From Zoogloea sp. (GTDB lineage Bacteria; Pseudomonadota; Gammaproteobacteria; Burkholderiales; Rhodocyclaceae): a DNA stretch of 64,000 nt. The stretch covers positions 124,001 to 188,000 of the forward strand of contig NZ_JAQVCN010000003.1 of the NCBI RefSeq assembly GCF_028689785.1, given 5' to 3'. A program made the position numbers and the translations under genes. Of the stretch, positions 1 through 64,000 are shown piece after piece (the stretch's first letter is position 1; every line of letters starts with the position of its first letter). Under the pieces are notes generated by a model, which made no database searches, was not told the DNA's origin, and saw only the letters and a program-made list of their open reading frames with translations.

Positions 1-3
1 CCG

Positions 4-1296
4 ATGTCCTCTGAGTTGGGAGCCGCCGTCGCCGTTGTTGTTTCTCATGTAGTAAAGTCTTATAGAATTTATCAAAGGCCCCAGGATCGTTTGTTGCAAG
101 CGCTCTTTCGAGGAAAGAAAAGGTTCTTTGAAGAATTTTATGCTGTCAAAAATATCGACTTTCAGATACGGCGCGGAGAGGTTGTCGGCATTCTAGGACG
201 CAACGGGTCTGGCAAGTCGACATTGCTCCAGATGATCGCAGGCACGCTGGAGCCCACATCTGGAAGCGTTGTTGCGAACGGAAGATTAGCGGCCTTGCTT
301 GAGCTTGGTGCCGGCTTTAGTCCCGACTTTTCGGGTATGGATAATGCCCGCCTTAGTGCGAGTATTCTGGGTCTGAGTGAGCCGGAGATTGAGCAGAAGC
401 TGCCTGAAATACTCGCTTTTGCCGATATTGGCGATCATATATTTCAGCCAGTCAAAACATATTCGAGTGGAATGTATGTGAGGTTGGCTTTTGCCGTGGC
501 CGCTTGCGTAGATCCGGATATCCTCATTATTGATGAGGCCCTGGCTGTCGGAGATGTGAAGTTTCAGACCAAGTGCTTCAGGCGCTTCGAAGAATTGGTC
601 GCCTCAGGCAAGACGATCATTTTCGTTACTCACTCCGTTGAGCAGGTTGTGCGTCATTGCACGCGGGCTCTGCTGATTGATGGGGGCTGTCTGATTGACG
701 ATGGCGTGCCGAGAGAGATAGCAAACCGCTATCTGGACATGATGGTTGGTGCCGCCCCACCGATCAAGCACGCCAGTTCTCCGCAGCAGAGTGGAGGCAG
801 CCTGTTGTCGGCCATTGAAACCCGGGCAGGCTATTGCAGTGGGGAATATCGGTGGGGTGAAGGCCGTGCCAGAATTCTCGATGCAACGCTGATTCGCGAG
901 GGTGAGGATTCTCACTGTATCCAGTTCGATACCAGGGATCGAGTACAAATCCAGTTTGCCGTTGAGTTTGATGCGCCAAGCGAAAGACCAATTTTCGGGG
1001 TTTTCGTAAAGACGCCCGATGGTGTTACGGTGTACGGCAATTCAAGCCGTAATCTATGTCCTCCTTCAGAGGGGCGAAGGGTGGCGGCGGGTGACGTTGT
1101 GTCGGTAACCTTTTCGTGCTTGCTGAACCTTGGATGCGGTAGCTACGTGCTATCCCTTGGTGTTTCCGAGGATTCATTCGGAGAAATTGTCCCGTTGGAC
1201 AGGCGCTATGATGTCATGCAATTCGAGGTTGTTAATTTCTCGGGAGCTGTCGGATTAAGCGATCTCGACGCGTCATGCCGGGTTGTCCTCATGTAG
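4..1296 (+). CDS. wzt: Polysaccharide ABC exporter ATP-binding protein, Wzt type
   Basis: Cytoplasmic ATPase that powers export of an undecaprenyl-linked O-polysaccharide through an ABC channel. The nucleotide-binding domain spans about residues 10-245, with Walker A GRNGSGKS (65-72), signature YSSGM (153-157) and Walker B ILIIDEAL (173-180). A C-terminal domain of about 165 residues follows, as in Wzt proteins, where this part binds the modified chain end. The permease partner (Wzm) would lie upstream, outside the window. The ATG lies 3 bases from the window edge, so an earlier start cannot be excluded, but the N-terminus matches the usual Wzt start. It overlaps the next methyltransferase, which suggests coupling of chain capping and export. 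Family assignment is secure; the substrate is unknown. Confidence 0.9.
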   Translation: MSSELGAAVAVVVSHVVKSYRIYQRPQDRLLQALFRGKKRFFEEFYAVKNIDFQIRRGEVVGILGRNGSGKSTLLQMIAGTLEPTSGSVVANGRLAALLELGAGFSPDFSGMDNARLSASILGLSEPEIEQKLPEILAFADIGDHIFQPVKTYSSGMYVRLAFAVAACVDPDILIIDEALAVGDVKFQTKCFRRFEELVASGKTIIFVTHSVEQVVRHCTRALLIDGGCLIDDGVPREIANRYLDMMVGAAPPIKHASSPQQSGGSLLSAIETRAGYCSGEYRWGEGRARILDATLIREGEDSHCIQFDTRDRVQIQFAVEFDAPSERPIFGVFVKTPDGVTVYGNSSRNLCPPSEGRRVAAGDVVSVTFSCLLNLGCGSYVLSLGVSEDSFGEIVPLDRRYDVMQFEVVNFSGAVGLSDLDASCRVVLM

Positions 1297-3034
1297 CCAT
1301 GAGGGGGTAAATATCATTTTTAGAAAAATTCTCCAGAGCGTTCGTTCCCATATGCTGGCTTCCCCGGCTGGATGGAAAGGCGCCTATTCATTCAATGGTA
1401 TGGATAGGGTGTGGGTCCCGATTTCTGGAGAGGTTGCCTTTTCCTATACTGACGGAACCGAGACTGAGCGGCAATTGCTGGAGTCAGTGAGGGCGGTCTC
1501 GGACAGAAGTGTTTTGTCCATGGAGATCAGGCAGCAGATACGCGACTGGCCTACTCGTTACCATTTCAGCCCGCGTCGTGCGAATCTGTTGAGGCCCTTG
1601 CTGCCCTATTTCGAGGGGAAGGATGTCCTTGAGGTGGGCGCTGGATGCGGTGCGATATCCCGCTTTCTGGGTGAAAGCGGTGCCCGTGTTGTAGCGCTGG
1701 AGGGGAGTGGTGCGCGAGCTCGGATCACGGCTGCCCGCTGCAAGGGGCTGGGTAATGTCGATGTTGTTGCCGATGTTTTTCAGAGCTTTCCGGTAGAGGC
1801 TCGTTTTGACGTCGTTACCCTGATTGGTGTGCTCGAGTACGCACGGATTTTCTTCGCCCACTCAGGAGAGGACGATCCTGTCGATGCGATGCTCCAGCAC
1901 GCGAGGCGTTTCCTCCGGCCGGGTGGCGTTCTTATTCTGGCGATTGAAAATCAGCTTGGTTTGAAATATTTCGCAGGCTGCCTGGAAGATCACGTCTCTG
2001 TCCCGATGTTCGGCATTCAAGATCTTTATTCAGAGAATGGTGTGGTTACGTTTGGAAAGCAGGAGTTGGTGACGCGACTGCAGGCTTCAGGCTTTGTATC
2101 GCAATCATGGTTCTACCCTTTTCCTGATTACAAGCTGCCTACGTCTGTCGTTACAGAAGACGGCATGGCTGCTCATTCCACGGTTGATTTGTCTCCATTG
2201 ATGAGTGCCTCTGTGGTGGCCGATTCGCAAACTCCTCCGCGCTTCCTCTTTTCCCTTGAGCAGGCGTGGGGCGTTGTGTATCGAAACGGATTGGCTGGAG
2301 ATCTGGCGAATTCATTCCTTGTGGTTGCGGGCGGGGAGGATATGCCGCGCCATGATCCGAATGTACTTGTGCACCACTATTCCGTGGAACGACTCCCGCG
2401 ATTCTCCAAGGCCGTGATGATTCGTCAGGGCGAGAGCGGAGCCCGGGTTGAATCGAGATTGCTTTGCCCCCAGAGCGCTGCCGCACCGGGGGACCGTCTG
2501 GGCTTGAAGCTTGCCGACGGTGATTTTTTAGCGGGCTCCCTCTGGCAAAAGGAGTTGTTTCGTGCGCTGAATAAACAGAACTGGTCGGTTGGTGAGCTAG
2601 CGCTCTGGGCAGATATTTGGGTTGGACATCTACTTGAGTTGATTTCGATCGAACGGCAGAGTATCGGGCTCGACACGCGCATTGATGGCTGTCTGCTTGA
2701 TGCCGTGCCAAGAAACCTCTTGGTGAACGGCATTGCCGGCCAGTTTATTGACCTGGAGTGGAACTGGAAAGAAGGCGTCGAATTCGGACACCTTCTTTAT
2801 CGCGCAATAATGCTTGGCCTGCTCTCGGTCGGTAGTGTGGCGGCTCCATGTGACCCGTGTTTGCTCAATGCCGGGAATTTATTTGTTGCTGTCTGCCGTG
2901 AGCTCGGTTTTGATTTTTCCTGGGAGCGCTTTGAAAGAGTTCATTGCCTGGAGCGGGAAATTCAATATCAAGTGAACGGCGTCGAGTGGATCCGTTTTGA
3001 CGAGATTGCTGGATACCGGTTGTCTGCCAGGTGA
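1283..3034 (+). CDS. SAM-dependent methyltransferase of the glycan locus
   Basis: Two-part protein of 583 residues from a TTG start overlapping wzt; an ATG at 1352 is the alternative and neither has a strong ribosome binding site. A class I methyltransferase domain is visible, with motif I LEVGAGCG near residue 115 and a following acidic residue in VVALEGS. The region after about residue 350 resembles no domain I can name. Its overlap with wzt suggests that it may methylate the non-reducing end of the exported glycan, the type of cap read by Wzt C-terminal domains in E. coli O8/O9a. That role is inferred from position only. A strong terminator follows directly. Confidence 0.7.
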   Translation: MSSCSHEGVNIIFRKILQSVRSHMLASPAGWKGAYSFNGMDRVWVPISGEVAFSYTDGTETERQLLESVRAVSDRSVLSMEIRQQIRDWPTRYHFSPRRANLLRPLLPYFEGKDVLEVGAGCGAISRFLGESGARVVALEGSGARARITAARCKGLGNVDVVADVFQSFPVEARFDVVTLIGVLEYARIFFAHSGEDDPVDAMLQHARRFLRPGGVLILAIENQLGLKYFAGCLEDHVSVPMFGIQDLYSENGVVTFGKQELVTRLQASGFVSQSWFYPFPDYKLPTSVVTEDGMAAHSTVDLSPLMSASVVADSQTPPRFLFSLEQAWGVVYRNGLAGDLANSFLVVAGGEDMPRHDPNVLVHHYSVERLPRFSKAVMIRQGESGARVESRLLCPQSAAAPGDRLGLKLADGDFLAGSLWQKELFRALNKQNWSVGELALWADIWVGHLLELISIERQSIGLDTRIDGCLLDAVPRNLLVNGIAGQFIDLEWNWKEGVEFGHLLYRAIMLGLLSVGSVAAPCDPCLLNAGNLFVAVCRELGFDFSWERFERVHCLEREIQYQVNGVEWIRFDEIAGYRLSAR

Positions 3035-3057
3035 GGCCCGTTCGCTAATTGGTCCAA

Positions 3058-3093
3058 CTGCAGCCCATGCATAGCCAGGGGCTGCAGCTTTTT
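3058..3093 (+). terminator. Rho-independent terminator after the wzt-methyltransferase pair
   Basis: A perfect 9-bp stem, CTGCAGCCC at 3058-3066 and GGGCTGCAG at 3079-3087, with a 12-base loop is followed by TTTTT at 3089-3093. It lies 24 bases after the + strand gene and between converging genes, so it ends the rightward transcript. Confidence 0.85.
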
Positions 3094-3106
3094 CCGCCTG
3101 CTGTTT

Positions 3107-3814
3107 TTACTTCTCGATCAAGTAGTAGACGCTGCCCCTGTCCTCAAGCCTGTCATTTCCTTCCAGTTCATTGAAATGGCTGTCGACGATCTTGGGGCAG
3201 ATTTTTCTGATCAGTTTGTCGAATGACTCCCGACTGTAGCGATTGCCCCAGGTCCAGCCTGGTGCGGGTGCTTCAAAGTAGTCCGTGTCGTTTGTCGCCA
3301 GAGATACGACGTTTTGAACGATGAGGTACTTGCTCGCCGTTTTGTAGGAAAGAGTCAGGATTTCTTCCGGGTTGCTGACATGGTATAGCCCCCCCACGTT
3401 TGCAACGATGTCGGTCGGGATGAGTGCCGTGTCGGGAGAGATGTTTTCCTTGATGAACTCGATGCCCTGGATGCCAAGACGTTCGGCAATCAGTTTTGCG
3501 TTCTTGAAGTGACCGTCGTGGTCATTGTCTATGCCGATGCTTCTGCTGCAGCCGAGGCGTGCTGCAACCATTGCGTAATAGCCGTCCGCACAAAAAAGCT
3601 CGGTAAAGGAAATATCGTCTGATACACGCTTTTTCGACTTCGCAATGGCGTAGGCGATGTAGGCGGAGATGATGGGGGCCTTGGTCTTTTGATTGAGTTC
3701 AAAGATTCCGGGGAGCTGGGCGTTGTCGACGCCGAAAAATGAATAGCTGTGATAAAGCGGGCCCAGATCGTGAAGGATGTTGTCACGCTTTTCTGTTCTA
3801 GCTCCGTTCATCAT
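3107..3814 (-). CDS. Class I SAM-dependent methyltransferase
   Basis: A 235-residue protein with a Rossmann methyltransferase core. A motif I variant (ELFCADGYYA, about residues 72-81) is followed by an acidic strand end, IGIDND, and a VGGLYHVSNPEE segment typical of small-molecule methyltransferases. Its start overlaps the stop of the upstream acyltransferase gene as ATGA (3811-3814), so the two are translationally coupled. The in-frame ATG one codon later is an equally good start. It probably modifies a sugar or lipid-linked glycan in this locus; the acceptor cannot be read from sequence. Confidence 0.7.
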   Translation of the reverse strand: MMNGARTEKRDNILHDLGPLYHSYSFFGVDNAQLPGIFELNQKTKAPIISAYIAYAIAKSKKRVSDDISFTELFCADGYYAMVAARLGCSRSIGIDNDHDGHFKNAKLIAERLGIQGIEFIKENISPDTALIPTDIVANVGGLYHVSNPEEILTLSYKTASKYLIVQNVVSLATNDTDYFEAPAPGWTWGNRYSRESFDKLIRKICPKIVDSHFNELEGNDRLEDRGSVYYLIEK

Positions 3815-4968
3815 GTGGCTGCCTTCGAGGAGTTGTTATTGACGCGTTGGGACCGTCTTGAGTATAAGATAATCCGCTTCTCCACCCATTCCCATGAGCA
3901 CGCAGCGATGGGGATAGTTATGGCCAGTGTCGCGATAAGCAGCCAGGGGAAGCGGTAAAAAATCGCTTCGCGGAACAGTGGCTGTTCCATCAGCAAGTCG
4001 ATAACCGGAAAGTGCCAGAGATAGACGCCATAGCTTATTGTGCCAAGATAGACGACAGGTCGTGCGGCCAATATATGTCCATGCTTTTTATCTCCCAGAC
4101 TGGTGCGCAGGATGATGGTGGCGACACTCAGATTCAATAGTGGTGTCCAGCCATAAAATATGAAGCTGTCGGTCCAGTATTTTTTGTAATTGTAGTGTTG
4201 CCAGTAAAGCAGGGCTATGAGGACGATCGCCGATGCGAGGATAGGTATCTGGCGGGCCGTGACGAAGCGCCGAACACCTGCAAACCTCTGCTTCGTGACG
4301 ATTTCGACATGCATCCAGGCGGCCAGCAAGCCCATGCCAAAGGAGTCGATGGCGCCAGGCAACTGGACGGCCATGGTGACTTTCTCGTTCATTGGGGCGT
4401 TTGCCATGGTGATTACGGCAAAGTGCCTCCAGGCGGGCATGATCATGATCAGCAGCAGGCACAGGTATCTGATTTTTCCCGGGGCCAGCAGGGCCGAGAG
4501 TGCAGGAAGCACCAGGTAAAAGGAAAGCTCCACGGGCAAGGTCCACCACACGCCGACGAGCGGCTGGGTGCCTACTGGCGGGGGTGTGAATAGCATCAGC
4601 ATGTGAAGCCACAGGCTGTCGGGGCTGGGGATCAGTTCTGCCTTGCCGCTACAGAAATAGATGAGTATCAGCAAACCCAGTTGCAGGTAGTAGGCCGGAA
4701 ATACCCGGGCGAGACGGCGTGTCAGGAAGGGAATTGCTTCGGGGCGGCGGCCTTTGCCGGCATGCGCCAAGGCATAGGGGAGTCCCAAAAGAAAGCCGGA
4801 CAACACGAAGAATATCTGCACGCCCGCCCAGCCACAGCTGAAAAAGGGCGTCAGGTCGATGCTGCCAATGGAGATGATGCGCGGCGTGGCGACAACCCAG
4901 GTGTGATAGATCAGTACCCAAAGCGCGGCGAGTCCGCGTAGGCCGGTTAGTTCGGGAAAGTCGCGCAT
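3811..4968 (-). CDS. Acyltransferase family 3 membrane protein (O-acetyltransferase-like)
   Basis: A 385-residue polytopic inner-membrane protein of the acyltransferase 3 family (OafA/NodX/WecH type). The family N-terminus is clear: FPELTGLRGLAALWVLIYH with the conserved His, then FFVLSGFLLG and a RRLARVFPAYY segment, followed by about ten hydrophobic helices. Such proteins O-acetylate surface glycans. The start was chosen at MRDFPELTG because homologues begin there; the open frame continues upstream only as a shadow of the neighbouring gene. It is coupled to the downstream methyltransferase by an ATGA overlap. Confidence 0.85.
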   Translation of the reverse strand: MRDFPELTGLRGLAALWVLIYHTWVVATPRIISIGSIDLTPFFSCGWAGVQIFFVLSGFLLGLPYALAHAGKGRRPEAIPFLTRRLARVFPAYYLQLGLLILIYFCSGKAELIPSPDSLWLHMLMLFTPPPVGTQPLVGVWWTLPVELSFYLVLPALSALLAPGKIRYLCLLLIMIMPAWRHFAVITMANAPMNEKVTMAVQLPGAIDSFGMGLLAAWMHVEIVTKQRFAGVRRFVTARQIPILASAIVLIALLYWQHYNYKKYWTDSFIFYGWTPLLNLSVATIILRTSLGDKKHGHILAARPVVYLGTISYGVYLWHFPVIDLLMEQPLFREAIFYRFPWLLIATLAITIPIAACSWEWVEKRIILYSRRSQRVNNNSSKAAT

Positions 4969-4988
4969 GCTTGGTTGTGGAGCGCTCG

Positions 4989-7043
4989 TCAGCGCCGTGC
5001 TTTTAGGTGAGTCCACCGCACCCGCACATACTTGTACACCTTCCCCGCTGACACCGCCGTGCTGAGCAGCGCCTTGTGTACCGGGTTCAGGTCGGTGCGC
5101 TTCTTCAGGCTGGCGGCCCACTGGGATTGGCGAATGTACTGGATCAGGCTGTGGCGGTCGCGGCGGATGAAGGGGGAGCGGAGCAGGACGCCCATGGAGG
5201 GAACGGCGCTTTGCTCCACGAATTGGCCGACGCCGAAGACTTCGTTGTGGCTCAGGGAGGTGTAGGCCTCGAGCATCTCGCCCGGGGTGCGGGTGACGAG
5301 GGCGTTCCAGATGGCGAGGGCCTGGGGGCGCAGCTCGGCGCTCGACACGGCGTGGTTGTCCAGGTACTCGGCCCAGGCCTGGGCGGCGAAGAGCACGCCC
5401 TGCTGGAAGTGGGACACGTAGCTGTGGAAGACGGTGTTCTCTTCGTCGTCGATCAGGCGCTGGGCTTCGATCTTGCCCGAGGGCAGCAGGCGGTAGCCTT
5501 CGACGCTGCCGTTGGGGGAGTTGCTGAGCATCTCCAGGGGGGCCACGGCGTCCAGGAGGTGGCTGGCCTCGGGGTGCTGGTTGAGGTTGGGGCCGAAGGC
5601 GTGCTTGCGGCAGTTGACCGGCTGTTCGTTGAGCACCCGGGCCAGGCCGAGGTAGTGGCCGAAGAGGGTCTTCTCGGGCAGGACGTGGGCCAGGTTGTCC
5701 TGGATGGTGCCGCGCCAGCCGATGTCCACGATGCCGATGCGGCTGTCGGTGGCGGCAAGCCCCTTCTGTTCGATGTAGGCGAGGAGGCGCTGGGCGTCGC
5801 CGGTGGACTTGCCTTCGATCAGCTGCTGGAAGTCCGGGTCGGCAAACAGCGCCTGGACGCGGGCGTCCTGCCAGGGGTAGACCACCTCTTCGCCGATGGG
5901 CAGCCCGTGCCGGCTGCACAGCCCTTCCAGCGCGGCCGGTTCGAGGCCCAGGGAGCGGGCCAGGGCGAACATGGACTGGGTGCTGTAGAGGTTCCACATG
6001 CGCATCAGCTCGGCGGTGCTCACCTCGCGCAGGGACGCGCAGAAGGTGGCCAGGCGGCTGACTTCGAGAATGCCGTGGGGGGGCAGGGGCAGGCCGGCGA
6101 TCTTTCCGTGGGGGAAGAGGCGCTCGAAGATCTGGATGAAGAATTCGCCTTCCCGGGTGAAGAAGAACAGGCGGTCGAGCCCTTCGGCGACGCACTGCTC
6201 GGCGACCGACAGACAGAAACCCACCCACAGGGGGGCAGCCTGGGTGCCGAGCAGGAAGGCGGCCCGGGCATCGCCATGGCGGCCGTCGAGGGCGTCGTCG
6301 CGCCCGTCGGCGATGATGCGTTCCAGGTGGCCGAAGAGGGTGGCCCGGTCGGCAAACAGGCTCTCGCGCAGTTCCCGCTCGGCGTGGGGCTGTTCGGGCA
6401 GGTAGTGCACCGAGGTGATGCCGATGGCGCCGGGGATGGTGACGTCGGAGTGGCGGTTGTCGCCGATATGGACGTGATGTTCCGGGGCCACGGCGAAGGC
6501 CTCATGGACGTGCCGGAAGAGCTGGCCGGAGCGCTTGTTGAGGCGGATGTCGCAGGAGCTGATGCCGTCGGCGGCGATGTCGTCGAGGCCGTGGTGCTGC
6601 AGGAGCGCGTTGAGCATGCCGGCCGGCATGTAGAAGTCGGACAGGAACAGGGTGCGTTCGGCCGGGTACTGGCCGATCACCTCGCGGCACTGGGGGTCGG
6701 GGAAGGTGTTGGCCTTCTCGAGGGCCAGCTCGGCGGCGGCGAGCTCGTCGGCCACCCGCGCGGGATTGACGCCCGGGGCGGTGACGACCCGCTGCACCAG
6801 GTGTTCGAGAACATGGTGCAGGGTGTACTCGTCGTCGGTGCCGGCCCGGGAGGCGGCGCGGGCCAGCTCGCCCTCGATCTGGCAGCGTTCGCGAAAGATC
6901 GCCCAGTGGTCGCCAAAACCGTCGGCCAGGTGGGCGCTGAAACGCAGTTGCAGATGTCGCGCGGCGGTGAGCTTGATGAAGTCCGGGTGGCATTTGCGCC
7001 GGAGCAGGGTGTCCCAGACATCGAGCGTCTTGAGCTTGTACAT
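4989..7043 (-). CDS. HAD-superfamily hydrolase-like protein (COG5610 type)
   Basis: A 684-residue cytoplasmic protein. The N-terminal HAD domain begins with LDVWDTLLRR (residues 7-16), the DxxDT nucleophile motif seen in COG5610 proteins of polysaccharide loci. LSDFYMP near residue 134 fits motif II, and HIGDNRHSD near 192-200 fits the acidic motif IV. The long C-terminal region has no domain I recognise, although an internal segment near 430 (VDIGWRGTIQ) is typical of the same large proteins. GC content is much higher than in the genes on either side. It is probably a phosphatase or glycan-assembly accessory protein; its substrate is unknown. Confidence 0.65.
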   Translation of the reverse strand: MYKLKTLDVWDTLLRRKCHPDFIKLTAARHLQLRFSAHLADGFGDHWAIFRERCQIEGELARAASRAGTDDEYTLHHVLEHLVQRVVTAPGVNPARVADELAAAELALEKANTFPDPQCREVIGQYPAERTLFLSDFYMPAGMLNALLQHHGLDDIAADGISSCDIRLNKRSGQLFRHVHEAFAVAPEHHVHIGDNRHSDVTIPGAIGITSVHYLPEQPHAERELRESLFADRATLFGHLERIIADGRDDALDGRHGDARAAFLLGTQAAPLWVGFCLSVAEQCVAEGLDRLFFFTREGEFFIQIFERLFPHGKIAGLPLPPHGILEVSRLATFCASLREVSTAELMRMWNLYSTQSMFALARSLGLEPAALEGLCSRHGLPIGEEVVYPWQDARVQALFADPDFQQLIEGKSTGDAQRLLAYIEQKGLAATDSRIGIVDIGWRGTIQDNLAHVLPEKTLFGHYLGLARVLNEQPVNCRKHAFGPNLNQHPEASHLLDAVAPLEMLSNSPNGSVEGYRLLPSGKIEAQRLIDDEENTVFHSYVSHFQQGVLFAAQAWAEYLDNHAVSSAELRPQALAIWNALVTRTPGEMLEAYTSLSHNEVFGVGQFVEQSAVPSMGVLLRSPFIRRDRHSLIQYIRQSQWAASLKKRTDLNPVHKALLSTAVSAGKVYKYVRVRWTHLKARR

Positions 7044-7057
7044 GCGGGAGGGGGCCT

Positions 7058-8272
7058 TTATCGGTTCTCGAGCATCCGGCGCGCCACCCGGGCGCCCCAG
7101 CCGACAAATCGGCGCAGGCGCGGCGGCAGGGAGTTGACGTAGGCGTTGGGCGGCGAGGACAGGCGCTTCTGGATGCTGGCCGGCAGGGTGCCCACGTAGT
7201 GCTGGGAGGTTTCCGCGGCGGCGGTGTACAGGCGCTCAATGCCGGCTGGGTCGGGCGCGTGGCCCTTCAGCACCCGCTCGACGGCATCGCGGAACTGGTC
7301 GGTTTCGACGCTCAGGGGGCGGTCGGCCATGAAGCGGGTGCCGGCCTGGCTCATGGCGGCGCGGGTGGCGGGCTGGTCGAGCAGGCGCAGGATGCTCTCG
7401 GCGATGCACTCGGGGGTCTGGTTGGCCAGGGTCACCGCTTCCGGAGGGAAGTCGTAGAGGGTGTTCTCGCGCCACATCTCCACCACCGGCAGGCCCGCCG
7501 CCATCATCTCGAAGGGGATCCGCGAGGGGTTGGAGGCGCTCAGGCACAGGCCCACCGCGCTGCGGTTGTAGAGGGTGTTGCAGTCCTGCAGCTTGAGCAG
7601 GCCCAGGTGTTCGTGCTCGAACCAGATCGCGCCCTTGTCCCGGGCGGGGGATCCATACAGGTAGATCTTCACGTCGGGCATGCGGTGCTTGACGATGCCC
7701 AGCGCCTCCAGGCCCAGTCGGCTGCAGCGGCGCGGCTTGTCGGGCTGGTGGATGAAGCACACGGCCCGTTCCTTCTGCACGTCGGGCAGGGGGCGGTAGA
7801 TGTCCAGGTTGGCGCCGAAGTCGAAGTGGTAGGCCGGTACGCCGAAGCGCTCGCCCAGCTCATGGCGCAACCAGCGCCCGATGGTGACCGGCGTGAGCCC
7901 GTAGCGATAGGAGTTCTCCGCCATGAGGAACGCGTCACCCATGGGGTTGAAGCAGGCTTCGTAATCCTGCACGAAGTAAAGCTTGCGGCAGGGGAAGGGC
8001 AGGTCGCGCACGAAGGCGGCGGAATACCAGATCGTGGCGATGGCCGCGTCGGCGGGCTGGATGGCATCCCAGCCGAAGCTCACCCGTTCGAAGGTGTAGC
8101 CGAAGATCTGTTCAATCAGCTGGCTGCCCTTGTCGGGGTCGGTGTGGGTGCCTTCGAGATAGAGGTGGCAGCGGTGTCCGTGCCGTTCGAGGGCGAGGGC
8201 GTGTTCGAGCATCGTCCGATGCCCGCCCGAACCTTCGATCAGCCTCGGGATGAGCCAGGCGATAGTGGCCAT
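7058..8272 (-). CDS. Glycosyltransferase, GT4-like
   Basis: A 404-residue protein with a GT-B architecture. The N-terminus IAWLIPRLIEGSGGHRT contains the glycine-rich donor or acceptor loop of this group. A C-terminal half with PSRIPFEMMAAGLPVVE (about residues 265-281) is the nucleotide-sugar binding E-x7-E-like region. The start was chosen at MATIAWL because homologues begin there; an in-frame GTG at 8338 would add 22 residues. It lies 14 bases after the HAD gene's start in the same transcription direction and is probably in one operon with it. Donor and acceptor are unknown. Confidence 0.75.
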   Translation of the reverse strand: MATIAWLIPRLIEGSGGHRTMLEHALALERHGHRCHLYLEGTHTDPDKGSQLIEQIFGYTFERVSFGWDAIQPADAAIATIWYSAAFVRDLPFPCRKLYFVQDYEACFNPMGDAFLMAENSYRYGLTPVTIGRWLRHELGERFGVPAYHFDFGANLDIYRPLPDVQKERAVCFIHQPDKPRRCSRLGLEALGIVKHRMPDVKIYLYGSPARDKGAIWFEHEHLGLLKLQDCNTLYNRSAVGLCLSASNPSRIPFEMMAAGLPVVEMWRENTLYDFPPEAVTLANQTPECIAESILRLLDQPATRAAMSQAGTRFMADRPLSVETDQFRDAVERVLKGHAPDPAGIERLYTAAAETSQHYVGTLPASIQKRLSSPPNAYVNSLPPRLRRFVGWGARVARRMLENR

Positions 8273-8325
8273 GAGGGTGTGCGGTCTTGCGTGTCGTGAT
8301 TGTTCGAGGCGACAGGGCCGGCGGG

Positions 8326-8350
8326 CAAATATACGCACCGGCCCGGTGCG
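8326..8350 (-). terminator. Probable terminator between two leftward glycan genes
   Basis: On the - strand, the hairpin CGCACCGG/CCGGTGCG (8334-8350, one-base loop) is followed by TATATTTG. It lies after the 3' end of the membrane-protein gene and before the glycosyltransferase. The U-tract is short, so termination may be partial. Confidence 0.45.
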
Positions 8351-8411
8351 CGTAGCCCGTAATTATCGCATGCGGGCTGCGGATGATGGCGGTGCGGGGT
8401 GTAAGACCAGA

Positions 8412-10325
8412 TTACGTGGGGAGGAGGCCACGGGGGCGGGCAAGCTTCCGAATCACCAGCCACGCGCCTGCGAGCACCAGTATCGTGAGAAGGACGGACT
8501 CGCGGTTGAAGCGTTGTTTTCTCTGGTCGCTTCTGTCGAGAGGCGAAAGCAGGACAGACATACTGCCCGCTTCTGGGGCGTGGGTGTCGATCTCGAGGTG
8601 ACGTCCGGCCTCGTCGATGGCCACCCACCCCTGGTCGGGTCCGGTCTCGAAGTGAACGATCAGGTCCTGGTGCAGCGTGTTGGTCTGAATCAGAAGTGGG
8701 CTCAGGCGTGGTGCGGAACGGTAAACGCCATCCACGTAGGACCATGTCATTGCCGATATCTCGGCTTCAAAGGGCTTGCGCATCCAGACTGGTGTGGAGT
8801 GCAGCGCGACGCTTGAGACGCCAACGACCTTCTGGTCGAGAGGTGTGAGACTGACCAGCCTTTTCGAGGGGAGGAGCGCAAAAGGCAGCAGGTGGAGGCT
8901 GGTCACGAATGTCGCGAGCAGGAGACTTCCTTGATGAATCCACGTGTGCGCTTGCGACGGCTTGGCCATGGGAATGGGGTTGCGACGATGGTACCGGTAT
9001 GCGAGCAGAATCACGCCGAGCCCGCAGTAGGCGGAAAACCCGCTCCAGTAGAAGTATCGAAATTCGGCAGATACATTGAAAAAGAAGAATGTGACCAGAT
9101 AAACCAGTCCAGACAAGAGCACTGCGAGACCAAACTGACCTTCGGTCGTTGTGTGCAGCCGGTAGCGCAACGCCAGGATCAGGCCAATGATCGAGAGCGA
9201 GGCAAAGAACCAAGGGCGGCCCAGGCGATCATTGACTTCGGAGGTTGCATAGGCTCGCGCGAGTTGCGTAGCGGGCCGAGGGGGAGAGTCAGGCACTGCC
9301 CAGCCCCAGGGGTTGGCAGCGTTGTAAAGCATGGGGCGGGAGTTTGGATCAAAGATGGATTTCTTGAACGTCGGGACGAGCATCACGAAATATGACGCAG
9401 GGTGCTCAAGGATGGTGCTGATCCATGCCTGGGTGAGTCGGCTCGTGCCCCAGATGCCCTGGAGATGCAGGGTGTCGCTGATGAAGCGGCATTGCCCCCA
9501 CGAGGCTGCCGTGTCCCACTGAATGGGGCTGTAGCACGATTCGACTATTTGCCGTGATTGCTCGGAGGTCCATGTTCCGGGAAAGAGATTCTTCCTTTCG
9601 TGATATGAAATAGCGAGAAGTTGATAGGTTTTGATGCTGTCACCCGGGTGTGAACGCTGAACGTCTAGTGCAGTGTTCTGCACGCTGTACAGGACGGGAA
9701 GCAGGCTGAGCACGGCGAGGCTCTGCAGCGTCGCACGCTTCAAGCCATGATGGCCATTGGCAAATAGAAGGAGCGGGACAAGACAGAAGACCGCATTGAG
9801 ACGAACGAAAAAACCCAGGGCGATCACGGCGTTCGCTGAAATCTGGAGTGCCAGCCGTGTGCCCGGATTGGCGTGCTCCCGGCGTGCCATATACGCAAGG
9901 CTGCAGGCGGTGACCAGCACTGCGGCCAGCATGGCGTCGATCACCACGTGCCCCAGGTAGTTGAAAGTACCGGGTAGCAGTGGAATTGCGACAAGTGCCA
10001 AGGCGCCACGCCCAAGTTTTGGCCTGATGGCAATCGCAAGTGCTGCCAGCCCCCCCCAGAAAAGTAGATTGTCGAAAACAATGAATCCGACCGGGCCAGG
10101 GAAAAAGTTAAGAAGCGCGCGCCATATTAGCGTGACGGTTGGTGATCGCCAGTCTATGTAATCTCCTGTCATGGCTTCCTCCAGCTGGTACTTTGAGTCT
10201 GCGTTCAGATAGCCGGGGTAGCTAGCCGCTATAGAAAGGGTGAAGCCAGCGAAGGCAAGCAGGGCTGGCAGCGCCATTTGAAATTGATGGTGCTTTTCAG
10301 TCGAGTCTGAGTACGGTGAATGCAT
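8412..10325 (-). CDS. Polytopic membrane protein, GT-C/Gtr-like (copy 1)
   Basis: A 637-residue protein with about ten or more hydrophobic segments, including a stretch near residues 15-35 and several between 75 and 420, and a C-terminal soluble part. A first extracytoplasmic loop contains YPGYLNADSKYQ followed by IDWRSPTVTLIW. The same pattern occurs in the adjacent gene (NSDSL then IDWHSPTTSLIW), so the two are paralogues. In gtr O-antigen modification cassettes the third gene is a poorly conserved polytopic transferase beside gtrA and gtrB; that position fits. No named family is claimed. GC content is lower than in the flanking 5-8 kb genes. Confidence 0.55.
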   Translation of the reverse strand: MHSPYSDSTEKHHQFQMALPALLAFAGFTLSIAASYPGYLNADSKYQLEEAMTGDYIDWRSPTVTLIWRALLNFFPGPVGFIVFDNLLFWGGLAALAIAIRPKLGRGALALVAIPLLPGTFNYLGHVVIDAMLAAVLVTACSLAYMARREHANPGTRLALQISANAVIALGFFVRLNAVFCLVPLLLFANGHHGLKRATLQSLAVLSLLPVLYSVQNTALDVQRSHPGDSIKTYQLLAISYHERKNLFPGTWTSEQSRQIVESCYSPIQWDTAASWGQCRFISDTLHLQGIWGTSRLTQAWISTILEHPASYFVMLVPTFKKSIFDPNSRPMLYNAANPWGWAVPDSPPRPATQLARAYATSEVNDRLGRPWFFASLSIIGLILALRYRLHTTTEGQFGLAVLLSGLVYLVTFFFFNVSAEFRYFYWSGFSAYCGLGVILLAYRYHRRNPIPMAKPSQAHTWIHQGSLLLATFVTSLHLLPFALLPSKRLVSLTPLDQKVVGVSSVALHSTPVWMRKPFEAEISAMTWSYVDGVYRSAPRLSPLLIQTNTLHQDLIVHFETGPDQGWVAIDEAGRHLEIDTHAPEAGSMSVLLSPLDRSDQRKQRFNRESVLLTILVLAGAWLVIRKLARPRGLLPT

Positions 10326-10351
10326 TTGCGCTCAAATTCTGGAAAGACGTA

Positions 10352-11755
10352 CTACGTGCTGGCCCTTATTGAGCCTGATTGTTGTTGCTGCTTTGACTGA
10401 AGCATGAATAGAAGCCCCGCAAAACTGCAGAAAAAGCTAGTTACGGAGTAACGAGGTAAATCAGCGACCCCGAGAAACGTGAGCATTGCGATGTTTGCCG
10501 CGCCAATAGAAAAGCATATAAATGCTAGCGATCTAAAGTAGGACTGGTGTGGATTGATCCGGTAGGTTGCAGCAGCTCCGAGGGCGGAAAATATAAGCCA
10601 CATATAAGGTTGACCAAGCTCTCCCTTGGTGAAAAATCGCCATATGTTGTGGATGGCCTCAAATCGCAGACTGGGCTTCCACTCAATGTATGTATCTACA
10701 CGGTCGGGCTGTAGTATCTCAAGGTTGGAGCGCAGGTTGTCGATGGTAAAGTAACTGTTCTTGTTGCCTTTGAAGTACAGAAGATTTTTGGCGAAATTAA
10801 GTCGATGCTCAATGTATGCGACTGGATTCTGTATGATTGTTTTCATCCACCACCAAATGACTTTCTTGCGCTCTTCTTTTTGAGTCAGTCGCAGCTTCAT
10901 TTCTTCAAAGTATTGCGGGCATTTTCCCCATGGAGAAAAGGTATCCCACCACTTTGCGCTGTAACAGATGCCAGGTTTGTTAGGGAGTGATATGGGCCAG
11001 TCTTTAAGTGTGAGGAATTCGTTTGTGTTCTTTGCGTGCGAGATGCCTGCTACATCAAAGATAATCAATGAACCCTCTACTCCTGATTTTTGGGGTTTGA
11101 GGATGGTGTTGTTTGCAAAGGAGCTTAATTGGTACGGGATACTAACCGCAAGCACGGCCAAGAAAGCAGTCTTTGCTGCTCCCTTGTTGAGTCCCGGTCT
11201 CGTGCGTAGGAAGAATGTTAATGCGACGAACGTAAATAGAAAAATGTTAGTTGGGCGTATGGCGTAGGCAAGTGATAGTGCGAGTATGGTGAGGGCGGTT
11301 GCTTTGGTGTCCTCTGTGGACTCTCGTTGAGCTTCGCTTCCTGCTGCTAGGAAAATGGCAGCGATGAGTATGACATCCTTGTAGACGTAGCCGGAAATAT
11401 AAATGCAAAGGCTCGCGAAGATGATTGCACATATTAGGTGCAGCCACTTATAGTGCTGCTGGGTGTTGATGGTGTTCTTTTTGCTGAAAGCCGAGCCGAG
11501 GAAATAGGCGGGCAGTGGAAGTAATAGCAGGCACTGCACAAGCAGCCCAGATGCTGGTTGGCTCAGCCATGGGTCGAATAGCGACCATATGAGGCTGGTC
11601 GTAGGGGAGTGCCAATCTATCAGCCAGTCAGGGTGGCGGCCATGGTCAAACATGACCAATGAATCTGAGTTTGCCCTGCCTGGAAAGTTTAGCGTGAAGC
11701 CTAAGGCAACCAGTGCGAAATAGATTTTTGTGGGGAAGCGAGTCGTATTAAACAT
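10352..11755 (-). CDS. Polytopic membrane protein, GT-C/Gtr-like (copy 2)
   Basis: A 467-residue protein with about ten predicted membrane helices. The first loop shares the NSDSL and IDWHSPTTSLIW pattern with the gene to its left, which marks the pair as diverged duplicates; this copy lacks the long C-terminal part. It lies 9 bases downstream of gtrA on the same strand, the usual place of the serotype-specific transferase in gtr cassettes. The segment is AT-richer than the rest of the window, which suggests transfer. Catalytic residues cannot be assigned with confidence. Confidence 0.55.
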   Translation of the reverse strand: MFNTTRFPTKIYFALVALGFTLNFPGRANSDSLVMFDHGRHPDWLIDWHSPTTSLIWSLFDPWLSQPASGLLVQCLLLLPLPAYFLGSAFSKKNTINTQQHYKWLHLICAIIFASLCIYISGYVYKDVILIAAIFLAAGSEAQRESTEDTKATALTILALSLAYAIRPTNIFLFTFVALTFFLRTRPGLNKGAAKTAFLAVLAVSIPYQLSSFANNTILKPQKSGVEGSLIIFDVAGISHAKNTNEFLTLKDWPISLPNKPGICYSAKWWDTFSPWGKCPQYFEEMKLRLTQKEERKKVIWWWMKTIIQNPVAYIEHRLNFAKNLLYFKGNKNSYFTIDNLRSNLEILQPDRVDTYIEWKPSLRFEAIHNIWRFFTKGELGQPYMWLIFSALGAAATYRINPHQSYFRSLAFICFSIGAANIAMLTFLGVADLPRYSVTSFFCSFAGLLFMLQSKQQQQSGSIRAST

Positions 11756-11764
11756 GGTGCGTCG

Positions 11765-12145
11765 CTATGGGCGAAAAACCAGCTTTTTGCTTGCCCAGAA
11801 GTTCGCAAGCATGCCAGCCAGAGATCCAATGGCTATTGCAAGAAGTAGGTGATGTGCTTCTTTTCCGATAACGCTGATTAGTGCTGAATAGAGCGCTATG
11901 TTTATAGCTCCACCCGTGAGCATGGCAATAAAGTAACGTAAAAGCTCTTGGAGCGGAGAGTTTGTGCGCCGTGCTGTACGAAATGTTATTGAGCGGTTAA
12001 GAGCCCAGGTGAAAACAACTGCTGAAATGAAAGATGCTATGCGGGCGTAGTAAGGGCCGAGTGACGACGAGAGTGCTGTGAGTACTCCAAAGTCGACCGC
12101 AAAGCCCGCTAGACCAACAAAGAAAAACTGCGAGAGTTGTTTCAT
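11765..12145 (-). CDS. GtrA-family flippase-like membrane protein
   Basis: A 126-residue protein from the ATG at 12145, with four hydrophobic helices typical of GtrA, thought to flip undecaprenyl-phosphate-linked sugars across the inner membrane. Diagnostic features are FFFVGLAGFAVDFGVL near the start, LNRSITF in the second half of helix 2, and the terminal FWASKKLVF. The start overlaps the gtrB-like stop as ATGA (12142-12145), so the two are coupled. An upstream in-frame start at 12196 would sit inside the gtrB-like gene and was rejected. Confidence 0.85.
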   Translation of the reverse strand: MKQLSQFFFVGLAGFAVDFGVLTALSSSLGPYYARIASFISAVVFTWALNRSITFRTARRTNSPLQELLRYFIAMLTGGAINIALYSALISVIGKEAHHLLLAIAIGSLAGMLANFWASKKLVFRP

Positions 12146-13101
12146 TCTGTATTGCGTGATCTCTTTTGAGAGATGCCAGGTATCGAAAGATAGCAAAGTC
12201 TTTTGGCTTCTCTTCTTCCGATTGTGACCGTCTCGAGTATTAGTCCTGTGGTGAACAGCATTACTCCAATAATCCCAAGTCCCGAACTTAGAATTGCTGT
12301 TGGAAAGCGCGGTACAAGTCCTGTTGTCGCGTATGTTAAAAAAATCGGCAGTGCAAGAACGAGTGCCGTAGTCATACTTGCTACTCCTAGTAGCGAATAA
12401 AACTGAAGTGGGCGTTCAATGGCAAAAAGTCCGACTATGGTTTTGAGGATTCTTGCTCCATCGGAATATGTTCTTAGCTTGCTCGTTGAGCCTTCTGGGC
12501 GCACTCCGTACGGGGTGGTTACCTCGCCATAGGGCATTCTCAGTTCTAGAGCGTGGATCGTCAGTTCTGTCTCGGTTTCAAAACCATGGGCCATGGCTGG
12601 AAAAGACTTTGCATACCTTCTAGAGAAGGCCCTGTAGCCGGAGAGCATGTCTGTAAATTTTCCTCCGAAGATCCGACTCATAGTCCCTGTTAGCATTCTG
12701 TTGCCAAACTGGTGGCCTGCTCTGTATGCGTCATTGCTGTCGTGCTGGCGCACCCCAACAACCATGTCCAGGTTGTCGTCTATCAGTTTCTGTACGAGGG
12801 AAGGAGCGCTAGGCGCGTGGTACGTCGCGTCTCCGTCTGCCATGATGTAAACGTCTGCCTCAACGTCAGCAAACATCCGTCGTACGACATTTCCTTTTCC
12901 CGCAATGGCGACGTGGTGAACGATTGCACCTGCGGCGATTGCGTTTGCTGCCGTTTTGTCAGTTGAGTTGTTATCAAAGACAAAGATTTCTGCGCTCGGC
13001 AACGATTCGCGGAAGCCACTTACCACGGCGGAAACCGTGAGCTCTTCGTTGTAACATGGGATTAATACGGCGACACGGAGTGAAGAAGGATCGGTGACCA
13101 T
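12142..13101 (-). CDS. GtrB-like polyprenyl-phosphate glycosyltransferase (GT2)
   Basis: A 319-residue protein. The GT2 domain starts at VAVLIPCYNEE, with DNNSTDKT near residue 45 and the metal-binding MADGDATY near residue 90. A membrane segment or two lies at the C-terminus (about 235-300). Proteins of this type transfer a hexose from a nucleotide sugar to undecaprenyl phosphate on the cytoplasmic face for GtrA to flip. The start at 13101 was chosen because the protein then begins just before the GT2 domain; an in-frame GTG at 13179 would add 26 residues of unlike sequence. It is low in GC relative to neighbours. Confidence 0.85.
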   Translation of the reverse strand: MVTDPSSLRVAVLIPCYNEELTVSAVVSGFRESLPSAEIFVFDNNSTDKTAANAIAAGAIVHHVAIAGKGNVVRRMFADVEADVYIMADGDATYHAPSAPSLVQKLIDDNLDMVVGVRQHDSNDAYRAGHQFGNRMLTGTMSRIFGGKFTDMLSGYRAFSRRYAKSFPAMAHGFETETELTIHALELRMPYGEVTTPYGVRPEGSTSKLRTYSDGARILKTIVGLFAIERPLQFYSLLGVASMTTALVLALPIFLTYATTGLVPRFPTAILSSGLGIIGVMLFTTGLILETVTIGRREAKRLCYLSIPGISQKRSRNTE

Positions 13102-13226
13102 CACTTTAATCTTATGTTTGGGAGGTTGGTTAATACTGTCAAATGATAAACGGATTTTCTGGTTTGCCGCTGAGCGCACAGAGTGTCACTTAAGCCACCC
13201 TGTCCAGGGGATGCAGATCGGACTAG

Positions 13227-14489
13227 TTACTTTCCCAATAACCGAAACTTCTGCGCAAGATGGATGAGGCGATTCCAAGGTGCTCTTTGAAATTGTTTGA
13301 TCATCAAGGCTTGATTTTCAATGAGTTGGTCACGCGCGTGTATCTCCCGCCCCATCTCCTCCATCGCCGCGAAGCGTTCTTCCAGCAGGCGTCCCTGGGC
13401 TGTGATGGCCTCGTCACGGTGGGCGATCTCCGTGCTCATGTGGGCCATGGCGCGGGCACGGGCTTCGATGAGTTCGGCCTGGGCCTGCAGGGCGGTGTCG
13501 CGTTCGTCGATCAGGCGCGCCTGTGCGTCGAGGGCGCCTTGCTGGTCGGAGAGCTGCCGGGCAGAGCGGAAGATCCGTTCGTCCAGACCGGTGGCCCGGG
13601 CCAGGCGGGGCAGGAACCAGCCGTCGGGGCCGGGCCGGGTGAGGGCGCGCAGGGCGGCCGGGTCGGGCAGGCGGCGGGCGGCGATGCCGAAGCACAGGGT
13701 GGCCAGGGGCGGCAGGCTGGGGTTGTGGAGCAGGGCGGTGCAGGCGCCCTCGGCATCAAGGCCGTCCAGGGTGCCGCCCAGGGCTAGGGTCTGGATGTAG
13801 GCGTTTTCGTGGATGTGCCGCCAGACGTCGTCTTCGGCCAGGGTGTTGCTGGGGTGGACCCGGTAGCGGACCAGGGGTTCGGGCAGCCACAGGGGCGGCG
13901 TGTCGGTGCTGGCGCGCAGGGCCCATTCCCAGTCGTGGGTGTAGCGCAGGTCTGAGAAGCCGCCGATACGCTGAAAGAGGCTGCGGGGAAAGACGAAGTT
14001 GGAGGTGGTGATGGCCAGGTTGCTGGTGAGCAGCCAGCCGGTAGGGGGCTGGCCGGCGCAGCGGGCGCTGGCGCTGGCGTAGTCCAGGGCGCGCTCGTGA
14101 CCGGGGGCCGGTCTGCCGTCGCTGTCGATGAAATCAACGCCGCTGAAGGCCAGGCGCGCATCGGTACCCAGGGCGGTCAGCATGCGGGCCAGGCGCTCGG
14201 GGTGAAAGGCGTCGTCGGAGTTGAGGATGGCCAGGTAGTCGCCGCGGGCCAGGGTCAGGCCCTCGTTGAGGGTGGCGTGGGCGCCCTGGTTGGTGGTGTG
14301 GCGGATGGCCCGCAGGCGGGGGTCGCGGATGGTTTGGATGATGTCCCAGGTGCTGTCACGGGAGGCGTCGTCGATGACGATCAGCTCGAGGTCGTCGAGG
14401 GTCTGTTCGAGGACACTGGTCAGGGCTTCCGTGATGTAGGCCTGGTGGTTGTATGCCGGAACGATCACGCTGATCTTGGGGGCGGGCAT
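13227..14489 (-). CDS. Glycosyltransferase family 2 with C-terminal coiled coil
   Basis: A 420-residue protein. The N-terminal GT2 domain (about 1-230) begins ISVIVPAYNHQ, has VIDDASRDST, and carries the metal-binding motif in LNSDDAFHPE. After about residue 310 there is a heptad-rich segment with near-repeats such as RLIDERD, ELIEARA, RLLEERF, predicted to form a coiled coil of about 80 residues. Coiled coils of this kind act as length rulers or complex scaffolds in some O-antigen systems; that role here is inference. It starts 3 bases after the next gene's stop, in one transcription unit. Acceptor and donor are unknown. Confidence 0.8.
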   Translation of the reverse strand: MPAPKISVIVPAYNHQAYITEALTSVLEQTLDDLELIVIDDASRDSTWDIIQTIRDPRLRAIRHTTNQGAHATLNEGLTLARGDYLAILNSDDAFHPERLARMLTALGTDARLAFSGVDFIDSDGRPAPGHERALDYASASARCAGQPPTGWLLTSNLAITTSNFVFPRSLFQRIGGFSDLRYTHDWEWALRASTDTPPLWLPEPLVRYRVHPSNTLAEDDVWRHIHENAYIQTLALGGTLDGLDAEGACTALLHNPSLPPLATLCFGIAARRLPDPAALRALTRPGPDGWFLPRLARATGLDERIFRSARQLSDQQGALDAQARLIDERDTALQAQAELIEARARAMAHMSTEIAHRDEAITAQGRLLEERFAAMEEMGREIHARDQLIENQALMIKQFQRAPWNRLIHLAQKFRLLGK

Positions 14490-14492
14490 GGG

Positions 14493-17432
14493 CTAGTCCT
14501 GATGGATGTCGTCGAGCCATGCCTTGAGCGAGCTCAGGACCGCTTCGACGGACGTTGTGTCAATGACTTGGCTGGGTGTTGCGGTCGGCCAACTTGACGT
14601 GGGACTACCGGCCGGGCACAGGATGAGAAGCCCGGCTTCGAGGGCGTTGGTACTGTCCTGTTCCAGGCTGACGGAGTCGAGGGCGAGGAAGGCGTCGGCA
14701 GCGAGCAGGAAAGAATCCCGGTCATGCTGGGATGTGGCAAGGAAGAGTTGCCGGGTCGCGACCAAGGCGGTTACGTCTTCGCGGCAGTCGTTCCAGCACG
14801 GCGCGTCCAGAGCGACTCCGGCGATGATGGCACAGAGATCGTTGCGTGCAGCGATAAGGGGCTTGATTAGGGCGAGGTAGCGCTGGGCAGTGGCGCTGTC
14901 GGCCGGTGTGCCGAGGGATAGCAGGATCCGTCCTTGATCGGGAATGCCAAACCAGTGGCGCACCCGCTCGCGCACCTCGCGCCGGCCGTTAGCGTCAAGC
15001 ACTGGCAGTGAGTGGGGGCCTGCATGCATGTGTAGCGACGGCGGCGGGGCTGTTGGCAACTGCAGTGTTGGTTGGACGAAACGTCGAACCCCGCTGCCAA
15101 TAATGCGTAAGGGCGCGGAAAATCGCCAGGAGCGGGAGGCGCGGAGATCATCCAGCTGTTTGGTAAGTTCTAGGTTTTGCTTTTCCAGCTGAGCAATATG
15201 TAACTGTTGATGTTTTGCGAGCTCTTGGTGCTTAGCCGCTTTGTCAACCAGCTGCTGGATGTCGTGTCTTGCCTGCGCGCGCTCATCCGCTACTTTTCGT
15301 AGGCTCGATAGACGGTGTGCAGCCCTAAAGAAGTCGCTTTCTGAGGATGGAGGTGGAAGCACTGCGTTGTAGTCTCGGACCATGTCCTCGACGCTGCGCC
15401 CGTGTCGTGCGGTGACTCTTTCACGCATAGAGTCAAGTTTCTTTGGTGCCAGTGCTAGAGATCTAATTTTTGCCGTCAATATTGATGGATTCGGAGGAAA
15501 CAATTCTCCACTGACTCCGACTTCGATCCGTTCAACAAAAGCGCCTAGCTCTGTTGCCAGTACAGGTAAGCCGAGAGCGAACATTTCGCTCAGGGTATAG
15601 CTAAAAGACTCATGGTAAATCGACAGGAGCATGGCGCAGTCGGGGTCGAAGCCACGAATGATGTCTGAAAGATCAGAGATTTCGTAGTTTTCGATGACAT
15701 CAACTCCCGGTGTGTTTTTGAAAGGGCGTCCAAAAGTGCCACAGCCGAGGAGCAGAATTTCTGCATGTTCAAGTATGCCGGGGAGTGCCTGGCGGAAAAG
15801 GCCGAGCCCTTTGTGTTCCGAAAGGCGTCCGGGAATCACAATCCTTAGATGAGATTTAGCAGGGCGAATTGGCAAGGAGGGAAGTTGCGATTGGTCAATC
15901 CCATGGGGTATGTGAGTCCATGGTATTTCGGCCAGTTCAGGGTGTAGGGTTATCCATTGGTCGTGCACGCTTTTCGAAGGGGCGATTATTTTGAGCGTTG
16001 GCCGCTTGACGAGGCGCCCGTATTCTCGACGCAAATTATGCCAGTCAGCCGAGGAGGTGTTGTGCCAGAACAAGTTTAGGGGGTTGTCATAAAGACAGTC
16101 CCGCAAATTTTCTGGAGTGCAGCTCAAGCAGGGAGTCCTGTTGCAGGCAAAAATTGCAGGGCAGAACGGGTAGACGTCATGGAGAACTACAAGTGTTGGC
16201 TTATCCGTGGCCAGTGCTTCCAGAGAGTGACCAATCAGTGAAGAGATAATAATGCTTTGAACATTGAAGTCATCCGTGATCTGCGTGAGAATTTTTGCGT
16301 ATTCAGGATGTGAAGTCGTGCTGGCACGGATCGGGAGCTTAAGTTCCCATGCAAGGATTGGTGCGTATCCCCGTGTAGGTTCAATGAGCTCTAGCCGAAA
16401 ACCTGCGGAATTCCGGTCGCTAATTGACCTCAATAGTAGATTGCGACGGACTGAGTCTGCGCGGCAGTAGTCCTGGATCCACCGCTCAGTACCGCCGCCC
16501 CAGCTATGACTAATGTGTAGCTGTATGGGGCGATACGTATCGGTGAGTGTCTTGGCAGTCGATCCGCTATGTTCGCTTCTTACTTCCGCTTCTTCGGTAC
16601 CTCCTTCGGCACTGCGAGCTTGGTCAATCGCTTTGCAGAGACGTCGTATCGGGTTATCTGCGATAAAGGAGTGAACTACCTCTAAGTAGTCCGGATGCAC
16701 TTCGAGCAAACGAGCGATCGCGTTTTTTACGAGCGCATCGCGTTCGGACGAAAAACTCACCCCCCCCTCATGAAACACGAAGACGTCGGCGGCCAGCAGG
16801 TTGGCCCAGCCCTGGGCGGCGGCGCGGCGGCAGAAGTCGTTCTCCTCGCCATAGCCGCGGCCGAAGCGTTCGGCGTCGAAGAGGCCGACTTCATCCAGGC
16901 AGGTGCGCCGGATGTACATGCAGAAGCCCACGCCGGTGGGGATGTCGACAACCTGCCCGGCCAGGGTGGTGGCGATCAGGCTGTCCAGCCCGGCCAGGCC
17001 CAGGCTGCCGGGCACGCCGCCGGTCCAGCCTTCGAAGGGGTAGGAGCAGATGGTGGCGTTGTTGGAGAAGGGGGTCAGGGTGCCGGCCCTGGGGTTACGC
17101 GCGGCGCAGGCGGCGAGGCGGTCGAGCCAGTCGTTGGCGACTTCGGTGTCGCTGTTGAGGAGGATCACGTCCCGGCTGGGGTTCAGGGACATGCCGCGGT
17201 TTACCGTGCGCACGAAGCCCAGGTTGGTGTCGTTTTCCAGCAGGGTGAGCCTGCCGGCGGCGGCCTGCTCGCGCAGCCATGTGGTCAGCGCCGGTTCGGG
17301 GCCGGCATCGTTGATGGCGATCAGCTCGAAGGGTGTCCGTTGGCAGGCACGCAATACGCTTTCGATGCAGCGCTGCGTTTCTGCCAGGCCCCGGTATACC
17401 GGGACGATGACGTCGATAGGAGGGGTGTTCAA
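14493..17432 (-). CDS. Large multidomain glycosyltransferase (GT2 + GT4), mosaic gene
   Basis: A 979-residue protein. Residues 1-225 are a GT2 domain: VIVPVYRGLAET, INDAGPEPAL, NLGFVRTVNRG, LLNSDTEV, and FHEGG near its end. About residues 295-640 form a GT4-like GT-B domain, with VVLHDVYPFCPA, a Cys cluster (about 425-441) and IVIPGRLSEHKG. A coiled coil follows at about 690-760, ending RASRSWRFSAPLR, a pattern common in wall glycosyltransferases. A last region resembles a second GT-B half (ILLSLGTPADS). Coding for the first domain is very GC-rich, whereas the middle (about 14.9-16.75 kb) is clearly lower, so the gene looks assembled from two sources. Confidence 0.75.
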   Translation of the reverse strand: MNTPPIDVIVPVYRGLAETQRCIESVLRACQRTPFELIAINDAGPEPALTTWLREQAAAGRLTLLENDTNLGFVRTVNRGMSLNPSRDVILLNSDTEVANDWLDRLAACAARNPRAGTLTPFSNNATICSYPFEGWTGGVPGSLGLAGLDSLIATTLAGQVVDIPTGVGFCMYIRRTCLDEVGLFDAERFGRGYGEENDFCRRAAAQGWANLLAADVFVFHEGGVSFSSERDALVKNAIARLLEVHPDYLEVVHSFIADNPIRRLCKAIDQARSAEGGTEEAEVRSEHSGSTAKTLTDTYRPIQLHISHSWGGGTERWIQDYCRADSVRRNLLLRSISDRNSAGFRLELIEPTRGYAPILAWELKLPIRASTTSHPEYAKILTQITDDFNVQSIIISSLIGHSLEALATDKPTLVVLHDVYPFCPAIFACNRTPCLSCTPENLRDCLYDNPLNLFWHNTSSADWHNLRREYGRLVKRPTLKIIAPSKSVHDQWITLHPELAEIPWTHIPHGIDQSQLPSLPIRPAKSHLRIVIPGRLSEHKGLGLFRQALPGILEHAEILLLGCGTFGRPFKNTPGVDVIENYEISDLSDIIRGFDPDCAMLLSIYHESFSYTLSEMFALGLPVLATELGAFVERIEVGVSGELFPPNPSILTAKIRSLALAPKKLDSMRERVTARHGRSVEDMVRDYNAVLPPPSSESDFFRAAHRLSSLRKVADERAQARHDIQQLVDKAAKHQELAKHQQLHIAQLEKQNLELTKQLDDLRASRSWRFSAPLRIIGSGVRRFVQPTLQLPTAPPPSLHMHAGPHSLPVLDANGRREVRERVRHWFGIPDQGRILLSLGTPADSATAQRYLALIKPLIAARNDLCAIIAGVALDAPCWNDCREDVTALVATRQLFLATSQHDRDSFLLAADAFLALDSVSLEQDSTNALEAGLLILCPAGSPTSSWPTATPSQVIDTTSVEAVLSSLKAWLDDIHQD

Positions 17433-17669
17433 CGGGTTTCAGGCCAATCGTCGGGTGAGGCTTGCGGGCGGGCCTGAAAGCTCGATTTACACTCTTTCAG
17501 AACCCGGATCAGGGTGGGGATTTTATCATTGCAGGGCTGTGACGGCCGCCCTTTCCGGAGGTTCGGCCCAGGGCGGTGCATGTGCTCTCCGTCGATATGG
17601 TGCATCATGTCGGGCCTCGAAAAATCGGGGCCACGGGGCTGTCTGGCAGAAATCGAATAGTGCTCTGGC

Positions 17670-18551
17670 ATGGGGTTTGTGGTGCGGATGAATATCTTGT
17701 TTGGGCAGCGTGGTTTGTGCCTGGCTGCCTGTGTGCTGGCCCTGCTGGTGAGCATGTCTCCGGCGCAGGCCTCCGAGGCTGCGCCCCCCCTGCTGCTGGC
17801 CGAGGTGTTGCGCGGTGAGGTGGATGTCACCCGCTACTGGGTCAGTGAGAAGCTCGATGGTGCCCGGGCGGTGTGGGACGGGCGCAGCTTGCGTTTTCGT
17901 AGCGGGCGTGCGGTGCATGCGCCGGCGTGGTTCATCGCCGGCTTGCCGCCGGAGCCCCTGGACGGGGAGTTGTGGATCGCCCGTGGGCGCTTTGACGCCC
18001 TGTCGGGTATCGTGCGCCGCCAGGTGCCCCGCGATGCCGACTGGCGGCAGATCAGATACATGGTGTTCGAGCAGCCCGACGGGGCCGGCACTTTCACCGA
18101 GCGCATCGAACGCCTGCGCGGTGTCGTTGCCAGGGCGGACGTGCCCTGGCTGCAACTGGTGGAGCAGTTCCGCGTGGCCGATCGCCAGGCCCTGCAGGCC
18201 CGCCTTGATGAGGTGGTGGCGGGCGGTGGCGAGGGCCTCATGCTGCATCGGGACGATGCTCCCTATCTGACCGGCCGCAGCGATGCGTTGCTCAAGCTCA
18301 AGCCCTTGTTCGACGCAGAGGCCAGGGTGGTCGGGCATCTGCCCGGCAAGGGGCGCCTGAGTGGCATGCTGGGGGCGCTGCAGGTGGAGACGCCCGCCGG
18401 CCTGCGCTTCGAGCTGGGCACGGGCCTGAGCGATGCGGAGCGGCGCAACCCGCCGCCGCTGGGCGCCCTCGTGACCTATCAGTATCGGGCCCTGACCCCG
18501 GATGGGGTGCCACGCTTCGCCAGCTATCTGCGCCGTCGGGAGGCCTTTTGA
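17670..18551 (+). CDS. Periplasmic ATP-dependent DNA ligase (Lig E type)
   Basis: A 293-residue protein with an N-terminal signal peptide (hydrophobic core about residues 15-28, cleavage near AQA-SEA). The nucleotidyltransferase motif I SEKLDGARA (about 59-67, catalytic Lys) is followed by ELW, GEGLMLH and LKLKP, which correspond to ligase motifs III-V. A short OB-type domain (about 215-293) completes the minimal ligase. Such exported ligases seal nicks using ATP or ADP-type cofactors and have been linked to extracellular DNA or competence in Neisseria and Haemophilus. An ATG at 17688 is an equally possible start. It is divergent from the glycosyltransferase operon across about 240 bases in which I see no gene. 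Confidence 0.85.
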   Translation: MGFVVRMNILFGQRGLCLAACVLALLVSMSPAQASEAAPPLLLAEVLRGEVDVTRYWVSEKLDGARAVWDGRSLRFRSGRAVHAPAWFIAGLPPEPLDGELWIARGRFDALSGIVRRQVPRDADWRQIRYMVFEQPDGAGTFTERIERLRGVVARADVPWLQLVEQFRVADRQALQARLDEVVAGGGEGLMLHRDDAPYLTGRSDALLKLKPLFDAEARVVGHLPGKGRLSGMLGALQVETPAGLRFELGTGLSDAERRNPPPLGALVTYQYRALTPDGVPRFASYLRRREAF

Positions 18552-19507
18552 GCCGCCATCGGGTCCTCGTTTCCGGTGGGCGCGGCTTCATCGGGCGGCG
18601 GCTGGTCATGGCCCTGCGTGCCGATGGTGTCGCCCCCCGGGTGCTGACCCGCGGTGAACCGGGAGTGGATGAAGTGCACGGTGATCTGGCAGACCAGGCC
18701 GCCCTCGATCTGGCCTGCTCTGGCATCGAGACGGTGTTCCACTGTGCCGGCCATGCGCACGCCTTCGGTGCCCTGGGGGCGGACGAGGAGGCGCGTCATT
18801 GGCAGGTCAATTTTGAAGGCAGCCGGGCGTTGGCCGAGGCGGCTGGCCGGGCGGGTGTGGCCAGCTTTGTCTTTCTTTCCAGCGTCAAGGCGGTGGGGGA
18901 GCCCGGTGAGGGCTGTGTGGATGAGGGCTGGCCGGTGCCGCCGGAGTCGGCTTATGGCCGCGCCAAGCGGGCTGCCGAGGCGGCCGTGCTGGCTGCGGGC
19001 GAGCGTCATGGCATGCGGGTGACGGTGCTGCGTCCGGCGATGGTGTTCGGTGCGGGGGGGCGGGGCAATCTGGAGCGTATGGCCAACCTGGTGCGGCGCG
19101 GGCTGTTTCCGCCCCTGCCGGAGACGGGAAACCGGCGCTCTCTCGTGCATGTGAGTGACCTGGTGGCGGCCATGCGTCTGGTGGCGGCGGATTCCCGGGC
19201 GGCGGGCCGAACCTACATCGTGGCGCATCCGGTGACGCCTTCGGGCCGCGGGTTGTACGACATCCTGAGGCAGAGCCTGGGCATGCCGCCGGTTGGCTGG
19301 GCGGTGCCCCGGGCGGTGCTGCATGGGCTGGCTCGCTGTGGCGATGCCGTGGAGGGCCTGACCCGGCGGCGCGTACCCCTGGATAGCGAAGCGCTGGACC
19401 GCCTGCTGGGGTCGGCTTGCTATTCGCCGGCGCGTATCGAGGCCGAACTGGGCTGGCGGGCACGCATGGATTTGCAGGCCGGGCTGCGGGAGATGCTGAA
19501 TGGCTGA
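18548..19507 (+). CDS. NAD-dependent sugar epimerase/dehydratase, WbpV-like
   Basis: A 319-residue SDR enzyme with Rossmann motif GGRGFIG (residues 10-16) and a catalytic YGRAK segment near residue 137 (SAYGRAKRAAE). In O-antigen loci, relatives next to WbpL- and WbpM-type genes reduce or epimerise the 4-keto product to UDP-QuiNAc or UDP-FucNAc. The start is TTG, overlapping the ligase stop as TTGA (18548-18551), and no in-frame ATG lies near. The stop overlaps the next gene's start by 8 bases. Pathway placement is inferred from context. Confidence 0.8.
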   Translation: MSRHRVLVSGGRGFIGRRLVMALRADGVAPRVLTRGEPGVDEVHGDLADQAALDLACSGIETVFHCAGHAHAFGALGADEEARHWQVNFEGSRALAEAAGRAGVASFVFLSSVKAVGEPGEGCVDEGWPVPPESAYGRAKRAAEAAVLAAGERHGMRVTVLRPAMVFGAGGRGNLERMANLVRRGLFPPLPETGNRRSLVHVSDLVAAMRLVAADSRAAGRTYIVAHPVTPSGRGLYDILRQSLGMPPVGWAVPRAVLHGLARCGDAVEGLTRRRVPLDSEALDRLLGSACYSPARIEAELGWRARMDLQAGLREMLNG

Positions 19508-20507
19508 GCTGTTGGCCATGCTGGTGCCGGTGCTGGCCTTCGGGGTGGCCTGGGGGGTGACGCGCGCGTGTTGCCGGCCGGGGGCCTGGCTGTATTTTCT
19601 GGATCAGCCCAACGAGCGTTCCCTGCATGTCACCCCGACACCACGCACGGGTGGAGTCGGGGTGATGGCCGGGCTGCTGGCTGGCTGGGCTCTGGTCGCG
19701 CTGGCCGGGCTGGGGAGTCTGCCCCTGGCGGCGGCCTTGACGGGGGCTGGCGGGCTGGCCCTGGTGGGGCTGGCGGATGACCGCTTCGGTCTGTCGGCAA
19801 GGCTGCGTCTGCTGGCGCAGCTGCTGGTGGCCGGGGCCTATCTGGCTCTGCTGGGCCCGGCTGGGGGAGGGCTTGAGTGGCTGGCCCTCGGCCTCGGTCT
19901 GGTCTGGATGGGCAATCTTTACAACTTCATGGACGGATCGGACGGTCTGGCGGGAGGTATGGCCCTGTTCGGTTTCGCGGCCTTTGCGGTGGCGGCAGCG
20001 CTGGCCGGGCAGGCGGGGCTGGCCCTGGTGTGCACAGGGGTGGCGGCGGCGGCGGCCGGCTTCCTGGTTTTCAATTTCCACCCGGCGCGGATCTTCATGG
20101 GCGATGTCGGGTCGGTGCCTCTGGGCTTCCTGGCGGGGGCTCTCGGGCTGGCCGGCCGGGAGAGCGGGGCCTGGCCTCTGTGGTTTCCGCTGCTGGTGTT
20201 TGCGCCCTTCATCCTGGATGCCACGGTCACCCTGCTGCGCAGGGCCTTGCGTGGCGAGCGCATCTGGCAGGCCCACCGCACCCACTATTATCAGCGCCTG
20301 GTGCAGATGGGGCTGGGCCATCGCCGCACGGCCCTGCTCGCTTATGCCTTGATGGCTGGCACGGGGGGGGCGGGAGTGCTGGCACTGCCCCTGGGGTTCT
20401 CGCTGCAGTGCATCATCATTACAATGTGCGTATCCCTTCACTTGGCCCTCGGCTACCGGATCGACAGCGCTTGGCGGCGCCATCAAACCGAAGCTCCTAC
20501 GCCTTGA
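19500..20507 (+). CDS. WbpL/WecA-like undecaprenyl-phosphate sugar-1-phosphate transferase
   Basis: A 335-residue polytopic membrane enzyme of the MraY/WecA superfamily that starts lipid-linked glycan assembly. Visible motifs are SLHVTPTPRTGGVG near residue 42, LADDRFGLS near 91 (the Asp-Asp cluster), LYNFMDGSDGLAGG near 140 with the catalytic Asp, and FNFHPARIFMGDVGSVPLG near 191. A late RRTHYYQR-like loop (HRTHYYQRL) is typical of the WecA/WbpL branch. Between the epimerase and a WbpM homologue, its likely donor is UDP-FucNAc or UDP-QuiNAc. Confidence 0.88.
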   Translation: MAELLAMLVPVLAFGVAWGVTRACCRPGAWLYFLDQPNERSLHVTPTPRTGGVGVMAGLLAGWALVALAGLGSLPLAAALTGAGGLALVGLADDRFGLSARLRLLAQLLVAGAYLALLGPAGGGLEWLALGLGLVWMGNLYNFMDGSDGLAGGMALFGFAAFAVAAALAGQAGLALVCTGVAAAAAGFLVFNFHPARIFMGDVGSVPLGFLAGALGLAGRESGAWPLWFPLLVFAPFILDATVTLLRRALRGERIWQAHRTHYYQRLVQMGLGHRRTALLAYALMAGTGGAGVLALPLGFSLQCIIITMCVSLHLALGYRIDSAWRRHQTEAPTP

Positions 20508-22381
20508 TCAACAAGAACTATTACTCCTTCCTGGTGTTTTTGTCGGACCTGGTCGGGGTCGGGCTGGCGTGGTGGCTGGCTTACCTGGTGCGCTTCAACT
20601 TCGATGTGCAGCCCGAGTTCATGCCCGCCTGTCTGGTCGGGCTGGTGGTGGCGGTGATTGTGCAGGGCGGCATCCTGCGTGCTTTCGGGCTGTATCGGGG
20701 AGTGTGGGTGTTTGCCAGCCTGCCGGATCTGCTGCGCATCACCCGCGCTGTGGCGGTTGCTGCGGTAGTGACGCCGCTGGTGGTGGTGGTGGCGGTGCGC
20801 TACAACCCGGGCGTGCCACGCCTGGTCCTGCTGTTGCAGCCCGTGCTGCTGGCCATCTATGCCGGTGGCACCCGGGCCCTTTACCGCACCTGGAAGGAGT
20901 TCCACCTCTATGGCGCCCTGCGCGCCCTGGGGCAGCCGGTGATCGTGCTGGGGGGCGGAGAGGCGGCGGTCAGCCTGGTGCGCGAATTGTCCCGCTCGGC
21001 CGAGTGGCGGGTGGTGGGCCTGCTTGACGACAGCAGCGCCCGCCAGGGGCGCGAGGTGTATGGCTGCAAGGTGATCGGCCGGATTGCCGATCTCGAACGG
21101 CTGGCCCAGGAGCTCAAGGTCCGTCACGCCATCATCGCCATGCCGGGCGAGCGTCACCAGGTGCGTCGCTCGGTGGCCAGCGCCTGTGTGCGGGCCGGTG
21201 TCAAAGCGATGATCGTGCCGGCCCTCGACGACGTGATGACCGGGCGGGTGAAGTTCAGCGAGGTCCGGCGGGTGGACGTGGAGGACTTGCTGGGGCGTGA
21301 TCCGGTGCGCATCGACAACGTGGAGGTGCGCGAGTACCTGCGCGGCAAGGCGGTCATGGTGACCGGCGCGGGCGGCTCCATCGGCTCCGAGTTGTGCCGC
21401 CAGATCGCCCGTTTCGAGCCTTCGGTGCTGGTCTGTTTCGATATCAGCGAGTTCGGCCTTTACCGGCTCACCGAAGAGTTTGCCCTGCATTTCCAGAACG
21501 TCCAGCTGGTGGCCCTGGCCGGTGATGTGAAGGACGCGATCCGGGTGGACGAAGTCATCGCCCGCTATCGTCCCCACGTGATCTTCCACGCGGCAGCCTA
21601 CAAGCACGTGCCCCTGATGGAGGACGACAACGCCTGGCAGGCCGTGCGCAACAACGTGCTTGGTACCTGGCAGGTGGCCCGCAGCGCGGTGGCCTGCGAG
21701 GTGTCGCGCTTCGTGCTGGTGTCCACCGACAAGGCGGTCAACCCCACCAACGTGATGGGGGCCACCAAGCGCCTTGCCGAGCGGGTCTGCCAGGCCCTGG
21801 CGAGCCGCGGCAAGACCCAGTTCGAGATCGTGCGCTTCGGCAACGTGCTGGGCAGTGCCGGCAGCGTGATCCCCAAGTTCCAGGAACAGATCGCCGGCGG
21901 TGGGCCCGTCACGGTGACCCACCCGGAGATCACCCGCTTCTTCATGTCCATCCCCGAGGCCGCCCAGCTGGTGTTGCAGGCGGGGTCCATGGGGCAGGGT
22001 GGAGAGATTTTCGTCATGGACATGGGCGAGCCGGTGCGCATTGCCGAGCTGGCCCGGGACATGATCCGCCTCTCCGGACGCTCGGAAGACGAGGTGCGGG
22101 TGGTCTTCACCGGCCTGCGCCCGGGGGAAAAGCTCTACGAGGAAGTGCTGGCGGACAGCGAGCACACCCGCGCCACCCATCACCCCAAGCTGCGTATCGC
22201 CCGAGCCCAGCCCGTCGAGGACGGCTGGCTGGATGCCTTGCTGCTGTGGTTACGCCAGCGTCGGGCCGTCGGTGCCTCTGAGGTGCGTGGTGAGCTGCGC
22301 CGCTGGGTTCCGGAGTACGCCCCCTCCCACCCCTCCGCTCCATCCCTGCAGGTGGTGGAGAAGAACGCACATCGAGCCTGA
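20504..22381 (+). CDS. WbpM/FlaA1-type UDP-sugar 4,6-dehydratase, membrane anchored
   Basis: A 625-residue protein with about four N-terminal membrane helices (residues 5-120), a CoA-binding-like domain (GGGEAAVS near 147), then an SDR dehydratase domain starting VTGAGGSIGSE near residue 286. The catalytic segment reads VSTDKAVNPTNVMGATK: Met replaces the usual Tyr of the SDR triad, which is characteristic of the WbpM branch. It converts UDP-GlcNAc to the 4-keto-6-deoxy sugar that the neighbouring epimerase would finish. The start is TTG overlapping the previous stop (TTGA); 209 further open codons upstream are a shadow of the transferase gene. Confidence 0.9.
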   Translation: MINKNYYSFLVFLSDLVGVGLAWWLAYLVRFNFDVQPEFMPACLVGLVVAVIVQGGILRAFGLYRGVWVFASLPDLLRITRAVAVAAVVTPLVVVVAVRYNPGVPRLVLLLQPVLLAIYAGGTRALYRTWKEFHLYGALRALGQPVIVLGGGEAAVSLVRELSRSAEWRVVGLLDDSSARQGREVYGCKVIGRIADLERLAQELKVRHAIIAMPGERHQVRRSVASACVRAGVKAMIVPALDDVMTGRVKFSEVRRVDVEDLLGRDPVRIDNVEVREYLRGKAVMVTGAGGSIGSELCRQIARFEPSVLVCFDISEFGLYRLTEEFALHFQNVQLVALAGDVKDAIRVDEVIARYRPHVIFHAAAYKHVPLMEDDNAWQAVRNNVLGTWQVARSAVACEVSRFVLVSTDKAVNPTNVMGATKRLAERVCQALASRGKTQFEIVRFGNVLGSAGSVIPKFQEQIAGGGPVTVTHPEITRFFMSIPEAAQLVLQAGSMGQGGEIFVMDMGEPVRIAELARDMIRLSGRSEDEVRVVFTGLRPGEKLYEEVLADSEHTRATHHPKLRIARAQPVEDGWLDALLLWLRQRRAVGASEVRGELRRWVPEYAPSHPSAPSLQVVEKNAHRA

Positions 22382-22455
22382 CATGAACCACCCCTCAGCC
22401 CCTGTCGTCCGCCCCCCGGCGCGTGAATCTTTGCAAACGTTCGGGCGTCGCTGAC

Positions 22456-23289
22456 ATGGCAACCTACGCCATTGGCGACATCCAGGGGTGTTTCGCGTCT
22501 CTTACCGCCCTGCTCGAACGGGTGGCCTTCGACCCGGCCCGGGACCGCTTGTGGTTGGTGGGTGATCTGGTCAATCGCGGCCCCGACTCCCTGAACACCC
22601 TGCGTTACGTCCGCGACCTGGGGTCGGCGGCGGTCACTGTTCTCGGCAATCATGATCTTTACCTGCTGATGGTGGCTTACGGCAGTGTGCGCAGCCGGGG
22701 CAAGGACGACACCATTCAGGCCGTGCTCGATGCCCCGGACCGGGAGGCCCTACTGGGCTGGTTGCGCACCCGGCCATTGATGCACGTGGAGAACGGCTTC
22801 GCCATGGTCCATGCCGGCCTGCTGCCGGGCTGGACCGTCGCCCAGGCCCGAGCCCTGGCCCGCGAGGTGGAGGGCGCACTGGCGGGCCCCTACCATGCCG
22901 ACTTGCTGCATAACCTGTGGGGCAGCGAGCCGGCCGCCTGGCGTGACGAGCTGCGGGATTACGAGCGCATGCGGGTGATCGTCAATGCCATGACGCGCAT
23001 GCGCTTCTGCACCCCGGAAGGCGTGATGGATTTCAAGGTCAAGGGCGAGGTGGCCCGGGCGCCCAAGGGCTACCTGCCCTGGTTCGAAGTGCCCGGCCGG
23101 AAGAGCGCCGACACCACCCTGGTGGTCGGGCACTGGTCTGCCCTGGGGCTGAAGATCGAGCCTGGTCTGCTGGCCCTGGATTCCGGTTGCCTGTGGGGGC
23201 GTGAGCTGACCGCGGTGCGCCTGGAGGACCGGGCCGTGTTCCAGGTGCCTTGCCCGGGGCTCACCCAGGGCAAGCTCAAGCCGTCCTGA
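22456..23289 (+). CDS. apaH: Symmetrical bis(5'-nucleosyl)-tetraphosphatase
   Basis: A 277-residue metallophosphatase that cleaves Ap4A to two ADP. The calcineurin-type motifs are in order: YAIGDIQGC (residues 4-12), LVGDLVNRGPDS (about 36-47), VLGNHD (about 65-70) and MVHAGLLPGW (about 117-126). The length fits the family. ATG 22456 was chosen because the protein then begins directly before the first motif; a short open extension upstream has no support. It lies 74 bases after the WbpM-like gene and is followed by REP-like palindromes rather than a clear terminator. Confidence 0.95.
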   Translation: MATYAIGDIQGCFASLTALLERVAFDPARDRLWLVGDLVNRGPDSLNTLRYVRDLGSAAVTVLGNHDLYLLMVAYGSVRSRGKDDTIQAVLDAPDREALLGWLRTRPLMHVENGFAMVHAGLLPGWTVAQARALAREVEGALAGPYHADLLHNLWGSEPAAWRDELRDYERMRVIVNAMTRMRFCTPEGVMDFKVKGEVARAPKGYLPWFEVPGRKSADTTLVVGHWSALGLKIEPGLLALDSGCLWGRELTAVRLEDRAVFQVPCPGLTQGKLKPS

Positions 23290-23329
23290 GTGCGGGTGAC
23301 AAACCTCAGAACACCAGCTTGGCGTGTGG

Positions 23330-23406
23330 GGGCGACTTCAGTCGCCCGCGGGCTTGGATAAAGGGTAAGGCGGTAATCGGAAGCGCATGGGCGACTGAAG
23401 TCGCCC
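23330..23406. repeat. Inverted pair of REP-like palindromes
   Basis: GGGCGACTTCAGTCGCCC at 23330-23347 is itself a near-perfect palindrome (8-bp arms, 2-base centre). Its exact reverse complement occurs at 23389-23406. The two units are head-to-head 41 bases apart between converging apaH and the plsC-like gene. This is the layout of REP doublets (BIMEs). The rest of 23290-23507 holds no gene that I can support. Confidence 0.75.
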
Positions 23407-23507
23407 CTGCAGTCCCCCCCCCCGCCACTGTCGTGCAGCACCTGCAAGAGCCCTGCATCCGATAAGACGTTTCGCTTCGGGTGCTCTGCGGCGATGTTGC
23501 TGGCCAG

Positions 23508-24251
23508 TCAGCCGGCGATGCCGGCGACGATGCACTCCCGTGCCTGGTGGGCGAGGGCTTTCCGGTCGGGTGTGTCGATGACGGACAGGGGCTCGCCGAC
23601 CCGCAGGCGGGCAATGATCTGCGGCTCTGCGATGATCGCCCGCAGGCTGTCCAGCAGGCTCAGATCGCCGTCGTAGGCCGGCGCCCGGGTGTATTGCCCG
23701 TCGGGTTTGCGATAGGCGATGGCGATGGGTTGCAGCGGTGCTTTGGCCTCGATGGCCGCCTGCAGCAAGGCCCCGTGAAAACCCAGCACATGGCTGCCAT
23801 CGGTGGTGGTGCCTTCGGGAAACACTGTGACATGACGGCCTTCGGCGAGGAGGGCGGCGATTTCACTGTTGACGATGCGTGCATGACCACGGCTGCCCCG
23901 GCGCAGAAACACGGTTTCGTGCTTTGCGGCCAGCCAGCCGGCCAGCGGCCATTCACGCACCTCGGCTTTGGATACGAAGGTGGTCGGGAAGGCTGCGTTG
24001 ATCACGAAGATGTCCAGCCACGACACATGGTTAGCCACGATCAGGCTGCCGGGGCCGACGAAGGGGGCGTCCGTGCTCAAGCGAATGCCGAGGATCTTCA
24101 GCAGGCGGGCCGACCAACGCTGGCGGAGTTCGAGCTGCCGTGAGGGTGGAACAAAAGGAACGAGCAGGGTGGTGAGCACCACCGCCGCCAGCAGGTGGCC
24201 GGCCAGGGAGGCGTAGCGGATGAGGCGCTGGAGGCGGTGAGCGGGTTTCAG
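23508..24251 (-). CDS. 1-acyl-glycerol-phosphate-type acyltransferase (PlsC family), probable OlsA
   Basis: About 247 residues. A hydrophobic N-terminal segment precedes the PlsC motifs: NHVSWLD (about residues 69-75, the H-x4-D catalytic pair), then VFLRRG and FPEGTTTDG (about 139-147). Because it directly follows an OlsB-like gene, it probably adds the second acyl chain of ornithine lipid. The start is unresolved: no ATG, GTG or TTG exists near the beginning of the conserved part. The coordinates use a CTG that overlaps the upstream stop as CTGA; the next in-frame GTG would cut into the membrane segment. Confidence 0.75.
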   Translation of the reverse strand: MKPAHRLQRLIRYASLAGHLLAAVVLTTLLVPFVPPSRQLELRQRWSARLLKILGIRLSTDAPFVGPGSLIVANHVSWLDIFVINAAFPTTFVSKAEVREWPLAGWLAAKHETVFLRRGSRGHARIVNSEIAALLAEGRHVTVFPEGTTTDGSHVLGFHGALLQAAIEAKAPLQPIAIAYRKPDGQYTRAPAYDGDLSLLDSLRAIIAEPQIIARLRVGEPLSVIDTPDRKALAHQARECIVAGIAG

Positions 24252-25006
24252 TCCTTGCGTCCCATGAAGTGTTTGGCGTAGCGGGCGTCGAGCCGGGATA
24301 CCGGCAGCAGGATGGGCAGATCGGCCGTGTTGAAGTCGGGGTCCCAGGCCGGTTCGCCGCAGATCCAGGCGCCCGCCCGCAGGTAGCCCTTGATCAGCGG
24401 CGGAGTGTCGGCATCGAGATCCTGGCGCAGGGCCTGCAGCGGCAGCGGGGTACGCGGGAACATGCGGTATTCGAGCGGGCACAGGTGCTCTTCCTTCAGA
24501 CGATTATACAGACTGGCCGCAGCGTGCCCGCCGTCGGCCATGCTGATCGAGGCGCAGCCGATCAGGTAGTCATAGCTGTTTTCCAGCATGTAGCGGGCCA
24601 GTCCGGCCCACAGCAGGGTGATCACGGCGCCGGAGCGGTAGTCGGCGTCGATGCACGAACGGCCGATCTCGACCATGCGGCCGCGCAGGTGACGCAGGCG
24701 GGTCAGGTCGAATTCGTTTTCGGAATAGTAGCTGCCGACCTCCCGGGCCGAGGCCGGGGACAGGATGCGGTAGGTGCCGACGATGCGCCCGGCATCTTCG
24801 TCGCGGACGATCAGATGGTCACAGAAGGCGTCGTAGAGATCCCGGTCTACGCCTGGGACGCGGGTGGGCAGACGGGCGCCCATTTCTTCGCCAAAGACCC
24901 GGTAGCGCAGCTTCTGGGCTTCCAGAATCTCGGTCGGGCAGGTGGCCAGACCGACATGCAGGTTGCGGCCGGGGCGTTGGGAGCTTCGTTGTTCCTTTTG
25001 CAGCAT
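24248..25006 (-). CDS. OlsB-like L-ornithine N-acyltransferase (COG3176 family)
   Basis: A 252-residue GNAT-fold protein of the group once annotated as hemolysin. Hallmarks are ILEAQKLRYRVFGEEMGA near residue 27, a YDAFCDHLIVRD strand, and VEIGRSCIDADYRSGAVITLLW near residue 112, as in OlsB, which acylates ornithine to lyso-ornithine lipid using acyl-ACP. ATG 25006 has an AGGA ribosome binding site 8 bases upstream. Its stop overlaps the PlsC-like gene, giving an olsB-olsA pair. Membrane-lipid remodelling under phosphate limitation is the usual role; no Pho box was identified here. Confidence 0.82.
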   Translation of the reverse strand: MLQKEQRSSQRPGRNLHVGLATCPTEILEAQKLRYRVFGEEMGARLPTRVPGVDRDLYDAFCDHLIVRDEDAGRIVGTYRILSPASAREVGSYYSENEFDLTRLRHLRGRMVEIGRSCIDADYRSGAVITLLWAGLARYMLENSYDYLIGCASISMADGGHAAASLYNRLKEEHLCPLEYRMFPRTPLPLQALRQDLDADTPPLIKGYLRAGAWICGEPAWDPDFNTADLPILLPVSRLDARYAKHFMGRKD

Positions 25007-25112
25007 GGCGGAATCCTCATGGGGTTTCCGCCATTGTGGAAATGCTGCATTGCGTTACCGTGAAGGGGTGATGACGGGCCCGTGACGCAGCCCGTCAGCG
25101 GCCTTGGTGGCT

Positions 25113-25571
25113 TCAGCGGGTGACGCGGGTGTTGCGGCCGTCCTGGAGCAGGCGCACGCGCTCTCCGGGAGCGAAGTTCTCGCCGCCGTCTTCCTGGACG
25201 ATGGCCAGCATCTCGCCGTTGTCCATCTTGAGGGTGACTTCGATGCCCTGCTTGCGGGTCATGCCCTCTTCTGCCGCGGCACCCGCCAGACCGCCGACCA
25301 CGGCGCCGACAACCGCTGCAATGTTGGCGCCCTTGCCGCCACCCACGGAGCTGCCGGCAATGCCGCCGACAGCTGCGCCGGCCACGGTGCCGATGGGGGA
25401 GTTGGTGCCTTCGAGCTTCACCGGGCGCACGCCTTCGATCACGCCCATGCGTACGCTCATTACGCGGCGGGCTTCGGTGCGTTCATAGTCACCGCCGCCA
25501 AGGCCGGAGGCGCAGCCGGTGATGGTCACGGCGGCGAGGAGGGAGAGGCCGATATTCAGAAGTCGCATCAT
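25113..25571 (-). CDS. Glycine-zipper outer-membrane lipoprotein (SlyB/17-kDa antigen-like)
   Basis: About 152 residues from an ATG-ATG pair behind an AAGGAA ribosome binding site. A lipoprotein signal ends in TITGC (lipobox, Cys about residue 20). The middle contains two glycine-zipper segments, GTVAGAAVGGIAGSSVGGG and VVGAVVGGLAGAAAEEG. The C-terminal part (VTLKMDNGEMLAIVQ) resembles the small beta domain of SlyB-type proteins. Probable role: envelope integrity. It lies just after the PfkB gene on the same strand. Confidence 0.85.
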   Translation of the reverse strand: MMRLLNIGLSLLAAVTITGCASGLGGGDYERTEARRVMSVRMGVIEGVRPVKLEGTNSPIGTVAGAAVGGIAGSSVGGGKGANIAAVVGAVVGGLAGAAAEEGMTRKQGIEVTLKMDNGEMLAIVQEDGGENFAPGERVRLLQDGRNTRVTR

Positions 25572-25579
25572 GTTTCCTT

Positions 25580-26515
25580 TCACCAAAGTCGTGTTCCGAA
25601 GGCTGCCCGGTAGGCATCCCCGATCTCGTCGCGGGAGGGGGCGTGGTTCTGCCCGCCCCGGCTGGCAATCTTGATGGCGCCCATCACCGAGGCGAGGCGC
25701 CCGGTCTGTTCCCAGTCCATGCCGTGCTCGATGCCGTAGAGCAGACCGGCCCGGTAGGCGTCACCACAGCCGGTAGGGTCTTCCAGGGCGGTGGGCTGGG
25801 CGCAGGGGATGTCGAACTTGCGGCCCCCTGCGTGGATCTCCGAGCCTTCGCCACCCCGGGTCACGATCAGGGCGCGGACTTCGCCGGCCAGGGATTCGAT
25901 GCTGCGACCAGTGCGTTCGCACAGCAGGCGGGCTTCGTAGTCGTTGACCGCACAGTAGTCTGCCAGTTGCAGGCAGTGCAGCAACTCTTCACCGTTGAAC
26001 ATGGGCAGGCCCTGGCCCGGGTCGAAGATGAAGGGGATGCCGGCTTCGGCGAACTGGCGGGTGTGCTCAAGCATGCCCTCGCGCCCATCCGGGGCCACGA
26101 TGCCCAGGCTGACGCCGCGGCTTTGGGGCACTTCGTTGCGGTGGGAGTGCACCATGGCGCCTGGGTGGAAGGCGGCGATCTGGTTGTCGTCCAGGTCGGT
26201 AGTGATGAAGCACTGGGCGGTGAAGGTGCCGGGGATCTGGGTGACGTGGGTTCGGGGCAGGCCTAGGCGGTCGAGGCGCTCAAGGTAGGGGCCGGCGTCG
26301 TCGCCGACGGTGGCCATGATCAGCGGGTCGCCGCCGAGGAGCTTGAGGTTGTAGCCGATGTTGCCGGCGCAGCCACCGAATTCCCGGCGCATTTCGGGCA
26401 CCAGAAAGGAGACGTTGAGGATGTGGATCTGCTCGGGGAGGATGTGATTGCGGAAGCGGTCATGGAAAACCATGATCGCGTCGTAGGCGATGGAACCGCA
26501 GATGAGCGTGGACAT
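25580..26515 (-). CDS. PfkB-family carbohydrate/nucleoside kinase
   Basis: A 311-residue ribokinase-fold kinase. An N-terminal GSIAYD strand and the GGCAGNIGYNLKLLGG glycine motif (about 47-62) define the substrate side. The C-terminal DPTGCGDAYRAG (about 248-259) carries the anion hole and catalytic Asp. The sequence type matches proteins labelled adenosine kinase in betaproteobacteria, but the substrate cannot be fixed from sequence. The start MSTLICGS was chosen by homology; an upstream in-frame ATG adds 13 unrelated residues. It follows the DUF3426 gene in the same direction. Confidence 0.82.
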   Translation of the reverse strand: MSTLICGSIAYDAIMVFHDRFRNHILPEQIHILNVSFLVPEMRREFGGCAGNIGYNLKLLGGDPLIMATVGDDAGPYLERLDRLGLPRTHVTQIPGTFTAQCFITTDLDDNQIAAFHPGAMVHSHRNEVPQSRGVSLGIVAPDGREGMLEHTRQFAEAGIPFIFDPGQGLPMFNGEELLHCLQLADYCAVNDYEARLLCERTGRSIESLAGEVRALIVTRGGEGSEIHAGGRKFDIPCAQPTALEDPTGCGDAYRAGLLYGIEHGMDWEQTGRLASVMGAIKIASRGGQNHAPSRDEIGDAYRAAFGTRLW

Positions 26516-26606
26516 GGGGCGGGTCGGTGAAAGTGAAGGGTTGTTTCGGGGCACGGACCGGTGGGGATCGGGGTGAAGTGATCCGCGCCGGCCAGGCTGT
26601 GTTTCG

Positions 26607-28106
26607 TCAGGGGTAGAAGGCGTACACGCGGTAGCCTGCGGCGGCTACGCCTGGTGCTTCAAAGGCCACCCGGATGGCGGTCTCGCCCCGTGCCGGGAAG
26701 GCATCCTTCGGGGCGTCGGCGGGCAACCACTGGGCGGGCGCCAGGACGCGCCGCACCAGAGCCTTGTCGCGGGCGTCGGTAAGGGTGATCTCCACATGGG
26801 GCCAGGCCTGCTGGAACTCGGCTCGGTTGCGCAGGGTGGCGTGCAGGGTGAAGTAGGCCTCGCGGTTGGCGTCGGGCTGAATGTCCGAGCTCTCGATGGC
26901 GATATCGGCCGCGTGGCGGGGCAGGGGCAACTCGCAGCCCAGGCCGGCACACAGGCTTTCCAGGGCGGGGCGCAGCTGGGGTGAGGACAGGGCGATCTCG
27001 TTGCGGAAGACCAGTGCGCCCTGGGCCAGCACTCCCAGAGTCAGCAGGGTCGCCGCTGCCGCCCACAGGGCCTGGCCGAGGGCCGGGTTGCGGGCTTCCT
27101 CTGGCTGGTCGGCCGCGTCGCTGGTGTCGTCGCCCTCATCTTCGTCGGCGTCGAGGGCCGTGTCGGCGGGGATCGCCGCAGCGGTAACGGGCGCGATGCT
27201 GTCGATACGAGGGGCTTGCGGTTCGGGCCGGGTCAGCGCTTCGCTGGCGTGGCCTGGGTCCCGGGTGTGTATCAAGGTGTCGAAATCGATGGGCGCTTCG
27301 CTGCCTGCCGTCTCCGGTGGGAGATCAAAATCCGGGGAGGCCTGTGCAGGGCTGGAGTCCGTCTGCTCGTCGGGAGGGGTGTCCAGATCCAGTGACAGAG
27401 AGTCGGGGATGGGCAGCTTGCCCAGCAGGGCGACATCGTCGGAAGACGAGGGGGGTGTTTCGTCCAGCGGCGCCTCGAAGGCCGGGGGGACGTCGAAGGC
27501 CGGGAATGGCTCCACGGGGAAGGACTCGGCCGGGAAGGCCTCGTCCTGCGGCTCGGAGACAGCGGGGGGCCACGCCTCGGGGCTGATCTCGCCCACCGGC
27601 TCGTGCTGGTCGACCTCGTCGAGCAGGAGCAGATGGGGCGGGGTATGCGCAGGCTCCTCCCCGACATCCTGCAACAGGGCGTCGACGGCGTCGGCCATGG
27701 TGGTGTCGGCGGGCGCTGGCGGGGCGTCTTCCAGAAGGAAAGCGTAGGGTGGAGGCTCGGCCGGGGGCTGCTCCGACTCGACCTCCGTTTCGACAACGTG
27801 CTGGAGCTCAAGGACTTCTGGCAGGGCGGCTTCCGCTGCAATCGAAAGACTGCTGTCGTAGGGCTCAAGGCGTTCTGAAGGGGCCGTGATGTCGGCGGGC
27901 TTCTCCTCCAGCACGAAAAGAGCGGGCCCGCTCGTGGGCGGTAGCTGCTGCGGGTGGGTCGGGGGGGCACCCTCTTCGATCAAGGTCTCGAGGGCGTTGA
28001 AGGCGTGACTGCACTGACCGCAGCGCACGCGCCCCTGGCGGGCGCGCAACTGCTCGGGGCGCACCCGGAAGGTGGTGGAGCACTCCGGGCAGCGCGCCAG
28101 GATCAT
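26607..28106 (-). CDS. Zinc-ribbon DUF3426 membrane protein
   Basis: A 499-residue protein. It begins with an MJ0042-type zinc finger: CPEC near residue 6 and CGQC near residue 29, giving a CxxC-x21-CxxC pattern. A long acidic, proline-rich low-complexity linker (about 50-340) follows, then one membrane helix (about 365-385), then a DUF3426 beta domain exposed outside the membrane. The ATG overlaps the prmA stop as ATGA (28103-28106). The family is widespread in betaproteobacteria beside prmA and has no proven function. Confidence 0.85.
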   Translation of the reverse strand: MILARCPECSTTFRVRPEQLRARQGRVRCGQCSHAFNALETLIEEGAPPTHPQQLPPTSGPALFVLEEKPADITAPSERLEPYDSSLSIAAEAALPEVLELQHVVETEVESEQPPAEPPPYAFLLEDAPPAPADTTMADAVDALLQDVGEEPAHTPPHLLLLDEVDQHEPVGEISPEAWPPAVSEPQDEAFPAESFPVEPFPAFDVPPAFEAPLDETPPSSSDDVALLGKLPIPDSLSLDLDTPPDEQTDSSPAQASPDFDLPPETAGSEAPIDFDTLIHTRDPGHASEALTRPEPQAPRIDSIAPVTAAAIPADTALDADEDEGDDTSDAADQPEEARNPALGQALWAAAATLLTLGVLAQGALVFRNEIALSSPQLRPALESLCAGLGCELPLPRHAADIAIESSDIQPDANREAYFTLHATLRNRAEFQQAWPHVEITLTDARDKALVRRVLAPAQWLPADAPKDAFPARGETAIRVAFEAPGVAAAGYRVYAFYP

Positions 28107-29005
28107 GACACCGCCTGCTCCGGCAGATCGCCTTCGAGACGGACCCAGCCTTCGTGGGTGGCTCCGACCCGCAGCGCAATGTAGGGTGCGTAGGCCTCGA
28201 TGACGTCCTGGGCCTGGGCTTCCAGAACGCCCGACAGGGCCAGCTTGCCGCCTGGCGCGACGCGGGCCGCCAGCAGCGGGGCGAGCATCTTGAGGGGATT
28301 GGTCAGGATGTTGGCAACCACCCGTTGGAAGGTGCCGTCTAGGGGCTTGGCGGACACCTGCAGGTGCAGGCTCACGTCGTTGTTGGCAGCATTGTCGGCT
28401 GCGGTTTCGACGGCTTTCTCGTCGATGTCGACGCCAGTGACTTCGCCCGCCCCCAGCTTGACCGCGGCGATGGCCAGGATGCCGGAACCGCAGCCGTAGT
28501 CGAGCACGCTGACGCCCGGCTGGATTTCGGTGGTCAGCCATTCGAGGCACAGCCGGGTGGTGGGGTGCGACCCGGTACCGAAAGCCATGCCCGGATCAAG
28601 GATCAGGTTGATGGCACTGGCGTCGGGGGATTCGTGCCACGAGGGCACGATCCACAGGCGGTCGGTGATGCGGATCGGGTCGAACTGGCTCTGGGTGAGT
28701 TGCACCCAGTTCTGTTCTTCCACCTCCTCGATGGTGAAGGGCGGCACGGCAGCGAGCCCCGCGGCGGCCGAGGCGGTGGCCAGGGCTTTGGCAAGGTCGG
28801 TGTCGGTGTCGAACAGGGCGATGACGCGGCTGTGGTCCCACAGGCTGGCCGGGGACATGCCGGGTTCGCCGAACTGGGGCTTTTCGGCCTCGGTACCGGC
28901 GTCGGCGTCGTCAATGCTCACCGACAGGGCGCCATGCTCCATCAGCGCTTCGGAGAGGGCTTCGGCGCGGCGCGCGTCAGCCTGCAGGATGACCGAAATC
29001 CACAT
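28103..29005 (-). CDS. prmA: Ribosomal protein L11 methyltransferase
   Basis: A 300-residue enzyme that trimethylates ribosomal protein L11 using SAM. It has the PrmA N-terminal domain (WISVILQADARRAEALSEAL) and the methyltransferase core: DPGMAFGTGSHPTTRLCL near residue 140, VLDYGCGSGILAIAA near 167 and VVANILTNPL near 232. The length matches the family. It overlaps accC upstream by one base (TGATG) and DUF3426 downstream (ATGA), so the three are tightly coupled. Confidence 0.97.
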   Translation of the reverse strand: MWISVILQADARRAEALSEALMEHGALSVSIDDADAGTEAEKPQFGEPGMSPASLWDHSRVIALFDTDTDLAKALATASAAAGLAAVPPFTIEEVEEQNWVQLTQSQFDPIRITDRLWIVPSWHESPDASAINLILDPGMAFGTGSHPTTRLCLEWLTTEIQPGVSVLDYGCGSGILAIAAVKLGAGEVTGVDIDEKAVETAADNAANNDVSLHLQVSAKPLDGTFQRVVANILTNPLKMLAPLLAARVAPGGKLALSGVLEAQAQDVIEAYAPYIALRVGATHEGWVRLEGDLPEQAVS

Positions 29006-30366
29006 CAGTTCTTGCTGACCTCGTTGCGCCCCGCCAGCTTGTGCTCCAGGTAATGGATGCTGGTGCCGCCTTCGACAAAGCGGGCATCGAGCATCAGCTC
29101 CTGGTGCAGCGGGATGTTGGTCTTGATGCCCTCGACGAGCATTTCGGACAGGGCGATGCGCATGCGGCGGATGGCCTGGTCACGGGTATCCCCGTAGGCG
29201 ATCAGCTTGCCGATCATCGAGTCGTAGTGCTGGGGCACGGTGTAGCCGTTGTAAACATGGGAGTCCACACGGATGCCGGGGCCGCCGGGTACGTGCCAGT
29301 TGCCGATCTTGCCGGGGCAGGGGGTGAACTTGAAGGGGTCTTCCGCGTTGATGCGGCATTCGATGGCGTGGCCGCGGAACTCGATGTCCTTCTGCTTGTA
29401 GCGCAGTCTCTGGCCGGCGGCGACGCGGATCTGCTCCTGCACGATGTCTACACCGGTGATGAGCTCGGTGACCGGGTGTTCGACCTGGACCCGGGTGTTC
29501 ATCTCGATGAAGTAGAACTCACCGTTCTCGTAGAGGAACTCGAAGGTGCCGGCGCCCCGGTAGCCGATCTTGCGGCAGGCCTCGGCACAGCGTTCGCCGA
29601 TGCGCAGGATGTGGCGGCGTTCGATGCCGGGGGCGGGCGCTTCCTCGATGACCTTCTGGTGGCGGCGCTGCATGGAGCAGTCGCGCTCGCCCAGGTGGAT
29701 GGCGTTGCCGTGCTGGTCGGCGAGGATCTGGATCTCCACGTGACGCGGGTTTTCCAGGAACTTCTCCATGTAGACCATGGGGTTGCCGAAGAAGGCGCCG
29801 GCCTCGGAGCGGGTGGTGGTGACAGCGTTGAGCAGTGCGGCCTCGGTGTGCACCACGCGCATGCCGCGACCGCCGCCGCCGCCGGCGGCCTTGATGATCA
29901 CCGGGTAGCCGATGGCCCGGGCAATCTTGACGATCTCCTTCGGATCATCCGGCAGGGCGCCTTCGGAGCCGGGCACGCAGGGTACGCCGGCGGCCTTCAT
30001 GGCGTCCTTGGCGGATACCTTGTCGCCCATCAGGCGGATGGTCTCGGCCCGCGGGCCGATGAAGACGAAACCGGATTGTTCTACCCGTTCGGCAAAGTCG
30101 GCGTTTTCGGACAGGAAGCCGTAGCCCGGGTGGATGGCTTCGGCGTCGGTGACTTCGGCCGCAGAGATGAGCGCCGGGATGTTGAGGTAGCTGAGGGCCG
30201 AGGAGGCGGGGCCGATGCACACGGACTCGTCAGCCAGCTTCACGTACTTGGCTTCGGCGTCGGGTTCGGAGTGAACGGCGACGGTCTTGATGCCTAGCTC
30301 ACGGCAGGCTCGCAGCACGCGCAGAGCGATCTCGCCCCGGTTGGCGATGAGGATCTTTTCGAACAT
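29005..30366 (-). CDS. accC: Acetyl-CoA carboxylase, biotin carboxylase subunit
   Basis: A 453-residue enzyme that carboxylates biotin on AccB with ATP and bicarbonate, the first step of fatty-acid synthesis. Clear family features are [14 protein letters not shown] at the start, the ATP-grasp glycine loop [12 protein letters not shown] near residue 160, EAPAPG near 245, [18 protein letters not shown] near 276-293, and VEHPVTE. ATG 30366 is preferred by alignment to homologues; an ATG two codons upstream (30372) is equally possible. It follows accB by about 10 bases. Confidence 0.97.
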
Positions 30367-30375
30367 GGCCATGAC

Positions 30376-30825
30376 TCAGCCGATAATGAACAGGGGTTCG
30401 CCAAACTCCACGGGCTCGCCGTTCTCGACCAGGATGGCCTTGATGACGCCAGCGGCGTCGGCCTCGATCTCGTTCATCAGCTTCATGGCTTCGATGATGC
30501 ACAGGGGCTCGCCGGCAGACACGCTCTGGCCGACTTCGGCCAGGGGCTTGCCGCCCGGGGCGCTGGAGCGATAGAAGGTGCCGACCATGGGCGACTTGAC
30601 CACATGGCCTTCGGGCAGGGCCGCTTCGGTGCTGGCCGCGGGGGCGGCGGCGGGGGCCGCAGCGACCGGAGCGGCTGCGGGGGCTTGGGCCACGTAGCTT
30701 ACCGGCGCGGGGCCGGCGATGTGCTTGGCGATGCGGACTTTCTCCTCGCCTTCGGTGACTTCCAGCTCGGAGATGCCCGATTCCTGGACCAGGTCGATCA
30801 ATTTCTTGAGCTTGCGAAGATCCAT
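30376..30825 (-). CDS. accB: Acetyl-CoA carboxylase, biotin carboxyl carrier protein
   Basis: A 149-residue carrier. The N-terminal segment [17 protein letters not shown] is typical, an Ala/Pro-rich flexible linker lies at about 45-75, and the biotinyl domain carries the lysine motif IEAMKLMNE near residue 113. It works with the accC gene immediately downstream. It probably shares a transcript with aroQ upstream (58-base gap). Confidence 0.97.
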
Positions 30826-30883
30826 AGTATTCCCCTTGATGTATGCGGCAGCCTGCCGGACGGCAGGCCTGCCTGTGTCTGGT

Positions 30884-31381
30884 TTAGCCGCGCTCGGCGC
30901 GGAGACGGGAGAGGGCGAACTCGAGAGCGAGTTGATAGCCCTGGGCTCCCAGCCCGCAGATCACCCCGACAGCCTTGTCGGAAAAGTACGAGTGGTGACG
31001 GAAGGGTTCGCGGGCGTGGACGTTTGAGAGATGCACTTCGACGAACGGAATGGCAACGCCGGTGAGGGCGTCACGCAGGGCCACGCTGGTGTGGGTGTAA
31101 GCGGCCGGATTGATGACGATGAAGTTGACGCCTTCAGTGGCGGCAGCCTGCACCCGGTCTATCAATTCACCCTCGTGATTGCTCTGGAAGGACTCAAGTA
31201 ACACCCCATCTGCCTTGGCACGACTTTCCATGGCCTCATGGATGTCGGCAAGCGTGGTAAGCCCGTAGATGCCGGGTTCTCGACGACCGAGCAGATTGAG
31301 GTTGGGACCATGCAGAACAAGAATGCGGTTCTGCGGAAGATCCTCTGCGGTGGCTTCCTGGGGGCGTTTTTTCCGCGTCAT
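30884..31381 (-). CDS. aroQ: Type II 3-dehydroquinate dehydratase
   Basis: A 165-residue shikimate-pathway enzyme. The catalytic features are [20 protein letters not shown] near residue 21 (active-site Tyr and Arg), [10 protein letters not shown] near 66, [13 protein letters not shown] near 88 and [14 protein letters not shown] near 112 (catalytic His). An extra N-terminal stretch of about 18 residues precedes the usual start, so a later start is possible, though no better ATG is present. The aroQ-accB-accC order is common in proteobacteria. Confidence 0.96.
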
Positions 31382-31441
31382 GTGTGCAAGTTTGCCGTAG
31401 TTTGGCGCAATTTGTCCACCGCGCGGGGCTGTGGCAGGCGC

Positions 31442-31987
31442 TCAGCTCTTGCTGAGTTCGGCCAGCTTGTGCTCGAGTTCTTCTTCCGAAAGCATGCCCA
31501 GCTTGACCAGGCTGATGTTGCCCTTGCGATCGAGAATCAGGGTGAAAGGGAGGCCTTGGGAGGCGTTGCCGAGCTCTTCGGTCAGGCTCACCACCGAGGG
31601 TGAGGCGATCACCAGCGGGTAGGCCACTTTCTGGGCAGCCTGGAAATCAATGACGTTCTTGGGGGTGTCGATGCTGATGCCTACAAACTGGACGCCTTTG
31701 TCCGCATATTTGCGGCTCAAGGCCGAAAAAGCCGGGATCTCCTTGCGGCAGGGTGGGCACCAGGTGGCCCAGAAGTTCACTACCAGCACCTTGCCTTGCC
31801 ATTGAGCCAGGGGTTGCTGCTTGCCCGTGGTGTCGGGCAGATCGAGGGCCATCAGCTTGCCCACGGCGGCGTTCAGGGCCGGCGTGACCTGAGGAGGAGA
31901 GGGGTTTTGGCGGGCAGCGTAAAGACCCGCGGCACCCGCGGCAAAGGCGACGATGACGACCAGAAGAAAGCTGAGTCCACGTTTCAT
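31442..31987 (-). CDS. TlpA/ResA-like periplasmic thioredoxin
   Basis: A 181-residue protein anchored by an N-terminal membrane helix or signal (about residues 5-24). The thioredoxin-fold domain holds the redox motif FWATWCPPCRKE (about 72-83), GISIDTPKNV and the cis-Pro segment GLPFTLILDR. It probably reduces or delivers electrons to periplasmic disulfides, for example in cytochrome c maturation. The ATG overlaps the upstream gene's stop (ATGA at 31984-31987). Confidence 0.88.
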   Translation of the reverse strand: MKRGLSFLLVVIVAFAAGAAGLYAARQNPSPPQVTPALNAAVGKLMALDLPDTTGKQQPLAQWQGKVLVVNFWATWCPPCRKEIPAFSALSRKYADKGVQFVGISIDTPKNVIDFQAAQKVAYPLVIASPSVVSLTEELGNASQGLPFTLILDRKGNISLVKLGMLSEEELEHKLAELSKS

Positions 31988-32610
31988 GGGGGGAGTTCGG
32001 CAGGTGCCGGTGTTTCGTTGATGAGGGCTTCGACGACGGACAGGCGTGCCCGTTCCATCTGACGTGACCCGTGGGCGCCACGACGGTGCAGGCGCTCCAC
32101 GTCTGGCGAGTAGATGCGCAGCTTGACCGGCACGTCGTCCCAGTCGAAAACGAGGATCGCCTCGGGGCCTTCAGGCTGGTTGCGGCGCGGTTCCTTGTGC
32201 TCGTAGGCCACGTTGTTGTTGAGGAAGAAGATCTCCACTTCCTTGGCGCTTTCGGGGAAAAGGTCGATTTCCACGTCCGAATAGCGTCCGGCGGTGCCTT
32301 CCAGCACGGATCCAGTCAGATAGGGGCGGAAGGCTTCCAGCTCGCGCATGATCTCCGCAGCGGCGACGCGCATGGCGTGCTGGCGCTCCAGGTGCTCGTC
32401 GTCCTGGAAGACGGCCAGGTAGGTGCGTACCTCGGCTTCGATCTCGGCGTTGTTGGGGAGCTCGTCGGCGTTGACGGCACCCAGTTGGCGGGCGGCCTTG
32501 CGCTTGGCAAAGCCATAGTCGGTGATCCCGTCCTCGGCGATCATGCGGGCCGCCAGGGCGGCGATCTCACGGCGCAGGTTGCTGCGGTGGGGAACGGCAG
32601 GGCGCGGCAT
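31984..32610 (-). CDS. Nucleotidyltransferase-like protein of unknown function
   Basis: A 208-residue cytoplasmic protein. The segment TGSVLEGTAGRYSDVEIDLF (about residues 110-129) resembles the G-S-x-x-x-G-x-x-S-D-x-D/E metal site of minimal nucleotidyltransferases, with Glu in place of the second Asp. The N-terminal third is charged and helical. The same type of gene is found divergent from mpl in related bacteria, but I know no proven function. It is coupled to the thioredoxin gene downstream by an ATGA overlap. Confidence 0.6.
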   Translation of the reverse strand: MPRPAVPHRSNLRREIAALAARMIAEDGITDYGFAKRKAARQLGAVNADELPNNAEIEAEVRTYLAVFQDDEHLERQHAMRVAAAEIMRELEAFRPYLTGSVLEGTAGRYSDVEIDLFPESAKEVEIFFLNNNVAYEHKEPRRNQPEGPEAILVFDWDDVPVKLRIYSPDVERLHRRGAHGSRQMERARLSVVEALINETPAPAELPP

Positions 32611-32692
32611 GGGCGGTCGAAGCTCCCCGTTCGATTAGAATGCCAACCATTCTACACACGACTATTGCGGCGCTGTTTCTGCCTTCCGGACT

Positions 32693-34039
32693 ATGCATAT
32701 TCACATTCTTGGTATCTGCGGCACCTTCATGGGCGGAATTGCCCTGCTGGCAAGGGCTGCCGGCCACACCGTGACGGGCTGCGATGCCAACGTCTATCCT
32801 CCCATGAGCACCCAGTTGGAGGAGCAGGGCATCCGCCTCGTCGAGGGCTATGGTGCCGATCAGCTGGGCCTGAACCCGGACGTCTTCGTGGTGGGCAATG
32901 CCATTTCCCGGGGCAATCCGCTCCTCGAGGAGATCCTCGACAAGGGCCTGCCCTACGTGTCCGGGCCCCAGTGGCTGGCCGAGAACGTGCTGCAGGGGCG
33001 CTGGGTGTTGGCTGTGGCCGGTACCCACGGCAAGACCACCACCACTTCGCTGCTGGCATGGATACTGGAAGACGCCGGGCTCAAACCGGGGTTCCTGGTG
33101 GGCGGTGTGCCGAAGAACTTCGGCCTGTCGGCGCGCCTGGGCGAGACGCCCTTCTTCGTCATCGAGGCCGACGAATATGACACTGCCTTTTGCGACAAAC
33201 GCTCCAAGTTCGTCCATTACCGCCCGCGCACGGCCATTCTGAACAACCTTGAGTTCGACCACGCCGACATTTTCGCTGATCTTGCAGCCATCGAGACGCA
33301 GTTCCACCATCTGGTGCGGATCATTCCGCGCACGGGCCGGATCATTGCCAACGCTGCCGAGGAGACTCTGCCCCGGGTGATTCAGCGGGGCTGCTGGTCG
33401 GAGCTGGAGTGGTTCAACGACGCGGCCGGCTGGTCCATCGCCGAAGGGGCGGTCGAGGATGAGGTGGTGGTGCGTCACTTGGGCACGGAGATCGGTCGCA
33501 AGCGCCTGCCCCTGTCGGGCCGCCATAACCGGGCCAACGCCCTGGCGGCGATTGCCGCGGCGCGCCACGTGGGTGTGACCCCCGATGTGGCCCTGGATGC
33601 GCTGACCCGCTTCGAAGGCGTCAAGCGCCGGCTTGAGTTGCGGGGCACCGTGCGCGGCGTGGCGGTGTACGACGACTTCGCCCACCACCCGACGGCCATC
33701 ACCCTCACCGTCGAGGGGTTGCGCCGCCAGGTGGGAGAGGCGCGCATCCTGGCTGTGCTGGAGCCCCGCTCCAACACCATGAAGCTGGGGGTGATGAAGG
33801 AGCAGTTGCCAGCCAGCCTGACCCAGGCCGACAAGGTCTTCTGTTACGGCGCCAACCTGGGCTGGGACGCCCGGGCTGCCCTTGAGCCCATCGCCGCCAA
33901 GACGGTGGTGGAGGACGACCTGGATGCGCTGGTGAAAGCCATCGTTGCCGAGGCCCGGGACGGCGACCGTATCCTGGTCATGAGCAATGGCGGCTTTGGC
34001 GGCATTCACGGCAAGCTGCTGGCGGCCCTGGCCGCCTGA
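32693..34039 (+). CDS. mpl: UDP-MurNAc:L-Ala-gamma-D-Glu-mesoDAP ligase
   Basis: A 448-residue Mur ligase that reattaches recycled murein tripeptide to UDP-MurNAc. The family start MHIHILGICGTFMGG, the P-loop AGTHGKTTTTSLL near residue 109, FVIEADEYDTAF near 153, LNNLEFDHADIF near 182 and YDDFAHHPTAI near 325 are all present. It is divergent from the nucleotidyltransferase-like gene, with about 80 bases between them for both promoters, and convergent with the sigma-54 regulator. Confidence 0.97.
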   Translation: MHIHILGICGTFMGGIALLARAAGHTVTGCDANVYPPMSTQLEEQGIRLVEGYGADQLGLNPDVFVVGNAISRGNPLLEEILDKGLPYVSGPQWLAENVLQGRWVLAVAGTHGKTTTTSLLAWILEDAGLKPGFLVGGVPKNFGLSARLGETPFFVIEADEYDTAFCDKRSKFVHYRPRTAILNNLEFDHADIFADLAAIETQFHHLVRIIPRTGRIIANAAEETLPRVIQRGCWSELEWFNDAAGWSIAEGAVEDEVVVRHLGTEIGRKRLPLSGRHNRANALAAIAAARHVGVTPDVALDALTRFEGVKRRLELRGTVRGVAVYDDFAHHPTAITLTVEGLRRQVGEARILAVLEPRSNTMKLGVMKEQLPASLTQADKVFCYGANLGWDARAALEPIAAKTVVEDDLDALVKAIVAEARDGDRILVMSNGGFGGIHGKLLAALAA

Positions 34040-34046
34040 GCGGCTT

Positions 34047-35981
34047 TCAGTTCAGCATCCCGAACTGCTTCAGTTTGCGGTAGAGGGTGGCCCGGGCCAC
34101 CTTCAGGCTACGGGCGGCGGCCGACACGTTGCCGCCACAGCGGGCCATGGCGCCCCTGACGGCCTCCAGCTCCAGCTCGCGCAGGCACATGTTGCGCACA
34201 TCCGGCCGGGTGGATGACAGCGCCGCACTGCGCCCGAAGCGCTCTGTCAGCTCCTCGGGCAGATGCTCCGGGCGGATTGCCGTGTCGTCCTCCGCGAGGG
34301 TCAGGGCCAGGCGCAGCACATGGCCCAGCTGGCGGATGTTGCCCGGCCAGGGGTAGTCCATCAGGGTCTGCATCGCCTCGTCCGAGAGCTGAGGGGGCGT
34401 CGCACTGCCGGCCTCCCGGGCCAGCATCGAGCCGATCAGCGCTGCCCTGTCAGCCCTGTCCCGCAGGGCGGGCAGGCAGACTTTCACGCCCTTGATGCGG
34501 TAGTACAGATCCTCGCGGAACAGCCCCTCGGCCACCCGCCCCTCCAGACTGCGGTGGGTGGCAGTGATGATGCGGGCGTCGAAGCGGATCGGTCGGGCGC
34601 CGCCCAGGCGGGTGAAGTTGCGCTCCTGCAGCACGCGCAGGAGCCGCCCCTGCAACTCCAGGGGCATGTCGCCGATCTCGTCGAGAAAGAGGGTGCCTCC
34701 TCGGGCGAGCTCGAACTTGCCCGGCGCGCCACCCCGGCGCCCCCCCGTGAAGGCGCCGTCTTCATAGCCAAAGAACTCCGACTCGATCAGCCCGGCGGGC
34801 AGGGATGAGCAGTTGATTGCCACAAAGGGCCCCGCTGCCCGGTCGCTCTCGTCATGCAGGCGGCGGGCCAGGACTTCCTTGCCGGTGCCGGTCTCGCCGT
34901 TGATGAGTACCGGGATGTCACGTTCGAAGGCCCGGCGGGCAATGTGCAGGGCCCGTCCGGCGACTCCGTCGGTATCCACGGGCGGAGTCGCGGCAGGTTG
35001 GAGGACGTCTCCGCTGCGCAGGGTGCGGACGGCGCTGCTGATTCGGGCGAGCAGAGTGCCCTGATTGCGGGCCTCGAAACGGGCCTCAAAGCCCAGGCCG
35101 TCATCGTTCCACAGGGTGCCCTGAACAAGGCGGCCAGACAGGGCCTGGGTGAAGGTTTCGGCGGGGCAGTCGAAGATTCGGGCGAAATCCGGGTCGCCAT
35201 CCCGCGTTGGGACGAGTTGCAGCAGTTGGCGGGCGGTCTGGTTGGCCCCCAGCAGCTGGCCACCTTCGTCAAAGACCATCACGCCGGCCAGGGGCGTGGC
35301 GAGCAGCTCGGACCGGGTGTGGAAGCACAGGCGCAGGGCGCCCCCGAGGTCGTCGAGCATGCGGTTTTCGATGGCGCGGGCAGCGATGGCCAGGGGTTCG
35401 AGCACCGTGATCGGGCTGCCGTCGCAGTGGCGGGTTGCGTCGAGGATGCCCGCCAGCTGGCCGGCCGGATCGAACAGGGGGACCGAGGCGCAGGCAAAGG
35501 GGCGGATTTCGTCGAGAAAGTGCTCGGCGGCGCGGATCACGAGGGGCTGGCGTTCGATCAGGGCACAGCCCAGCCCGTTGGTGCCGATGTCAGCCTCCAG
35601 GATGGAGCGGCCGACCTGGAAGATCTGGTTCAGTCCGTCGAAGGACGTGCCCGTGCCGCACAGGGCCTTCACCACCATGCCGTCTGGATCAGTGCACACG
35701 ATGCCCCAGTTACCCCGGGCCATCATCGTGCGGAGCCTTTCCATCTCGGGCAGGGCGCAGGCGACCAGGCGCTGGTTGTGCTCGGTGACGGCCTGCTCCT
35801 GCTGGCGCGACACCGGGCCCATCACTCGCCGGTCGGTGGTATGCAGACCATGTTCGAGGGATCGCTCCCAGGAACGGATTATCGGTGGGCTGACGAGCCC
35901 GGTGGGCGCTTGTCCGCGCTCGAAGAACTGTCTGCGTCCTTGCTCCAGCCGTGCCTCAAACGAGGCGAGCTGCTCTCCCAT
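34047..35981 (-). CDS. Sigma-54-dependent activator, AcoR type
   Basis: A 644-residue bacterial enhancer-binding protein. Residues about 1-230 hold a GAF-type sensor region ([16 protein letters not shown] is characteristic of AcoR relatives), then a PAS-like segment. The AAA+ domain has Walker A GETGTGKE near 345 and Walker [11 protein letters not shown] near 415. The C-terminal Fis-type helix-turn-helix is [19 protein letters not shown]. The sigma-54 contact loop reads GAFTGG rather than GAFTGA. ATG 35981 has an excellent GGAGGAG site. It is divergent from the ethanol dehydrogenase gene and very probably activates it, as AcoR-type proteins do for alcohol and acetoin oxidation. Confidence 0.9.
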
Positions 35982-36006
35982 GGTGTCTCCTCCATGTGGC
36001 CAGTTG

Positions 36007-36047
36007 CGAGTCAACCGGTGACACCGATGTTGACTCGTTTCGAGTCA
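36007..36047. promoter_or_regulatory. Candidate enhancer site for the sigma-54 activator
   Basis: A perfect 9-bp inverted repeat, CGAGTCAAC at 36007-36015 and GTTGACTCG at 36029-36037 (13-base spacer), is followed by a third half-site CGAGTCA at 36041-36047. It lies about 100-140 bases upstream of the candidate -24/-12 promoter and next to the regulator's own start, the usual place for binding of an enhancer-binding protein, and could also serve autoregulation. Confidence 0.6.
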
Positions 36048-36132
36048 GTCCTGCTTGCCCTATGGTGCCGGAGTGAGTCCGGATTTTTAGGCAGGTGGCT
36101 GATATTTAGTGGTTATTTTCCATTTTTCCGGG

Positions 36133-36149
36133 TCGGCACGCTTGCTGCT
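36133..36149 (+). promoter_or_regulatory. Candidate sigma-54 (-24/-12) promoter of the ethanol dehydrogenase gene
   Basis: TCGGCACGCTTGCTGCT matches the TGGCACG-N4-TTGCW consensus with the invariant GG (36135-36136) and GC (36147-36148) at exactly the right spacing; each element has one mismatch (CGG for TGG, CTGC for TTGC). Transcription would start near 36160, about 85 bases before the gene's ATG. The divergent gene encodes a sigma-54 activator, which supports the call. Confidence 0.7.
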
Positions 36150-36246
36150 GATAGACCTGTGCGGGGCCGGGATGGCGGAAAGCTGCTGTCGCGGAACGCG
36201 TTCCACATTAAAGAACTTCAACGAACGAAGTCAATCTGGAGACAAC

Positions 36247-38373
36247 ATGCACCCAACTTTTTCCCGTGGCGCTCCGGCCGTGATCCGGCTTGCCACCCTG
36301 CTGGCCGGGGCGCTTGCCTGCCAGGTCGCCCTGGCAGCGCCAAAGGGCTCGGCTGAACACATTGCTGCCGTCACCGCCCGAGTTGATGAACAGAGCATTC
36401 GTGCCAACGCCGCCCGCGGTACCGATTGGCCTGCCTATGGCCTCGATTACGCCGAGACGCGTCACAGTAAGCTCACCGGGATACATGCCGGCAACGTGAG
36501 CCAGCTCGGCCTGGCGTGGACCTACAACCTGGAGTCGTCCCGCGGTGTAGAGGCCACGCCCCTGGTGGTGGACGGCATCATGTACGTCACCGCATCGTGG
36601 AGCGTGGTGCATGCGGTGGATGTGCGCACCGGCAAGCGGCTGTGGTCCTACGACCCCAAGGTGCCCCGCGAGTATGCCCAGAAAGGCTGCTGCGACGTGG
36701 TGAACCGGGGCGTTGCCCTGTACAAGGGCAAGGTTTTCGTGGGGACCTTCGACGGCCGACTGGTGGCGCTCGATGCGGCCACCGGCAAGCCCGTATGGGA
36801 AAAGGACACCGTTGAGGACCGCAGCCGGCCCTATACCGTGACTGGCGCGCCGCGGGTCATCAAGGGCAAGGTGATCATCGGTAACGGCGGGGCCGAATAT
36901 GGGGTGCGTGGCTATCTCACCGCCTACGACGCCGAGACCGGTGAGCAGAAGTGGCGCTGGTACACCGTGCCTGGCGATCCGGCCAAGCCCTTCGAGAACG
37001 AAGCCATGGCCAAGGCCGCCAAAACCTGGGACCCGGCAGGCCAGTGGTGGGTGACCGGTGGTGGTGGCACGGTCTGGAACAGCATGACCTACGACCCGGA
37101 GCTCAACCTGATGTATGTGGGCACGGGTAACGGCTCACCCTGGAACCATCGCAAGCGCAGCCCGAAGGGGGGTGACAACCTCTATCTCGCCTCCATCGTC
37201 GCCCTCAACCCCGACACTGGCGAGTATGTCTGGCACTACCAGGAAACCCCGGGCGACAACTGGGACTACACCTCGGTGCAGGACATGATCCTCACCGACC
37301 TCACCCTTGCCGGCAAGAAGCGCAAGGTGATCCTGCACGCGCCCAAGAACGGCTTCTTCTTCGTGATTGACCGGACCAATGGCCAGTTCATCTCGGCCAA
37401 GCCCTTCACCGAGGTGAACTGGGCCACTGGCTACGACAAGAAGGGGCGGCCCATTGAGACGCCGCAGGCTCGCTCCCGGGACGCCTTCGACAGCGTGCCC
37501 GGCCCCTTCGGCGGCCACAACTGGCATGCCATGTCCTTCAACCCGAAGACTGGTTTGGCCTACTTCCCGGTACAGAACGTACCCATCAACCTGGCCGAGG
37601 ACAAGGATTGGCGCTTCAACGCCAATACGCCGGGTCAGCCTCAGTCGGGTACCGGCTGGAACCTGGGCATGCAGATCAACACTCAGCCGCCCAAGAGCAA
37701 GGCCTTTGGCCGGCTGGTGGCCTGGGACCCGGTCAAACAGAAGGAGGTCTGGCGTCAGGAATATGCCTCCCCCTGGAATGGTGGCACTCTCACCACCGCC
37801 GGCAATCTGGTGTTTGCCGGTACCGCCGATGGCCGTTTCGCCGCCTACAGCGCCGACAAGGGCGAGAAGCTGTGGGAGGCGCCGATTGGTGTGGGCATGA
37901 TCGCGCCGCCGGTCACCTACGAGGTGGATGGCCGCCAGTACGTGTCGATCGCCGTGGGTTGGGGCGGGGTGTTCGGGTTGTTCCAGCGGGCCACTGAAAA
38001 GCATGATCTGGGGCGGGTCTACACCTTTGCGGTCGGGGCCAGCGCACCCCTGCCCAAGGTGCCCGATTATCCTCTCGGCAAGCTCATCTCCGGCGTCAAG
38101 TACGACCCGGCCCACATTCCCGAAGGCACCAAGCTCTACGTGAGCAACTGCGTCTTCTGCCACGGCGTGCCGGGGGTAGACAAGGGCGGCAACATTCCCA
38201 ACCTGGGCTATGTTCCGTCCGCCGACATCGAGAACCTGGCGGACTTCGTCTTCAATGGCCCCTTCGTCAAGAAGGGCATGCCCGACTTCACCGGCAAGCT
38301 CAGCCGGGAGGACGTGGAGAAGATCAAGGCCTTCATCCAGGGCACCGCCGACGCCATCCGGCCCAAACCCTGA
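36247..38373 (+). CDS. PQQ-dependent quinohemoprotein ethanol dehydrogenase
   Basis: A 708-residue periplasmic alcohol dehydrogenase with PQQ and a C-terminal cytochrome c domain. It has a signal peptide (cleavage near residue 31), the vicinal disulfide GCCD near residue 148, the catalytic Asp of NWDYT at residue 340, repeated tryptophan-docking propeller blades, and heme motif CVFCH at 635-639. The residue two after the catalytic Asp is Thr, not Asp, which points to a Ca2+ enzyme rather than a lanthanide one. Overall sequence resembles the Comamonas testosteroni qhEDH. ATG 36247 has a GGAG site; the open frame upstream is unsupported. It oxidises ethanol and similar primary alcohols to aldehydes. 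Confidence 0.93.
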   Translation: MHPTFSRGAPAVIRLATLLAGALACQVALAAPKGSAEHIAAVTARVDEQSIRANAARGTDWPAYGLDYAETRHSKLTGIHAGNVSQLGLAWTYNLESSRGVEATPLVVDGIMYVTASWSVVHAVDVRTGKRLWSYDPKVPREYAQKGCCDVVNRGVALYKGKVFVGTFDGRLVALDAATGKPVWEKDTVEDRSRPYTVTGAPRVIKGKVIIGNGGAEYGVRGYLTAYDAETGEQKWRWYTVPGDPAKPFENEAMAKAAKTWDPAGQWWVTGGGGTVWNSMTYDPELNLMYVGTGNGSPWNHRKRSPKGGDNLYLASIVALNPDTGEYVWHYQETPGDNWDYTSVQDMILTDLTLAGKKRKVILHAPKNGFFFVIDRTNGQFISAKPFTEVNWATGYDKKGRPIETPQARSRDAFDSVPGPFGGHNWHAMSFNPKTGLAYFPVQNVPINLAEDKDWRFNANTPGQPQSGTGWNLGMQINTQPPKSKAFGRLVAWDPVKQKEVWRQEYASPWNGGTLTTAGNLVFAGTADGRFAAYSADKGEKLWEAPIGVGMIAPPVTYEVDGRQYVSIAVGWGGVFGLFQRATEKHDLGRVYTFAVGASAPLPKVPDYPLGKLISGVKYDPAHIPEGTKLYVSNCVFCHGVPGVDKGGNIPNLGYVPSADIENLADFVFNGPFVKKGMPDFTGKLSREDVEKIKAFIQGTADAIRPKP

Positions 38374-38411
38374 CCCAAGCCTGACCCCCTCCGGAGCCCT
38401 GCCTCCCTCTT

Positions 38412-38463
38412 GCCGTGGCCACCGCTTCACCCCCTTCCCTTCCGGGTGGCCACGGCCCTTTTT
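38412..38463 (+). terminator. Strong terminator after the ethanol dehydrogenase gene
   Basis: A perfect 12-bp stem, GCCGTGGCCACC at 38412-38423 and GGTGGCCACGGC at 38445-38456, is followed by CC and TTTTT at 38459-38463. It separates the dehydrogenase from the two downstream genes, so these may be expressed at a lower level by read-through or from their own promoter. Confidence 0.88.
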
Positions 38464-38522
38464 ATTCCGGACCGGACGCGGCGACGTCCGGCCATCTTGT
38501 TGCACACCATGAGGAGACACCC

Positions 38523-39380
38523 ATGAAGATGACCCGCTCCATTCTCGCCGGCGCCTGCGCCGCCGCCCTCCTGACCCTGGCCACCAGCGGTGCCTGGGCC
38601 GACGTGCGCCCCGATCCGGGCGACTACACCGGTCTGCCGGCCGGTACCAACCTGCTGCTGGCCTACGCCCAGTTCCCCCGCGCCGACAAGGTCTACAGCA
38701 ATGGCAACAAGGTGGTGGACAACCTGGATCTGTCGGTCAATGCCGGCATCCTGCGTTACGTGCACTTCATGAAGCTGGGCGACTACATCATCGACCCGCA
38801 GATCATCCTGCCCTTCGGCAGCCAGAAGATCGGCCTCTCCGACACCAAGAGCAGCGGCATCGGCGACGTGATCTTTGGCGGCACCTTGTGGACCATCGCC
38901 GATCTGGCCAAGGGCGAGCACCTGGGTTGGTCGGTGTTCTTCACCGCCCCCACCGGCAGCGACAAGAACCAGGGCTTCGCCCTCAGCAACAACCGCTGGG
39001 CCACCGATCTGCAGGTGGGTTACATCCGCAAGCTCTCCAACAACTGGACGGTGGATCTGATCGGCGAGACCGAGTTCTATCAGGACCAGCGCGACACCAA
39101 GTCGCAGAAGGACCCGCTGCTCCAGGCCCACGGCCACCTGCGCTATCACCTCAGTGACGCCACCTACGTGGCCGCCACCTACCGCCATGCCTGGGGTGCC
39201 AAGGAAACCCTCAACGGCGCCGACATTGCCGGGCGCAAGAACAACGGCACCACCATGCTCACCTGGGCGTCCTTCGTGGATAAGCAGTGGCAGGTGCAAC
39301 TGCAGTACGTGCATGACCTGAAGGTGGAGGAGGGCCCCAAGATCAGCGCCCTCCAGGCCCGCCTGCTCTACGTCTATTGA
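38523..39380 (+). CDS. Outer-membrane protein of the phenol-degradation MetA-like family
   Basis: A 285-residue protein with a signal peptide (about residues 1-26, ending GAWA). The mature part consists of alternating beta strands: GTNLLLAYAQF, YIIDPQIILPFG, GWSVFFTAPTGSDKN, WATDLQVGYIRKL, LRYHLSDATYVAATYRH and a terminal aromatic strand ending LLYVY, which fits an outer-membrane barrel of the MetA-pathway superfamily. The function of the family is not established; beside alcohol and aldehyde dehydrogenases it may be a substrate porin. ATG 38523 has a GAGGAG site. Confidence 0.7.
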   Translation: MKMTRSILAGACAAALLTLATSGAWADVRPDPGDYTGLPAGTNLLLAYAQFPRADKVYSNGNKVVDNLDLSVNAGILRYVHFMKLGDYIIDPQIILPFGSQKIGLSDTKSSGIGDVIFGGTLWTIADLAKGEHLGWSVFFTAPTGSDKNQGFALSNNRWATDLQVGYIRKLSNNWTVDLIGETEFYQDQRDTKSQKDPLLQAHGHLRYHLSDATYVAATYRHAWGAKETLNGADIAGRKNNGTTMLTWASFVDKQWQVQLQYVHDLKVEEGPKISALQARLLYVY

Positions 39381-39401
39381 CCCCTGTTCCAGGAGACATT
39401 C

Positions 39402-40904
39402 ATGAACCGTTTTCACGGCATTGAGTTGCATCCCGACACCGCAACCTTCCTGGCTCGCCCCCGCCGCATGCTGATTGGCGGCGAGTGGGTGGAGGCGGCC
39501 TCCGGCGCCAGTCTGCCGGTCACCGATCCGGCCAGCAACGAGGCCTTCTGCCATGTGCCGGCCGGCGACGCGGCCGACATCGAGCGGGCCGTGGCCGCCG
39601 CCCGCCAGGCCTTCGAATCGGGCGAATGGCCGCGCCACCGCCCGGTGGACCGGGAGCGCCTGCTGCTGCGCCTGGCTGATCTGCTGGAGGCGCATGCCCA
39701 GGAGTTCGCTGAACTGGAGGCCCTGGACAACGGCAAACCGGTGATGATGGCCCGCCATGTGGACGTGGCCCTGTCCATTGACTTCATTCGTTATATGGCT
39801 GGCTGGGCCACCAAAATTGAAGGGCACACCATGGAGCTGTCGGTGCCCCTGGTGCGCGAGCGGGAGTTCTTCGGCTTCACCCGGCGCGAGCCGGTGGGGG
39901 TGGTGGGCGCCATCATTCCGTGGAATTTCCCCCTGCTGATGGCCGTGTGGAAGGTGGCACCGGCCCTGGCGGCCGGCTGCACCATGATCCTCAAGCCCGC
40001 CGAGGATACGCCGCTCACCGCCCTGCGCCTGGGCGAGCTGGCCCTGGAGGCGGGGTACCCCGCTGGTGTGCTGAATGTGGTCACCGGCCTGGGGCATACC
40101 GCCGGCGCTGCCCTGGCGGCCCACCCGGGCATCCAGAAAATCGCCTTCACCGGTTCTACCGAGGTGGGCAAGCTGGTGGGCAAGGCCGCCATGGAGAACA
40201 TGACCCGGGTATCCCTCGAACTGGGGGGCAAGAGCCCGGTGATCGTGCTCGACGATGTGGACCCGGCTGTCGCGGCGGCGGGGGCGGCCCAGGCCATTTT
40301 CTTCAACCAGGGGCAGGTGTGCACCGCTGGCTCCCGCCTCTATGTCCACAAGAGCCGCTTTGACGCGGTGGTGGAGGCTCTTTCGGGCATTGCCGCAGGC
40401 ATGCGCCTGGGCCCGGGCATCGACCCGGCCACCCAGATCGGCCCCCTGGTGAGCAAGGTGCAGCAGGGTCGGGTGATGGACTACGTGAACAGCGGCTTTG
40501 CCGAGGGTGCCCGGGCAGCGGCGGGCGGGGCTGTGGGCGACGGGCCCGGCTGCTTCGTGCAGCCTACCGTGCTGGTGGATGTGCGTGAGGACATGCGCGT
40601 GGTGCGGGAGGAAATCTTCGGTCCGGTGGTGGTGGCTCAGCCCTTTGACGACGTGGAGGAGATCGCCCGGCGGGCCAACGACACGCCCTACGGCCTGGCG
40701 GCCAGCATCTGGTCCAACGACCTGTCGCGGGTGCATCGCCTGATCCCCAAGATCAAGGCCGGCACCGTGTGGGTGAACTGCCACAACATCATCGAGAACG
40801 TGATGCCCTTCGGCGGCTTCAAGCAGTCGGGTATCGGCCGTGAGGCCGGGCGTTCGGCCCTGGAGCTGTACACCGAGCCCAAGTCGGTGATCATGATGCT
40901 GTGA
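39402..40904 (+). CDS. NAD(P)-dependent aldehyde dehydrogenase
   Basis: A 500-residue aldehyde dehydrogenase superfamily member that probably oxidises the acetaldehyde made by the ethanol dehydrogenase to acetate. Motifs are IPWNFPLLMAVWK near residue 169, KPAEDTPLTA near 197, FTGSTEVGK near 248, the general-base Glu in LELGGKSPVIV near 270 and the catalytic Cys in NQGQVCTAGSR near 308. EIFGPV near 407 completes the set. It has an AGGAGA site 5-10 bases before ATG and lies 21 bases after the outer-membrane protein gene. Confidence 0.93.
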   Translation: MNRFHGIELHPDTATFLARPRRMLIGGEWVEAASGASLPVTDPASNEAFCHVPAGDAADIERAVAAARQAFESGEWPRHRPVDRERLLLRLADLLEAHAQEFAELEALDNGKPVMMARHVDVALSIDFIRYMAGWATKIEGHTMELSVPLVREREFFGFTRREPVGVVGAIIPWNFPLLMAVWKVAPALAAGCTMILKPAEDTPLTALRLGELALEAGYPAGVLNVVTGLGHTAGAALAAHPGIQKIAFTGSTEVGKLVGKAAMENMTRVSLELGGKSPVIVLDDVDPAVAAAGAAQAIFFNQGQVCTAGSRLYVHKSRFDAVVEALSGIAAGMRLGPGIDPATQIGPLVSKVQQGRVMDYVNSGFAEGARAAAGGAVGDGPGCFVQPTVLVDVREDMRVVREEIFGPVVVAQPFDDVEEIARRANDTPYGLAASIWSNDLSRVHRLIPKIKAGTVWVNCHNIIENVMPFGGFKQSGIGREAGRSALELYTEPKSVIMML

Positions 40905-40916
40905 CCGGGCAGGCCC

Positions 40917-41954
40917 TCAGCGCAGGGCCTGCAGCCGCCTGGGGAAGCCCGCCGCCTGAAAGGGCAGGCGGGCTTCGCTGCGCTGGAAGACCCGAAAAGT
41001 TGCAGCCAATGTGGCGCCCAGCAGCAGGGCTGCACCGGTGTTGTGGGCGACGGCCAGGGGCAGCGGCAGCTGCAGCAGCACGTTGGCGATGCCCAGCGCG
41101 ATCTGCAGCACAAGGGCTGCGAGCAGGCTCTGCCCGTACAGGCGGGTTTCTGGCCGCGTCAGCAGACGCAAGGCGAAGCCGCCGGCCAGCAGCACAACCA
41201 GGGCCGCCCCCAGGCGGTGAGCCCAGTGGATGGCGGTCAGGGCTGCACCGGACAGCAGCGCGCCGCTGGCTGTGGCACCGAGTTCACGATCCAGGGTGAA
41301 GGCGTGGTGGGGGTCCATCTCGGGCCACCAGCTGCCCTGGCAGGTGGGAAAGTCGGCGCAGATTGCGGCGGCGTAGTTGCTGCTCACCCAACCTCCCAGG
41401 GCAATCTGTATGAACACTGCGCCGAGGGCCAGCACGGCGAGCAGGCGCAGCCCGCCCGGCAGGGCGGGAAGCCGGCGGGGCGAGGCCAGGTCACGCAGCA
41501 CCAGCACCGCCAGCAGGGCCAGGGTGCTCATGCCGCCGAGCAGGTGGCTGGTGACGATGACGGGCTTGAGCAGCCGGGTCACGGTGAGCATGCCGAGCAG
41601 GGCCTGCCCGGCTACCACGGCCAGCAGCAGCACCTCAAGCCATGGGCTGCGCCGCTCGCGCTGGCGCCAGGCGAGCACTGCCAGGGCCAGGATGGCCAGG
41701 CCCAGCAGGCCTGCGGCGTAACGATGGATCATCTCCTTCCAGGCCTTTGGGGCTTCCACGGGCTGCCCGAAGCGATGCTCGGCAGCGTGGATTTCGTGGG
41801 CCTCGTCGGGCACACCCACCAGCTGGCCGTAGCAGCCGGGCCAGTCGGGGCAGCCCAGCCCGGCATCGGAGAGGCGTACGTAAGCGCCCAGTGACACCAC
41901 CACCAGGGCCAGGAGCAGGGCGGCGAGGGCGAGCCGACGATAGCTTCGGGTCAT
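40917..41954 (-). CDS. ctaA: Heme A synthase
   Basis: A 345-residue, eight-helix inner-membrane enzyme (COX15 family) that oxidises heme O to heme A for the aa3-type oxidase. The N-terminal extracytoplasmic motif GAYVRLSDAGLGCPDWPGCYG holds paired Cys, followed by EMIHRYAAGLLG with a heme-ligand His near residue 77. TSHLLGGMSTLALL and the second-half HWAHRLGA contribute further His ligands. It starts 16 bases after the ctaB gene's stop in the reverse orientation order, that is, upstream of... ctaB lies upstream on the - strand. Confidence 0.95.
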   Translation of the reverse strand: MTRSYRRLALAALLLALVVVSLGAYVRLSDAGLGCPDWPGCYGQLVGVPDEAHEIHAAEHRFGQPVEAPKAWKEMIHRYAAGLLGLAILALAVLAWRQRERRSPWLEVLLLAVVAGQALLGMLTVTRLLKPVIVTSHLLGGMSTLALLAVLVLRDLASPRRLPALPGGLRLLAVLALGAVFIQIALGGWVSSNYAAAICADFPTCQGSWWPEMDPHHAFTLDRELGATASGALLSGAALTAIHWAHRLGAALVVLLAGGFALRLLTRPETRLYGQSLLAALVLQIALGIANVLLQLPLPLAVAHNTGAALLLGATLAATFRVFQRSEARLPFQAAGFPRRLQALR

Positions 41955-41970
41955 GGGTCTGCTCCCCGGG

Positions 41971-42870
41971 TCAGGCCAGGCGATCGAGGAAGAGGGCGGC
42001 GAACAGCCCGGTGAGGTAGATCAGGGAATAGCGGAAGGCGCGCCGGGCGCGGGCGTCGGAGTAGTTGCGCCACAGCACCCAGGCCTCCCGCAGATAGCCC
42101 AGGTTGAGAACGGTGACCAGGGCGGCGTAGACCGCGCCGGACAGGCCCAGGGTGCAGGGCAGGTAGGACACGGCGGCCAGCAGCACGGTGTATAGCAAGA
42201 TGTGCAGGCAGGTGAGGGGCACGCCGTGGCTCACCGGCAGCATGGGCAGGCCGGCACGGGCGTATTCGTCGCGGCGATAGCAGGCCAGCGCCCAGAAATG
42301 GGGCGGGGTCCACAGGAAGATGATGAGAAACAGGGCTAGCGCTGGCAGGCCGATGCTGTCGGTCATGGCGGCCCAGCCGAGCACCGGCGGCATGGCCCCC
42401 GAGGCGCCACCGATGACGATGTTCATGGGCGTGGCGGGTTTGAGGATCAGGGTGTAGACGATGGCGTAGCCGAGGAAGGTGGCCAGGGTGAGCCACATGG
42501 TCAGGGGATTGACGGCCATGTGCAGCAGCCACAGGCCGGCGCCGCCGGTAAGGCAGGCCAGGGTGAGGGTCTCGGTGGGGGTGATCAGGCCCAGGGGCAG
42601 GGCGCGACCGCGGGTGCGGGCCATGCGGGCATCGATGGTGCGCTCGACCAGGCAGTTGATGGCCGCCGCTGCGCCTGCCACCAGAGCGATGCCGACGGTG
42701 GCGGCGAGCATCAGCCCGGCGGGGGGCCAGCCCGGAACAGCGAGGAACATGCCGATCATGGCGGTGAACACGATCAGGCTGTTGACCCGTGGTTTGCACT
42801 GGGTGGCAAAGGCCGCCAGGCGCAGGCCGAAGGGGGTGGGGGCGGTGCTGCTGGGCAGGAGCGTCGGCAT
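41971..42870 (-). CDS. ctaB: Protoheme IX farnesyltransferase (heme O synthase)
   Basis: A 299-residue UbiA-family prenyltransferase with about nine helices. It transfers farnesyl diphosphate to heme b, giving heme O for CtaA, encoded 16 bases downstream. The first Asp-rich-like motif lies in NCLVERTIDARMARTRGR near residue 80, and a second conserved block is IFLWTPPHFWALACYRRDEY near 185-205. ATG 42870 was chosen because it has a GGAGA site; an in-frame start at 42897 would add nine residues. Confidence 0.95.
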   Translation of the reverse strand: MPTLLPSSTAPTPFGLRLAAFATQCKPRVNSLIVFTAMIGMFLAVPGWPPAGLMLAATVGIALVAGAAAAINCLVERTIDARMARTRGRALPLGLITPTETLTLACLTGGAGLWLLHMAVNPLTMWLTLATFLGYAIVYTLILKPATPMNIVIGGASGAMPPVLGWAAMTDSIGLPALALFLIIFLWTPPHFWALACYRRDEYARAGLPMLPVSHGVPLTCLHILLYTVLLAAVSYLPCTLGLSGAVYAALVTVLNLGYLREAWVLWRNYSDARARRAFRYSLIYLTGLFAALFLDRLA

Positions 42871-42906
42871 CGGGGGTCTCCGGGGAATGGGGGGCAATGC
42901 GGCTCT

Positions 42907-43458
42907 TCAGCCTGCCCACGCGTAGCGCAGCAGGCGTTCCATGTCTTTCAGGATGCCCTGTGGGTCGGCATCGGGGGCGTAGCGCAGGATGATCCTGTCC
43001 TGGGGGTCAACCACGTACACCCGGTGCCCGCTGTTGCCGAGGTCAAAGGCGGCGCGGGAGGCCGCATCGGCGGCCACGGCGGTGTGCAGGTCGGGCTGCA
43101 GGGCGAGGAGGGCGGCATCATCGGGGGTCGCCTGATCGGTGAGCCAGGTGCGCTGTACCCGCGCCATCTGCTTGTACAGCGCCACATGTACCTGGCGGGT
43201 CAGGACGACCCACTTGCGGCAGGCGTCGTCACAGGGGCCCGAACCGGCAATCACCAGGCGCCAGTGGGGCGTGGCGCTGCTGCCCAGGGGGGTACCATGA
43301 GCATCAACCAGGGGCGGTAGGGTTCGCGGAGGTGACAGGAGCTCGCCGTGGTTGCCCGGGCGCTCCGGGTGCCAGCCGGTGAAGTAGAGCGTTGCGGCCA
43401 CCCCGAAAGGCAGCAGCAACAGGCCGAGGACCAGGCTCAGGGTGCGCTTGCCGTGCAT
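42907..43458 (-). CDS. Membrane-anchored SCO/thioredoxin-like cytochrome oxidase accessory protein
   Basis: A 183-residue protein with an N-terminal membrane helix (about 5-25) and an extracytoplasmic domain. SGPCDDACRKW near residue 78 is a C-x3-C pair as in copper-binding SCO proteins, followed by a C-terminal VYVVDPQDRIILRY strand typical of the same fold. Between SURF1 and ctaB it is likely to help assemble oxidase copper or heme centres. Its ATG overlaps the SURF1 stop (TGATG). A true SCO protein is encoded separately at 49462, so this is a second, more diverged relative. Confidence 0.72.
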   Translation of the reverse strand: MHGKRTLSLVLGLLLLPFGVAATLYFTGWHPERPGNHGELLSPPRTLPPLVDAHGTPLGSSATPHWRLVIAGSGPCDDACRKWVVLTRQVHVALYKQMARVQRTWLTDQATPDDAALLALQPDLHTAVAADAASRAAFDLGNSGHRVYVVDPQDRIILRYAPDADPQGILKDMERLLRYAWAG

Positions 43459-44192
43459 CAGGGGCGCTTCCAGCCGAGGGCCAGCCAGATCAGCAGGGCG
43501 GAGGCGGCAAAGCCATACCACTGCCAGGCGTAGGACAGGTGGCGCTCGAAGCGCTCGTCGGGGCGGGGCCATTCCCGGGCAAAACCAGCCGGCGCGTCGG
43601 GGGCCAGTTGCAGCACCATCGGTTGCAGCGGCCACGGCGCCAGCCGGGTGAAGCGGGTCAGGTCGAGGTTCTGCCACACGGGCTGCCAGCCCTCGCCGAC
43701 GGGCTCCTTGCCCAAGGTGAAGAAGCGGGTGCCCGGCACCACAGCCGTGCCGTGAAGGGTGATCGGGCCTGTCGGGGTGTCCACCCGGGGCAGGTCGCTG
43801 TGCAGGGCGGAGGCCGGAACCCAGCCCCGGTTGACCAGCACACGCATGTCGCTGCCTTCGATGTGCAGGGGCGTGATGACGTGGTAGCCGGCCTGTTCCC
43901 GGTGGATGCGGTTGTCGAGGAGGATCTGGTGCGCGCTGTCGAAGCGGCCGCGCACCGTCACCGGGCGGGAGCGCAGGGCTTCGGCATCGACCGGCGTGGC
44001 GCCGAGGCTCACCGGTGCGTCGCTACCCCGCTGGTCGAGCAGGGCCTGGGCGGCCTGCTTGCGGTCGGCCTTGGCATGCTGCCAGTTGCCCAGCTGGATG
44101 CAGCCGGCCGCAAGCACGATGGCCAGCGCCCCGCCCCAAACAGAGGGGCGGAAGCGCCGGCCGCTTGTGGCGGCCTGAAGGCGGGCGCACAA
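43458..44192 (-). CDS. SURF1-family cytochrome oxidase biogenesis protein
   Basis: About 244 residues with two membrane helices, one at each end (near 20-38 and near the C-terminal SYAWQWYGFAASALLIWLAL). Conserved SURF1 features include LGNWQ after the first helix, DNRIHREQAGYHVITPL and VNRGWVP. It helps insert heme A into subunit I. The start is uncertain: a TTG at 44192 avoids overlap with the divergent DUF2909 gene, whereas the longest frame (ATG 44264) would overlap it by 44 bases. Neither has a clear ribosome binding site. Confidence 0.85.
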   Translation of the reverse strand: MCARLQAATSGRRFRPSVWGGALAIVLAAGCIQLGNWQHAKADRKQAAQALLDQRGSDAPVSLGATPVDAEALRSRPVTVRGRFDSAHQILLDNRIHREQAGYHVITPLHIEGSDMRVLVNRGWVPASALHSDLPRVDTPTGPITLHGTAVVPGTRFFTLGKEPVGEGWQPVWQNLDLTRFTRLAPWPLQPMVLQLAPDAPAGFAREWPRPDERFERHLSYAWQWYGFAASALLIWLALGWKRP

Positions 44193-44220
44193 TCGACTGA
44201 AGACCCGGGAGGAGCGCGCT

Positions 44221-44415
44221 GTGCTGTTCAAATTGGCAGTGGTATTCATGCTGTTGCTGGTCATCGGCAGCCTCTTTTCGGGCCTGGTCTTTCTCTATCG
44301 CGACAAGGGCAATGGCGACCGGGTTGTGCGGGCGCTCACCTTGCGCATCTCCCTCTCCCTCTTGCTCTTTGCCGGCCTGCTGCTGGCCGGGCGTTTTGGT
44401 GGCTACGCCGGGTAA
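44221..44415 (+). CDS. Small twin-helix membrane protein (DUF2909)
   Basis: A 64-residue protein from a GTG start with a good GGAGGAG site about 8 bases upstream. There are two hydrophobic helices (about 5-27 and 42-58) joined by a short loop with FLYRDKGNGDRVVRALTLRI, the DUF2909 pattern. In betaproteobacteria it sits inside the cox operon in the opposite orientation, exactly as here, between SURF1 and ctaE. Function unknown. Confidence 0.82.
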   Translation: MLFKLAVVFMLLLVIGSLFSGLVFLYRDKGNGDRVVRALTLRISLSLLLFAGLLLAGRFGGYAG

Positions 44416-44431
44416 GCCCGGCGGCTTGCGC

Positions 44432-45304
44432 CTAGAGCCAGTACACCACCACGAACAGCAGCAGCCACACCACATCCACGAAGTGCCAGTACCAGGCCAC
44501 CGCCTCGAAGGCGAAGTGGCGTTTGGCGTCAAAGTGCCCCGACAGGCAGCGGCCTGCCACCACGGCCAGCATGATGGCGCCGAGGGTGACGTGGAAGCCG
44601 TGGAAGCCGGTGAGCATGAAGAAGGTGGCGCCATAGACGCCTGCACCCATGGTCAGGCCGAGCTCGGAATAGGCGTGGTGATATTCGTAGGCCTGAAAGC
44701 CGAGGAAGATCACCCCGAGCAGCACCGTCAGGATCAGCCCTAGATTGAGCTGGCTGCGCTTGCCCTTCATCAACCCCCAGTGGGCCCAGGTGAGGGTGAT
44801 GCCGGAGGTGAGCAGCAGCGCGGTATTGATGGCGGGAATGCCCCAGGCGCCCATCGGTGTGAAGCTCGCGCCCTTGGGGCCGGCGGTGGGCCAGGCGGCG
44901 GTGAAACCTTCATACAGGGTGAAAGCCGGGTCCATGCCGGCCAGGGCCGGCACCGAGATGACTCGGCAATAGAACAGGGCACCGAAGAAAGCCGCGAAGA
45001 ACATCACCTCCGAACCAATGAACCACACCATGCCCTGGCGGAAGGATTTGTCCTCCCAGTCGGTGTAGTCGCCCCGCTGGTTTTCGGCGATCACCGCACC
45101 GAACCATTTGAACAGTACGAAGATGATCACCGCGGCCCCGGCGCTCATGACCCACGGCCCCGGGGCGAACTTGTTCATCAGCAGGATGAAACCCAAGGCC
45201 AGCAGGAACATGCCTCCCGACAGGAAGATCGGGTACAGGCTGGGCTGCGGCACGTAGTAGTGCGTGGCGTGGGGCGCGGCGGTGGTGGCGGGCGAGGCGT
45301 TCAA
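44432..45304 (-). CDS. ctaE: Cytochrome c oxidase subunit III
   Basis: A 290-residue, seven-helix subunit. Family features are HYYVPQPSLYPIFLSGG near the start, RQGMVWFIGSEVMFFAAFFGAL near residue 88-110, WGIPAINTALLL, and the C-terminal GFHGFHVTLGAIML and FEAVAWYWHFVDVVWLLLF. The start is TTG with a GGGAGC site; no ATG lies near the N-terminus. It is read after ctaG and converges with the DUF2909 gene. Confidence 0.95.
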   Translation of the reverse strand: MNASPATTAAPHATHYYVPQPSLYPIFLSGGMFLLALGFILLMNKFAPGPWVMSAGAAVIIFVLFKWFGAVIAENQRGDYTDWEDKSFRQGMVWFIGSEVMFFAAFFGALFYCRVISVPALAGMDPAFTLYEGFTAAWPTAGPKGASFTPMGAWGIPAINTALLLTSGITLTWAHWGLMKGKRSQLNLGLILTVLLGVIFLGFQAYEYHHAYSELGLTMGAGVYGATFFMLTGFHGFHVTLGAIMLAVVAGRCLSGHFDAKRHFAFEAVAWYWHFVDVVWLLLFVVVYWL

Positions 45305-45332
45305 GGCGTGCTCCCGAGGGCAAGGGGTTGAA

Positions 45333-45887
45333 TCACGGTTTCGGCGGCGCGGGGAAGAAGGCGTAGGCTAGGGTCAGTTCGGAGATGTCCTTGTTGATGC
45401 CGCTGTCCACAACGAAGGTCAGGGCCATCTCGCGGCTTTCGCCCGGGGCCAGGGTCTGCTGGGTGAAGCAGAAACAGTCGAGCTTCTGGAAGCTGCGCGC
45501 CGCCACCGTGGGTGACACACTGGGCACGGCCTGGCCGACAATGGTCTGGTCGGACAGGTTGCGCACCAGGAAGCGGGTGGTGCGCAACTCGCCGGGATGC
45601 AACTCGATGGCCGGTTCCAAGGGGCGGATTTCCCAGGGCAGGCCGGGCATCAGGGTGGAGGTGAACTGCACGTCCAGCTTGCGGCTGTAGTCCACCGCGC
45701 TGGGGGGCAGATCCTTGGCCTGGGTGGCGTCACGCAAGGTTTTGCCATTGAAGCCGACGGCCTCGCAGAAGGTGTCGTAGAGCGGTACCAGGGCGAAGCC
45801 GAAGGCAAAGAAGGCCACCGCCAGCAGCAGCAGGCGGACGACCAGGCGGCCGTGTTTTCGGGGTGGGGGCAGGGCGGCTTCGTTCAC
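45333..45887 (-). CDS. ctaG: Cytochrome c oxidase assembly protein (Cox11 family)
   Basis: A 184-residue membrane-anchored copper chaperone that delivers Cu(I) to the CuB site of subunit I. An N-terminal membrane helix (about 15-33) is followed by an extracytoplasmic Ig-like domain; the Cu-binding pair lies in DCFCFTQQTL near residue 136, preceded by a conserved Cys in LYDTFCEAVGFNGKT near 40. The start is GTG. It sits between the short assembly ORF and ctaE. Confidence 0.94.
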   Translation of the reverse strand: MNEAALPPPRKHGRLVVRLLLLAVAFFAFGFALVPLYDTFCEAVGFNGKTLRDATQAKDLPPSAVDYSRKLDVQFTSTLMPGLPWEIRPLEPAIELHPGELRTTRFLVRNLSDQTIVGQAVPSVSPTVAARSFQKLDCFCFTQQTLAPGESREMALTFVVDSGINKDISELTLAYAFFPAPPKP

Positions 45888-45895
45888 GGCGAGGC

Positions 45896-46012
45896 TTAAC
45901 GCTGGATGAAGAAGCCGATGATGTAAAGGCTGGCGGCAACAGCCCCCAGCACCCAGGCAAAGCGGGCGGAGGCGCGGCGGCGCAGGGCGAGGTCGGAGTC
46001 GTCGAGGTGCAT
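45896..46012 (-). CDS. Short membrane protein of the cox operon
   Basis: A 38-residue protein beginning MHLDDSDLALRRRASAR and ending in one hydrophobic helix (AWVLGAVAASLYIIGFFIQ). The ATG has a GAGGAG site 8 bases upstream, and the gene fills the space between ctaD (11 bases away) and ctaG (8 bases away). Betaproteobacterial cox operons often carry such a small oxidase-assembly ORF here. Its role is unproven. Confidence 0.65.
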   Translation of the reverse strand: MHLDDSDLALRRRASARFAWVLGAVAASLYIIGFFIQR

Positions 46013-46023
46013 GTCGGGTCTCC

Positions 46024-47631
46024 TCACGTGCCGGACTTGATGACGGGTTGGGTGTCCCAGGAGTGGTAGGGGGGAGGCGAGCTGAGTTCCCATTCCAGGC
46101 CGCTGGTGCCTTCCCAGACCTCGTCGGTGGCCTTGGCGCCGCCTCTCACACAGCGCCAGATGTTCCAGGCGAAGAGCAGTTGCGACAGGCCCAGCACGAA
46201 GGCGCCGACGGTGGAGATGGCGTTGAACTCGGTGAACTGCAGGGCGTAATCGGGGATGCGCCGGGGCATGCCGGCCAGGCCCAGGAAAAACTGGGGCATG
46301 AAGGTGAAGTTGAAGCTGATTACGGTGAGCCAGAAATGCAGCTTGCCGAGTTTTTCGCTGTACATGTGGCCGGTCCATTTGGGCAGCCAGTAATACACCC
46401 CGGTCATCACCCCCATGATGCCGCCGGCGAACAAGGCGTAGTGGAAGTGAGCCACCACGAAATAGCTGTGGTGATACTGGGCGTCGGCGGCCACGTCAGC
46501 CAGCACCAGACCGGTGAGGCCGGCGATGCCGAACAGCACGATGAAGCCGATGGCGAAGAGCATGGGCGTCTCGAAGCTCATGGCGCCCCGCCACATGGTG
46601 GCGATCCAGCAGAAGAACAGCACCGCCAGGGGCAGCGAGATGGCCATGGTGCTGTACATGAAGTAGAGCAGGGCGGGCACCGGCAGGCCGGCGGTCATGA
46701 AGTGGTGGGCCCACACGATGAGCCCCAGCACGCCGATGGCGATGAAGCCATAGACCTGGGCGGTGTGGCCGTAGATGGGTTTGCGGGTGAAGGTGGACAG
46801 CACGTGGGGCATCAGGCCCCACACCGGAAGCAGCAGGATGTACACCTCGGGGTGGCCGAAGAACCAGAACAGGTGCTGGAACAGGATCGGGTCACCACCA
46901 CCGGCCGCATTGAAGAAGTGGGTGCCGAAGTGGCGGTCGGTGAGCAGCATGGTGACGCCGCCTGCGAGCACCGGCAGGGTGATGATCAGCAGCACTGCGG
47001 TGACCAGCCAGCCCCAGCAGAACAGGGGCATCTTCATCAGCGTCATGCCGGGCGCCCGCATGTTGAGCAGGGTGGCGATGATGTTGATCGACCCCATGAT
47101 GGAGCTGATACCCAGGATGTGGATCGAGAAGATGGCGAAATCCACCCCGATGCCGCCCTGCACCGACAGAGGTGCGTAGAGGGTCCAGCCGGTGGCCACG
47201 GCACCGTCGCCGATGCCGAACAATGCCAGGATGAAGGGCATGGTGAGCAGCAGCGCCGCTGGCGGCAGCAGCCAGAAGCCCCAGTTGTTGAGGCGCGGCA
47301 GGGCCATGTCGGGGGCGCCGATCATCAGCGGGATCATCCAGTTGGCAAAGCCCGTAGCCGCTGGCATCAGGGCCGCAAAGATCATCACCAGCGCATGCAC
47401 GCCGATCAGCTGGTTGAAGAACTCCGGTTTCATCAACTGCAGGCCGGGCTGGAAGAGCTCCGCCCGCACCGCCAGGATCATCGCCCCACCGACGAAGAAC
47501 ATCAGCAGGGAGAAGGTCAGGTACATCGTGCCGATGTCCTTGTGGTTGGTGGTGGTCAGCCAGCGCATCAGCCCGGCGGGGTGATGGGCATGGCCGGCAT
47601 GGGGATCGAGGGTATGGGTGGCGGTGTTCAT
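46024..47631 (-). CDS. ctaD: Cytochrome c oxidase subunit I
   Basis: A 535-residue, twelve-helix heme-copper oxidase catalytic subunit. The heme a His is in NQLIGVHALVMIF, the CuB ligand and cross-linked Tyr are in FWFFGHPEVYILLLP near residue 256-270, and the two CuB His are in WAHHFMTAG near 306. The K-channel Lys and D-channel residues lie in conserved blocks. VVAHFHYALFAG near 391 supplies heme ligands. It is an A-type enzyme, with the Tyr in GHPEVY. A GAGGAG site precedes the ATG and overlaps the ctaC end. Confidence 0.97.
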   Translation of the reverse strand: MNTATHTLDPHAGHAHHPAGLMRWLTTTNHKDIGTMYLTFSLLMFFVGGAMILAVRAELFQPGLQLMKPEFFNQLIGVHALVMIFAALMPAATGFANWMIPLMIGAPDMALPRLNNWGFWLLPPAALLLTMPFILALFGIGDGAVATGWTLYAPLSVQGGIGVDFAIFSIHILGISSIMGSINIIATLLNMRAPGMTLMKMPLFCWGWLVTAVLLIITLPVLAGGVTMLLTDRHFGTHFFNAAGGGDPILFQHLFWFFGHPEVYILLLPVWGLMPHVLSTFTRKPIYGHTAQVYGFIAIGVLGLIVWAHHFMTAGLPVPALLYFMYSTMAISLPLAVLFFCWIATMWRGAMSFETPMLFAIGFIVLFGIAGLTGLVLADVAADAQYHHSYFVVAHFHYALFAGGIMGVMTGVYYWLPKWTGHMYSEKLGKLHFWLTVISFNFTFMPQFFLGLAGMPRRIPDYALQFTEFNAISTVGAFVLGLSQLLFAWNIWRCVRGGAKATDEVWEGTSGLEWELSSPPPYHSWDTQPVIKSGT

Positions 47632-47641
47632 CCGATGCTCC

Positions 47642-48817
47642 TCAGCGAAGGGCCTTGATCTGGGCGGGCTGGATCATGTCGCCCTTGGCGTTGCCGAAGG
47701 CGTTGCGCTCGTAGGTGATGATGGCGGCGAGGTCGGCGTCCGACAGGGTGGCCTTGAAGGCCTGCATGGCGGTGCCGGCTTTGCCGTTGAGCACCCGGTC
47801 CACGTGGCTGTCGGGAAGCAGCTTGCCTTCCGGCGAGAGCAGCGGGCCGGTGACGATCTTGCTGCCCGCCAGGGCCGGGAAGGCCGGCGGGAGGCCCTGG
47901 CCTTCGGCCTGGTGGCAGGCGGCGCAGTTCTTTTCATAGGCGGCCTTGCCGGCGGCCACCAGCTCTTCCTTGGTCCACGCCCGGTCGCTGCCGGCCGCGG
48001 CGGCGGCCATCTCGGTCTTCTTCTTGTCCACCCAGGCAAGGTATTCGGCCTCGGGCACGGCGCGCACCACCACGGGCATGAAGCCGTGGTCCTTGCCGCA
48101 CAGTTCGGCGCACTGGCCGCGATACACCCCGGGCTCCTCGATGCGCACCCAGGTCTCGCGCAGGAAGCCCGGAATCGCGTCACGCTTGACGCCGAACTGA
48201 GGTACCCACCAGGTGTGGATCACGTCGGTGGAGGTGAGCAGCACGCGCACCTTCTTGCCCACCGGCAGCACCACTTCGTTATCCACTTCGAGCAGGTAGT
48301 TCTCGCCCTTGGCGGCCTTGCCCTCGATCTGCTCGCGGGGGGTGGACATGGTGCTGATGAACTTGATGCCGGAGTCGGGGTATTCGTACTGCCATTTCCA
48401 CTGCAGCCCGGTGACCTTGAGCACCATGTCGGCCTTGGTGCGGGTGTCTTCCATCTCGATTACTGCATGAAAGGCCGGGATGCCCATCAGTACGAAGTCG
48501 ATGAAGAGCAGGATGCCGAAGGGCACCAGCACCCAGAACCACTGGAAGGCACCGGTGGGGCCGGTGAAGGTGGCGGGTTCGGCACCGGTGCTTTTGCGAT
48601 GCTTGACCATGGAATAGACCATGATCGAGAAGACCACGACGAAGAGCACGGTGATGATCACCATGAACTCGTTGTGGATGTGGAGGGTGTCCCGGGCAAT
48701 GGGCGTGACCGGGGTGGGGAAGTTCCAGGTGTAGTCGGCGAGAGCAGTGCCGGCGGCGAGAAGGAGGCTGAGACCTGCGAAAAGCCTGCCAGGGGGGCGG
48801 GGGTTGAGTGGGGTCAA
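47642..48817 (-). CDS. ctaC: Cytochrome c oxidase subunit II with fused cytochrome c domain
   Basis: A 391-residue subunit. A signal peptide and two membrane helices (about 45-70 and 85-110) precede the cupredoxin domain. CuA ligands lie in DVIHTWWVPQFG near residue 195 and GQCAELCGKDHGFM near 231-244. A C-terminal extension with the heme motif NCAACH near residue 298 and a Met in a later MQAF segment makes this a caa3-like subunit that can carry its own electron donor. The start is TTG behind a GAGGA site. It is the first gene of the cox operon. Confidence 0.95.
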   Translation of the reverse strand: MTPLNPRPPGRLFAGLSLLLAAGTALADYTWNFPTPVTPIARDTLHIHNEFMVIITVLFVVVFSIMVYSMVKHRKSTGAEPATFTGPTGAFQWFWVLVPFGILLFIDFVLMGIPAFHAVIEMEDTRTKADMVLKVTGLQWKWQYEYPDSGIKFISTMSTPREQIEGKAAKGENYLLEVDNEVVLPVGKKVRVLLTSTDVIHTWWVPQFGVKRDAIPGFLRETWVRIEEPGVYRGQCAELCGKDHGFMPVVVRAVPEAEYLAWVDKKKTEMAAAAAGSDRAWTKEELVAAGKAAYEKNCAACHQAEGQGLPPAFPALAGSKIVTGPLLSPEGKLLPDSHVDRVLNGKAGTAMQAFKATLSDADLAAIITYERNAFGNAKGDMIQPAQIKALR

Positions 48818-48863
48818 GTCTCGTCCTCGTCTTTTCGTGGGATGATCAATTCGACTTCGCGGT

Positions 48864-49331
48864 CTAGCTGCGGAGCCGTCTGGAGAGATCTGAAAAAAAC
48901 TGCTGCCGCTGAGGGGGTGTCATCAGGCGCCCGACCTGGCAGCTGCGGCCGTGGGAGCGGATGCAGATCAGCGGGTCGGGGGCGTCGCCAGCTTCCATGC
49001 TGACCCGGGCCCAGGCTGCAGAGAAACTGTATTGCCGGGCATCGCCGAGAAAACGTGTGGTGACGGTAAGGCGGTCGCCCTCCAGGCGAATGGTTTCGCT
49101 GGACGAATCGGCGCGATCAAGGGCGCGCAGGGCAATATAGAGGGCGGCGAGCTCAAGGCCCGCGAAGGGAAGAACCAGCCATGCGCCGGCCAGCAGAAAG
49201 CCGCCACTGACGAGCAGGCTTGCTGCAAGAATGCCGCGGACGAGATTACGGCGTGCTGTCGGGGACAGGGAGCAGTTAGGGCGCGCAGTCCATTCCTGCG
49301 CGCCCGCTGCCTCTGTTTTGGTCATAGCCAT
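48864..49331 (-). CDS. DUF2244 membrane protein
   Basis: A 155-residue protein with two adjacent membrane helices (about 30-72) and a cytoplasmic beta-rich tail. NCSLSPTARRN near residue 19 and a LRALDRADSSSETI loop match the DUF2244 pattern; the C-terminal part ends with LMTPPQRQQFFSDLSRRL. The ATG at 49331 has a GGAGGAG site. It precedes ctaC in the same direction and is commonly found beside cox genes; its function is unknown. Confidence 0.85.
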   Translation of the reverse strand: MAMTKTEAAGAQEWTARPNCSLSPTARRNLVRGILAASLLVSGGFLLAGAWLVLPFAGLELAALYIALRALDRADSSSETIRLEGDRLTVTTRFLGDARQYSFSAAWARVSMEAGDAPDPLICIRSHGRSCQVGRLMTPPQRQQFFSDLSRRLRS

Positions 49332-49362
49332 GGCGTCTCCTCCAGGCCCTGTCTGCGACTAT

Positions 49363-49376
49363 TTGACGCAGATCAA
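49363..49376. promoter_or_regulatory. FNR/Anr-type box between DUF2244-cox and sco
   Basis: TTGACGCAGATCAA matches the TTGAT-N4-ATCAA consensus at nine of ten fixed positions. It lies 32 bases upstream of the DUF2244 start on one side and 86 bases upstream of sco on the other, so an oxygen-responsive regulator could control the oxidase genes, the sco gene or both. Confidence 0.6.
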
Positions 49377-49461
49377 ATTGTGGGCTCAGTGTAGCATCGG
49401 CGTTTTGTTTTGCAGTGCACTTGATGAATTTGCAAATGATTGAATAAAAAGGGTTAATCAA

Positions 49462-50082
49462 ATGATTTCGTTGCTGCGATGCGGCATGTTCGTCTTGGTG
49501 GTGCTGATGATGGGGCTGGGAGGGCTGACGGCCTGTTCTCCGGCCGGAGACGGCGGTGCGAACGCGGGTTTTGCGAGCACCGACATCACTGGCGCGAATT
49601 ATGCAAAGGGCTTCCAGCTGACCGATCACACCGGGGCGCCCCGTAGCTTGGCCGACTACCGGGGCAAGGTTGTCACCCTGTTCTTCGGCTATACCCAGTG
49701 CCCGGATGTGTGTCCCACCAATCTGCTGGGTATGGCCGAAGTGATGCGTCAGCTAGGGCCGGATGCCGATCGGGTGCAGGTGCTGTTCATTACCGTCGAC
49801 CCGGAACGTGACACCCAGGCGCTGCTCGCCGAATATGTCCCGGCCTTCGACAAGCGCTTTACCGGTCTGTATGGCGACGCCGCCACCACGGCGGCCGTGG
49901 CCAGGGACTTCAAGGTCTTCTACCAGAAGCAGGGCGATACCAAGGGCAGCGCCTACACGGTGGATCACTCCACCGGCACCTATGTTTTTGATCCCCAGGG
50001 GCGCTTGCGCCTTTATGTTAAGCACGGGGAGAAGCCGGAAGTGATTGCCGGGGATCTGCGCAAGCTGCTGGCCGGCAAATAG
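49462..50082 (+). CDS. SCO1/SenC copper chaperone lipoprotein
   Basis: A 206-residue protein with a lipoprotein signal (lipobox ending LTAC, Cys at residue 25). The thioredoxin fold carries the copper site FGYTQCPDVCP, with Cys at residues 80 and 84, and the conserved His in AYTVDHSTGTYVF near residue 174. It matures the CuA centre of subunit II. It is divergent from the DUF2244-cox unit across an FNR-like box and ends at a bidirectional terminator. Confidence 0.93.
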   Translation: MISLLRCGMFVLVVLMMGLGGLTACSPAGDGGANAGFASTDITGANYAKGFQLTDHTGAPRSLADYRGKVVTLFFGYTQCPDVCPTNLLGMAEVMRQLGPDADRVQVLFITVDPERDTQALLAEYVPAFDKRFTGLYGDAATTAAVARDFKVFYQKQGDTKGSAYTVDHSTGTYVFDPQGRLRLYVKHGEKPEVIAGDLRKLLAGK

Positions 50083-50103
50083 CTTTCCGGTGCACTGAAA
50101 TGC

Positions 50104-50132
50104 AAAAGGGCAACCCGCGGGTTGCCCTTTTT
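50104..50132. terminator. Bidirectional terminator between sco and rpoH
   Basis: The arms AAAAGGGCAACCCG (50104-50117) and CGGGTTGCCCTTTT (50118-50131) form a perfect 14-bp palindrome, with T-tracts at both ends when read from either strand. It lies between the converging sco and rpoH genes and can stop both transcripts. Confidence 0.85.
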
Positions 50133-50148
50133 GCCATCTGGGTGGCGC

Positions 50149-51003
50149 TTAGGCCAATGCGGCCAGCTGGGTGCGCATTTTCTGCATGGCTTTGGCCTCG
50201 ATCTGGCGGATGCGCTCGGCGGATACGCCGTATTCGGCGGCCAGTTCATGCAGGGTGGCGGCATCACCCTCGGTCAGCCAGCGACGCCGCACGATGCTGG
50301 CGCTGCGTTCGTCGAGGGCGGCCAGAGCGTGGTGAAGGCCTTCGTCCTGCAGGCGGGCCGCCTGACGGCGGGCCAGCACGTCGGACGGCTCGGCGTGGGG
50401 GTCGGCCAGGTAGGCAATGGGGGCGAAACGCTCCTCGTCATCGTCGCTGCCCCCTTCCAGGGCCATCTCCTGCCCGGACAGGCGGGTTTCCATTTCGCGG
50501 ACTTCTTCCGGCTTGACGCCGAGTTGTTGGGCCACGGCCAGCACTTCCTCGCCCTGCAGCGTATTGCTGCTGCTTTTCAGGCTACGCAGGTTGAAGAACA
50601 GCTTGCGCTGTGCCTTGGTGGTGGCGATCTTGACCAGACGCCAGTTCTTCACGATGTACTCGTGGATCTCGGCCTTGATCCAGTGGATGGCAAAGGACAC
50701 CAGGCGCACGCCCCGGTCGGGGTCGAAGCGTTTTACCGCTTTCATCAGTCCCACGTTGCCTTCCTGGATCAGGTCGGAGTGGGGCAGGCCGTAGCCCAGG
50801 TAACCGCGGGCAATGGCTACCACAAGCCGCAGGTGGGACAGCACCAGCTTGCGCGCCGCTTCCAGGTCTTCGTTGTCCCGGAGGCTGTGGGCGAGGTCGG
50901 ATTCCTCCTTCTCGGTCAGCAGCGGGATGCGATTCACGCTCTGGATGTATTGATCCAGGCTGCCAACCGCGGACGGGACGGGAAACGACAGGGTTTGAGA
51001 CAT
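50149..51003 (-). CDS. rpoH: RNA polymerase sigma-32 heat-shock factor
   Basis: A 284-residue sigma factor. Region 2 contains ARKLVLSHLRLVVAIARGY and DLIQEGNVGLMKAVKRFDP; the RpoH box is QRKLFFNLR near residue 132, and region 4 ends GVSAERIRQIEAKAMQKMR. ATG 51003 was chosen because it has a perfect AAGGAGGT site 8 bases away; an in-frame TTG two codons upstream is less likely. A CIRCE element lies 26 bases upstream, so HrcA may repress this heat-shock regulator. Confidence 0.95.
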   Translation of the reverse strand: MSQTLSFPVPSAVGSLDQYIQSVNRIPLLTEKEESDLAHSLRDNEDLEAARKLVLSHLRLVVAIARGYLGYGLPHSDLIQEGNVGLMKAVKRFDPDRGVRLVSFAIHWIKAEIHEYIVKNWRLVKIATTKAQRKLFFNLRSLKSSSNTLQGEEVLAVAQQLGVKPEEVREMETRLSGQEMALEGGSDDDEERFAPIAYLADPHAEPSDVLARRQAARLQDEGLHHALAALDERSASIVRRRWLTEGDAATLHELAAEYGVSAERIRQIEAKAMQKMRTQLAALA

Positions 51004-51029
51004 GTGCAACTACCTCCTTGATGCCAATG

Positions 51030-51056
51030 TTAGCACTCCCGGTCTGTGAGTGCTAA
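51030..51056. promoter_or_regulatory. CIRCE element (HrcA operator) upstream of rpoH
   Basis: TTAGCACTC at 51030-51038, a 9-base spacer, and GAGTGCTAA at 51048-51056 form the canonical inverted repeat with no mismatch. It lies between rpoH and the end of the Tat-methyltransferase gene upstream of it. It should place rpoH under HrcA control. Confidence 0.92.
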
Positions 51057-51079
51057 TAGTGGAAATTGGTTCCCGGGGC

Positions 51080-51919
51080 TCACACGTCCCGCAGCTTGAT
51101 GCAGCGATGGGTGAAGCGATCGGACTCTCCGATGGCGAGAAAACGGGCCTTGTCCGCTTCGCCGCCCCGCAGGGTAGGTGGCAGGGACCAGACGCCATGG
51201 GGGTGGTCCCGGGTGTCGCGGGGGTTGGCATTCACCTCGGTGCGCCCGCTCAATTCAAAACCGGCAGCCATGGCTTGGTTGCTCATGAAGCTCTCCGAGA
51301 CGTAGCCGCTACGTTTCATCTCGTCCAGCGATACCCCGGGGGCCGCACGGTGCTCCTCGATACCCAGGACACCCCCCGCCTTGAGCGCATGGGCAAAGGC
51401 GCGAAGGCTGGTTTCCAGGTGTCCGGCATCGAGCCAGTTGTGTACGTTGCGGAAGGTCAGGATTCGATCCGCCCCGTCCGTCAGGTTGATGCCTTCGAGA
51501 GTGCCCTGCGGGGTGAAATGGCCAATGTGCACCTTGTCATAAAGATCGGGGCGGGCAGCCAGGCGGGCTTCAAAGGTCTCCCGCAACTTGCGCCGGTAGG
51601 CCATGGGGTCGTCGTGGGCATAGTGGGCTGCGATGTAGCGGCCCTGCGCTCGCAGATATGGCGCGAGGATCTCGGTGAACCAGCCTGCGCCGGGAGTGAT
51701 CTCGATCACCGTGTGGTGGGGCCGGACGCCCAGAAAGTGCAGGGTGTCGTAGGGGTGGCGGGCGGCATCCCGGGCTCGGTTGGCTTCGCTGCGGTGCGGG
51801 CTGGCGATGATTGCGCGCAGGGCGTCGTCATCGTCCTGAAGGCGGGCCTGCAGCGGGCGGATGGCGCCCAGCACCGGAAGGGCGGCCAGGTGGGAAAGAA
51901 AATGGCGGCGGGTGGTCAT
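51080..51919 (-). CDS. Methyltransferase-like protein with a Tat-type signal
   Basis: A 279-residue protein starting MTTRRHFLSHLAALPVLGA, a twin-arginine signal pattern (RRxFL and a hydrophobic core). The rest is a class I methyltransferase fold: VIEITPGAGWFTEILAPYL near residue 70-88 is motif I, followed by GRYIAAHY and a FRNVHNWL segment. An export signal on a SAM-dependent fold is unusual because SAM is cytoplasmic. The substrate is unknown. It is immediately upstream of rpoH on the same strand, separated by the CIRCE element. Confidence 0.7.
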   Translation of the reverse strand: MTTRRHFLSHLAALPVLGAIRPLQARLQDDDDALRAIIASPHRSEANRARDAARHPYDTLHFLGVRPHHTVIEITPGAGWFTEILAPYLRAQGRYIAAHYAHDDPMAYRRKLRETFEARLAARPDLYDKVHIGHFTPQGTLEGINLTDGADRILTFRNVHNWLDAGHLETSLRAFAHALKAGGVLGIEEHRAAPGVSLDEMKRSGYVSESFMSNQAMAAGFELSGRTEVNANPRDTRDHPHGVWSLPPTLRGGEADKARFLAIGESDRFTHRCIKLRDV

Positions 51920-52241
51920 GGCGGCTCAGGATAAATGCGTTGGCCGGGTGCCGGCTTGACGGGGGCTAAATCGAAGCAATTCCCGTACCTCGTGTTGCGG
52001 TGGCGGTGAATGAAGCGCAATCCGGTGCAAAGTATGAGCCCGGATTCCAATATGGATGTCGATTCTGCTGGATTTTCAACAGTACGCTGTTTAAAAGCCA
52101 GCAGGCTTTGCTGCCGGGCCTTTATTCCGATCGATGAATAAGGCCTCAATGCTCATCTGCTCATATCGTTCCCATTTATTGTTGGTTCCGATTGTGGGGA
52201 AGGGCCAATAAATTGCACTCATCTTGTTATGACAAGTTGAG
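51920..52241. other. Intergenic control region between the Tat-methyltransferase and the GntR operon
   Basis: About 320 bases between divergent genes, AT-richer than its surroundings. I see no credible gene. It holds a short AAAGCC-AGCA-GGCTTT hairpin (52094-52109) and the operator-like palindrome at 52223-52236. Promoters for both neighbours must lie here, but no clear -35/-10 pair can be assigned. Confidence 0.5.
52223..52236. promoter_or_regulatory. Palindromic operator next to the gntR-type gene
   Basis: CTTGT-TATG-ACAAG is a perfect 5-bp-arm inverted repeat 5 bases before the regulator's ATG. The outer pattern resembles operators of HutC-type GntR proteins (TTGT and ACAA arms). Its place suggests autoregulation and control of the whole downstream operon. 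Confidence 0.55.
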
Positions 52242-53009
52242 ATGCTCGATACCGATATCCAGACCTCTTCCACGCCTATGGGCGATGCGCCCCTTTATCG
52301 GCGGATCCATCAGGCGCTGCGTGAGCGAATCCTCGATGGCGACTGGCCGCCGGGGCTCAGGCTGCCGTCCGAGAGTGCGCTGGGCTCCCTGTTCGAGGTC
52401 AGTCGGATCACCATCCGGCAGGCCCTGGGGGCCCTGCAGCGGGAGGGGCTGATCTACAGCCAGCAGGGCCGCGGCAGCTTCGTCAGCCGCCCCAAGGCCG
52501 TCCAGAACGTCACCCGGCTGCAGGGCTTTGCGGAGCAGATGGGGGCCCACGGCTACGAGGTGCGCAACCGCCTGCTGGCGCTCGCCGAGGTGCCGGCCGA
52601 CCAGAAGGTGGCGTCGCGTCTGGGCTTGCAGAAGGGCACCCCGGTGGTGGAGATCCGTCGCTTGCGCCTGCTCGACCGGGAGCCGGTTTCCATCGAGCTC
52701 ACCTGGCTGCCCCTGGACATCGGGCGTCAGGTGGCCCGGGCCGATCTGGAAGTGCGCGACATCTTCGTGATCCTGGAGAACGACTGCGAGCGCCCTCTCG
52801 GTCACGCCGACCTGGCCCTGGACGCGGTGGCCGCCGATGCCGAACTGGCTGCCCGCCTGAAGGTGCCCGAGGGCGCGCCGCTGCTGCGCGTCGAGCGATT
52901 GACCCATGACAAGGGCGGCCAGCCACTGGATTACGAATTCCTCTATTTCAGGGGCGACACCTTTCAATACCGATTCCAGGTGGGCCGCGGCCCAACCTCA
53001 GGGGAGTGA
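52242..53009 (+). CDS. GntR-family regulator with UTRA ligand domain (HutC subfamily)
   Basis: A 255-residue repressor-type protein. A winged helix at about 15-85 (LYRRIHQALRERILDGDWPPG, LPSESALGSLFEVSRITIRQAL, GRGSFV) is followed by a UTRA domain at about 100-245 for small-molecule binding. It begins an operon: the flavoprotein gene starts 3 bases after its stop. A palindrome immediately before its ATG suggests autoregulation. The effector is probably the imported substrate or a product of it. Confidence 0.9.
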   Translation: MLDTDIQTSSTPMGDAPLYRRIHQALRERILDGDWPPGLRLPSESALGSLFEVSRITIRQALGALQREGLIYSQQGRGSFVSRPKAVQNVTRLQGFAEQMGAHGYEVRNRLLALAEVPADQKVASRLGLQKGTPVVEIRRLRLLDREPVSIELTWLPLDIGRQVARADLEVRDIFVILENDCERPLGHADLALDAVAADAELAARLKVPEGAPLLRVERLTHDKGGQPLDYEFLYFRGDTFQYRFQVGRGPTSGE

Positions 53010-53012
53010 CTC

Positions 53013-54773
53013 ATGTCTTATCAATTGGACACGCGGGAAAGTGAATACGACATCGTGGTGGTGGGAGGCGGCACTGCCGGCCCCATGGCCGCCATCAAGG
53101 CCAAGGAGCGCAATCCGGAATTGCGTGTGCTGCTGCTGGACAAGGCCCACGTGAAACGCAGCGGTGCGATCTCCATGGGCATGGACGGCCTCAACAACGC
53201 CGTCGTGCCCGGCTACGCCACCCCCGAGCAATACACCAAGGAAATCACCATCGCCAACGACGGCATCGTCGATCAATCCACGGTGTATGCCTATGCAAAG
53301 CACAGCTTCACCACCATCGAACAGCTCGATCGCTGGGGCGTGAAGTTCGAAAAGGACGCCAACGGCGACTACGCCATGCGCAAGGTGCACCACATGGGTA
53401 CCTATGTGCTGCCCATGCCCGAGGGGCATGACGTCAAGAAGGTGCTCTACCGCCAGCTCAAGCGGGCGCGGGTGGAGATCACCAACCGCATCATCGCCAC
53501 CCGCCTGCTCACGGCGGCCGACGGCAGCGTGAACGGTGTGATGGGCTTTGATTCCCGCACGGCCGACTTCCATGTGATCCGCGCCAAGGCGGTGATCCTG
53601 GCCTGCGGGGCGGCGGGCCGCCTGGGCTTGCCGGCATCCGGCTATCTGATGGGCACCTACGAGAACCCCACCAACGCCGGGGATGGCTACGTGATGGCCT
53701 ATCACGCCGGGGCCGAGCTGGCCAACCTGGAGTGCTACCAGATCAATCCGCTGATCAAGGACTACAACGGTCCGGCCTGCGCTTACGTGGCCGGGCCGAT
53801 GGGGGGCTACACCGCAAACAGCCGCGGTGAGCGTTTCATCGAGTGTGACTACTGGAGTGGCCAGATGATGCTGGAGTTCTACCAGGAGCTGCAGGGCGGC
53901 AATGGCCCGGTCTTCCTCAAGCTCAACCACCTGGCCGAGGAAACCATCCAGACCATCGAGACCATCCTGCACAGCAACGAGCGCCCCAGCCGCGGCCAGT
54001 TCCACGCAAACCGGGGCACCGACTACCGCCACCAGATGGTGGAGATGCACATCTCCGAGATTGGCTTCTGCAGCGGCCACAGCGCTTCCGGCGTGCATGT
54101 GAATGCCCGCGCCGAAACCACCGTGCCGGGCCTCTACGCGGCCGGCGACATGGCTGCAGTGCCCCACAACTACATGCTGGGGGCTTTCACCTACGGCTGG
54201 TTCGCCGGGCATAGCGCGGCGGAGCGAGCCAGCAGCCTCGACTTCTCTCCGGTGGACGCGGAGCAGGTGGCCCGCGAGCGGGCACGCATCTATGCCCCCC
54301 TGCTGCGTGACCACGGCCTGCCGCCCCTGCAGGTGGAATACAAGCTGCGGCGCTTTGTTAATGACTACCTGCAGCCGCCCAAGGTCACCCGTAAATACGA
54401 GTTGGCCCTCGACCGCTTTGCCGAAATCGGCGAGGACCTTGAGCACCTGCACGCCAGCGACGCCCACGAGCTGATGCGCTGCGCCGAGGCCTCGGTGATC
54501 CGCGATTGCGCCGAGATGGCCGCCCGTGCATCGCTGTTCCGCACCGAGAGCCGCTGGGGCCTCTACCACCTGCGGGCGGACTACCCGGAGCGCAATGACG
54601 CCGAGTGGTTCTGCCACGCCCATCTGAAGAAGGACGAATCCGGCCGGATGAGCCACCACAAGCGGCCTGTCGAGCCCTACATCGTCCCCATCGCCGAACA
54701 GGAAAAGGATGCCTACGACCGGCTGCGTGTCGCGCCGAAGGCCTCCGCCGAAAAAGCCGTCGCCACCGTCTGA
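53013..54773 (+). CDS. AprA/fumarate-reductase-like FAD flavoprotein
   Basis: A 586-residue cytoplasmic flavoprotein. The N-terminal dinucleotide motif YDIVVVGGGTAGPMAA (about residues 12-27) binds FAD; GLYAAGDMAAVPHNYMLGAF near 372-391 is the second FAD contact. It belongs to the succinate dehydrogenase/fumarate reductase/APS reductase flavoprotein superfamily. With the AprB-like ferredoxin encoded next, the pair resembles an APS reductase alpha-beta module, but there is no sulfate-activation gene nearby, so a different redox substrate is likely. A GGGGAG site precedes the ATG. Confidence 0.82.
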   Translation: MSYQLDTRESEYDIVVVGGGTAGPMAAIKAKERNPELRVLLLDKAHVKRSGAISMGMDGLNNAVVPGYATPEQYTKEITIANDGIVDQSTVYAYAKHSFTTIEQLDRWGVKFEKDANGDYAMRKVHHMGTYVLPMPEGHDVKKVLYRQLKRARVEITNRIIATRLLTAADGSVNGVMGFDSRTADFHVIRAKAVILACGAAGRLGLPASGYLMGTYENPTNAGDGYVMAYHAGAELANLECYQINPLIKDYNGPACAYVAGPMGGYTANSRGERFIECDYWSGQMMLEFYQELQGGNGPVFLKLNHLAEETIQTIETILHSNERPSRGQFHANRGTDYRHQMVEMHISEIGFCSGHSASGVHVNARAETTVPGLYAAGDMAAVPHNYMLGAFTYGWFAGHSAAERASSLDFSPVDAEQVARERARIYAPLLRDHGLPPLQVEYKLRRFVNDYLQPPKVTRKYELALDRFAEIGEDLEHLHASDAHELMRCAEASVIRDCAEMAARASLFRTESRWGLYHLRADYPERNDAEWFCHAHLKKDESGRMSHHKRPVEPYIVPIAEQEKDAYDRLRVAPKASAEKAVATV

Positions 54774-54789
54774 CCCCCTGGAGAAACCC

Positions 54790-55035
54790 ATGGCATTCCA
54801 ACCCCGCAGCATCGCCCAGTTCAGTGAGGCCGCCGTCACCGTTGATCTCGACAAGTGCATTGCCCACAAGGGCTGCACCGTGTGCATCGACGTGTGCCCG
54901 ATGGACATCCTCGAGATTGATCCCCAGACCGGCAAGGCCTTCATGAAGCGCGACGAGTGCTGGTACTGCCTGCCCTGCCAGAAGGACTGCCCGACCGGCG
55001 CCATCCACGTCGCCATTCCCTACCTGTTGCGCTGA
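54790..55035 (+). CDS. 2[4Fe-4S] ferredoxin, AprB-like
   Basis: An 81-residue protein with two clusters: CIAHKGCTVCIDVCP (C-x5-C-x2-C-x3-CP) and CWYCLPCQKDCP (C-x2-C-x2-C-x3-CP). This spacing resembles the iron-sulfur core of APS reductase beta subunits. It lies 16 bases after the flavoprotein gene and is very probably its electron-transfer partner. Confidence 0.88.
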   Translation: MAFQPRSIAQFSEAAVTVDLDKCIAHKGCTVCIDVCPMDILEIDPQTGKAFMKRDECWYCLPCQKDCPTGAIHVAIPYLLR

Positions 55036-55074
55036 TTTCCCGCTTCACCCCCATACATATAGAGAGAGTTTTCC

Positions 55075-56490
55075 ATGCGATTTTCCAAGCTCACCCGGCT
55101 CGCGGCCTCGGCCCTCGTCACCATGACCGTCAGCCTCGGCGCCCACGCCGAAACCCTGCGTCTGGCCATTGGCACCCAGGACACCACCATCAACTGCGCC
55201 ACTGGCGGCCTGTTGATCCGCGAGCTCAAGCTGCTCGACAAATACCTGCCCAAGGACGGCAAGTACAAGGGTGTGCAGTACGACATCCAGTGGAAGAACT
55301 TCACCTCCGGCGCCCCGCTGACCAACGAGATGGTGGCCGACAAGCTGGACATCGGCACCATGGCCGACTTCCCCGGCTCGGCCAACGGCGCCGCCTTCCA
55401 GAAAGCCGGCAAGAAGAGTCTGTTCATCACCGTGCTGTCGGGCAGTACCCAGGGCAGTGGCAACGGCGTGGTGGTGCCCAAGGATTCCAGTGCCACCACC
55501 CTGGCCGAACTGCGTGGTAAGACCATCTCCGTGCCCTTTGCCTCTGCCGCCCACGGCATGCTCCTGCGCGCGCTCAAACGCCAGGGCCTCGACCCCGAGA
55601 AGGACGTGAACATCATCACCCAGGCGCCGGAAGTGGCCGGCCCGGCACTGCAGGCCGGCAAGATCGACGCCCACGCCGACTTCGTGCCCTTCGCCGAGCT
55701 GTTCCCCTACCGGGGCTTCGCCCGCAAGATCTACGACGGCGTGCAGTCGGCCACCCCGACCTTCCATGGTTCCCTGGTCAATGCCGAGTTCGCCCGCAAG
55801 TACCCCGAAGTGGTGGTGGCCTTCCTGCGCGCGGCCATCGAGGCCGACCGCCTGTTTGCCAGCGACCCCGAGAAATACAGCGAGCTGATCGAGAAGCACA
55901 CCGGCATCGACGCTCCCGTCAGCTACCTGTTTCACGGCCCCCTGGGGCTGCAGACCCGGGACTTCACCTGGAAGCCGGAATACCGCCAGGCCCTCAAGAC
56001 CTCCATCGACACCCTGCACCTGATGCGCCGTATCGATGTCACGCCCGATCCCGCCACCTTCATCGACGACCAGTACATCCGCGCCGCCTTCAAGCAGTCC
56101 GGCCTCAACTACGACGCCCGCCTGAAGAGCTATGACAAGCTGCCCCTGAAGGCCAACGACGCCGTCACCGGCAAGCCCATCACCGACACCCGCCGCCTCG
56201 CCGGGCTGTGGGTCGCGGGGGAGCCCAAGGTGCGTCACTACGCCACCATTGCCAACGCCGTGCAGGATCTGCGCAAGCTGGAGCAGGCCGGCAAGGCAGT
56301 GCGCGCGGTGTATGTGCATGACCTGATCCACGGCATCAAGCTGCTCGGCCCCCAGGCCTGGTTCGCCCGGGATGCCCAGGGTGAGGTGAGCGCCTTCCTG
56401 CAGAAGGACGCCGCCGTCGCCTACGCCTCGACCAACAAGGGGCAGCTCCTCGACTTCGCCGCCCTCAAGACCTCGGGAGCCGGAAGGTGA
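55075..56490 (+). CDS. ABC importer periplasmic binding protein with extra C-terminal domain
   Basis: A 471-residue protein with a signal peptide ending near AHA-E (residue 24). Residues about 25-345 form an NrtA/SsuA/TauA-type solute-binding fold (RLAIGTQDTTINCATGG, LDIGTMADFPGSANG, GKTISVPFASAAHGML). The C-terminal region from about 370 is not part of that fold. The spacing of AVYVHDL, LLGPQAWFARD and FLQKDAAVAYA resembles the copper chaperone NosL, which is my best guess but unproven. The family binds nitrate, sulfonates or similar small anions; the ligand is unknown. Confidence 0.8.
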   Translation: MRFSKLTRLAASALVTMTVSLGAHAETLRLAIGTQDTTINCATGGLLIRELKLLDKYLPKDGKYKGVQYDIQWKNFTSGAPLTNEMVADKLDIGTMADFPGSANGAAFQKAGKKSLFITVLSGSTQGSGNGVVVPKDSSATTLAELRGKTISVPFASAAHGMLLRALKRQGLDPEKDVNIITQAPEVAGPALQAGKIDAHADFVPFAELFPYRGFARKIYDGVQSATPTFHGSLVNAEFARKYPEVVVAFLRAAIEADRLFASDPEKYSELIEKHTGIDAPVSYLFHGPLGLQTRDFTWKPEYRQALKTSIDTLHLMRRIDVTPDPATFIDDQYIRAAFKQSGLNYDARLKSYDKLPLKANDAVTGKPITDTRRLAGLWVAGEPKVRHYATIANAVQDLRKLEQAGKAVRAVYVHDLIHGIKLLGPQAWFARDAQGEVSAFLQKDAAVAYASTNKGQLLDFAALKTSGAGR

Positions 56491-57281
56491 CAGCCTACGG
56501 ACAACTGTCGGTCGCACGCCGCATGCTGCCCTTGCTGTCGCTGCTGATCTGCGTGGTGCTGTGGCATGTCGCCTCATCCCAGCGCATGAACCTGGGGCTG
56601 GTGACCTTCCAGAACGTGCCCCAGCCTCTGGAGGTGGTCCATGCCGCCTGGGATCTGTTCCAGTCCCCCAAGCTGCAGAACCACCTGGGGGCCAGCCTGG
56701 GCCGGGTGGCCTCGGGCTTCCTCGTGGCGGCAGCGCTGGGGGTGGGCCTCGGGTTGGCCATCGGGCGCTTCCGCTGGGTCCGGGAAACCCTGATGCCGCC
56801 CCTCGAAGTGGCCCGGCCGATCCCCGCGGTGGCCTGGATTCCCCTGTCCATCCTGATGTTTCCCTCCTCCGAGGGCAGCATGATCTTCATCACCTTCGTC
56901 GGCGCGCTGTTCCCCATTCTGCTCAACACCATTCACGGCGTGCACGGGGTGGACCCGCGCCTGATCGCCTCGGCCCGCAGTCTGGGCACCCGTCGCTGGG
57001 CCATCTTCGCTCGGGTCATCTTGCCGGCGGCCGCGCCGTCGGTACTCACCGGTCTGAGCATCGGCATGGGCACCTGCTGGTTCTGCCTGGTGACCGCCGA
57101 GATGATCTCCGGCCAGTACGGCATCGGCTATTACACCTGGGAGTCCTACACCGTGCAGAACTACGCCAACATCATCGTCGGTATGCTCCTGATCGGCCTT
57201 CTCGGCATGGGCAGCAGCGCCCTGCTGCACCGGGCCGGCCAGGCCCTGATGCCCTGGTATCGTCCGGGAGGCCGTCCATGA
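56487..57281 (+). CDS. ABC importer permease, nitrate/sulfonate type
   Basis: A 264-residue inner-membrane permease with about six helices. The EAA loop, which contacts the ATPase, reads GVDPRLIASARSLGTRRWAIF near residues 152-172. The GVGLGLAIGRF and VAWIPLSILMFP segments are typical of SsuC/TauC/NrtB proteins. The gene overlaps the binding protein gene by 4 bases and the ATPase gene by ATGA, so all three are coupled. Confidence 0.9.
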   Translation: MTAYGQLSVARRMLPLLSLLICVVLWHVASSQRMNLGLVTFQNVPQPLEVVHAAWDLFQSPKLQNHLGASLGRVASGFLVAAALGVGLGLAIGRFRWVRETLMPPLEVARPIPAVAWIPLSILMFPSSEGSMIFITFVGALFPILLNTIHGVHGVDPRLIASARSLGTRRWAIFARVILPAAAPSVLTGLSIGMGTCWFCLVTAEMISGQYGIGYYTWESYTVQNYANIIVGMLLIGLLGMGSSALLHRAGQALMPWYRPGGRP

Positions 57282-58156
57282 ACGCCATCCTTTCCCTGTC
57301 CGAACTCGCGCCCGAGGTGAGCACCGGGCGGCTCGACATCGACCGGGTGTCCATCGAGCTGGGCAGCGGCGCCGACCGCTTCACCGCCCTCGCCGATGTG
57401 TCGGTGAACATCGCTCCCGGCGAGTTCGTCTGCCTGCTGGGCCCTTCGGGCTGCGGCAAGTCCACCCTGCTGGGGGCCCTGGCCGGCCACCTGACCCCCT
57501 CTCGGGGCCAGCTGCGGCTCGATGGTGCGCCCATCGGCGGCCCCGATCCGCAGCGTGGCCTGGTGTTCCAGCACCACACCCTGTTCCCGTGGCTGTCGGT
57601 GCGCGACAACGTGGCCTACGGGCTGCGCATGCGCGGCGTGGGGCGGGCCGAGCGCCACGCCCAGGCCATGACCTGGCTCAAGGAGGTGGGGCTGGAGGGC
57701 TTCGAGCACCACTACCCCGGCGCCCTCTCCGGGGGCATGCAGCAGCGCGTGGAGATTGCCCGCGTACTCATCAACCAGCCCCGCGTGCTGCTCATGGACG
57801 AGCCCTTCGGTGCGCTGGATGCGCTGACCCGCCTGAAGATGCAAGAGCTGCTGCTGGCCCTGTGGAGCAAGCGGCGCATGACCGTCGTTTTTGTGACCCA
57901 TGACATCGACGAAGCCCTGTTCATGGCCGACCGCATCCTCGTCATGAGCGCCCGGCCCGGGCGGGTGATCGAAGAGATCATCGTCCCCGCTGGCCGGCCC
58001 CGCAGCGCCGAATGGCTGACCGGTTCGAGCTTCATCGAGCACAAGCGCCACTGCCTGGCCCTGCTCCGCGACCCGGCGCTGACCGTCCCGCTGGCGCGCC
58101 TTTCCCCGATCAACCCGGCAGCAGAAAGCGCCGATCCGGCCGCCTATGCCGACTGA
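57278..58156 (+). CDS. ABC importer ATP-binding protein, nitrate/sulfonate type
   Basis: A 292-residue ATPase. Walker A is GPSGCGKST near residue 55, the signature is LSGGMQQRVEIAR near 152, and Walker B is VLLMDEPFGALD near 172, with the switch His in VTHDIDEA. These are the features of the TauB/SsuB/NrtD group. A C-terminal tail of about 40 residues is Ala- and Pro-rich. The HEAT-repeat gene follows 22 bases later. Confidence 0.9.
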   Translation: MNAILSLSELAPEVSTGRLDIDRVSIELGSGADRFTALADVSVNIAPGEFVCLLGPSGCGKSTLLGALAGHLTPSRGQLRLDGAPIGGPDPQRGLVFQHHTLFPWLSVRDNVAYGLRMRGVGRAERHAQAMTWLKEVGLEGFEHHYPGALSGGMQQRVEIARVLINQPRVLLMDEPFGALDALTRLKMQELLLALWSKRRMTVVFVTHDIDEALFMADRILVMSARPGRVIEEIIVPAGRPRSAEWLTGSSFIEHKRHCLALLRDPALTVPLARLSPINPAAESADPAAYAD

Positions 58157-58178
58157 ACAGACCGAAGCCTGACATCCG

Positions 58179-59174
58179 ATGACAACATCCCCCTTTTCCC
58201 TTGCCCTGCCTGCCGGCGACACCGATCTGGCGGAAATCCGCCCGCGTCTGGGCGACGATGACCCGACGGTGCGCCGCCTGGCCCTGATCGAACTGGCCGA
58301 GCTGGAAGACGAGGCGCACACCCCCTGGTTGGTGGCGGCCCTGTCGGATTCAGTGGCCGAGGTCCGCGCCGAAGCAGCCGACCGCCTGGCCGATCGGGAG
58401 AGCCCCGAGTCTGTCCGTGCCCTGCTGGCTCGCCTGGAGGACGACGATGCTAGCGTGCGTGCTGCTGCGGCCCACAGCCTGACCGAGGTCCGTGCCCCTG
58501 AAAACGGCAAGCTGCTGGTGGCCGCCCTCGATACCGCCCGGGGGGCGACCCGTGCCCGGGTGCTGCACGCTCTGCGCGAGCTGCGTCTGCCCTCCAGCTT
58601 TTCCCCGGCGCTGGCCGCTGTCGATGCCGTCGAGGCGGAGGTACGCCTGGAGGCCGTCGGCGTGCTCGGCTGGCTCAAGCAGCCCGCCGCCTTGCCGGCG
58701 CTGATGCGGCTGGCGGCGGACGACGCCGATGCCGATGTGCGGCGGGCCGCAGTGGGTGCGCTGGGGCTGGCCACTGACGACGCGGTGCTGCCTGCGCTCC
58801 TCCAGGCCCTGGCCGACCCGGTCTGGCAAGTGCGCGAGGAGGCCGCCACCACCCTGGGCAAGCTGCGCCTGGCGGGCGCCGGCCCGGCCCTGATCGCCGC
58901 CCTCGACGACAGCTACTGGCAGGTGCGCCAGCGCGTGGTGCGCACCCTCGGGCGCCTCAAGGACACCCGCGCGCTTCAGGCTGTGGTGGCCTCGGCCCTG
59001 TTCCATTCTTCCGCCAACCTGCGCAAGGAGGCCGCCATCGCCCTGGGCGAAATCGGCGATGCCGGCGCGTTGGCGCCGCTGGCCCAGGCCGCGTCCGATG
59101 CCGATCCGGAGGTGCGAAAGTCGGCCCGCCTGGCCATTGCCCAGATCCAGGCCGCCGCCGCAGTGAAGTCCTGA
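58179..59174 (+). CDS. HEAT-repeat protein
   Basis: A 331-residue helical-repeat protein. About nine or ten units of roughly 31 residues can be read, each with a DDxxxVRxxAxxxLGxL-like pattern (for example DDADADVRRAAVGALG and DPVWQVREEAATTLGKL). These are PBS-lyase/HEAT-type repeats used as protein-binding scaffolds. There is no catalytic motif or signal. It ends the operon with the AprA-like pair and the ABC importer, so it may assemble or stabilise the redox complex; that is inference. Confidence 0.85.
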   Translation: MTTSPFSLALPAGDTDLAEIRPRLGDDDPTVRRLALIELAELEDEAHTPWLVAALSDSVAEVRAEAADRLADRESPESVRALLARLEDDDASVRAAAAHSLTEVRAPENGKLLVAALDTARGATRARVLHALRELRLPSSFSPALAAVDAVEAEVRLEAVGVLGWLKQPAALPALMRLAADDADADVRRAAVGALGLATDDAVLPALLQALADPVWQVREEAATTLGKLRLAGAGPALIAALDDSYWQVRQRVVRTLGRLKDTRALQAVVASALFHSSANLRKEAAIALGEIGDAGALAPLAQAASDADPEVRKSARLAIAQIQAAAAVKS

Positions 59175-59194
59175 AGAGCCCTGGGCTGCCGGAC

Positions 59195-59830
59195 TCAGGC
59201 CCCGAAATAGCGCTCCGGCCGGTGATTGATGGCGATCACCAGGTTGAGGGCGCCGGCGGCCAGTACCGACAGGGCCACCTGCAGCGGCGACACCACCATC
59301 AGCCCCAGCGCCAGGATCACACAGTCGCCGGCCATCTGCACCGTGCCGGCGCGCCAGCCGCGGGTCTTCTGCAGATAGATGGCGAGCACGCCGAGCCCGC
59401 CCAGGCTGGCCCCGTGGCGGATCAGGATGAGGATGCCGATCCCCGCCAGCAGCCCGGCCATGACGGCCGCAAACACCGGGTCGATGCGCTGAAAGGCGAT
59501 CAGGCCCGGCAACATTTCGGTATACAGCGACAACACCCCCACCGCGCAGAAGGTCTTCAGGGTAAAGCTGCGCCCCATGGCCCGGTAGGCGAACACGTAG
59601 AAGGGCAGGTTGACGGCAAACAGCACCGTGCCCAGACGCCACCCGCCCAGGTAGTGGAGCAGGAAGGCCAGCCCGGCAGAGCCGCCCAGCAGCAGGCGGC
59701 TTTCCCGGAAGATCAGGATCGCCAGGGCCACGAACAGGCAGCCGGTGAGCACCCCCTGCACGTCTTCGAGGGGGCTGTGGCGCGTGGCCTGCAGGGCAGG
59801 GCGGGCGGACTCGGCGGGGGTGACAGACAT
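59195..59830 (-). CDS. YitT-family (DUF161) membrane protein
   Basis: A 211-residue protein with about five to six helices. The GGSAGLAFLLHYLGG loop near residues 49-63 and RHGASLGGLGVLAIYLQK near 138-155 are the YitT glycine motifs. Only the first part of typical YitT proteins is present; the usual C-terminal DUF2179 domain is absent. It is convergent with the HEAT-repeat gene and divergent from the bufferin-like gene. Its transport or regulatory role is unknown. Confidence 0.8.
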   Translation of the reverse strand: MSVTPAESARPALQATRHSPLEDVQGVLTGCLFVALAILIFRESRLLLGGSAGLAFLLHYLGGWRLGTVLFAVNLPFYVFAYRAMGRSFTLKTFCAVGVLSLYTEMLPGLIAFQRIDPVFAAVMAGLLAGIGILILIRHGASLGGLGVLAIYLQKTRGWRAGTVQMAGDCVILALGLMVVSPLQVALSVLAAGALNLVIAINHRPERYFGA

Positions 59831-60000
59831 GGCGGGCTTGTAAGAGGGCGGTACGCCGCCGATCATACCTGCCCGTCCGCCAGTTTTTTTGACGGGCCAT
59901 GTAATAAAGGCGCGTGTCGGCCGACCAATGGCCAGCACCAGGTATTTGCGTGGCCCGTCGGCCACCTGCCGGCGCCCCGATTCCAACAGGAGAGATCATC

Positions 60001-60327
60001 ATGAAAAATTCCATTTCCGGCCTGAGCGCCGCTGCTGTCGCCGCATCCCTGGCCCTGGCCGGTGCCGCCCATGCCGGCGAAAACCCCTTCGCCGCCAAAT
60101 CTCTGGAGGGCGGCTACCAACTGGCCCAGGCCGACACCAAGGCGAAGGATGGCAAGTGCGCCGCGGACAAGAAAATGGACGGCAAGTGTGCCGGCGACAA
60201 GAAGGCGGAGGGCAAGTGTGCGGCCGGCAAGAAGGCCGACGGCAAATGCGCTGCGAGCAAGAAAAAGGACGCCAGCTGCGGCGGCGACAAGAAGATGGAT
60301 GGCAAGTGCGCTGCCGACAAGAAATAA
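60001..60327 (+). CDS. Bufferin-like RiPP precursor with ten-residue Cys repeats
   Basis: A 108-residue secreted peptide. A signal peptide (residues 1-25, AHA-G) is followed by a short leader-like stretch and a basic Lys/Asp/Cys-rich tail. Cys lies at 53, 63, 73, 83, 93 and 103, exactly ten apart; the repeat reads (D/E)GKCAADKKx, with one variant ASCGG. The EGKC motif is the mark of bufferins, whose Cys are converted to copper-binding heterocycles by an MNIO enzyme. Genes for that enzyme and its partner follow. An AGGAGA site precedes the ATG; a longer frame from 59914 is rejected because it would bury the signal peptide. Confidence 0.82.
   Translation: MKNSISGLSAAAVAASLALAGAAHAGENPFAAKSLEGGYQLAQADTKAKDGKCAADKKMDGKCAGDKKAEGKCAAGKKADGKCAASKKKDASCGGDKKMDGKCAADKK
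60148..60324 (+). repeat. 30-bp coding tandem repeat in the bufferin-like gene
   Basis: Nearly six units of 30 bases, each beginning with a GATGGCAAGTG-like start and a Cys codon at the same place, encode the decapeptide repeats. The fifth unit is diverged (ASCGG), so unit number and sequence are still evolving. Confidence 0.85.
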
Positions 60328-60382
60328 GATGCCCGGCGGCATGGGGCAGGGCCGCCTTGCTCCATGCCGGGAGGTGCTGACC

Positions 60383-61213
60383 ATGCCTGCACGCCTGCCT
60401 GTCGGTGCCGGGCTCGGCTTTCGCCGCGAGCTGCTCGCCGAGCTGGAGGCCGGTGTTCCGGCGGCCGTGCAGTTCTTCGAGCTGGCCCCCGAGAACTGGG
60501 TCGGCATGGGCGGGCGCTCGGCCCGCCAGCTGCGCAGCTTCACCGAGCGCTACCCCTTCGTGTGCCACGGCCTGTCCCTGTCGGTGGGCGGCCAGCGCCC
60601 CCTTGATACCGACCTGCTCCGGCGCACCCGTGCCTTCATGGCCGAACACGGCATCGGCTTGTACACCGAACACCTGTCGTGGAGCAGTGATGACGGACAG
60701 CTCTACGACCTGCTGCCCCTGCCTTGCACCGACGAGGCCGTGCGCTGGGCGGCGGCCCGCATCCGCCAGGCCCAGGATGTGCTCGGCTGCCGCATCGGCA
60801 TCGAAAACGCCTCCCGCTACGTCACCCCGCCCGGTGCCGAGATGGACGAAGCCAGCTTCATCCGCGCCGTTGTCGAGGAGGCCGACTGCCTGCTCCACCT
60901 GGACGTGAACAACATTCTGGTCAATGCCCGCAACTTCGGCTTCGATCCCTTCGACTTCCTCCACGCCCTGCCATTGGCGCGTACCTGCTACATCCACGTG
61001 GCCGGCCACCATGTGGAGGACGACGGCCTGCTCATCGACACCCATGGCGCCCCGGTCATCGACCCGGTATGGGATCTGCTGGCTGCTGCCTACCGCCACA
61101 CCGGCCCGGTGCCCACCTGCCTGGAGCGGGACTTCGGCTTTCCGCCCCTCGCCGAGCTGGGCGAGGAGGTTGCCCGCATCGCCCGTCTGCAGGCGGCGGG
61201 GGCCGCCCGATGA
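60383..61213 (+). CDS. MNIO-family peptide-modifying enzyme (DUF692, BufB-like)
   Basis: A 276-residue TIM-barrel multinuclear non-heme iron oxidase. The putative metal ligands are spread as in the family: FFELAPENW (31-39), CHGLSLSVG (61-69, His62), YTEHLSW (94-100), GIENASRY (139-146), LHLDVNN (171-177), HVAGHH (205-210), DTHG (219-222) and LERD (247-250). The enzyme should oxidise the Cys of the upstream peptide. ATG 60383 was chosen because of its GGGAGGT site; an ATG at 60329 would add 18 residues. It overlaps the next gene as ATGA. Confidence 0.9.
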   Translation: MPARLPVGAGLGFRRELLAELEAGVPAAVQFFELAPENWVGMGGRSARQLRSFTERYPFVCHGLSLSVGGQRPLDTDLLRRTRAFMAEHGIGLYTEHLSWSSDDGQLYDLLPLPCTDEAVRWAAARIRQAQDVLGCRIGIENASRYVTPPGAEMDEASFIRAVVEEADCLLHLDVNNILVNARNFGFDPFDFLHALPLARTCYIHVAGHHVEDDGLLIDTHGAPVIDPVWDLLAAAYRHTGPVPTCLERDFGFPPLAELGEEVARIARLQAAGAAR

Positions 61214-61944
61214 GCGGGCTGCGTGACTTCCAGCTGGCCTTCGGCCGGCGCATCCGGGCCGGCGCCCGGGCGCCGCTGCCGGCCGGTGTGCCGCGCCAGC
61301 GCATGGAGGTGTATGAGGCGCTGCTCTTCAACAACCTGTGTGGCTTTCTCGATCGCTGCTTTCCGGTGGGGCGGGCCTGCCTTGGCGAGCTGCGGTGGAC
61401 ACGCCTGTGCCGGGCCTTCTACCGGGACTGGCCGTGTGCCACCTCCTGGTTCCGCGAAATTCCGAGGGAGTTCGTCGCCTATCTGGAGGCTGGGCCGCGC
61501 CAGCGCCTGCCGCGCTGGTTTGCCGAGTTGGCCCGCTACGAATGGGCCGAGCTGGCCGTGGACGTGATGGAGGCGGCGCTGCCAGCCGGCCTGGCTGACG
61601 GGGATCCCGTCGACGGCTGTCCTGTCGTCAATCCGGCCCTGCTGTCCCTGGCCTTCCAGTGGCCAGTACACCGCATCGGGCCGGACGCGCGCCCCCGCCG
61701 CCCGGCGCCGGTGCAACTGCTGGTGTTCCGCGACGGGGCCGACGAGGTGTGCTTTGTCGAGACCAACCTGGCCACCGCCCGCCTGCTGGCGCTGCTGGCG
61801 GGCGGCGGCGTGTCGGGTCGGGATGCCCTGGTGCAGCTCGCCACCGAACTCGGCCGGGCGCCGGACGCCGCCTTCATGGATTTCGGTCGTCACAGCCTGG
61901 CCGAGCTGCGCCGTCTCGGTGTGCTGCTGGGGACGCTCCCATGA
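61210..61944 (+). CDS. DUF2063 partner of the MNIO enzyme (BufC-like)
   Basis: A 244-residue protein with the N-terminal DUF2063 pattern: LRDFQLAFGRRIRAG, MEVYEALLFNNLCGFLDRCFPV near residues 32-53, and WFAELARYEWAELAVDVM near 103. In bufferin and methanobactin-type loci such proteins bind the precursor leader and present it to the MNIO enzyme. It overlaps the MNIO gene at 61210-61213, and the pair is almost certainly co-translated. It contains a few Cys but no metal motif of its own. Confidence 0.86.
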   Translation: MSGLRDFQLAFGRRIRAGARAPLPAGVPRQRMEVYEALLFNNLCGFLDRCFPVGRACLGELRWTRLCRAFYRDWPCATSWFREIPREFVAYLEAGPRQRLPRWFAELARYEWAELAVDVMEAALPAGLADGDPVDGCPVVNPALLSLAFQWPVHRIGPDARPRRPAPVQLLVFRDGADEVCFVETNLATARLLALLAGGGVSGRDALVQLATELGRAPDAAFMDFGRHSLAELRRLGVLLGTLP

Positions 61945-62018
61945 GCTTCCCTGCTATGCTGGATCAGGCGGCCTGGCATCCAGCCCCGCCTCATCCCACC
62001 CGGATTCTTCCGCATTCC

Positions 62019-62606
62019 ATGACCGTTACATCCCACGCCGAGCTCATCTCCGGCTTCCGCCCCCAGCTGCTCAAGTTTGCCCGCCTGCAGCTGCAGGACG
62101 ACGCGGCCGCCGAGGACGCGGTGCAGGAGGCCATCGAGGCCGCCCTCAAGGGCATCGAGCGCTTCGCCGGCCGCTCGGCCCTGAAGACCTGGCTGTTCAC
62201 CATCGTCCGTCACAAGGTCATCGACTTTCTGCGCGAGCGCGGGCGCACCGTGCAGGTCTCCAGCCTGGAGCGTGACGAGGCCGACATGGACGAAGCCTTC
62301 GACGCCCTGTTCCGGGAGAGCGAGCACTGGAGCCCGATGAGCCGCCCGCGGCCGTGGGGCAACCCGGAGGAGGCCCTCGAACAGCAGCAGTTCTGGCAGG
62401 TCTTCGAGATCTGCCTGGAGGTGCTGCCGGCGCGCACCGCCCGGGTGTTCATGATGCGGGAGTTCCTGGGCCTCGAAACCGACGAGATCTGCACCACTCT
62501 GGCCCTGAGCGTCGGTAACTGCAACGTGATCCTGCACCGGGCCCGGGCCGGCCTGCGCCAGTGCCTCTCCGAAGGCTGGTTCGGGGGAAAGGCCGTTTCA
62601 TGCTGA
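62019..62606 (+). CDS. ECF-type sigma factor linked to the bufferin-like cluster
   Basis: About 195 residues with region 2 (LLKFARLQLQDDAAAEDAVQ, FAGRSALKTWLFTIVRHKVIDFLR) and region 4 (EVLPARTARVFMMREFLGLE, then ALSVGNCNVILHRARAGLR). Another start, ATG 61941, would overlap the DUF2063 gene stop as ATGA and add 26 Pro-rich residues; the coordinates follow the conserved domain. The stop overlaps the anti-sigma gene. It probably drives the cluster in response to copper or oxidative stress; its promoter motif was not found. Confidence 0.85.
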   Translation: MTVTSHAELISGFRPQLLKFARLQLQDDAAAEDAVQEAIEAALKGIERFAGRSALKTWLFTIVRHKVIDFLRERGRTVQVSSLERDEADMDEAFDALFRESEHWSPMSRPRPWGNPEEALEQQQFWQVFEICLEVLPARTARVFMMREFLGLETDEICTTLALSVGNCNVILHRARAGLRQCLSEGWFGGKAVSC

Positions 62607-62788
62607 CCTGCAAGCACACCACCCGGCTGCTCTCCGAAGCCCTCGACCGCCCCCTAGGCAGGCGCGAGCGCCTTGCCCTGCGCCTGCACCTGGTGTTCTG
62701 CCGGGGCTGTCGGGCCTTCCGTCAGCACATCGACTTCCTGCGCCGGGCAAGCCGCGCCTTCACCAGGCATGACGACGGGGCTTCCTGA
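62600..62788 (+). CDS. Small zinc-finger anti-sigma factor
   Basis: A 62-residue protein too short to include a membrane domain. It starts MLTCKHTTRLLSEALDRPLG and has the zinc anti-sigma motif HLVFCRGC (H-x3-C-x2-C). It overlaps the sigma factor gene by 7 bases. A soluble ZAS domain could sense metal or redox state directly through its Cys ligands and release the sigma factor. Confidence 0.8.
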   Translation: MLTCKHTTRLLSEALDRPLGRRERLALRLHLVFCRGCRAFRQHIDFLRRASRAFTRHDDGAS

Positions 62789-62921
62789 GCCGCGCCCTGA
62801 CCCTTCAGTTTTCCCGCGAATGACCGTCACAGGTGGCGCGTAGCCTGTTGCGCTGCGACACCAGCTTGGCCATCCCTGGCAACGAAATCACGTTTCAGGG
62901 CTCCAATGAGGCGAATCTGCT

Positions 62922-62950
62922 TTGCTGCATTGCAGCAGCGGGACTATCCT
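62922..62950 (+). promoter_or_regulatory. Candidate sigma-70 promoter of the cNMP-acetate kinase gene
   Basis: TTGCTG (62922-62927) and TATCCT (62945-62950) are separated by 17 bases, which fits a housekeeping promoter about 38 bases before the GTG start. The rest of the about 200-base gap (62789-62987) shows no gene. Confidence 0.4.
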
Positions 62951-62987
62951 GTCGGCTACGGCACCACCCCATGAAGCGAGAATCAGC

Positions 62988-64000
62988 GTGAGCGAAATCG
63001 ATCTGAAACGGTTCTTCCTCGAACAGGTACGCCTCTTCGAGCACTTCCCGGCCGACAAGGTCGAGGAAATCGTCAGCCAGGGCCAGCTGGCCAGCTACGA
63101 GGGCAACGAAGCCATCCTAGAGACCGGCGACGACAGCAAATACATCGGCGTGCTGATCACCGGCCACGCCGAGATCTCCATCACCGACAACACCGGCACC
63201 CGCTCGGTGCTCAGCCAGCTCGGGCCGGGCGACGTCTTCGGCGTCATGTCCATCCTCACTGGTGAGCGCCTCTCCGCCGACGTGATCGCCGGCAACCGCT
63301 GCTACGTGCTGCTGATCCCCCAGGCAGTCTTCAACGCCCACATCCTCACCAACCCGAAAGCCATCGCCTACCTGTCGCGCCTGCTCCTTGACCGCATGCG
63401 CAGCATGAGCCTGGACATCGTGGCGGGGCAGACCACCGGCACAGCCAAGTCCGACGATCCCTACGCCCTGTCCCTGGTCACCGGCCAGCCTGGCAAGGTG
63501 GTGGCCCTCAACGTGGGCGTCAGCCAGATCCATTTCGGCATCTACGACACCAAGGACATGGGCGCCGACGTGCATGGCATCGTCGACAACGCCGACCCGG
63601 CGGTAGCCTGCGTCACCGTGATGGTGGGCACCCAGGTCAAAACGCAGATGCGCGAACCCTTCCCCCTCACCGAGCTGTTCCGGGTGATGCAGGAAGCCAC
63701 CCGCCTGCTGGGCGACGCCTTCACCTTCCACCCCGAGGACGTCACCGCCGTCGGCCACCGGGTGGTCCATGGGGGCAGCAAGTTCTCCAGCGCCGTGGTC
63801 ATCACCCCGCAGGTCATCACCGAGATCGAAGCCCTCTCGGTGTTTGCCCCCCTGCATAACCCGGTCAACGTGGACGGCATCCGCATGGCCATGGGCCAGC
63901 TCTCCGGCGTGCCCCACGTGGCCGTCTTCGACACCGCCTTCCACCAGACCCTGCCGCCCTACGCCTACCTCTACGGTCTGCCCTACGATTTGTACAAGCA
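62988..64000 (+). CDS. Cyclic-nucleotide-binding domain fused to acetate kinase (partial)
   Basis: About 337 residues are visible, from a GTG start to the window edge. Residues about 10-130 form a cNMP-binding beta roll (LEQVRLFEHFPADKVEEI, LGPGDVFGVMSILTGER). From about residue 170 the sequence aligns with acetate kinase: GHRVVHGGSKFSSAVV, FAPLHNPVNVDGI and VAVFDTAFHQTLP match AckA closely. The AckA N-terminal phosphate motif (LNCGSSSLKF in E. coli) is altered to LNVGVSQIHF. The catalytic end lies beyond the window. The fusion suggests ligand-gated acetate or acetyl-phosphate metabolism, possibly linked to the acetate-forming alcohol pathway; this is inference. Confidence 0.85.
   Translation, partial: MSEIDLKRFFLEQVRLFEHFPADKVEEIVSQGQLASYEGNEAILETGDDSKYIGVLITGHAEISITDNTGTRSVLSQLGPGDVFGVMSILTGERLSADVIAGNRCYVLLIPQAVFNAHILTNPKAIAYLSRLLLDRMRSMSLDIVAGQTTGTAKSDDPYALSLVTGQPGKVVALNVGVSQIHFGIYDTKDMGADVHGIVDNADPAVACVTVMVGTQVKTQMREPFPLTELFRVMQEATRLLGDAFTFHPEDVTAVGHRVVHGGSKFSSAVVITPQVITEIEALSVFAPLHNPVNVDGIRMAMGQLSGVPHVAVFDTAFHQTLPPYAYLYGLPYDLYK

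Follow-up and report, generated by a model that had tools for sequence, protein, structure and literature searches.

What does a protein do in which a cyclic-nucleotide-binding fold and an acetate kinase share one reading frame? The question arises at the end of a 64,000-nucleotide stretch of a Zoogloea sp. genome (the window; C12:124001-188000 of a 5.08-Mb assembly), where a frame beginning at GTG 62988 (C12:186988) stays open to the window end and for 1,309 bases further. Extended through the contig, this frame reaches a stop that ends at C12:189309 (L003:9310) and encodes a product of 773 aa. The chosen start is supported by a GCGAG about 12 nt 5′ of the GTG, and in 28 of 61 copies of the gene the same motif occurs no more than 20 nt from the chosen start.

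Pfam matches divide the product into three domains: cNMP_binding (PF00027) at residues 36-119 (58.0 bits, E 9.6e-16; cut-off 27.5), Acetate_kinase (PF00871) at residues 170-559 (418.7 bits, E 2.4e-125), and the PTAC/PduL phosphotransacylase family (PF06130) at residues 584-758 (259.2 bits, E 2.3e-77). The AckA profile TIGR00016 is matched over its full length (401 bits, cut-off 293) and NF011652 matches the PduL part (263.7 bits, cut-off 209). NCBIfam names these domains acetate/propionate kinase and phosphate propanoyltransferase, and in annotations a fusion protein of this kind probably carries just one of the two names. The initial annotation, made from the window, had described a CRP-like domain and AckA in one frame; the unbroken 773-aa frame and the Pfam matches to both domains bear this out, and the acceptor and DTAFH regions that it reported are present in the visible AckA part. 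The PduL domain lies entirely beyond the window end and was hence invisible to that first reading. The gene and its parts within the window are:

62988-64000, + strand: visible part of the three-domain gene (773 aa), which goes on to C12:189309
62988-63407, + strand: N-terminal cNMP-fold domain, residues 1-140 (Pfam 36-119), canonical phosphate-binding Arg absent
63495-64000, + strand: start of the AckA-like domain, residues 170-559, which continues beyond the window; its acetate side is retained and its ATP side replaced

In an AlphaFold2 model of a relative (L075; 20 sequences; mean pLDDT 82.5, pTM 0.59), the individual domains are mostly confident and their mutual arrangement is predicted without confidence, as the pTM indicates. 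Residues 145-161 of the model fall below a pLDDT of 50, as expected of a flexible tether, and a long helix (554-579) connects AckA to PduL. By Foldseek, the target-normalised TM of this model is 0.88 to 1g99, 0.95 to the PduL structure 5cuo and 0.55 to the CRP structure 4ev0.

We searched 297 family genomes, an even draw from a larger group, with the fusion protein as query. The full three-domain architecture, which the initial annotation had proposed looking for in other genomes, was found in 60 of them as 61 full-length copies, one genome carrying two in tandem. These copies are 64-99% identical and come from 17 of 68 genera, including 12 of the 12 sampled genomes of the window's genus. None of the 61 contains an internal stop, which rules out a chance overlap or an assembly error and upholds the earlier judgement that the fusion is genuine. 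By simple counting over eight pairs of copies, dN/dS is 0.01-0.15 for the AckA domain, 0.00-0.14 for the cNMP domain, and 0.00-0.08 for PduL; on these ratios, the fusion protein is under purifying selection and is not decaying.

Named genomes extend this distribution, as a lower bound, since the scan kept the best 80 loci. Among the matches listed, the fusion occurs in Zoogloea sp. MAG.512 (L075, 83%), in an Azonexaceae MAG (L076), in a Rhodocyclales MAG (L082) and, cut by a contig end, in an uncultured beta-proteobacterium (L077). At least three more distant triple fusions (41-44% identity) are encoded by an Anaerolineae MAG (L078) and two Ca. Magnetominusculus (L079, L080). At least seven further proteins are single-frame AckA-PduL fusions with no cNMP match (L081, L083, L084, L086, L087, L088, L129), and the hosts of such two-domain fusions among the matches listed are Myxococcota, Bacteroidota, Granulosicoccaceae and Spirochaetes MAGs. 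In genus g54, three genomes have ackA and pduL as split tandem genes, which suggests that AckA-PduL fusions may have arisen from an operon. In a quick tree of the AckA domain, built on 101 rows of which 16 are among the 61 family copies, the Rhodocyclales copies form one clade on a long branch and the other triple fusions lie nearby without firm support. The 21 three-domain rows of this tree do not form one clean group (3 changes are needed), and we therefore do not claim a single origin of the architecture. The fusion protein had no full-length match in 12 order/class genomes. A DNA pattern for FTGD[IV]GE matched 4 of 369 genomes of the wider class, all four in frames that are unrelated by eye; this pattern is insensitive, finding 43 of the 61 known copies and missing the window's own GTG valine codon.

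No conserved operon partner emerged: even the commonest clusters of neighbouring genes occur at no more than 7 of 68 loci, and several of the clusters are noise of ORF calling in GC-rich DNA. In the window, the segment 62019-62786, just 5′ of the fusion gene, encodes an ECF-type sigma factor (Sigma70_r2/r4 matches) followed by a short Cys-containing ORF, putatively anti-sigma-like by eye. Farther upstream, the segment 60001-61944 encodes a small protein with Lys/Cys repeats, a leader-like N-terminus and no Pfam match, followed by MbnB/TglH/ChrH-family (PF05114) and DUF2063/NGO1945 proteins, a layout that we take to be that of a bufferin-type metal-binding peptide operon.

Does the AckA-like domain retain the residues of a kinase? 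Residues were mapped by alignment to the M. thermophila acetate kinase (ACK), whose numbering is used here. The acetate and acetyl-phosphate contacts R91, V93, H123, D148, F179, H180, P232 and R241 are each present in 61 of 61 copies, with L122 kept in 54 and N7 in 58. On the ATP side, S10, S12, K14, N211, G239, G331 and E384 are each present in 0 of 61, their replacements being, in that order, mostly L/I/V, Q, H/R, I/V, P, D and D. The S12 position is Gln in 60 copies; the G331 position is Asp in 48 and Asp, Glu or Arg together in 59; the E384 position is Asp in 59, a conservative change; and the LOOP4 residue R285 (equivalent to residue 452) is kept in 6. The set of catalytic residues that the initial annotation had singled out is accordingly preserved in part: N7, R91, H180 and R241 are retained as N175, R258, H347 and R408, and E384 corresponds to D554, with Glu in none of the 61 copies.

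As a less biased test, we scored the 61 fusions at the 72 positions at which at least 95% of 73 stand-alone AckAs agree. At 55 of these positions, 90% or more of the fusions have the AckA residue; at 12, fewer than 10% do; and the remaining 5 lie in between. Eight of the 12 lost positions fall in ATP motifs (S10, S12 and K14; N211; G239 and T240; G331; E384), and the other four are residues 203, 227, 552 and 558. Because dN/dS is low across the eight pairs and the S12 position is so uniformly Gln, these changes do not reflect decay. Single changes of N211, G239 or G331 in M. thermophila ACK lower activity 6- to 200-fold (PMC4390882), and a loss of kinase activity in the fusion would extrapolate from such single-residue mutants to many ATP-side changes. 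Read from the residues, the AckA-like domain is best interpreted as nucleotide-blind and acyl-phosphate-binding.

S10, S12, K14, G239, G331 and E384 are kept in every one of the seven two-domain AckA-PduL fusions, and N211 in five of them. Among the distant triple fusions, the ATP site is intact in L080, partly changed in L079 and strongly changed in L078; the intact site of L080 means that the three-domain architecture does not require a dead kinase. L079 and L080 belong to one genus, Ca. Magnetominusculus, and form a natural pair for studying kinase loss.

A stand-alone AckA is present in 57 of the 60 fusion genomes, in 55 as one unbroken gene; it is split over two contigs in G294, only a 46-position fragment is seen in G045, and none was found in fusion genomes G056, G138 and G189. 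PTA_PTB matches occur in 13 of 13 fusion genomes tested, many of them in frames of about 760-870 codons, which would be consistent with hybrid malic enzymes. No PduL domain outside the fusion was found in any of the 13 fusion genomes tested.

In the PduL part, the zinc ligands H48, H50, E109, H157, H159 and H204 (R. palustris numbering), its phosphate contact R103, and S127, Q107, Q74 and Q77 are all present in 61 of 61 copies, with residue roles taken from work on R. palustris PduL (PMC4784909). The CoA contact K70 is replaced by His in 58 copies and Ser in 3. On these residues, the C-terminal domain appears to be an intact enzyme for the exchange of acetyl-CoA and acetyl phosphate. The suggestion that the fusion is a non-catalytic sensor therefore fits the AckA-like part and does not fit the whole protein, in which the PduL zinc ligands and phosphate contact are kept.

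At the other end of the protein, the cNMP fold is indicated by the PF00027 match and by the Foldseek match to CRP. At the positions that we take to be the Glu and Arg of the phosphate-binding cassette, the canonical Arg is present in 0 of 61 copies and the Glu in 24. An Arg stands one residue before the canonical position in 47 of 61, and the ligand site of this domain may thus be altered. A canonical acetate kinase under cAMP was ruled out on the kinase-site and cassette residues.

How might this gene be controlled? Two features precede it:

62922-62938, no strand assigned: 17-nt palindrome TTGCTGCATTGCAGCAG, predicted operator, an exact match to the R. eutropha PhaR consensus YTKNTGCRNYGCANMAR
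62922-62950, + strand: possible sigma-70 promoter over the operator, found by eye (TTGCTG 62922-62927, 17-nt spacer, TATCCT 62945-62950)

Inside the 17-mer lies the palindrome TGCTGCA-T-TGCAGCA (62923-62937), with perfect 7-nt arms. The PhaR consensus was deduced for R. eutropha by authors who call it not particularly robust, few sites being available (PMC12849132), and the PhaR sites listed for S. meliloti have a similar look (PMC12542648). When the 200 nt before each of the 61 genes are searched for the R. eutropha consensus, 43 contain an exact match and another 9 a match with one mismatch, so that 52 of 61 carry a site with at most one mismatch, counts that are not independent as the copies are related; the closest match has two mismatches in 5 copies, three in a single copy and four in 3, of which one has no more than 102 nt of sequence upstream. 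With order-1 Markov sequences as control (100 rounds), the mean was 0.00 exact and 0.25 one-mismatch sites per 61, and 0 of 305 coding stretches contained a site with at most one mismatch. Of the 43 exact sites, 36 begin at a distance of 60-75 nt upstream of the chosen start codon. Across the 52 sites, every one has the TGC and GCA core and the CA that follows it, and all columns outside the 17-mer are conserved at 80% or less, a pattern that partly follows from how the sites were picked, the Markov and coding controls being the real test. The named relatives L076, L077 and L082 have exact PhaR-type sites and L075 has one with a single mismatch; no PhaR-like site within two mismatches precedes the three distant triple fusions or the four two-domain fusions tested. 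In the genome with two tandem full-length copies (G144; L042:2001-6794), a PhaR-like match with at most one mismatch precedes the first copy only.

The TTGCTG and TATCCT hexamers overlap the palindrome, and repression by occlusion of this promoter by PhaR is therefore plausible. A TANNNT hexamer lies 19-25 nt from the palindrome start in 44 of the 52 copies with a site, a count made without a control, and a consensus promoter scan called no promoter at 62922-62950.

The presumptive regulator is widespread among these genomes: PhaR (PF07879) is matched in 57 of the 60 fusion genomes, including the window's, and scores over the cut-off in 56, G132 having a sub-threshold fragment only; PF07879 was not matched in fusion genomes G012, G189 and G274. 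The 15-mer and 17-mer PhaR patterns together hit 19 distinct places in the window's genome, and the reversed control hit none. PhaR-type sites lie about 90-125 nt before three of the four Phasin_2 genes of this genome, two matching the 17-mer and one the 15-mer. The other places include apparently unrelated genes, and it is not likely that all 19 are real sites.

Several loci with such patterns are worth recording in their own right. An exact PhaR-type palindrome (L170; C94:87265-87281) lies about 104 nt 5′ of a DUF3422 gene, which could possibly be an unrecognised member of the PHB regulon. In L168:1541-3013, a CoA-transferase ORF (PF01144) stands upstream of a phasin gene on the same strand, with a PhaR-type site between them; this CoA-transferase resembles, by eye, an ORF that adjoins the fusion on its downstream side and points towards it in four genomes (L047, L054, L055 and L056). 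In the same genome as the window, L004:4687-7295 contains a MaoC-PTB gene followed directly by the stand-alone ackA, with a two-mismatch PhaR-like palindrome 96 nt 5′ of MaoC-PTB.

Taken as a whole, we put forward the fusion as a phosphotransacylase that is regulated by PHB and carries a regulatory domain derived from acetate kinase and blind to nucleotides, a reading that we hold at about even chances of being right. When PHB is absent, PhaR bound to the palindrome would repress the fusion gene, as reported for R. eutropha phaP1; as PHB granules form, PhaR would be titrated away and the fusion protein made together with phasins. Its PduL domain would interconvert acetyl-CoA (or another short acyl-CoA) and Pi with acyl phosphate and CoA. 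The AckA-like domain would bind the acyl phosphate or acetate made or used by PduL, ADP not being phosphorylated, and its closure, the N-terminal domain, or both would set PduL activity. Coupling between the AckA-like domain and PduL is offered as a proposal only, given a domain arrangement modelled at the pTM noted above. The outcome would be a homeostat of the acetyl-CoA/acetyl-phosphate ratio during PHB storage, operating apart from the stand-alone AckA. Acetyl phosphate activates PHB synthase in a cyanobacterium. Several observations count against this explanation: a PhaR site within one mismatch is missing from 9 of the 61 copies, PhaR itself was not matched in 3 of the 60 fusion genomes, the PduL K70 is His or Ser, the change of E384 to Asp is conservative, the ATP site of L080 is intact, and the three distant triple fusions have no PhaR-like site.

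Other explanations keep the domain catalytic. The AckA-like domain could have been re-tooled for phosphoryl transfer between acetate and PPi, polyphosphate or water, giving a PHB-induced, ATP-free interconversion of acetyl-CoA and acetate, which we regard as doubtful. Water as the phosphoryl acceptor would make the domain phosphatase-like, and together with PduL it would convert acetyl-CoA to acetate and CoA without ATP, an overflow valve in PHB turnover; the equivalents of R91, D148, H180 and R241 are universal while the acceptor side is lost, and the domain is joined to a PduL with intact catalytic residues, yet a water-activating residue was not identified and such an activity is without precedent in the papers cited here, making this quite unlikely. 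A kinase that uses PPi/Pi or polyphosphate in place of ATP/ADP would take acetate to acetyl-CoA in one chain, free of nucleotides. The PPi-dependent E. histolytica ACK differs at N211, G239 and G331 (PMC4390882), three positions that are replaced in the fusion too, and the Asp at G331 is shared with putative non-ATP ACKs from Anaerolineaceae, sequences for which Dang and Ingram-Smith left undecided whether they are neither ATP- nor PPi-dependent (PMC5517563). This possibility is nonetheless distinctly unlikely: the extended PHOSPHATE2 loop of the EhACK/Anaerolineaceae group, with its extra Gly, is absent from the copies displayed (11 of 61 family copies and L077), which have a loop of HLGNGAS length; S10, S12 and K14 are lost as well; the G331 position is nearly always charged (Asp, Glu or Arg); and none of the described E. 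coli or M. thermophila ACK variants that mimic EhACK gained PPi use (PMC5517563).

It could also be that the domain has no such chemistry, or that it has never changed its chemistry at all. A purely structural scaffold, which dimerises the protein and positions PduL and binds no regulatory ligand, would agree with the AckA fold confidently modelled in the relative L075 (TM 0.88 to 1g99). AckA family proteins are dimers. Retention of the eight universal acetate and acetyl-phosphate contacts while the ATP contacts are lost would be unexpected of a scaffold, however; the dN/dS of the AckA domain (0.01-0.15) also counts against this reading, and we consider it unlikely. That the protein is an ordinary ATP-dependent bifunctional AckA-PduL enzyme, merely slower, is in keeping with the full-length TIGR00016 match, the conservative Asp at E384 and the ATP-site residues mostly kept by L080 and the seven two-domain fusions, but it is made highly unlikely by seven ATP-side positions that are never conserved, several of them now bulky or charged, and by the separate AckA in nearly all fusion genomes. 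The first proposal for this locus, an acetate kinase whose acetyl-phosphate formation is switched directly by cAMP or c-di-GMP, can point to a PF00027 score well over its cut-off, to the Arg one residue off the canonical position, and to a weak NCBIfam match to a Pat-like protein (E 0.0033). Mycobacterial Pat is a cAMP-controlled acetyltransferase, a precedent near acetate activation. With the ATP-side residues gone, the canonical cassette Arg absent throughout and its Glu in a minority of copies, this proposal is not supported and is very improbable.

The preferred reading, a phosphotransacylase carrying a nucleotide-blind regulatory domain, can be set beside known systems. The fusion resembles AckA (M. 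thermophila ACK; 1g99, 1tuu) in fold, length and an acetate/acetyl-phosphate pocket of eight universal residues, and differs from it in being fused at both ends and in having the residues of PHOSPHATE1, PHOSPHATE2, LOOP3, LOOP4 and ADENOSINE, together with E384, replaced. It shares with R. palustris PduL (5cuo) the six Zn ligands, R103, S127, Q107 and the modelled fold (TM 0.95), whereas here PduL is the C-terminal domain of a larger protein and K70 has given way to His or Ser. The two-domain fusions likewise place AckA before PduL in a single open frame, but have no cNMP-fold match and mostly keep their ATP-site residues. Compared with the PPi-dependent E. histolytica ACK, the likeness lies in the replaced N211, G239 and G331 positions, and the difference in the additional loss of S10, S12 and K14 and in the junction to PduL. 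In the hybrid malic enzyme MaeB, an appended PTA domain acts as an acetyl-CoA sensor and regulates the malic enzyme (PMC7902834). This is a precedent for the conversion of an Ack-Pta pathway domain to a sensor, but the MaeB sensor is of the Pta type, whereas in the fusion the sensor would be of the AckA type and the enzyme of the PduL type.

As far as could be recognised in open-licence PMC papers, the three-domain protein with a replaced nucleotide site is undescribed, and neither an acetate-kinase pseudoenzyme nor a link between such a fusion and PHB control was recognised there. Each single domain is already known; their combination with a systematically replaced nucleotide site and a predicted link to PHB appears new.

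If the proposed mechanism is true, 'acetate kinase' annotations in these genomes come with a warning that the proteins may not make or use ATP, and the fusions would be a natural panel for the roles of the acetate kinase nucleotide loops. If the re-tooled reading were true instead, PHB-storing Rhodocyclales would possess a switch between acetate and acetyl-CoA that is tied to storage and independent of ATP. Acetyl phosphate serves as a signal as well as a metabolic intermediate, and its tie to PHB storage would become testable here; on our preferred reading, carbon storage would be linked to the acetyl-CoA/acetyl-phosphate pool, a link that could be tested in Zoogloea and its relatives.
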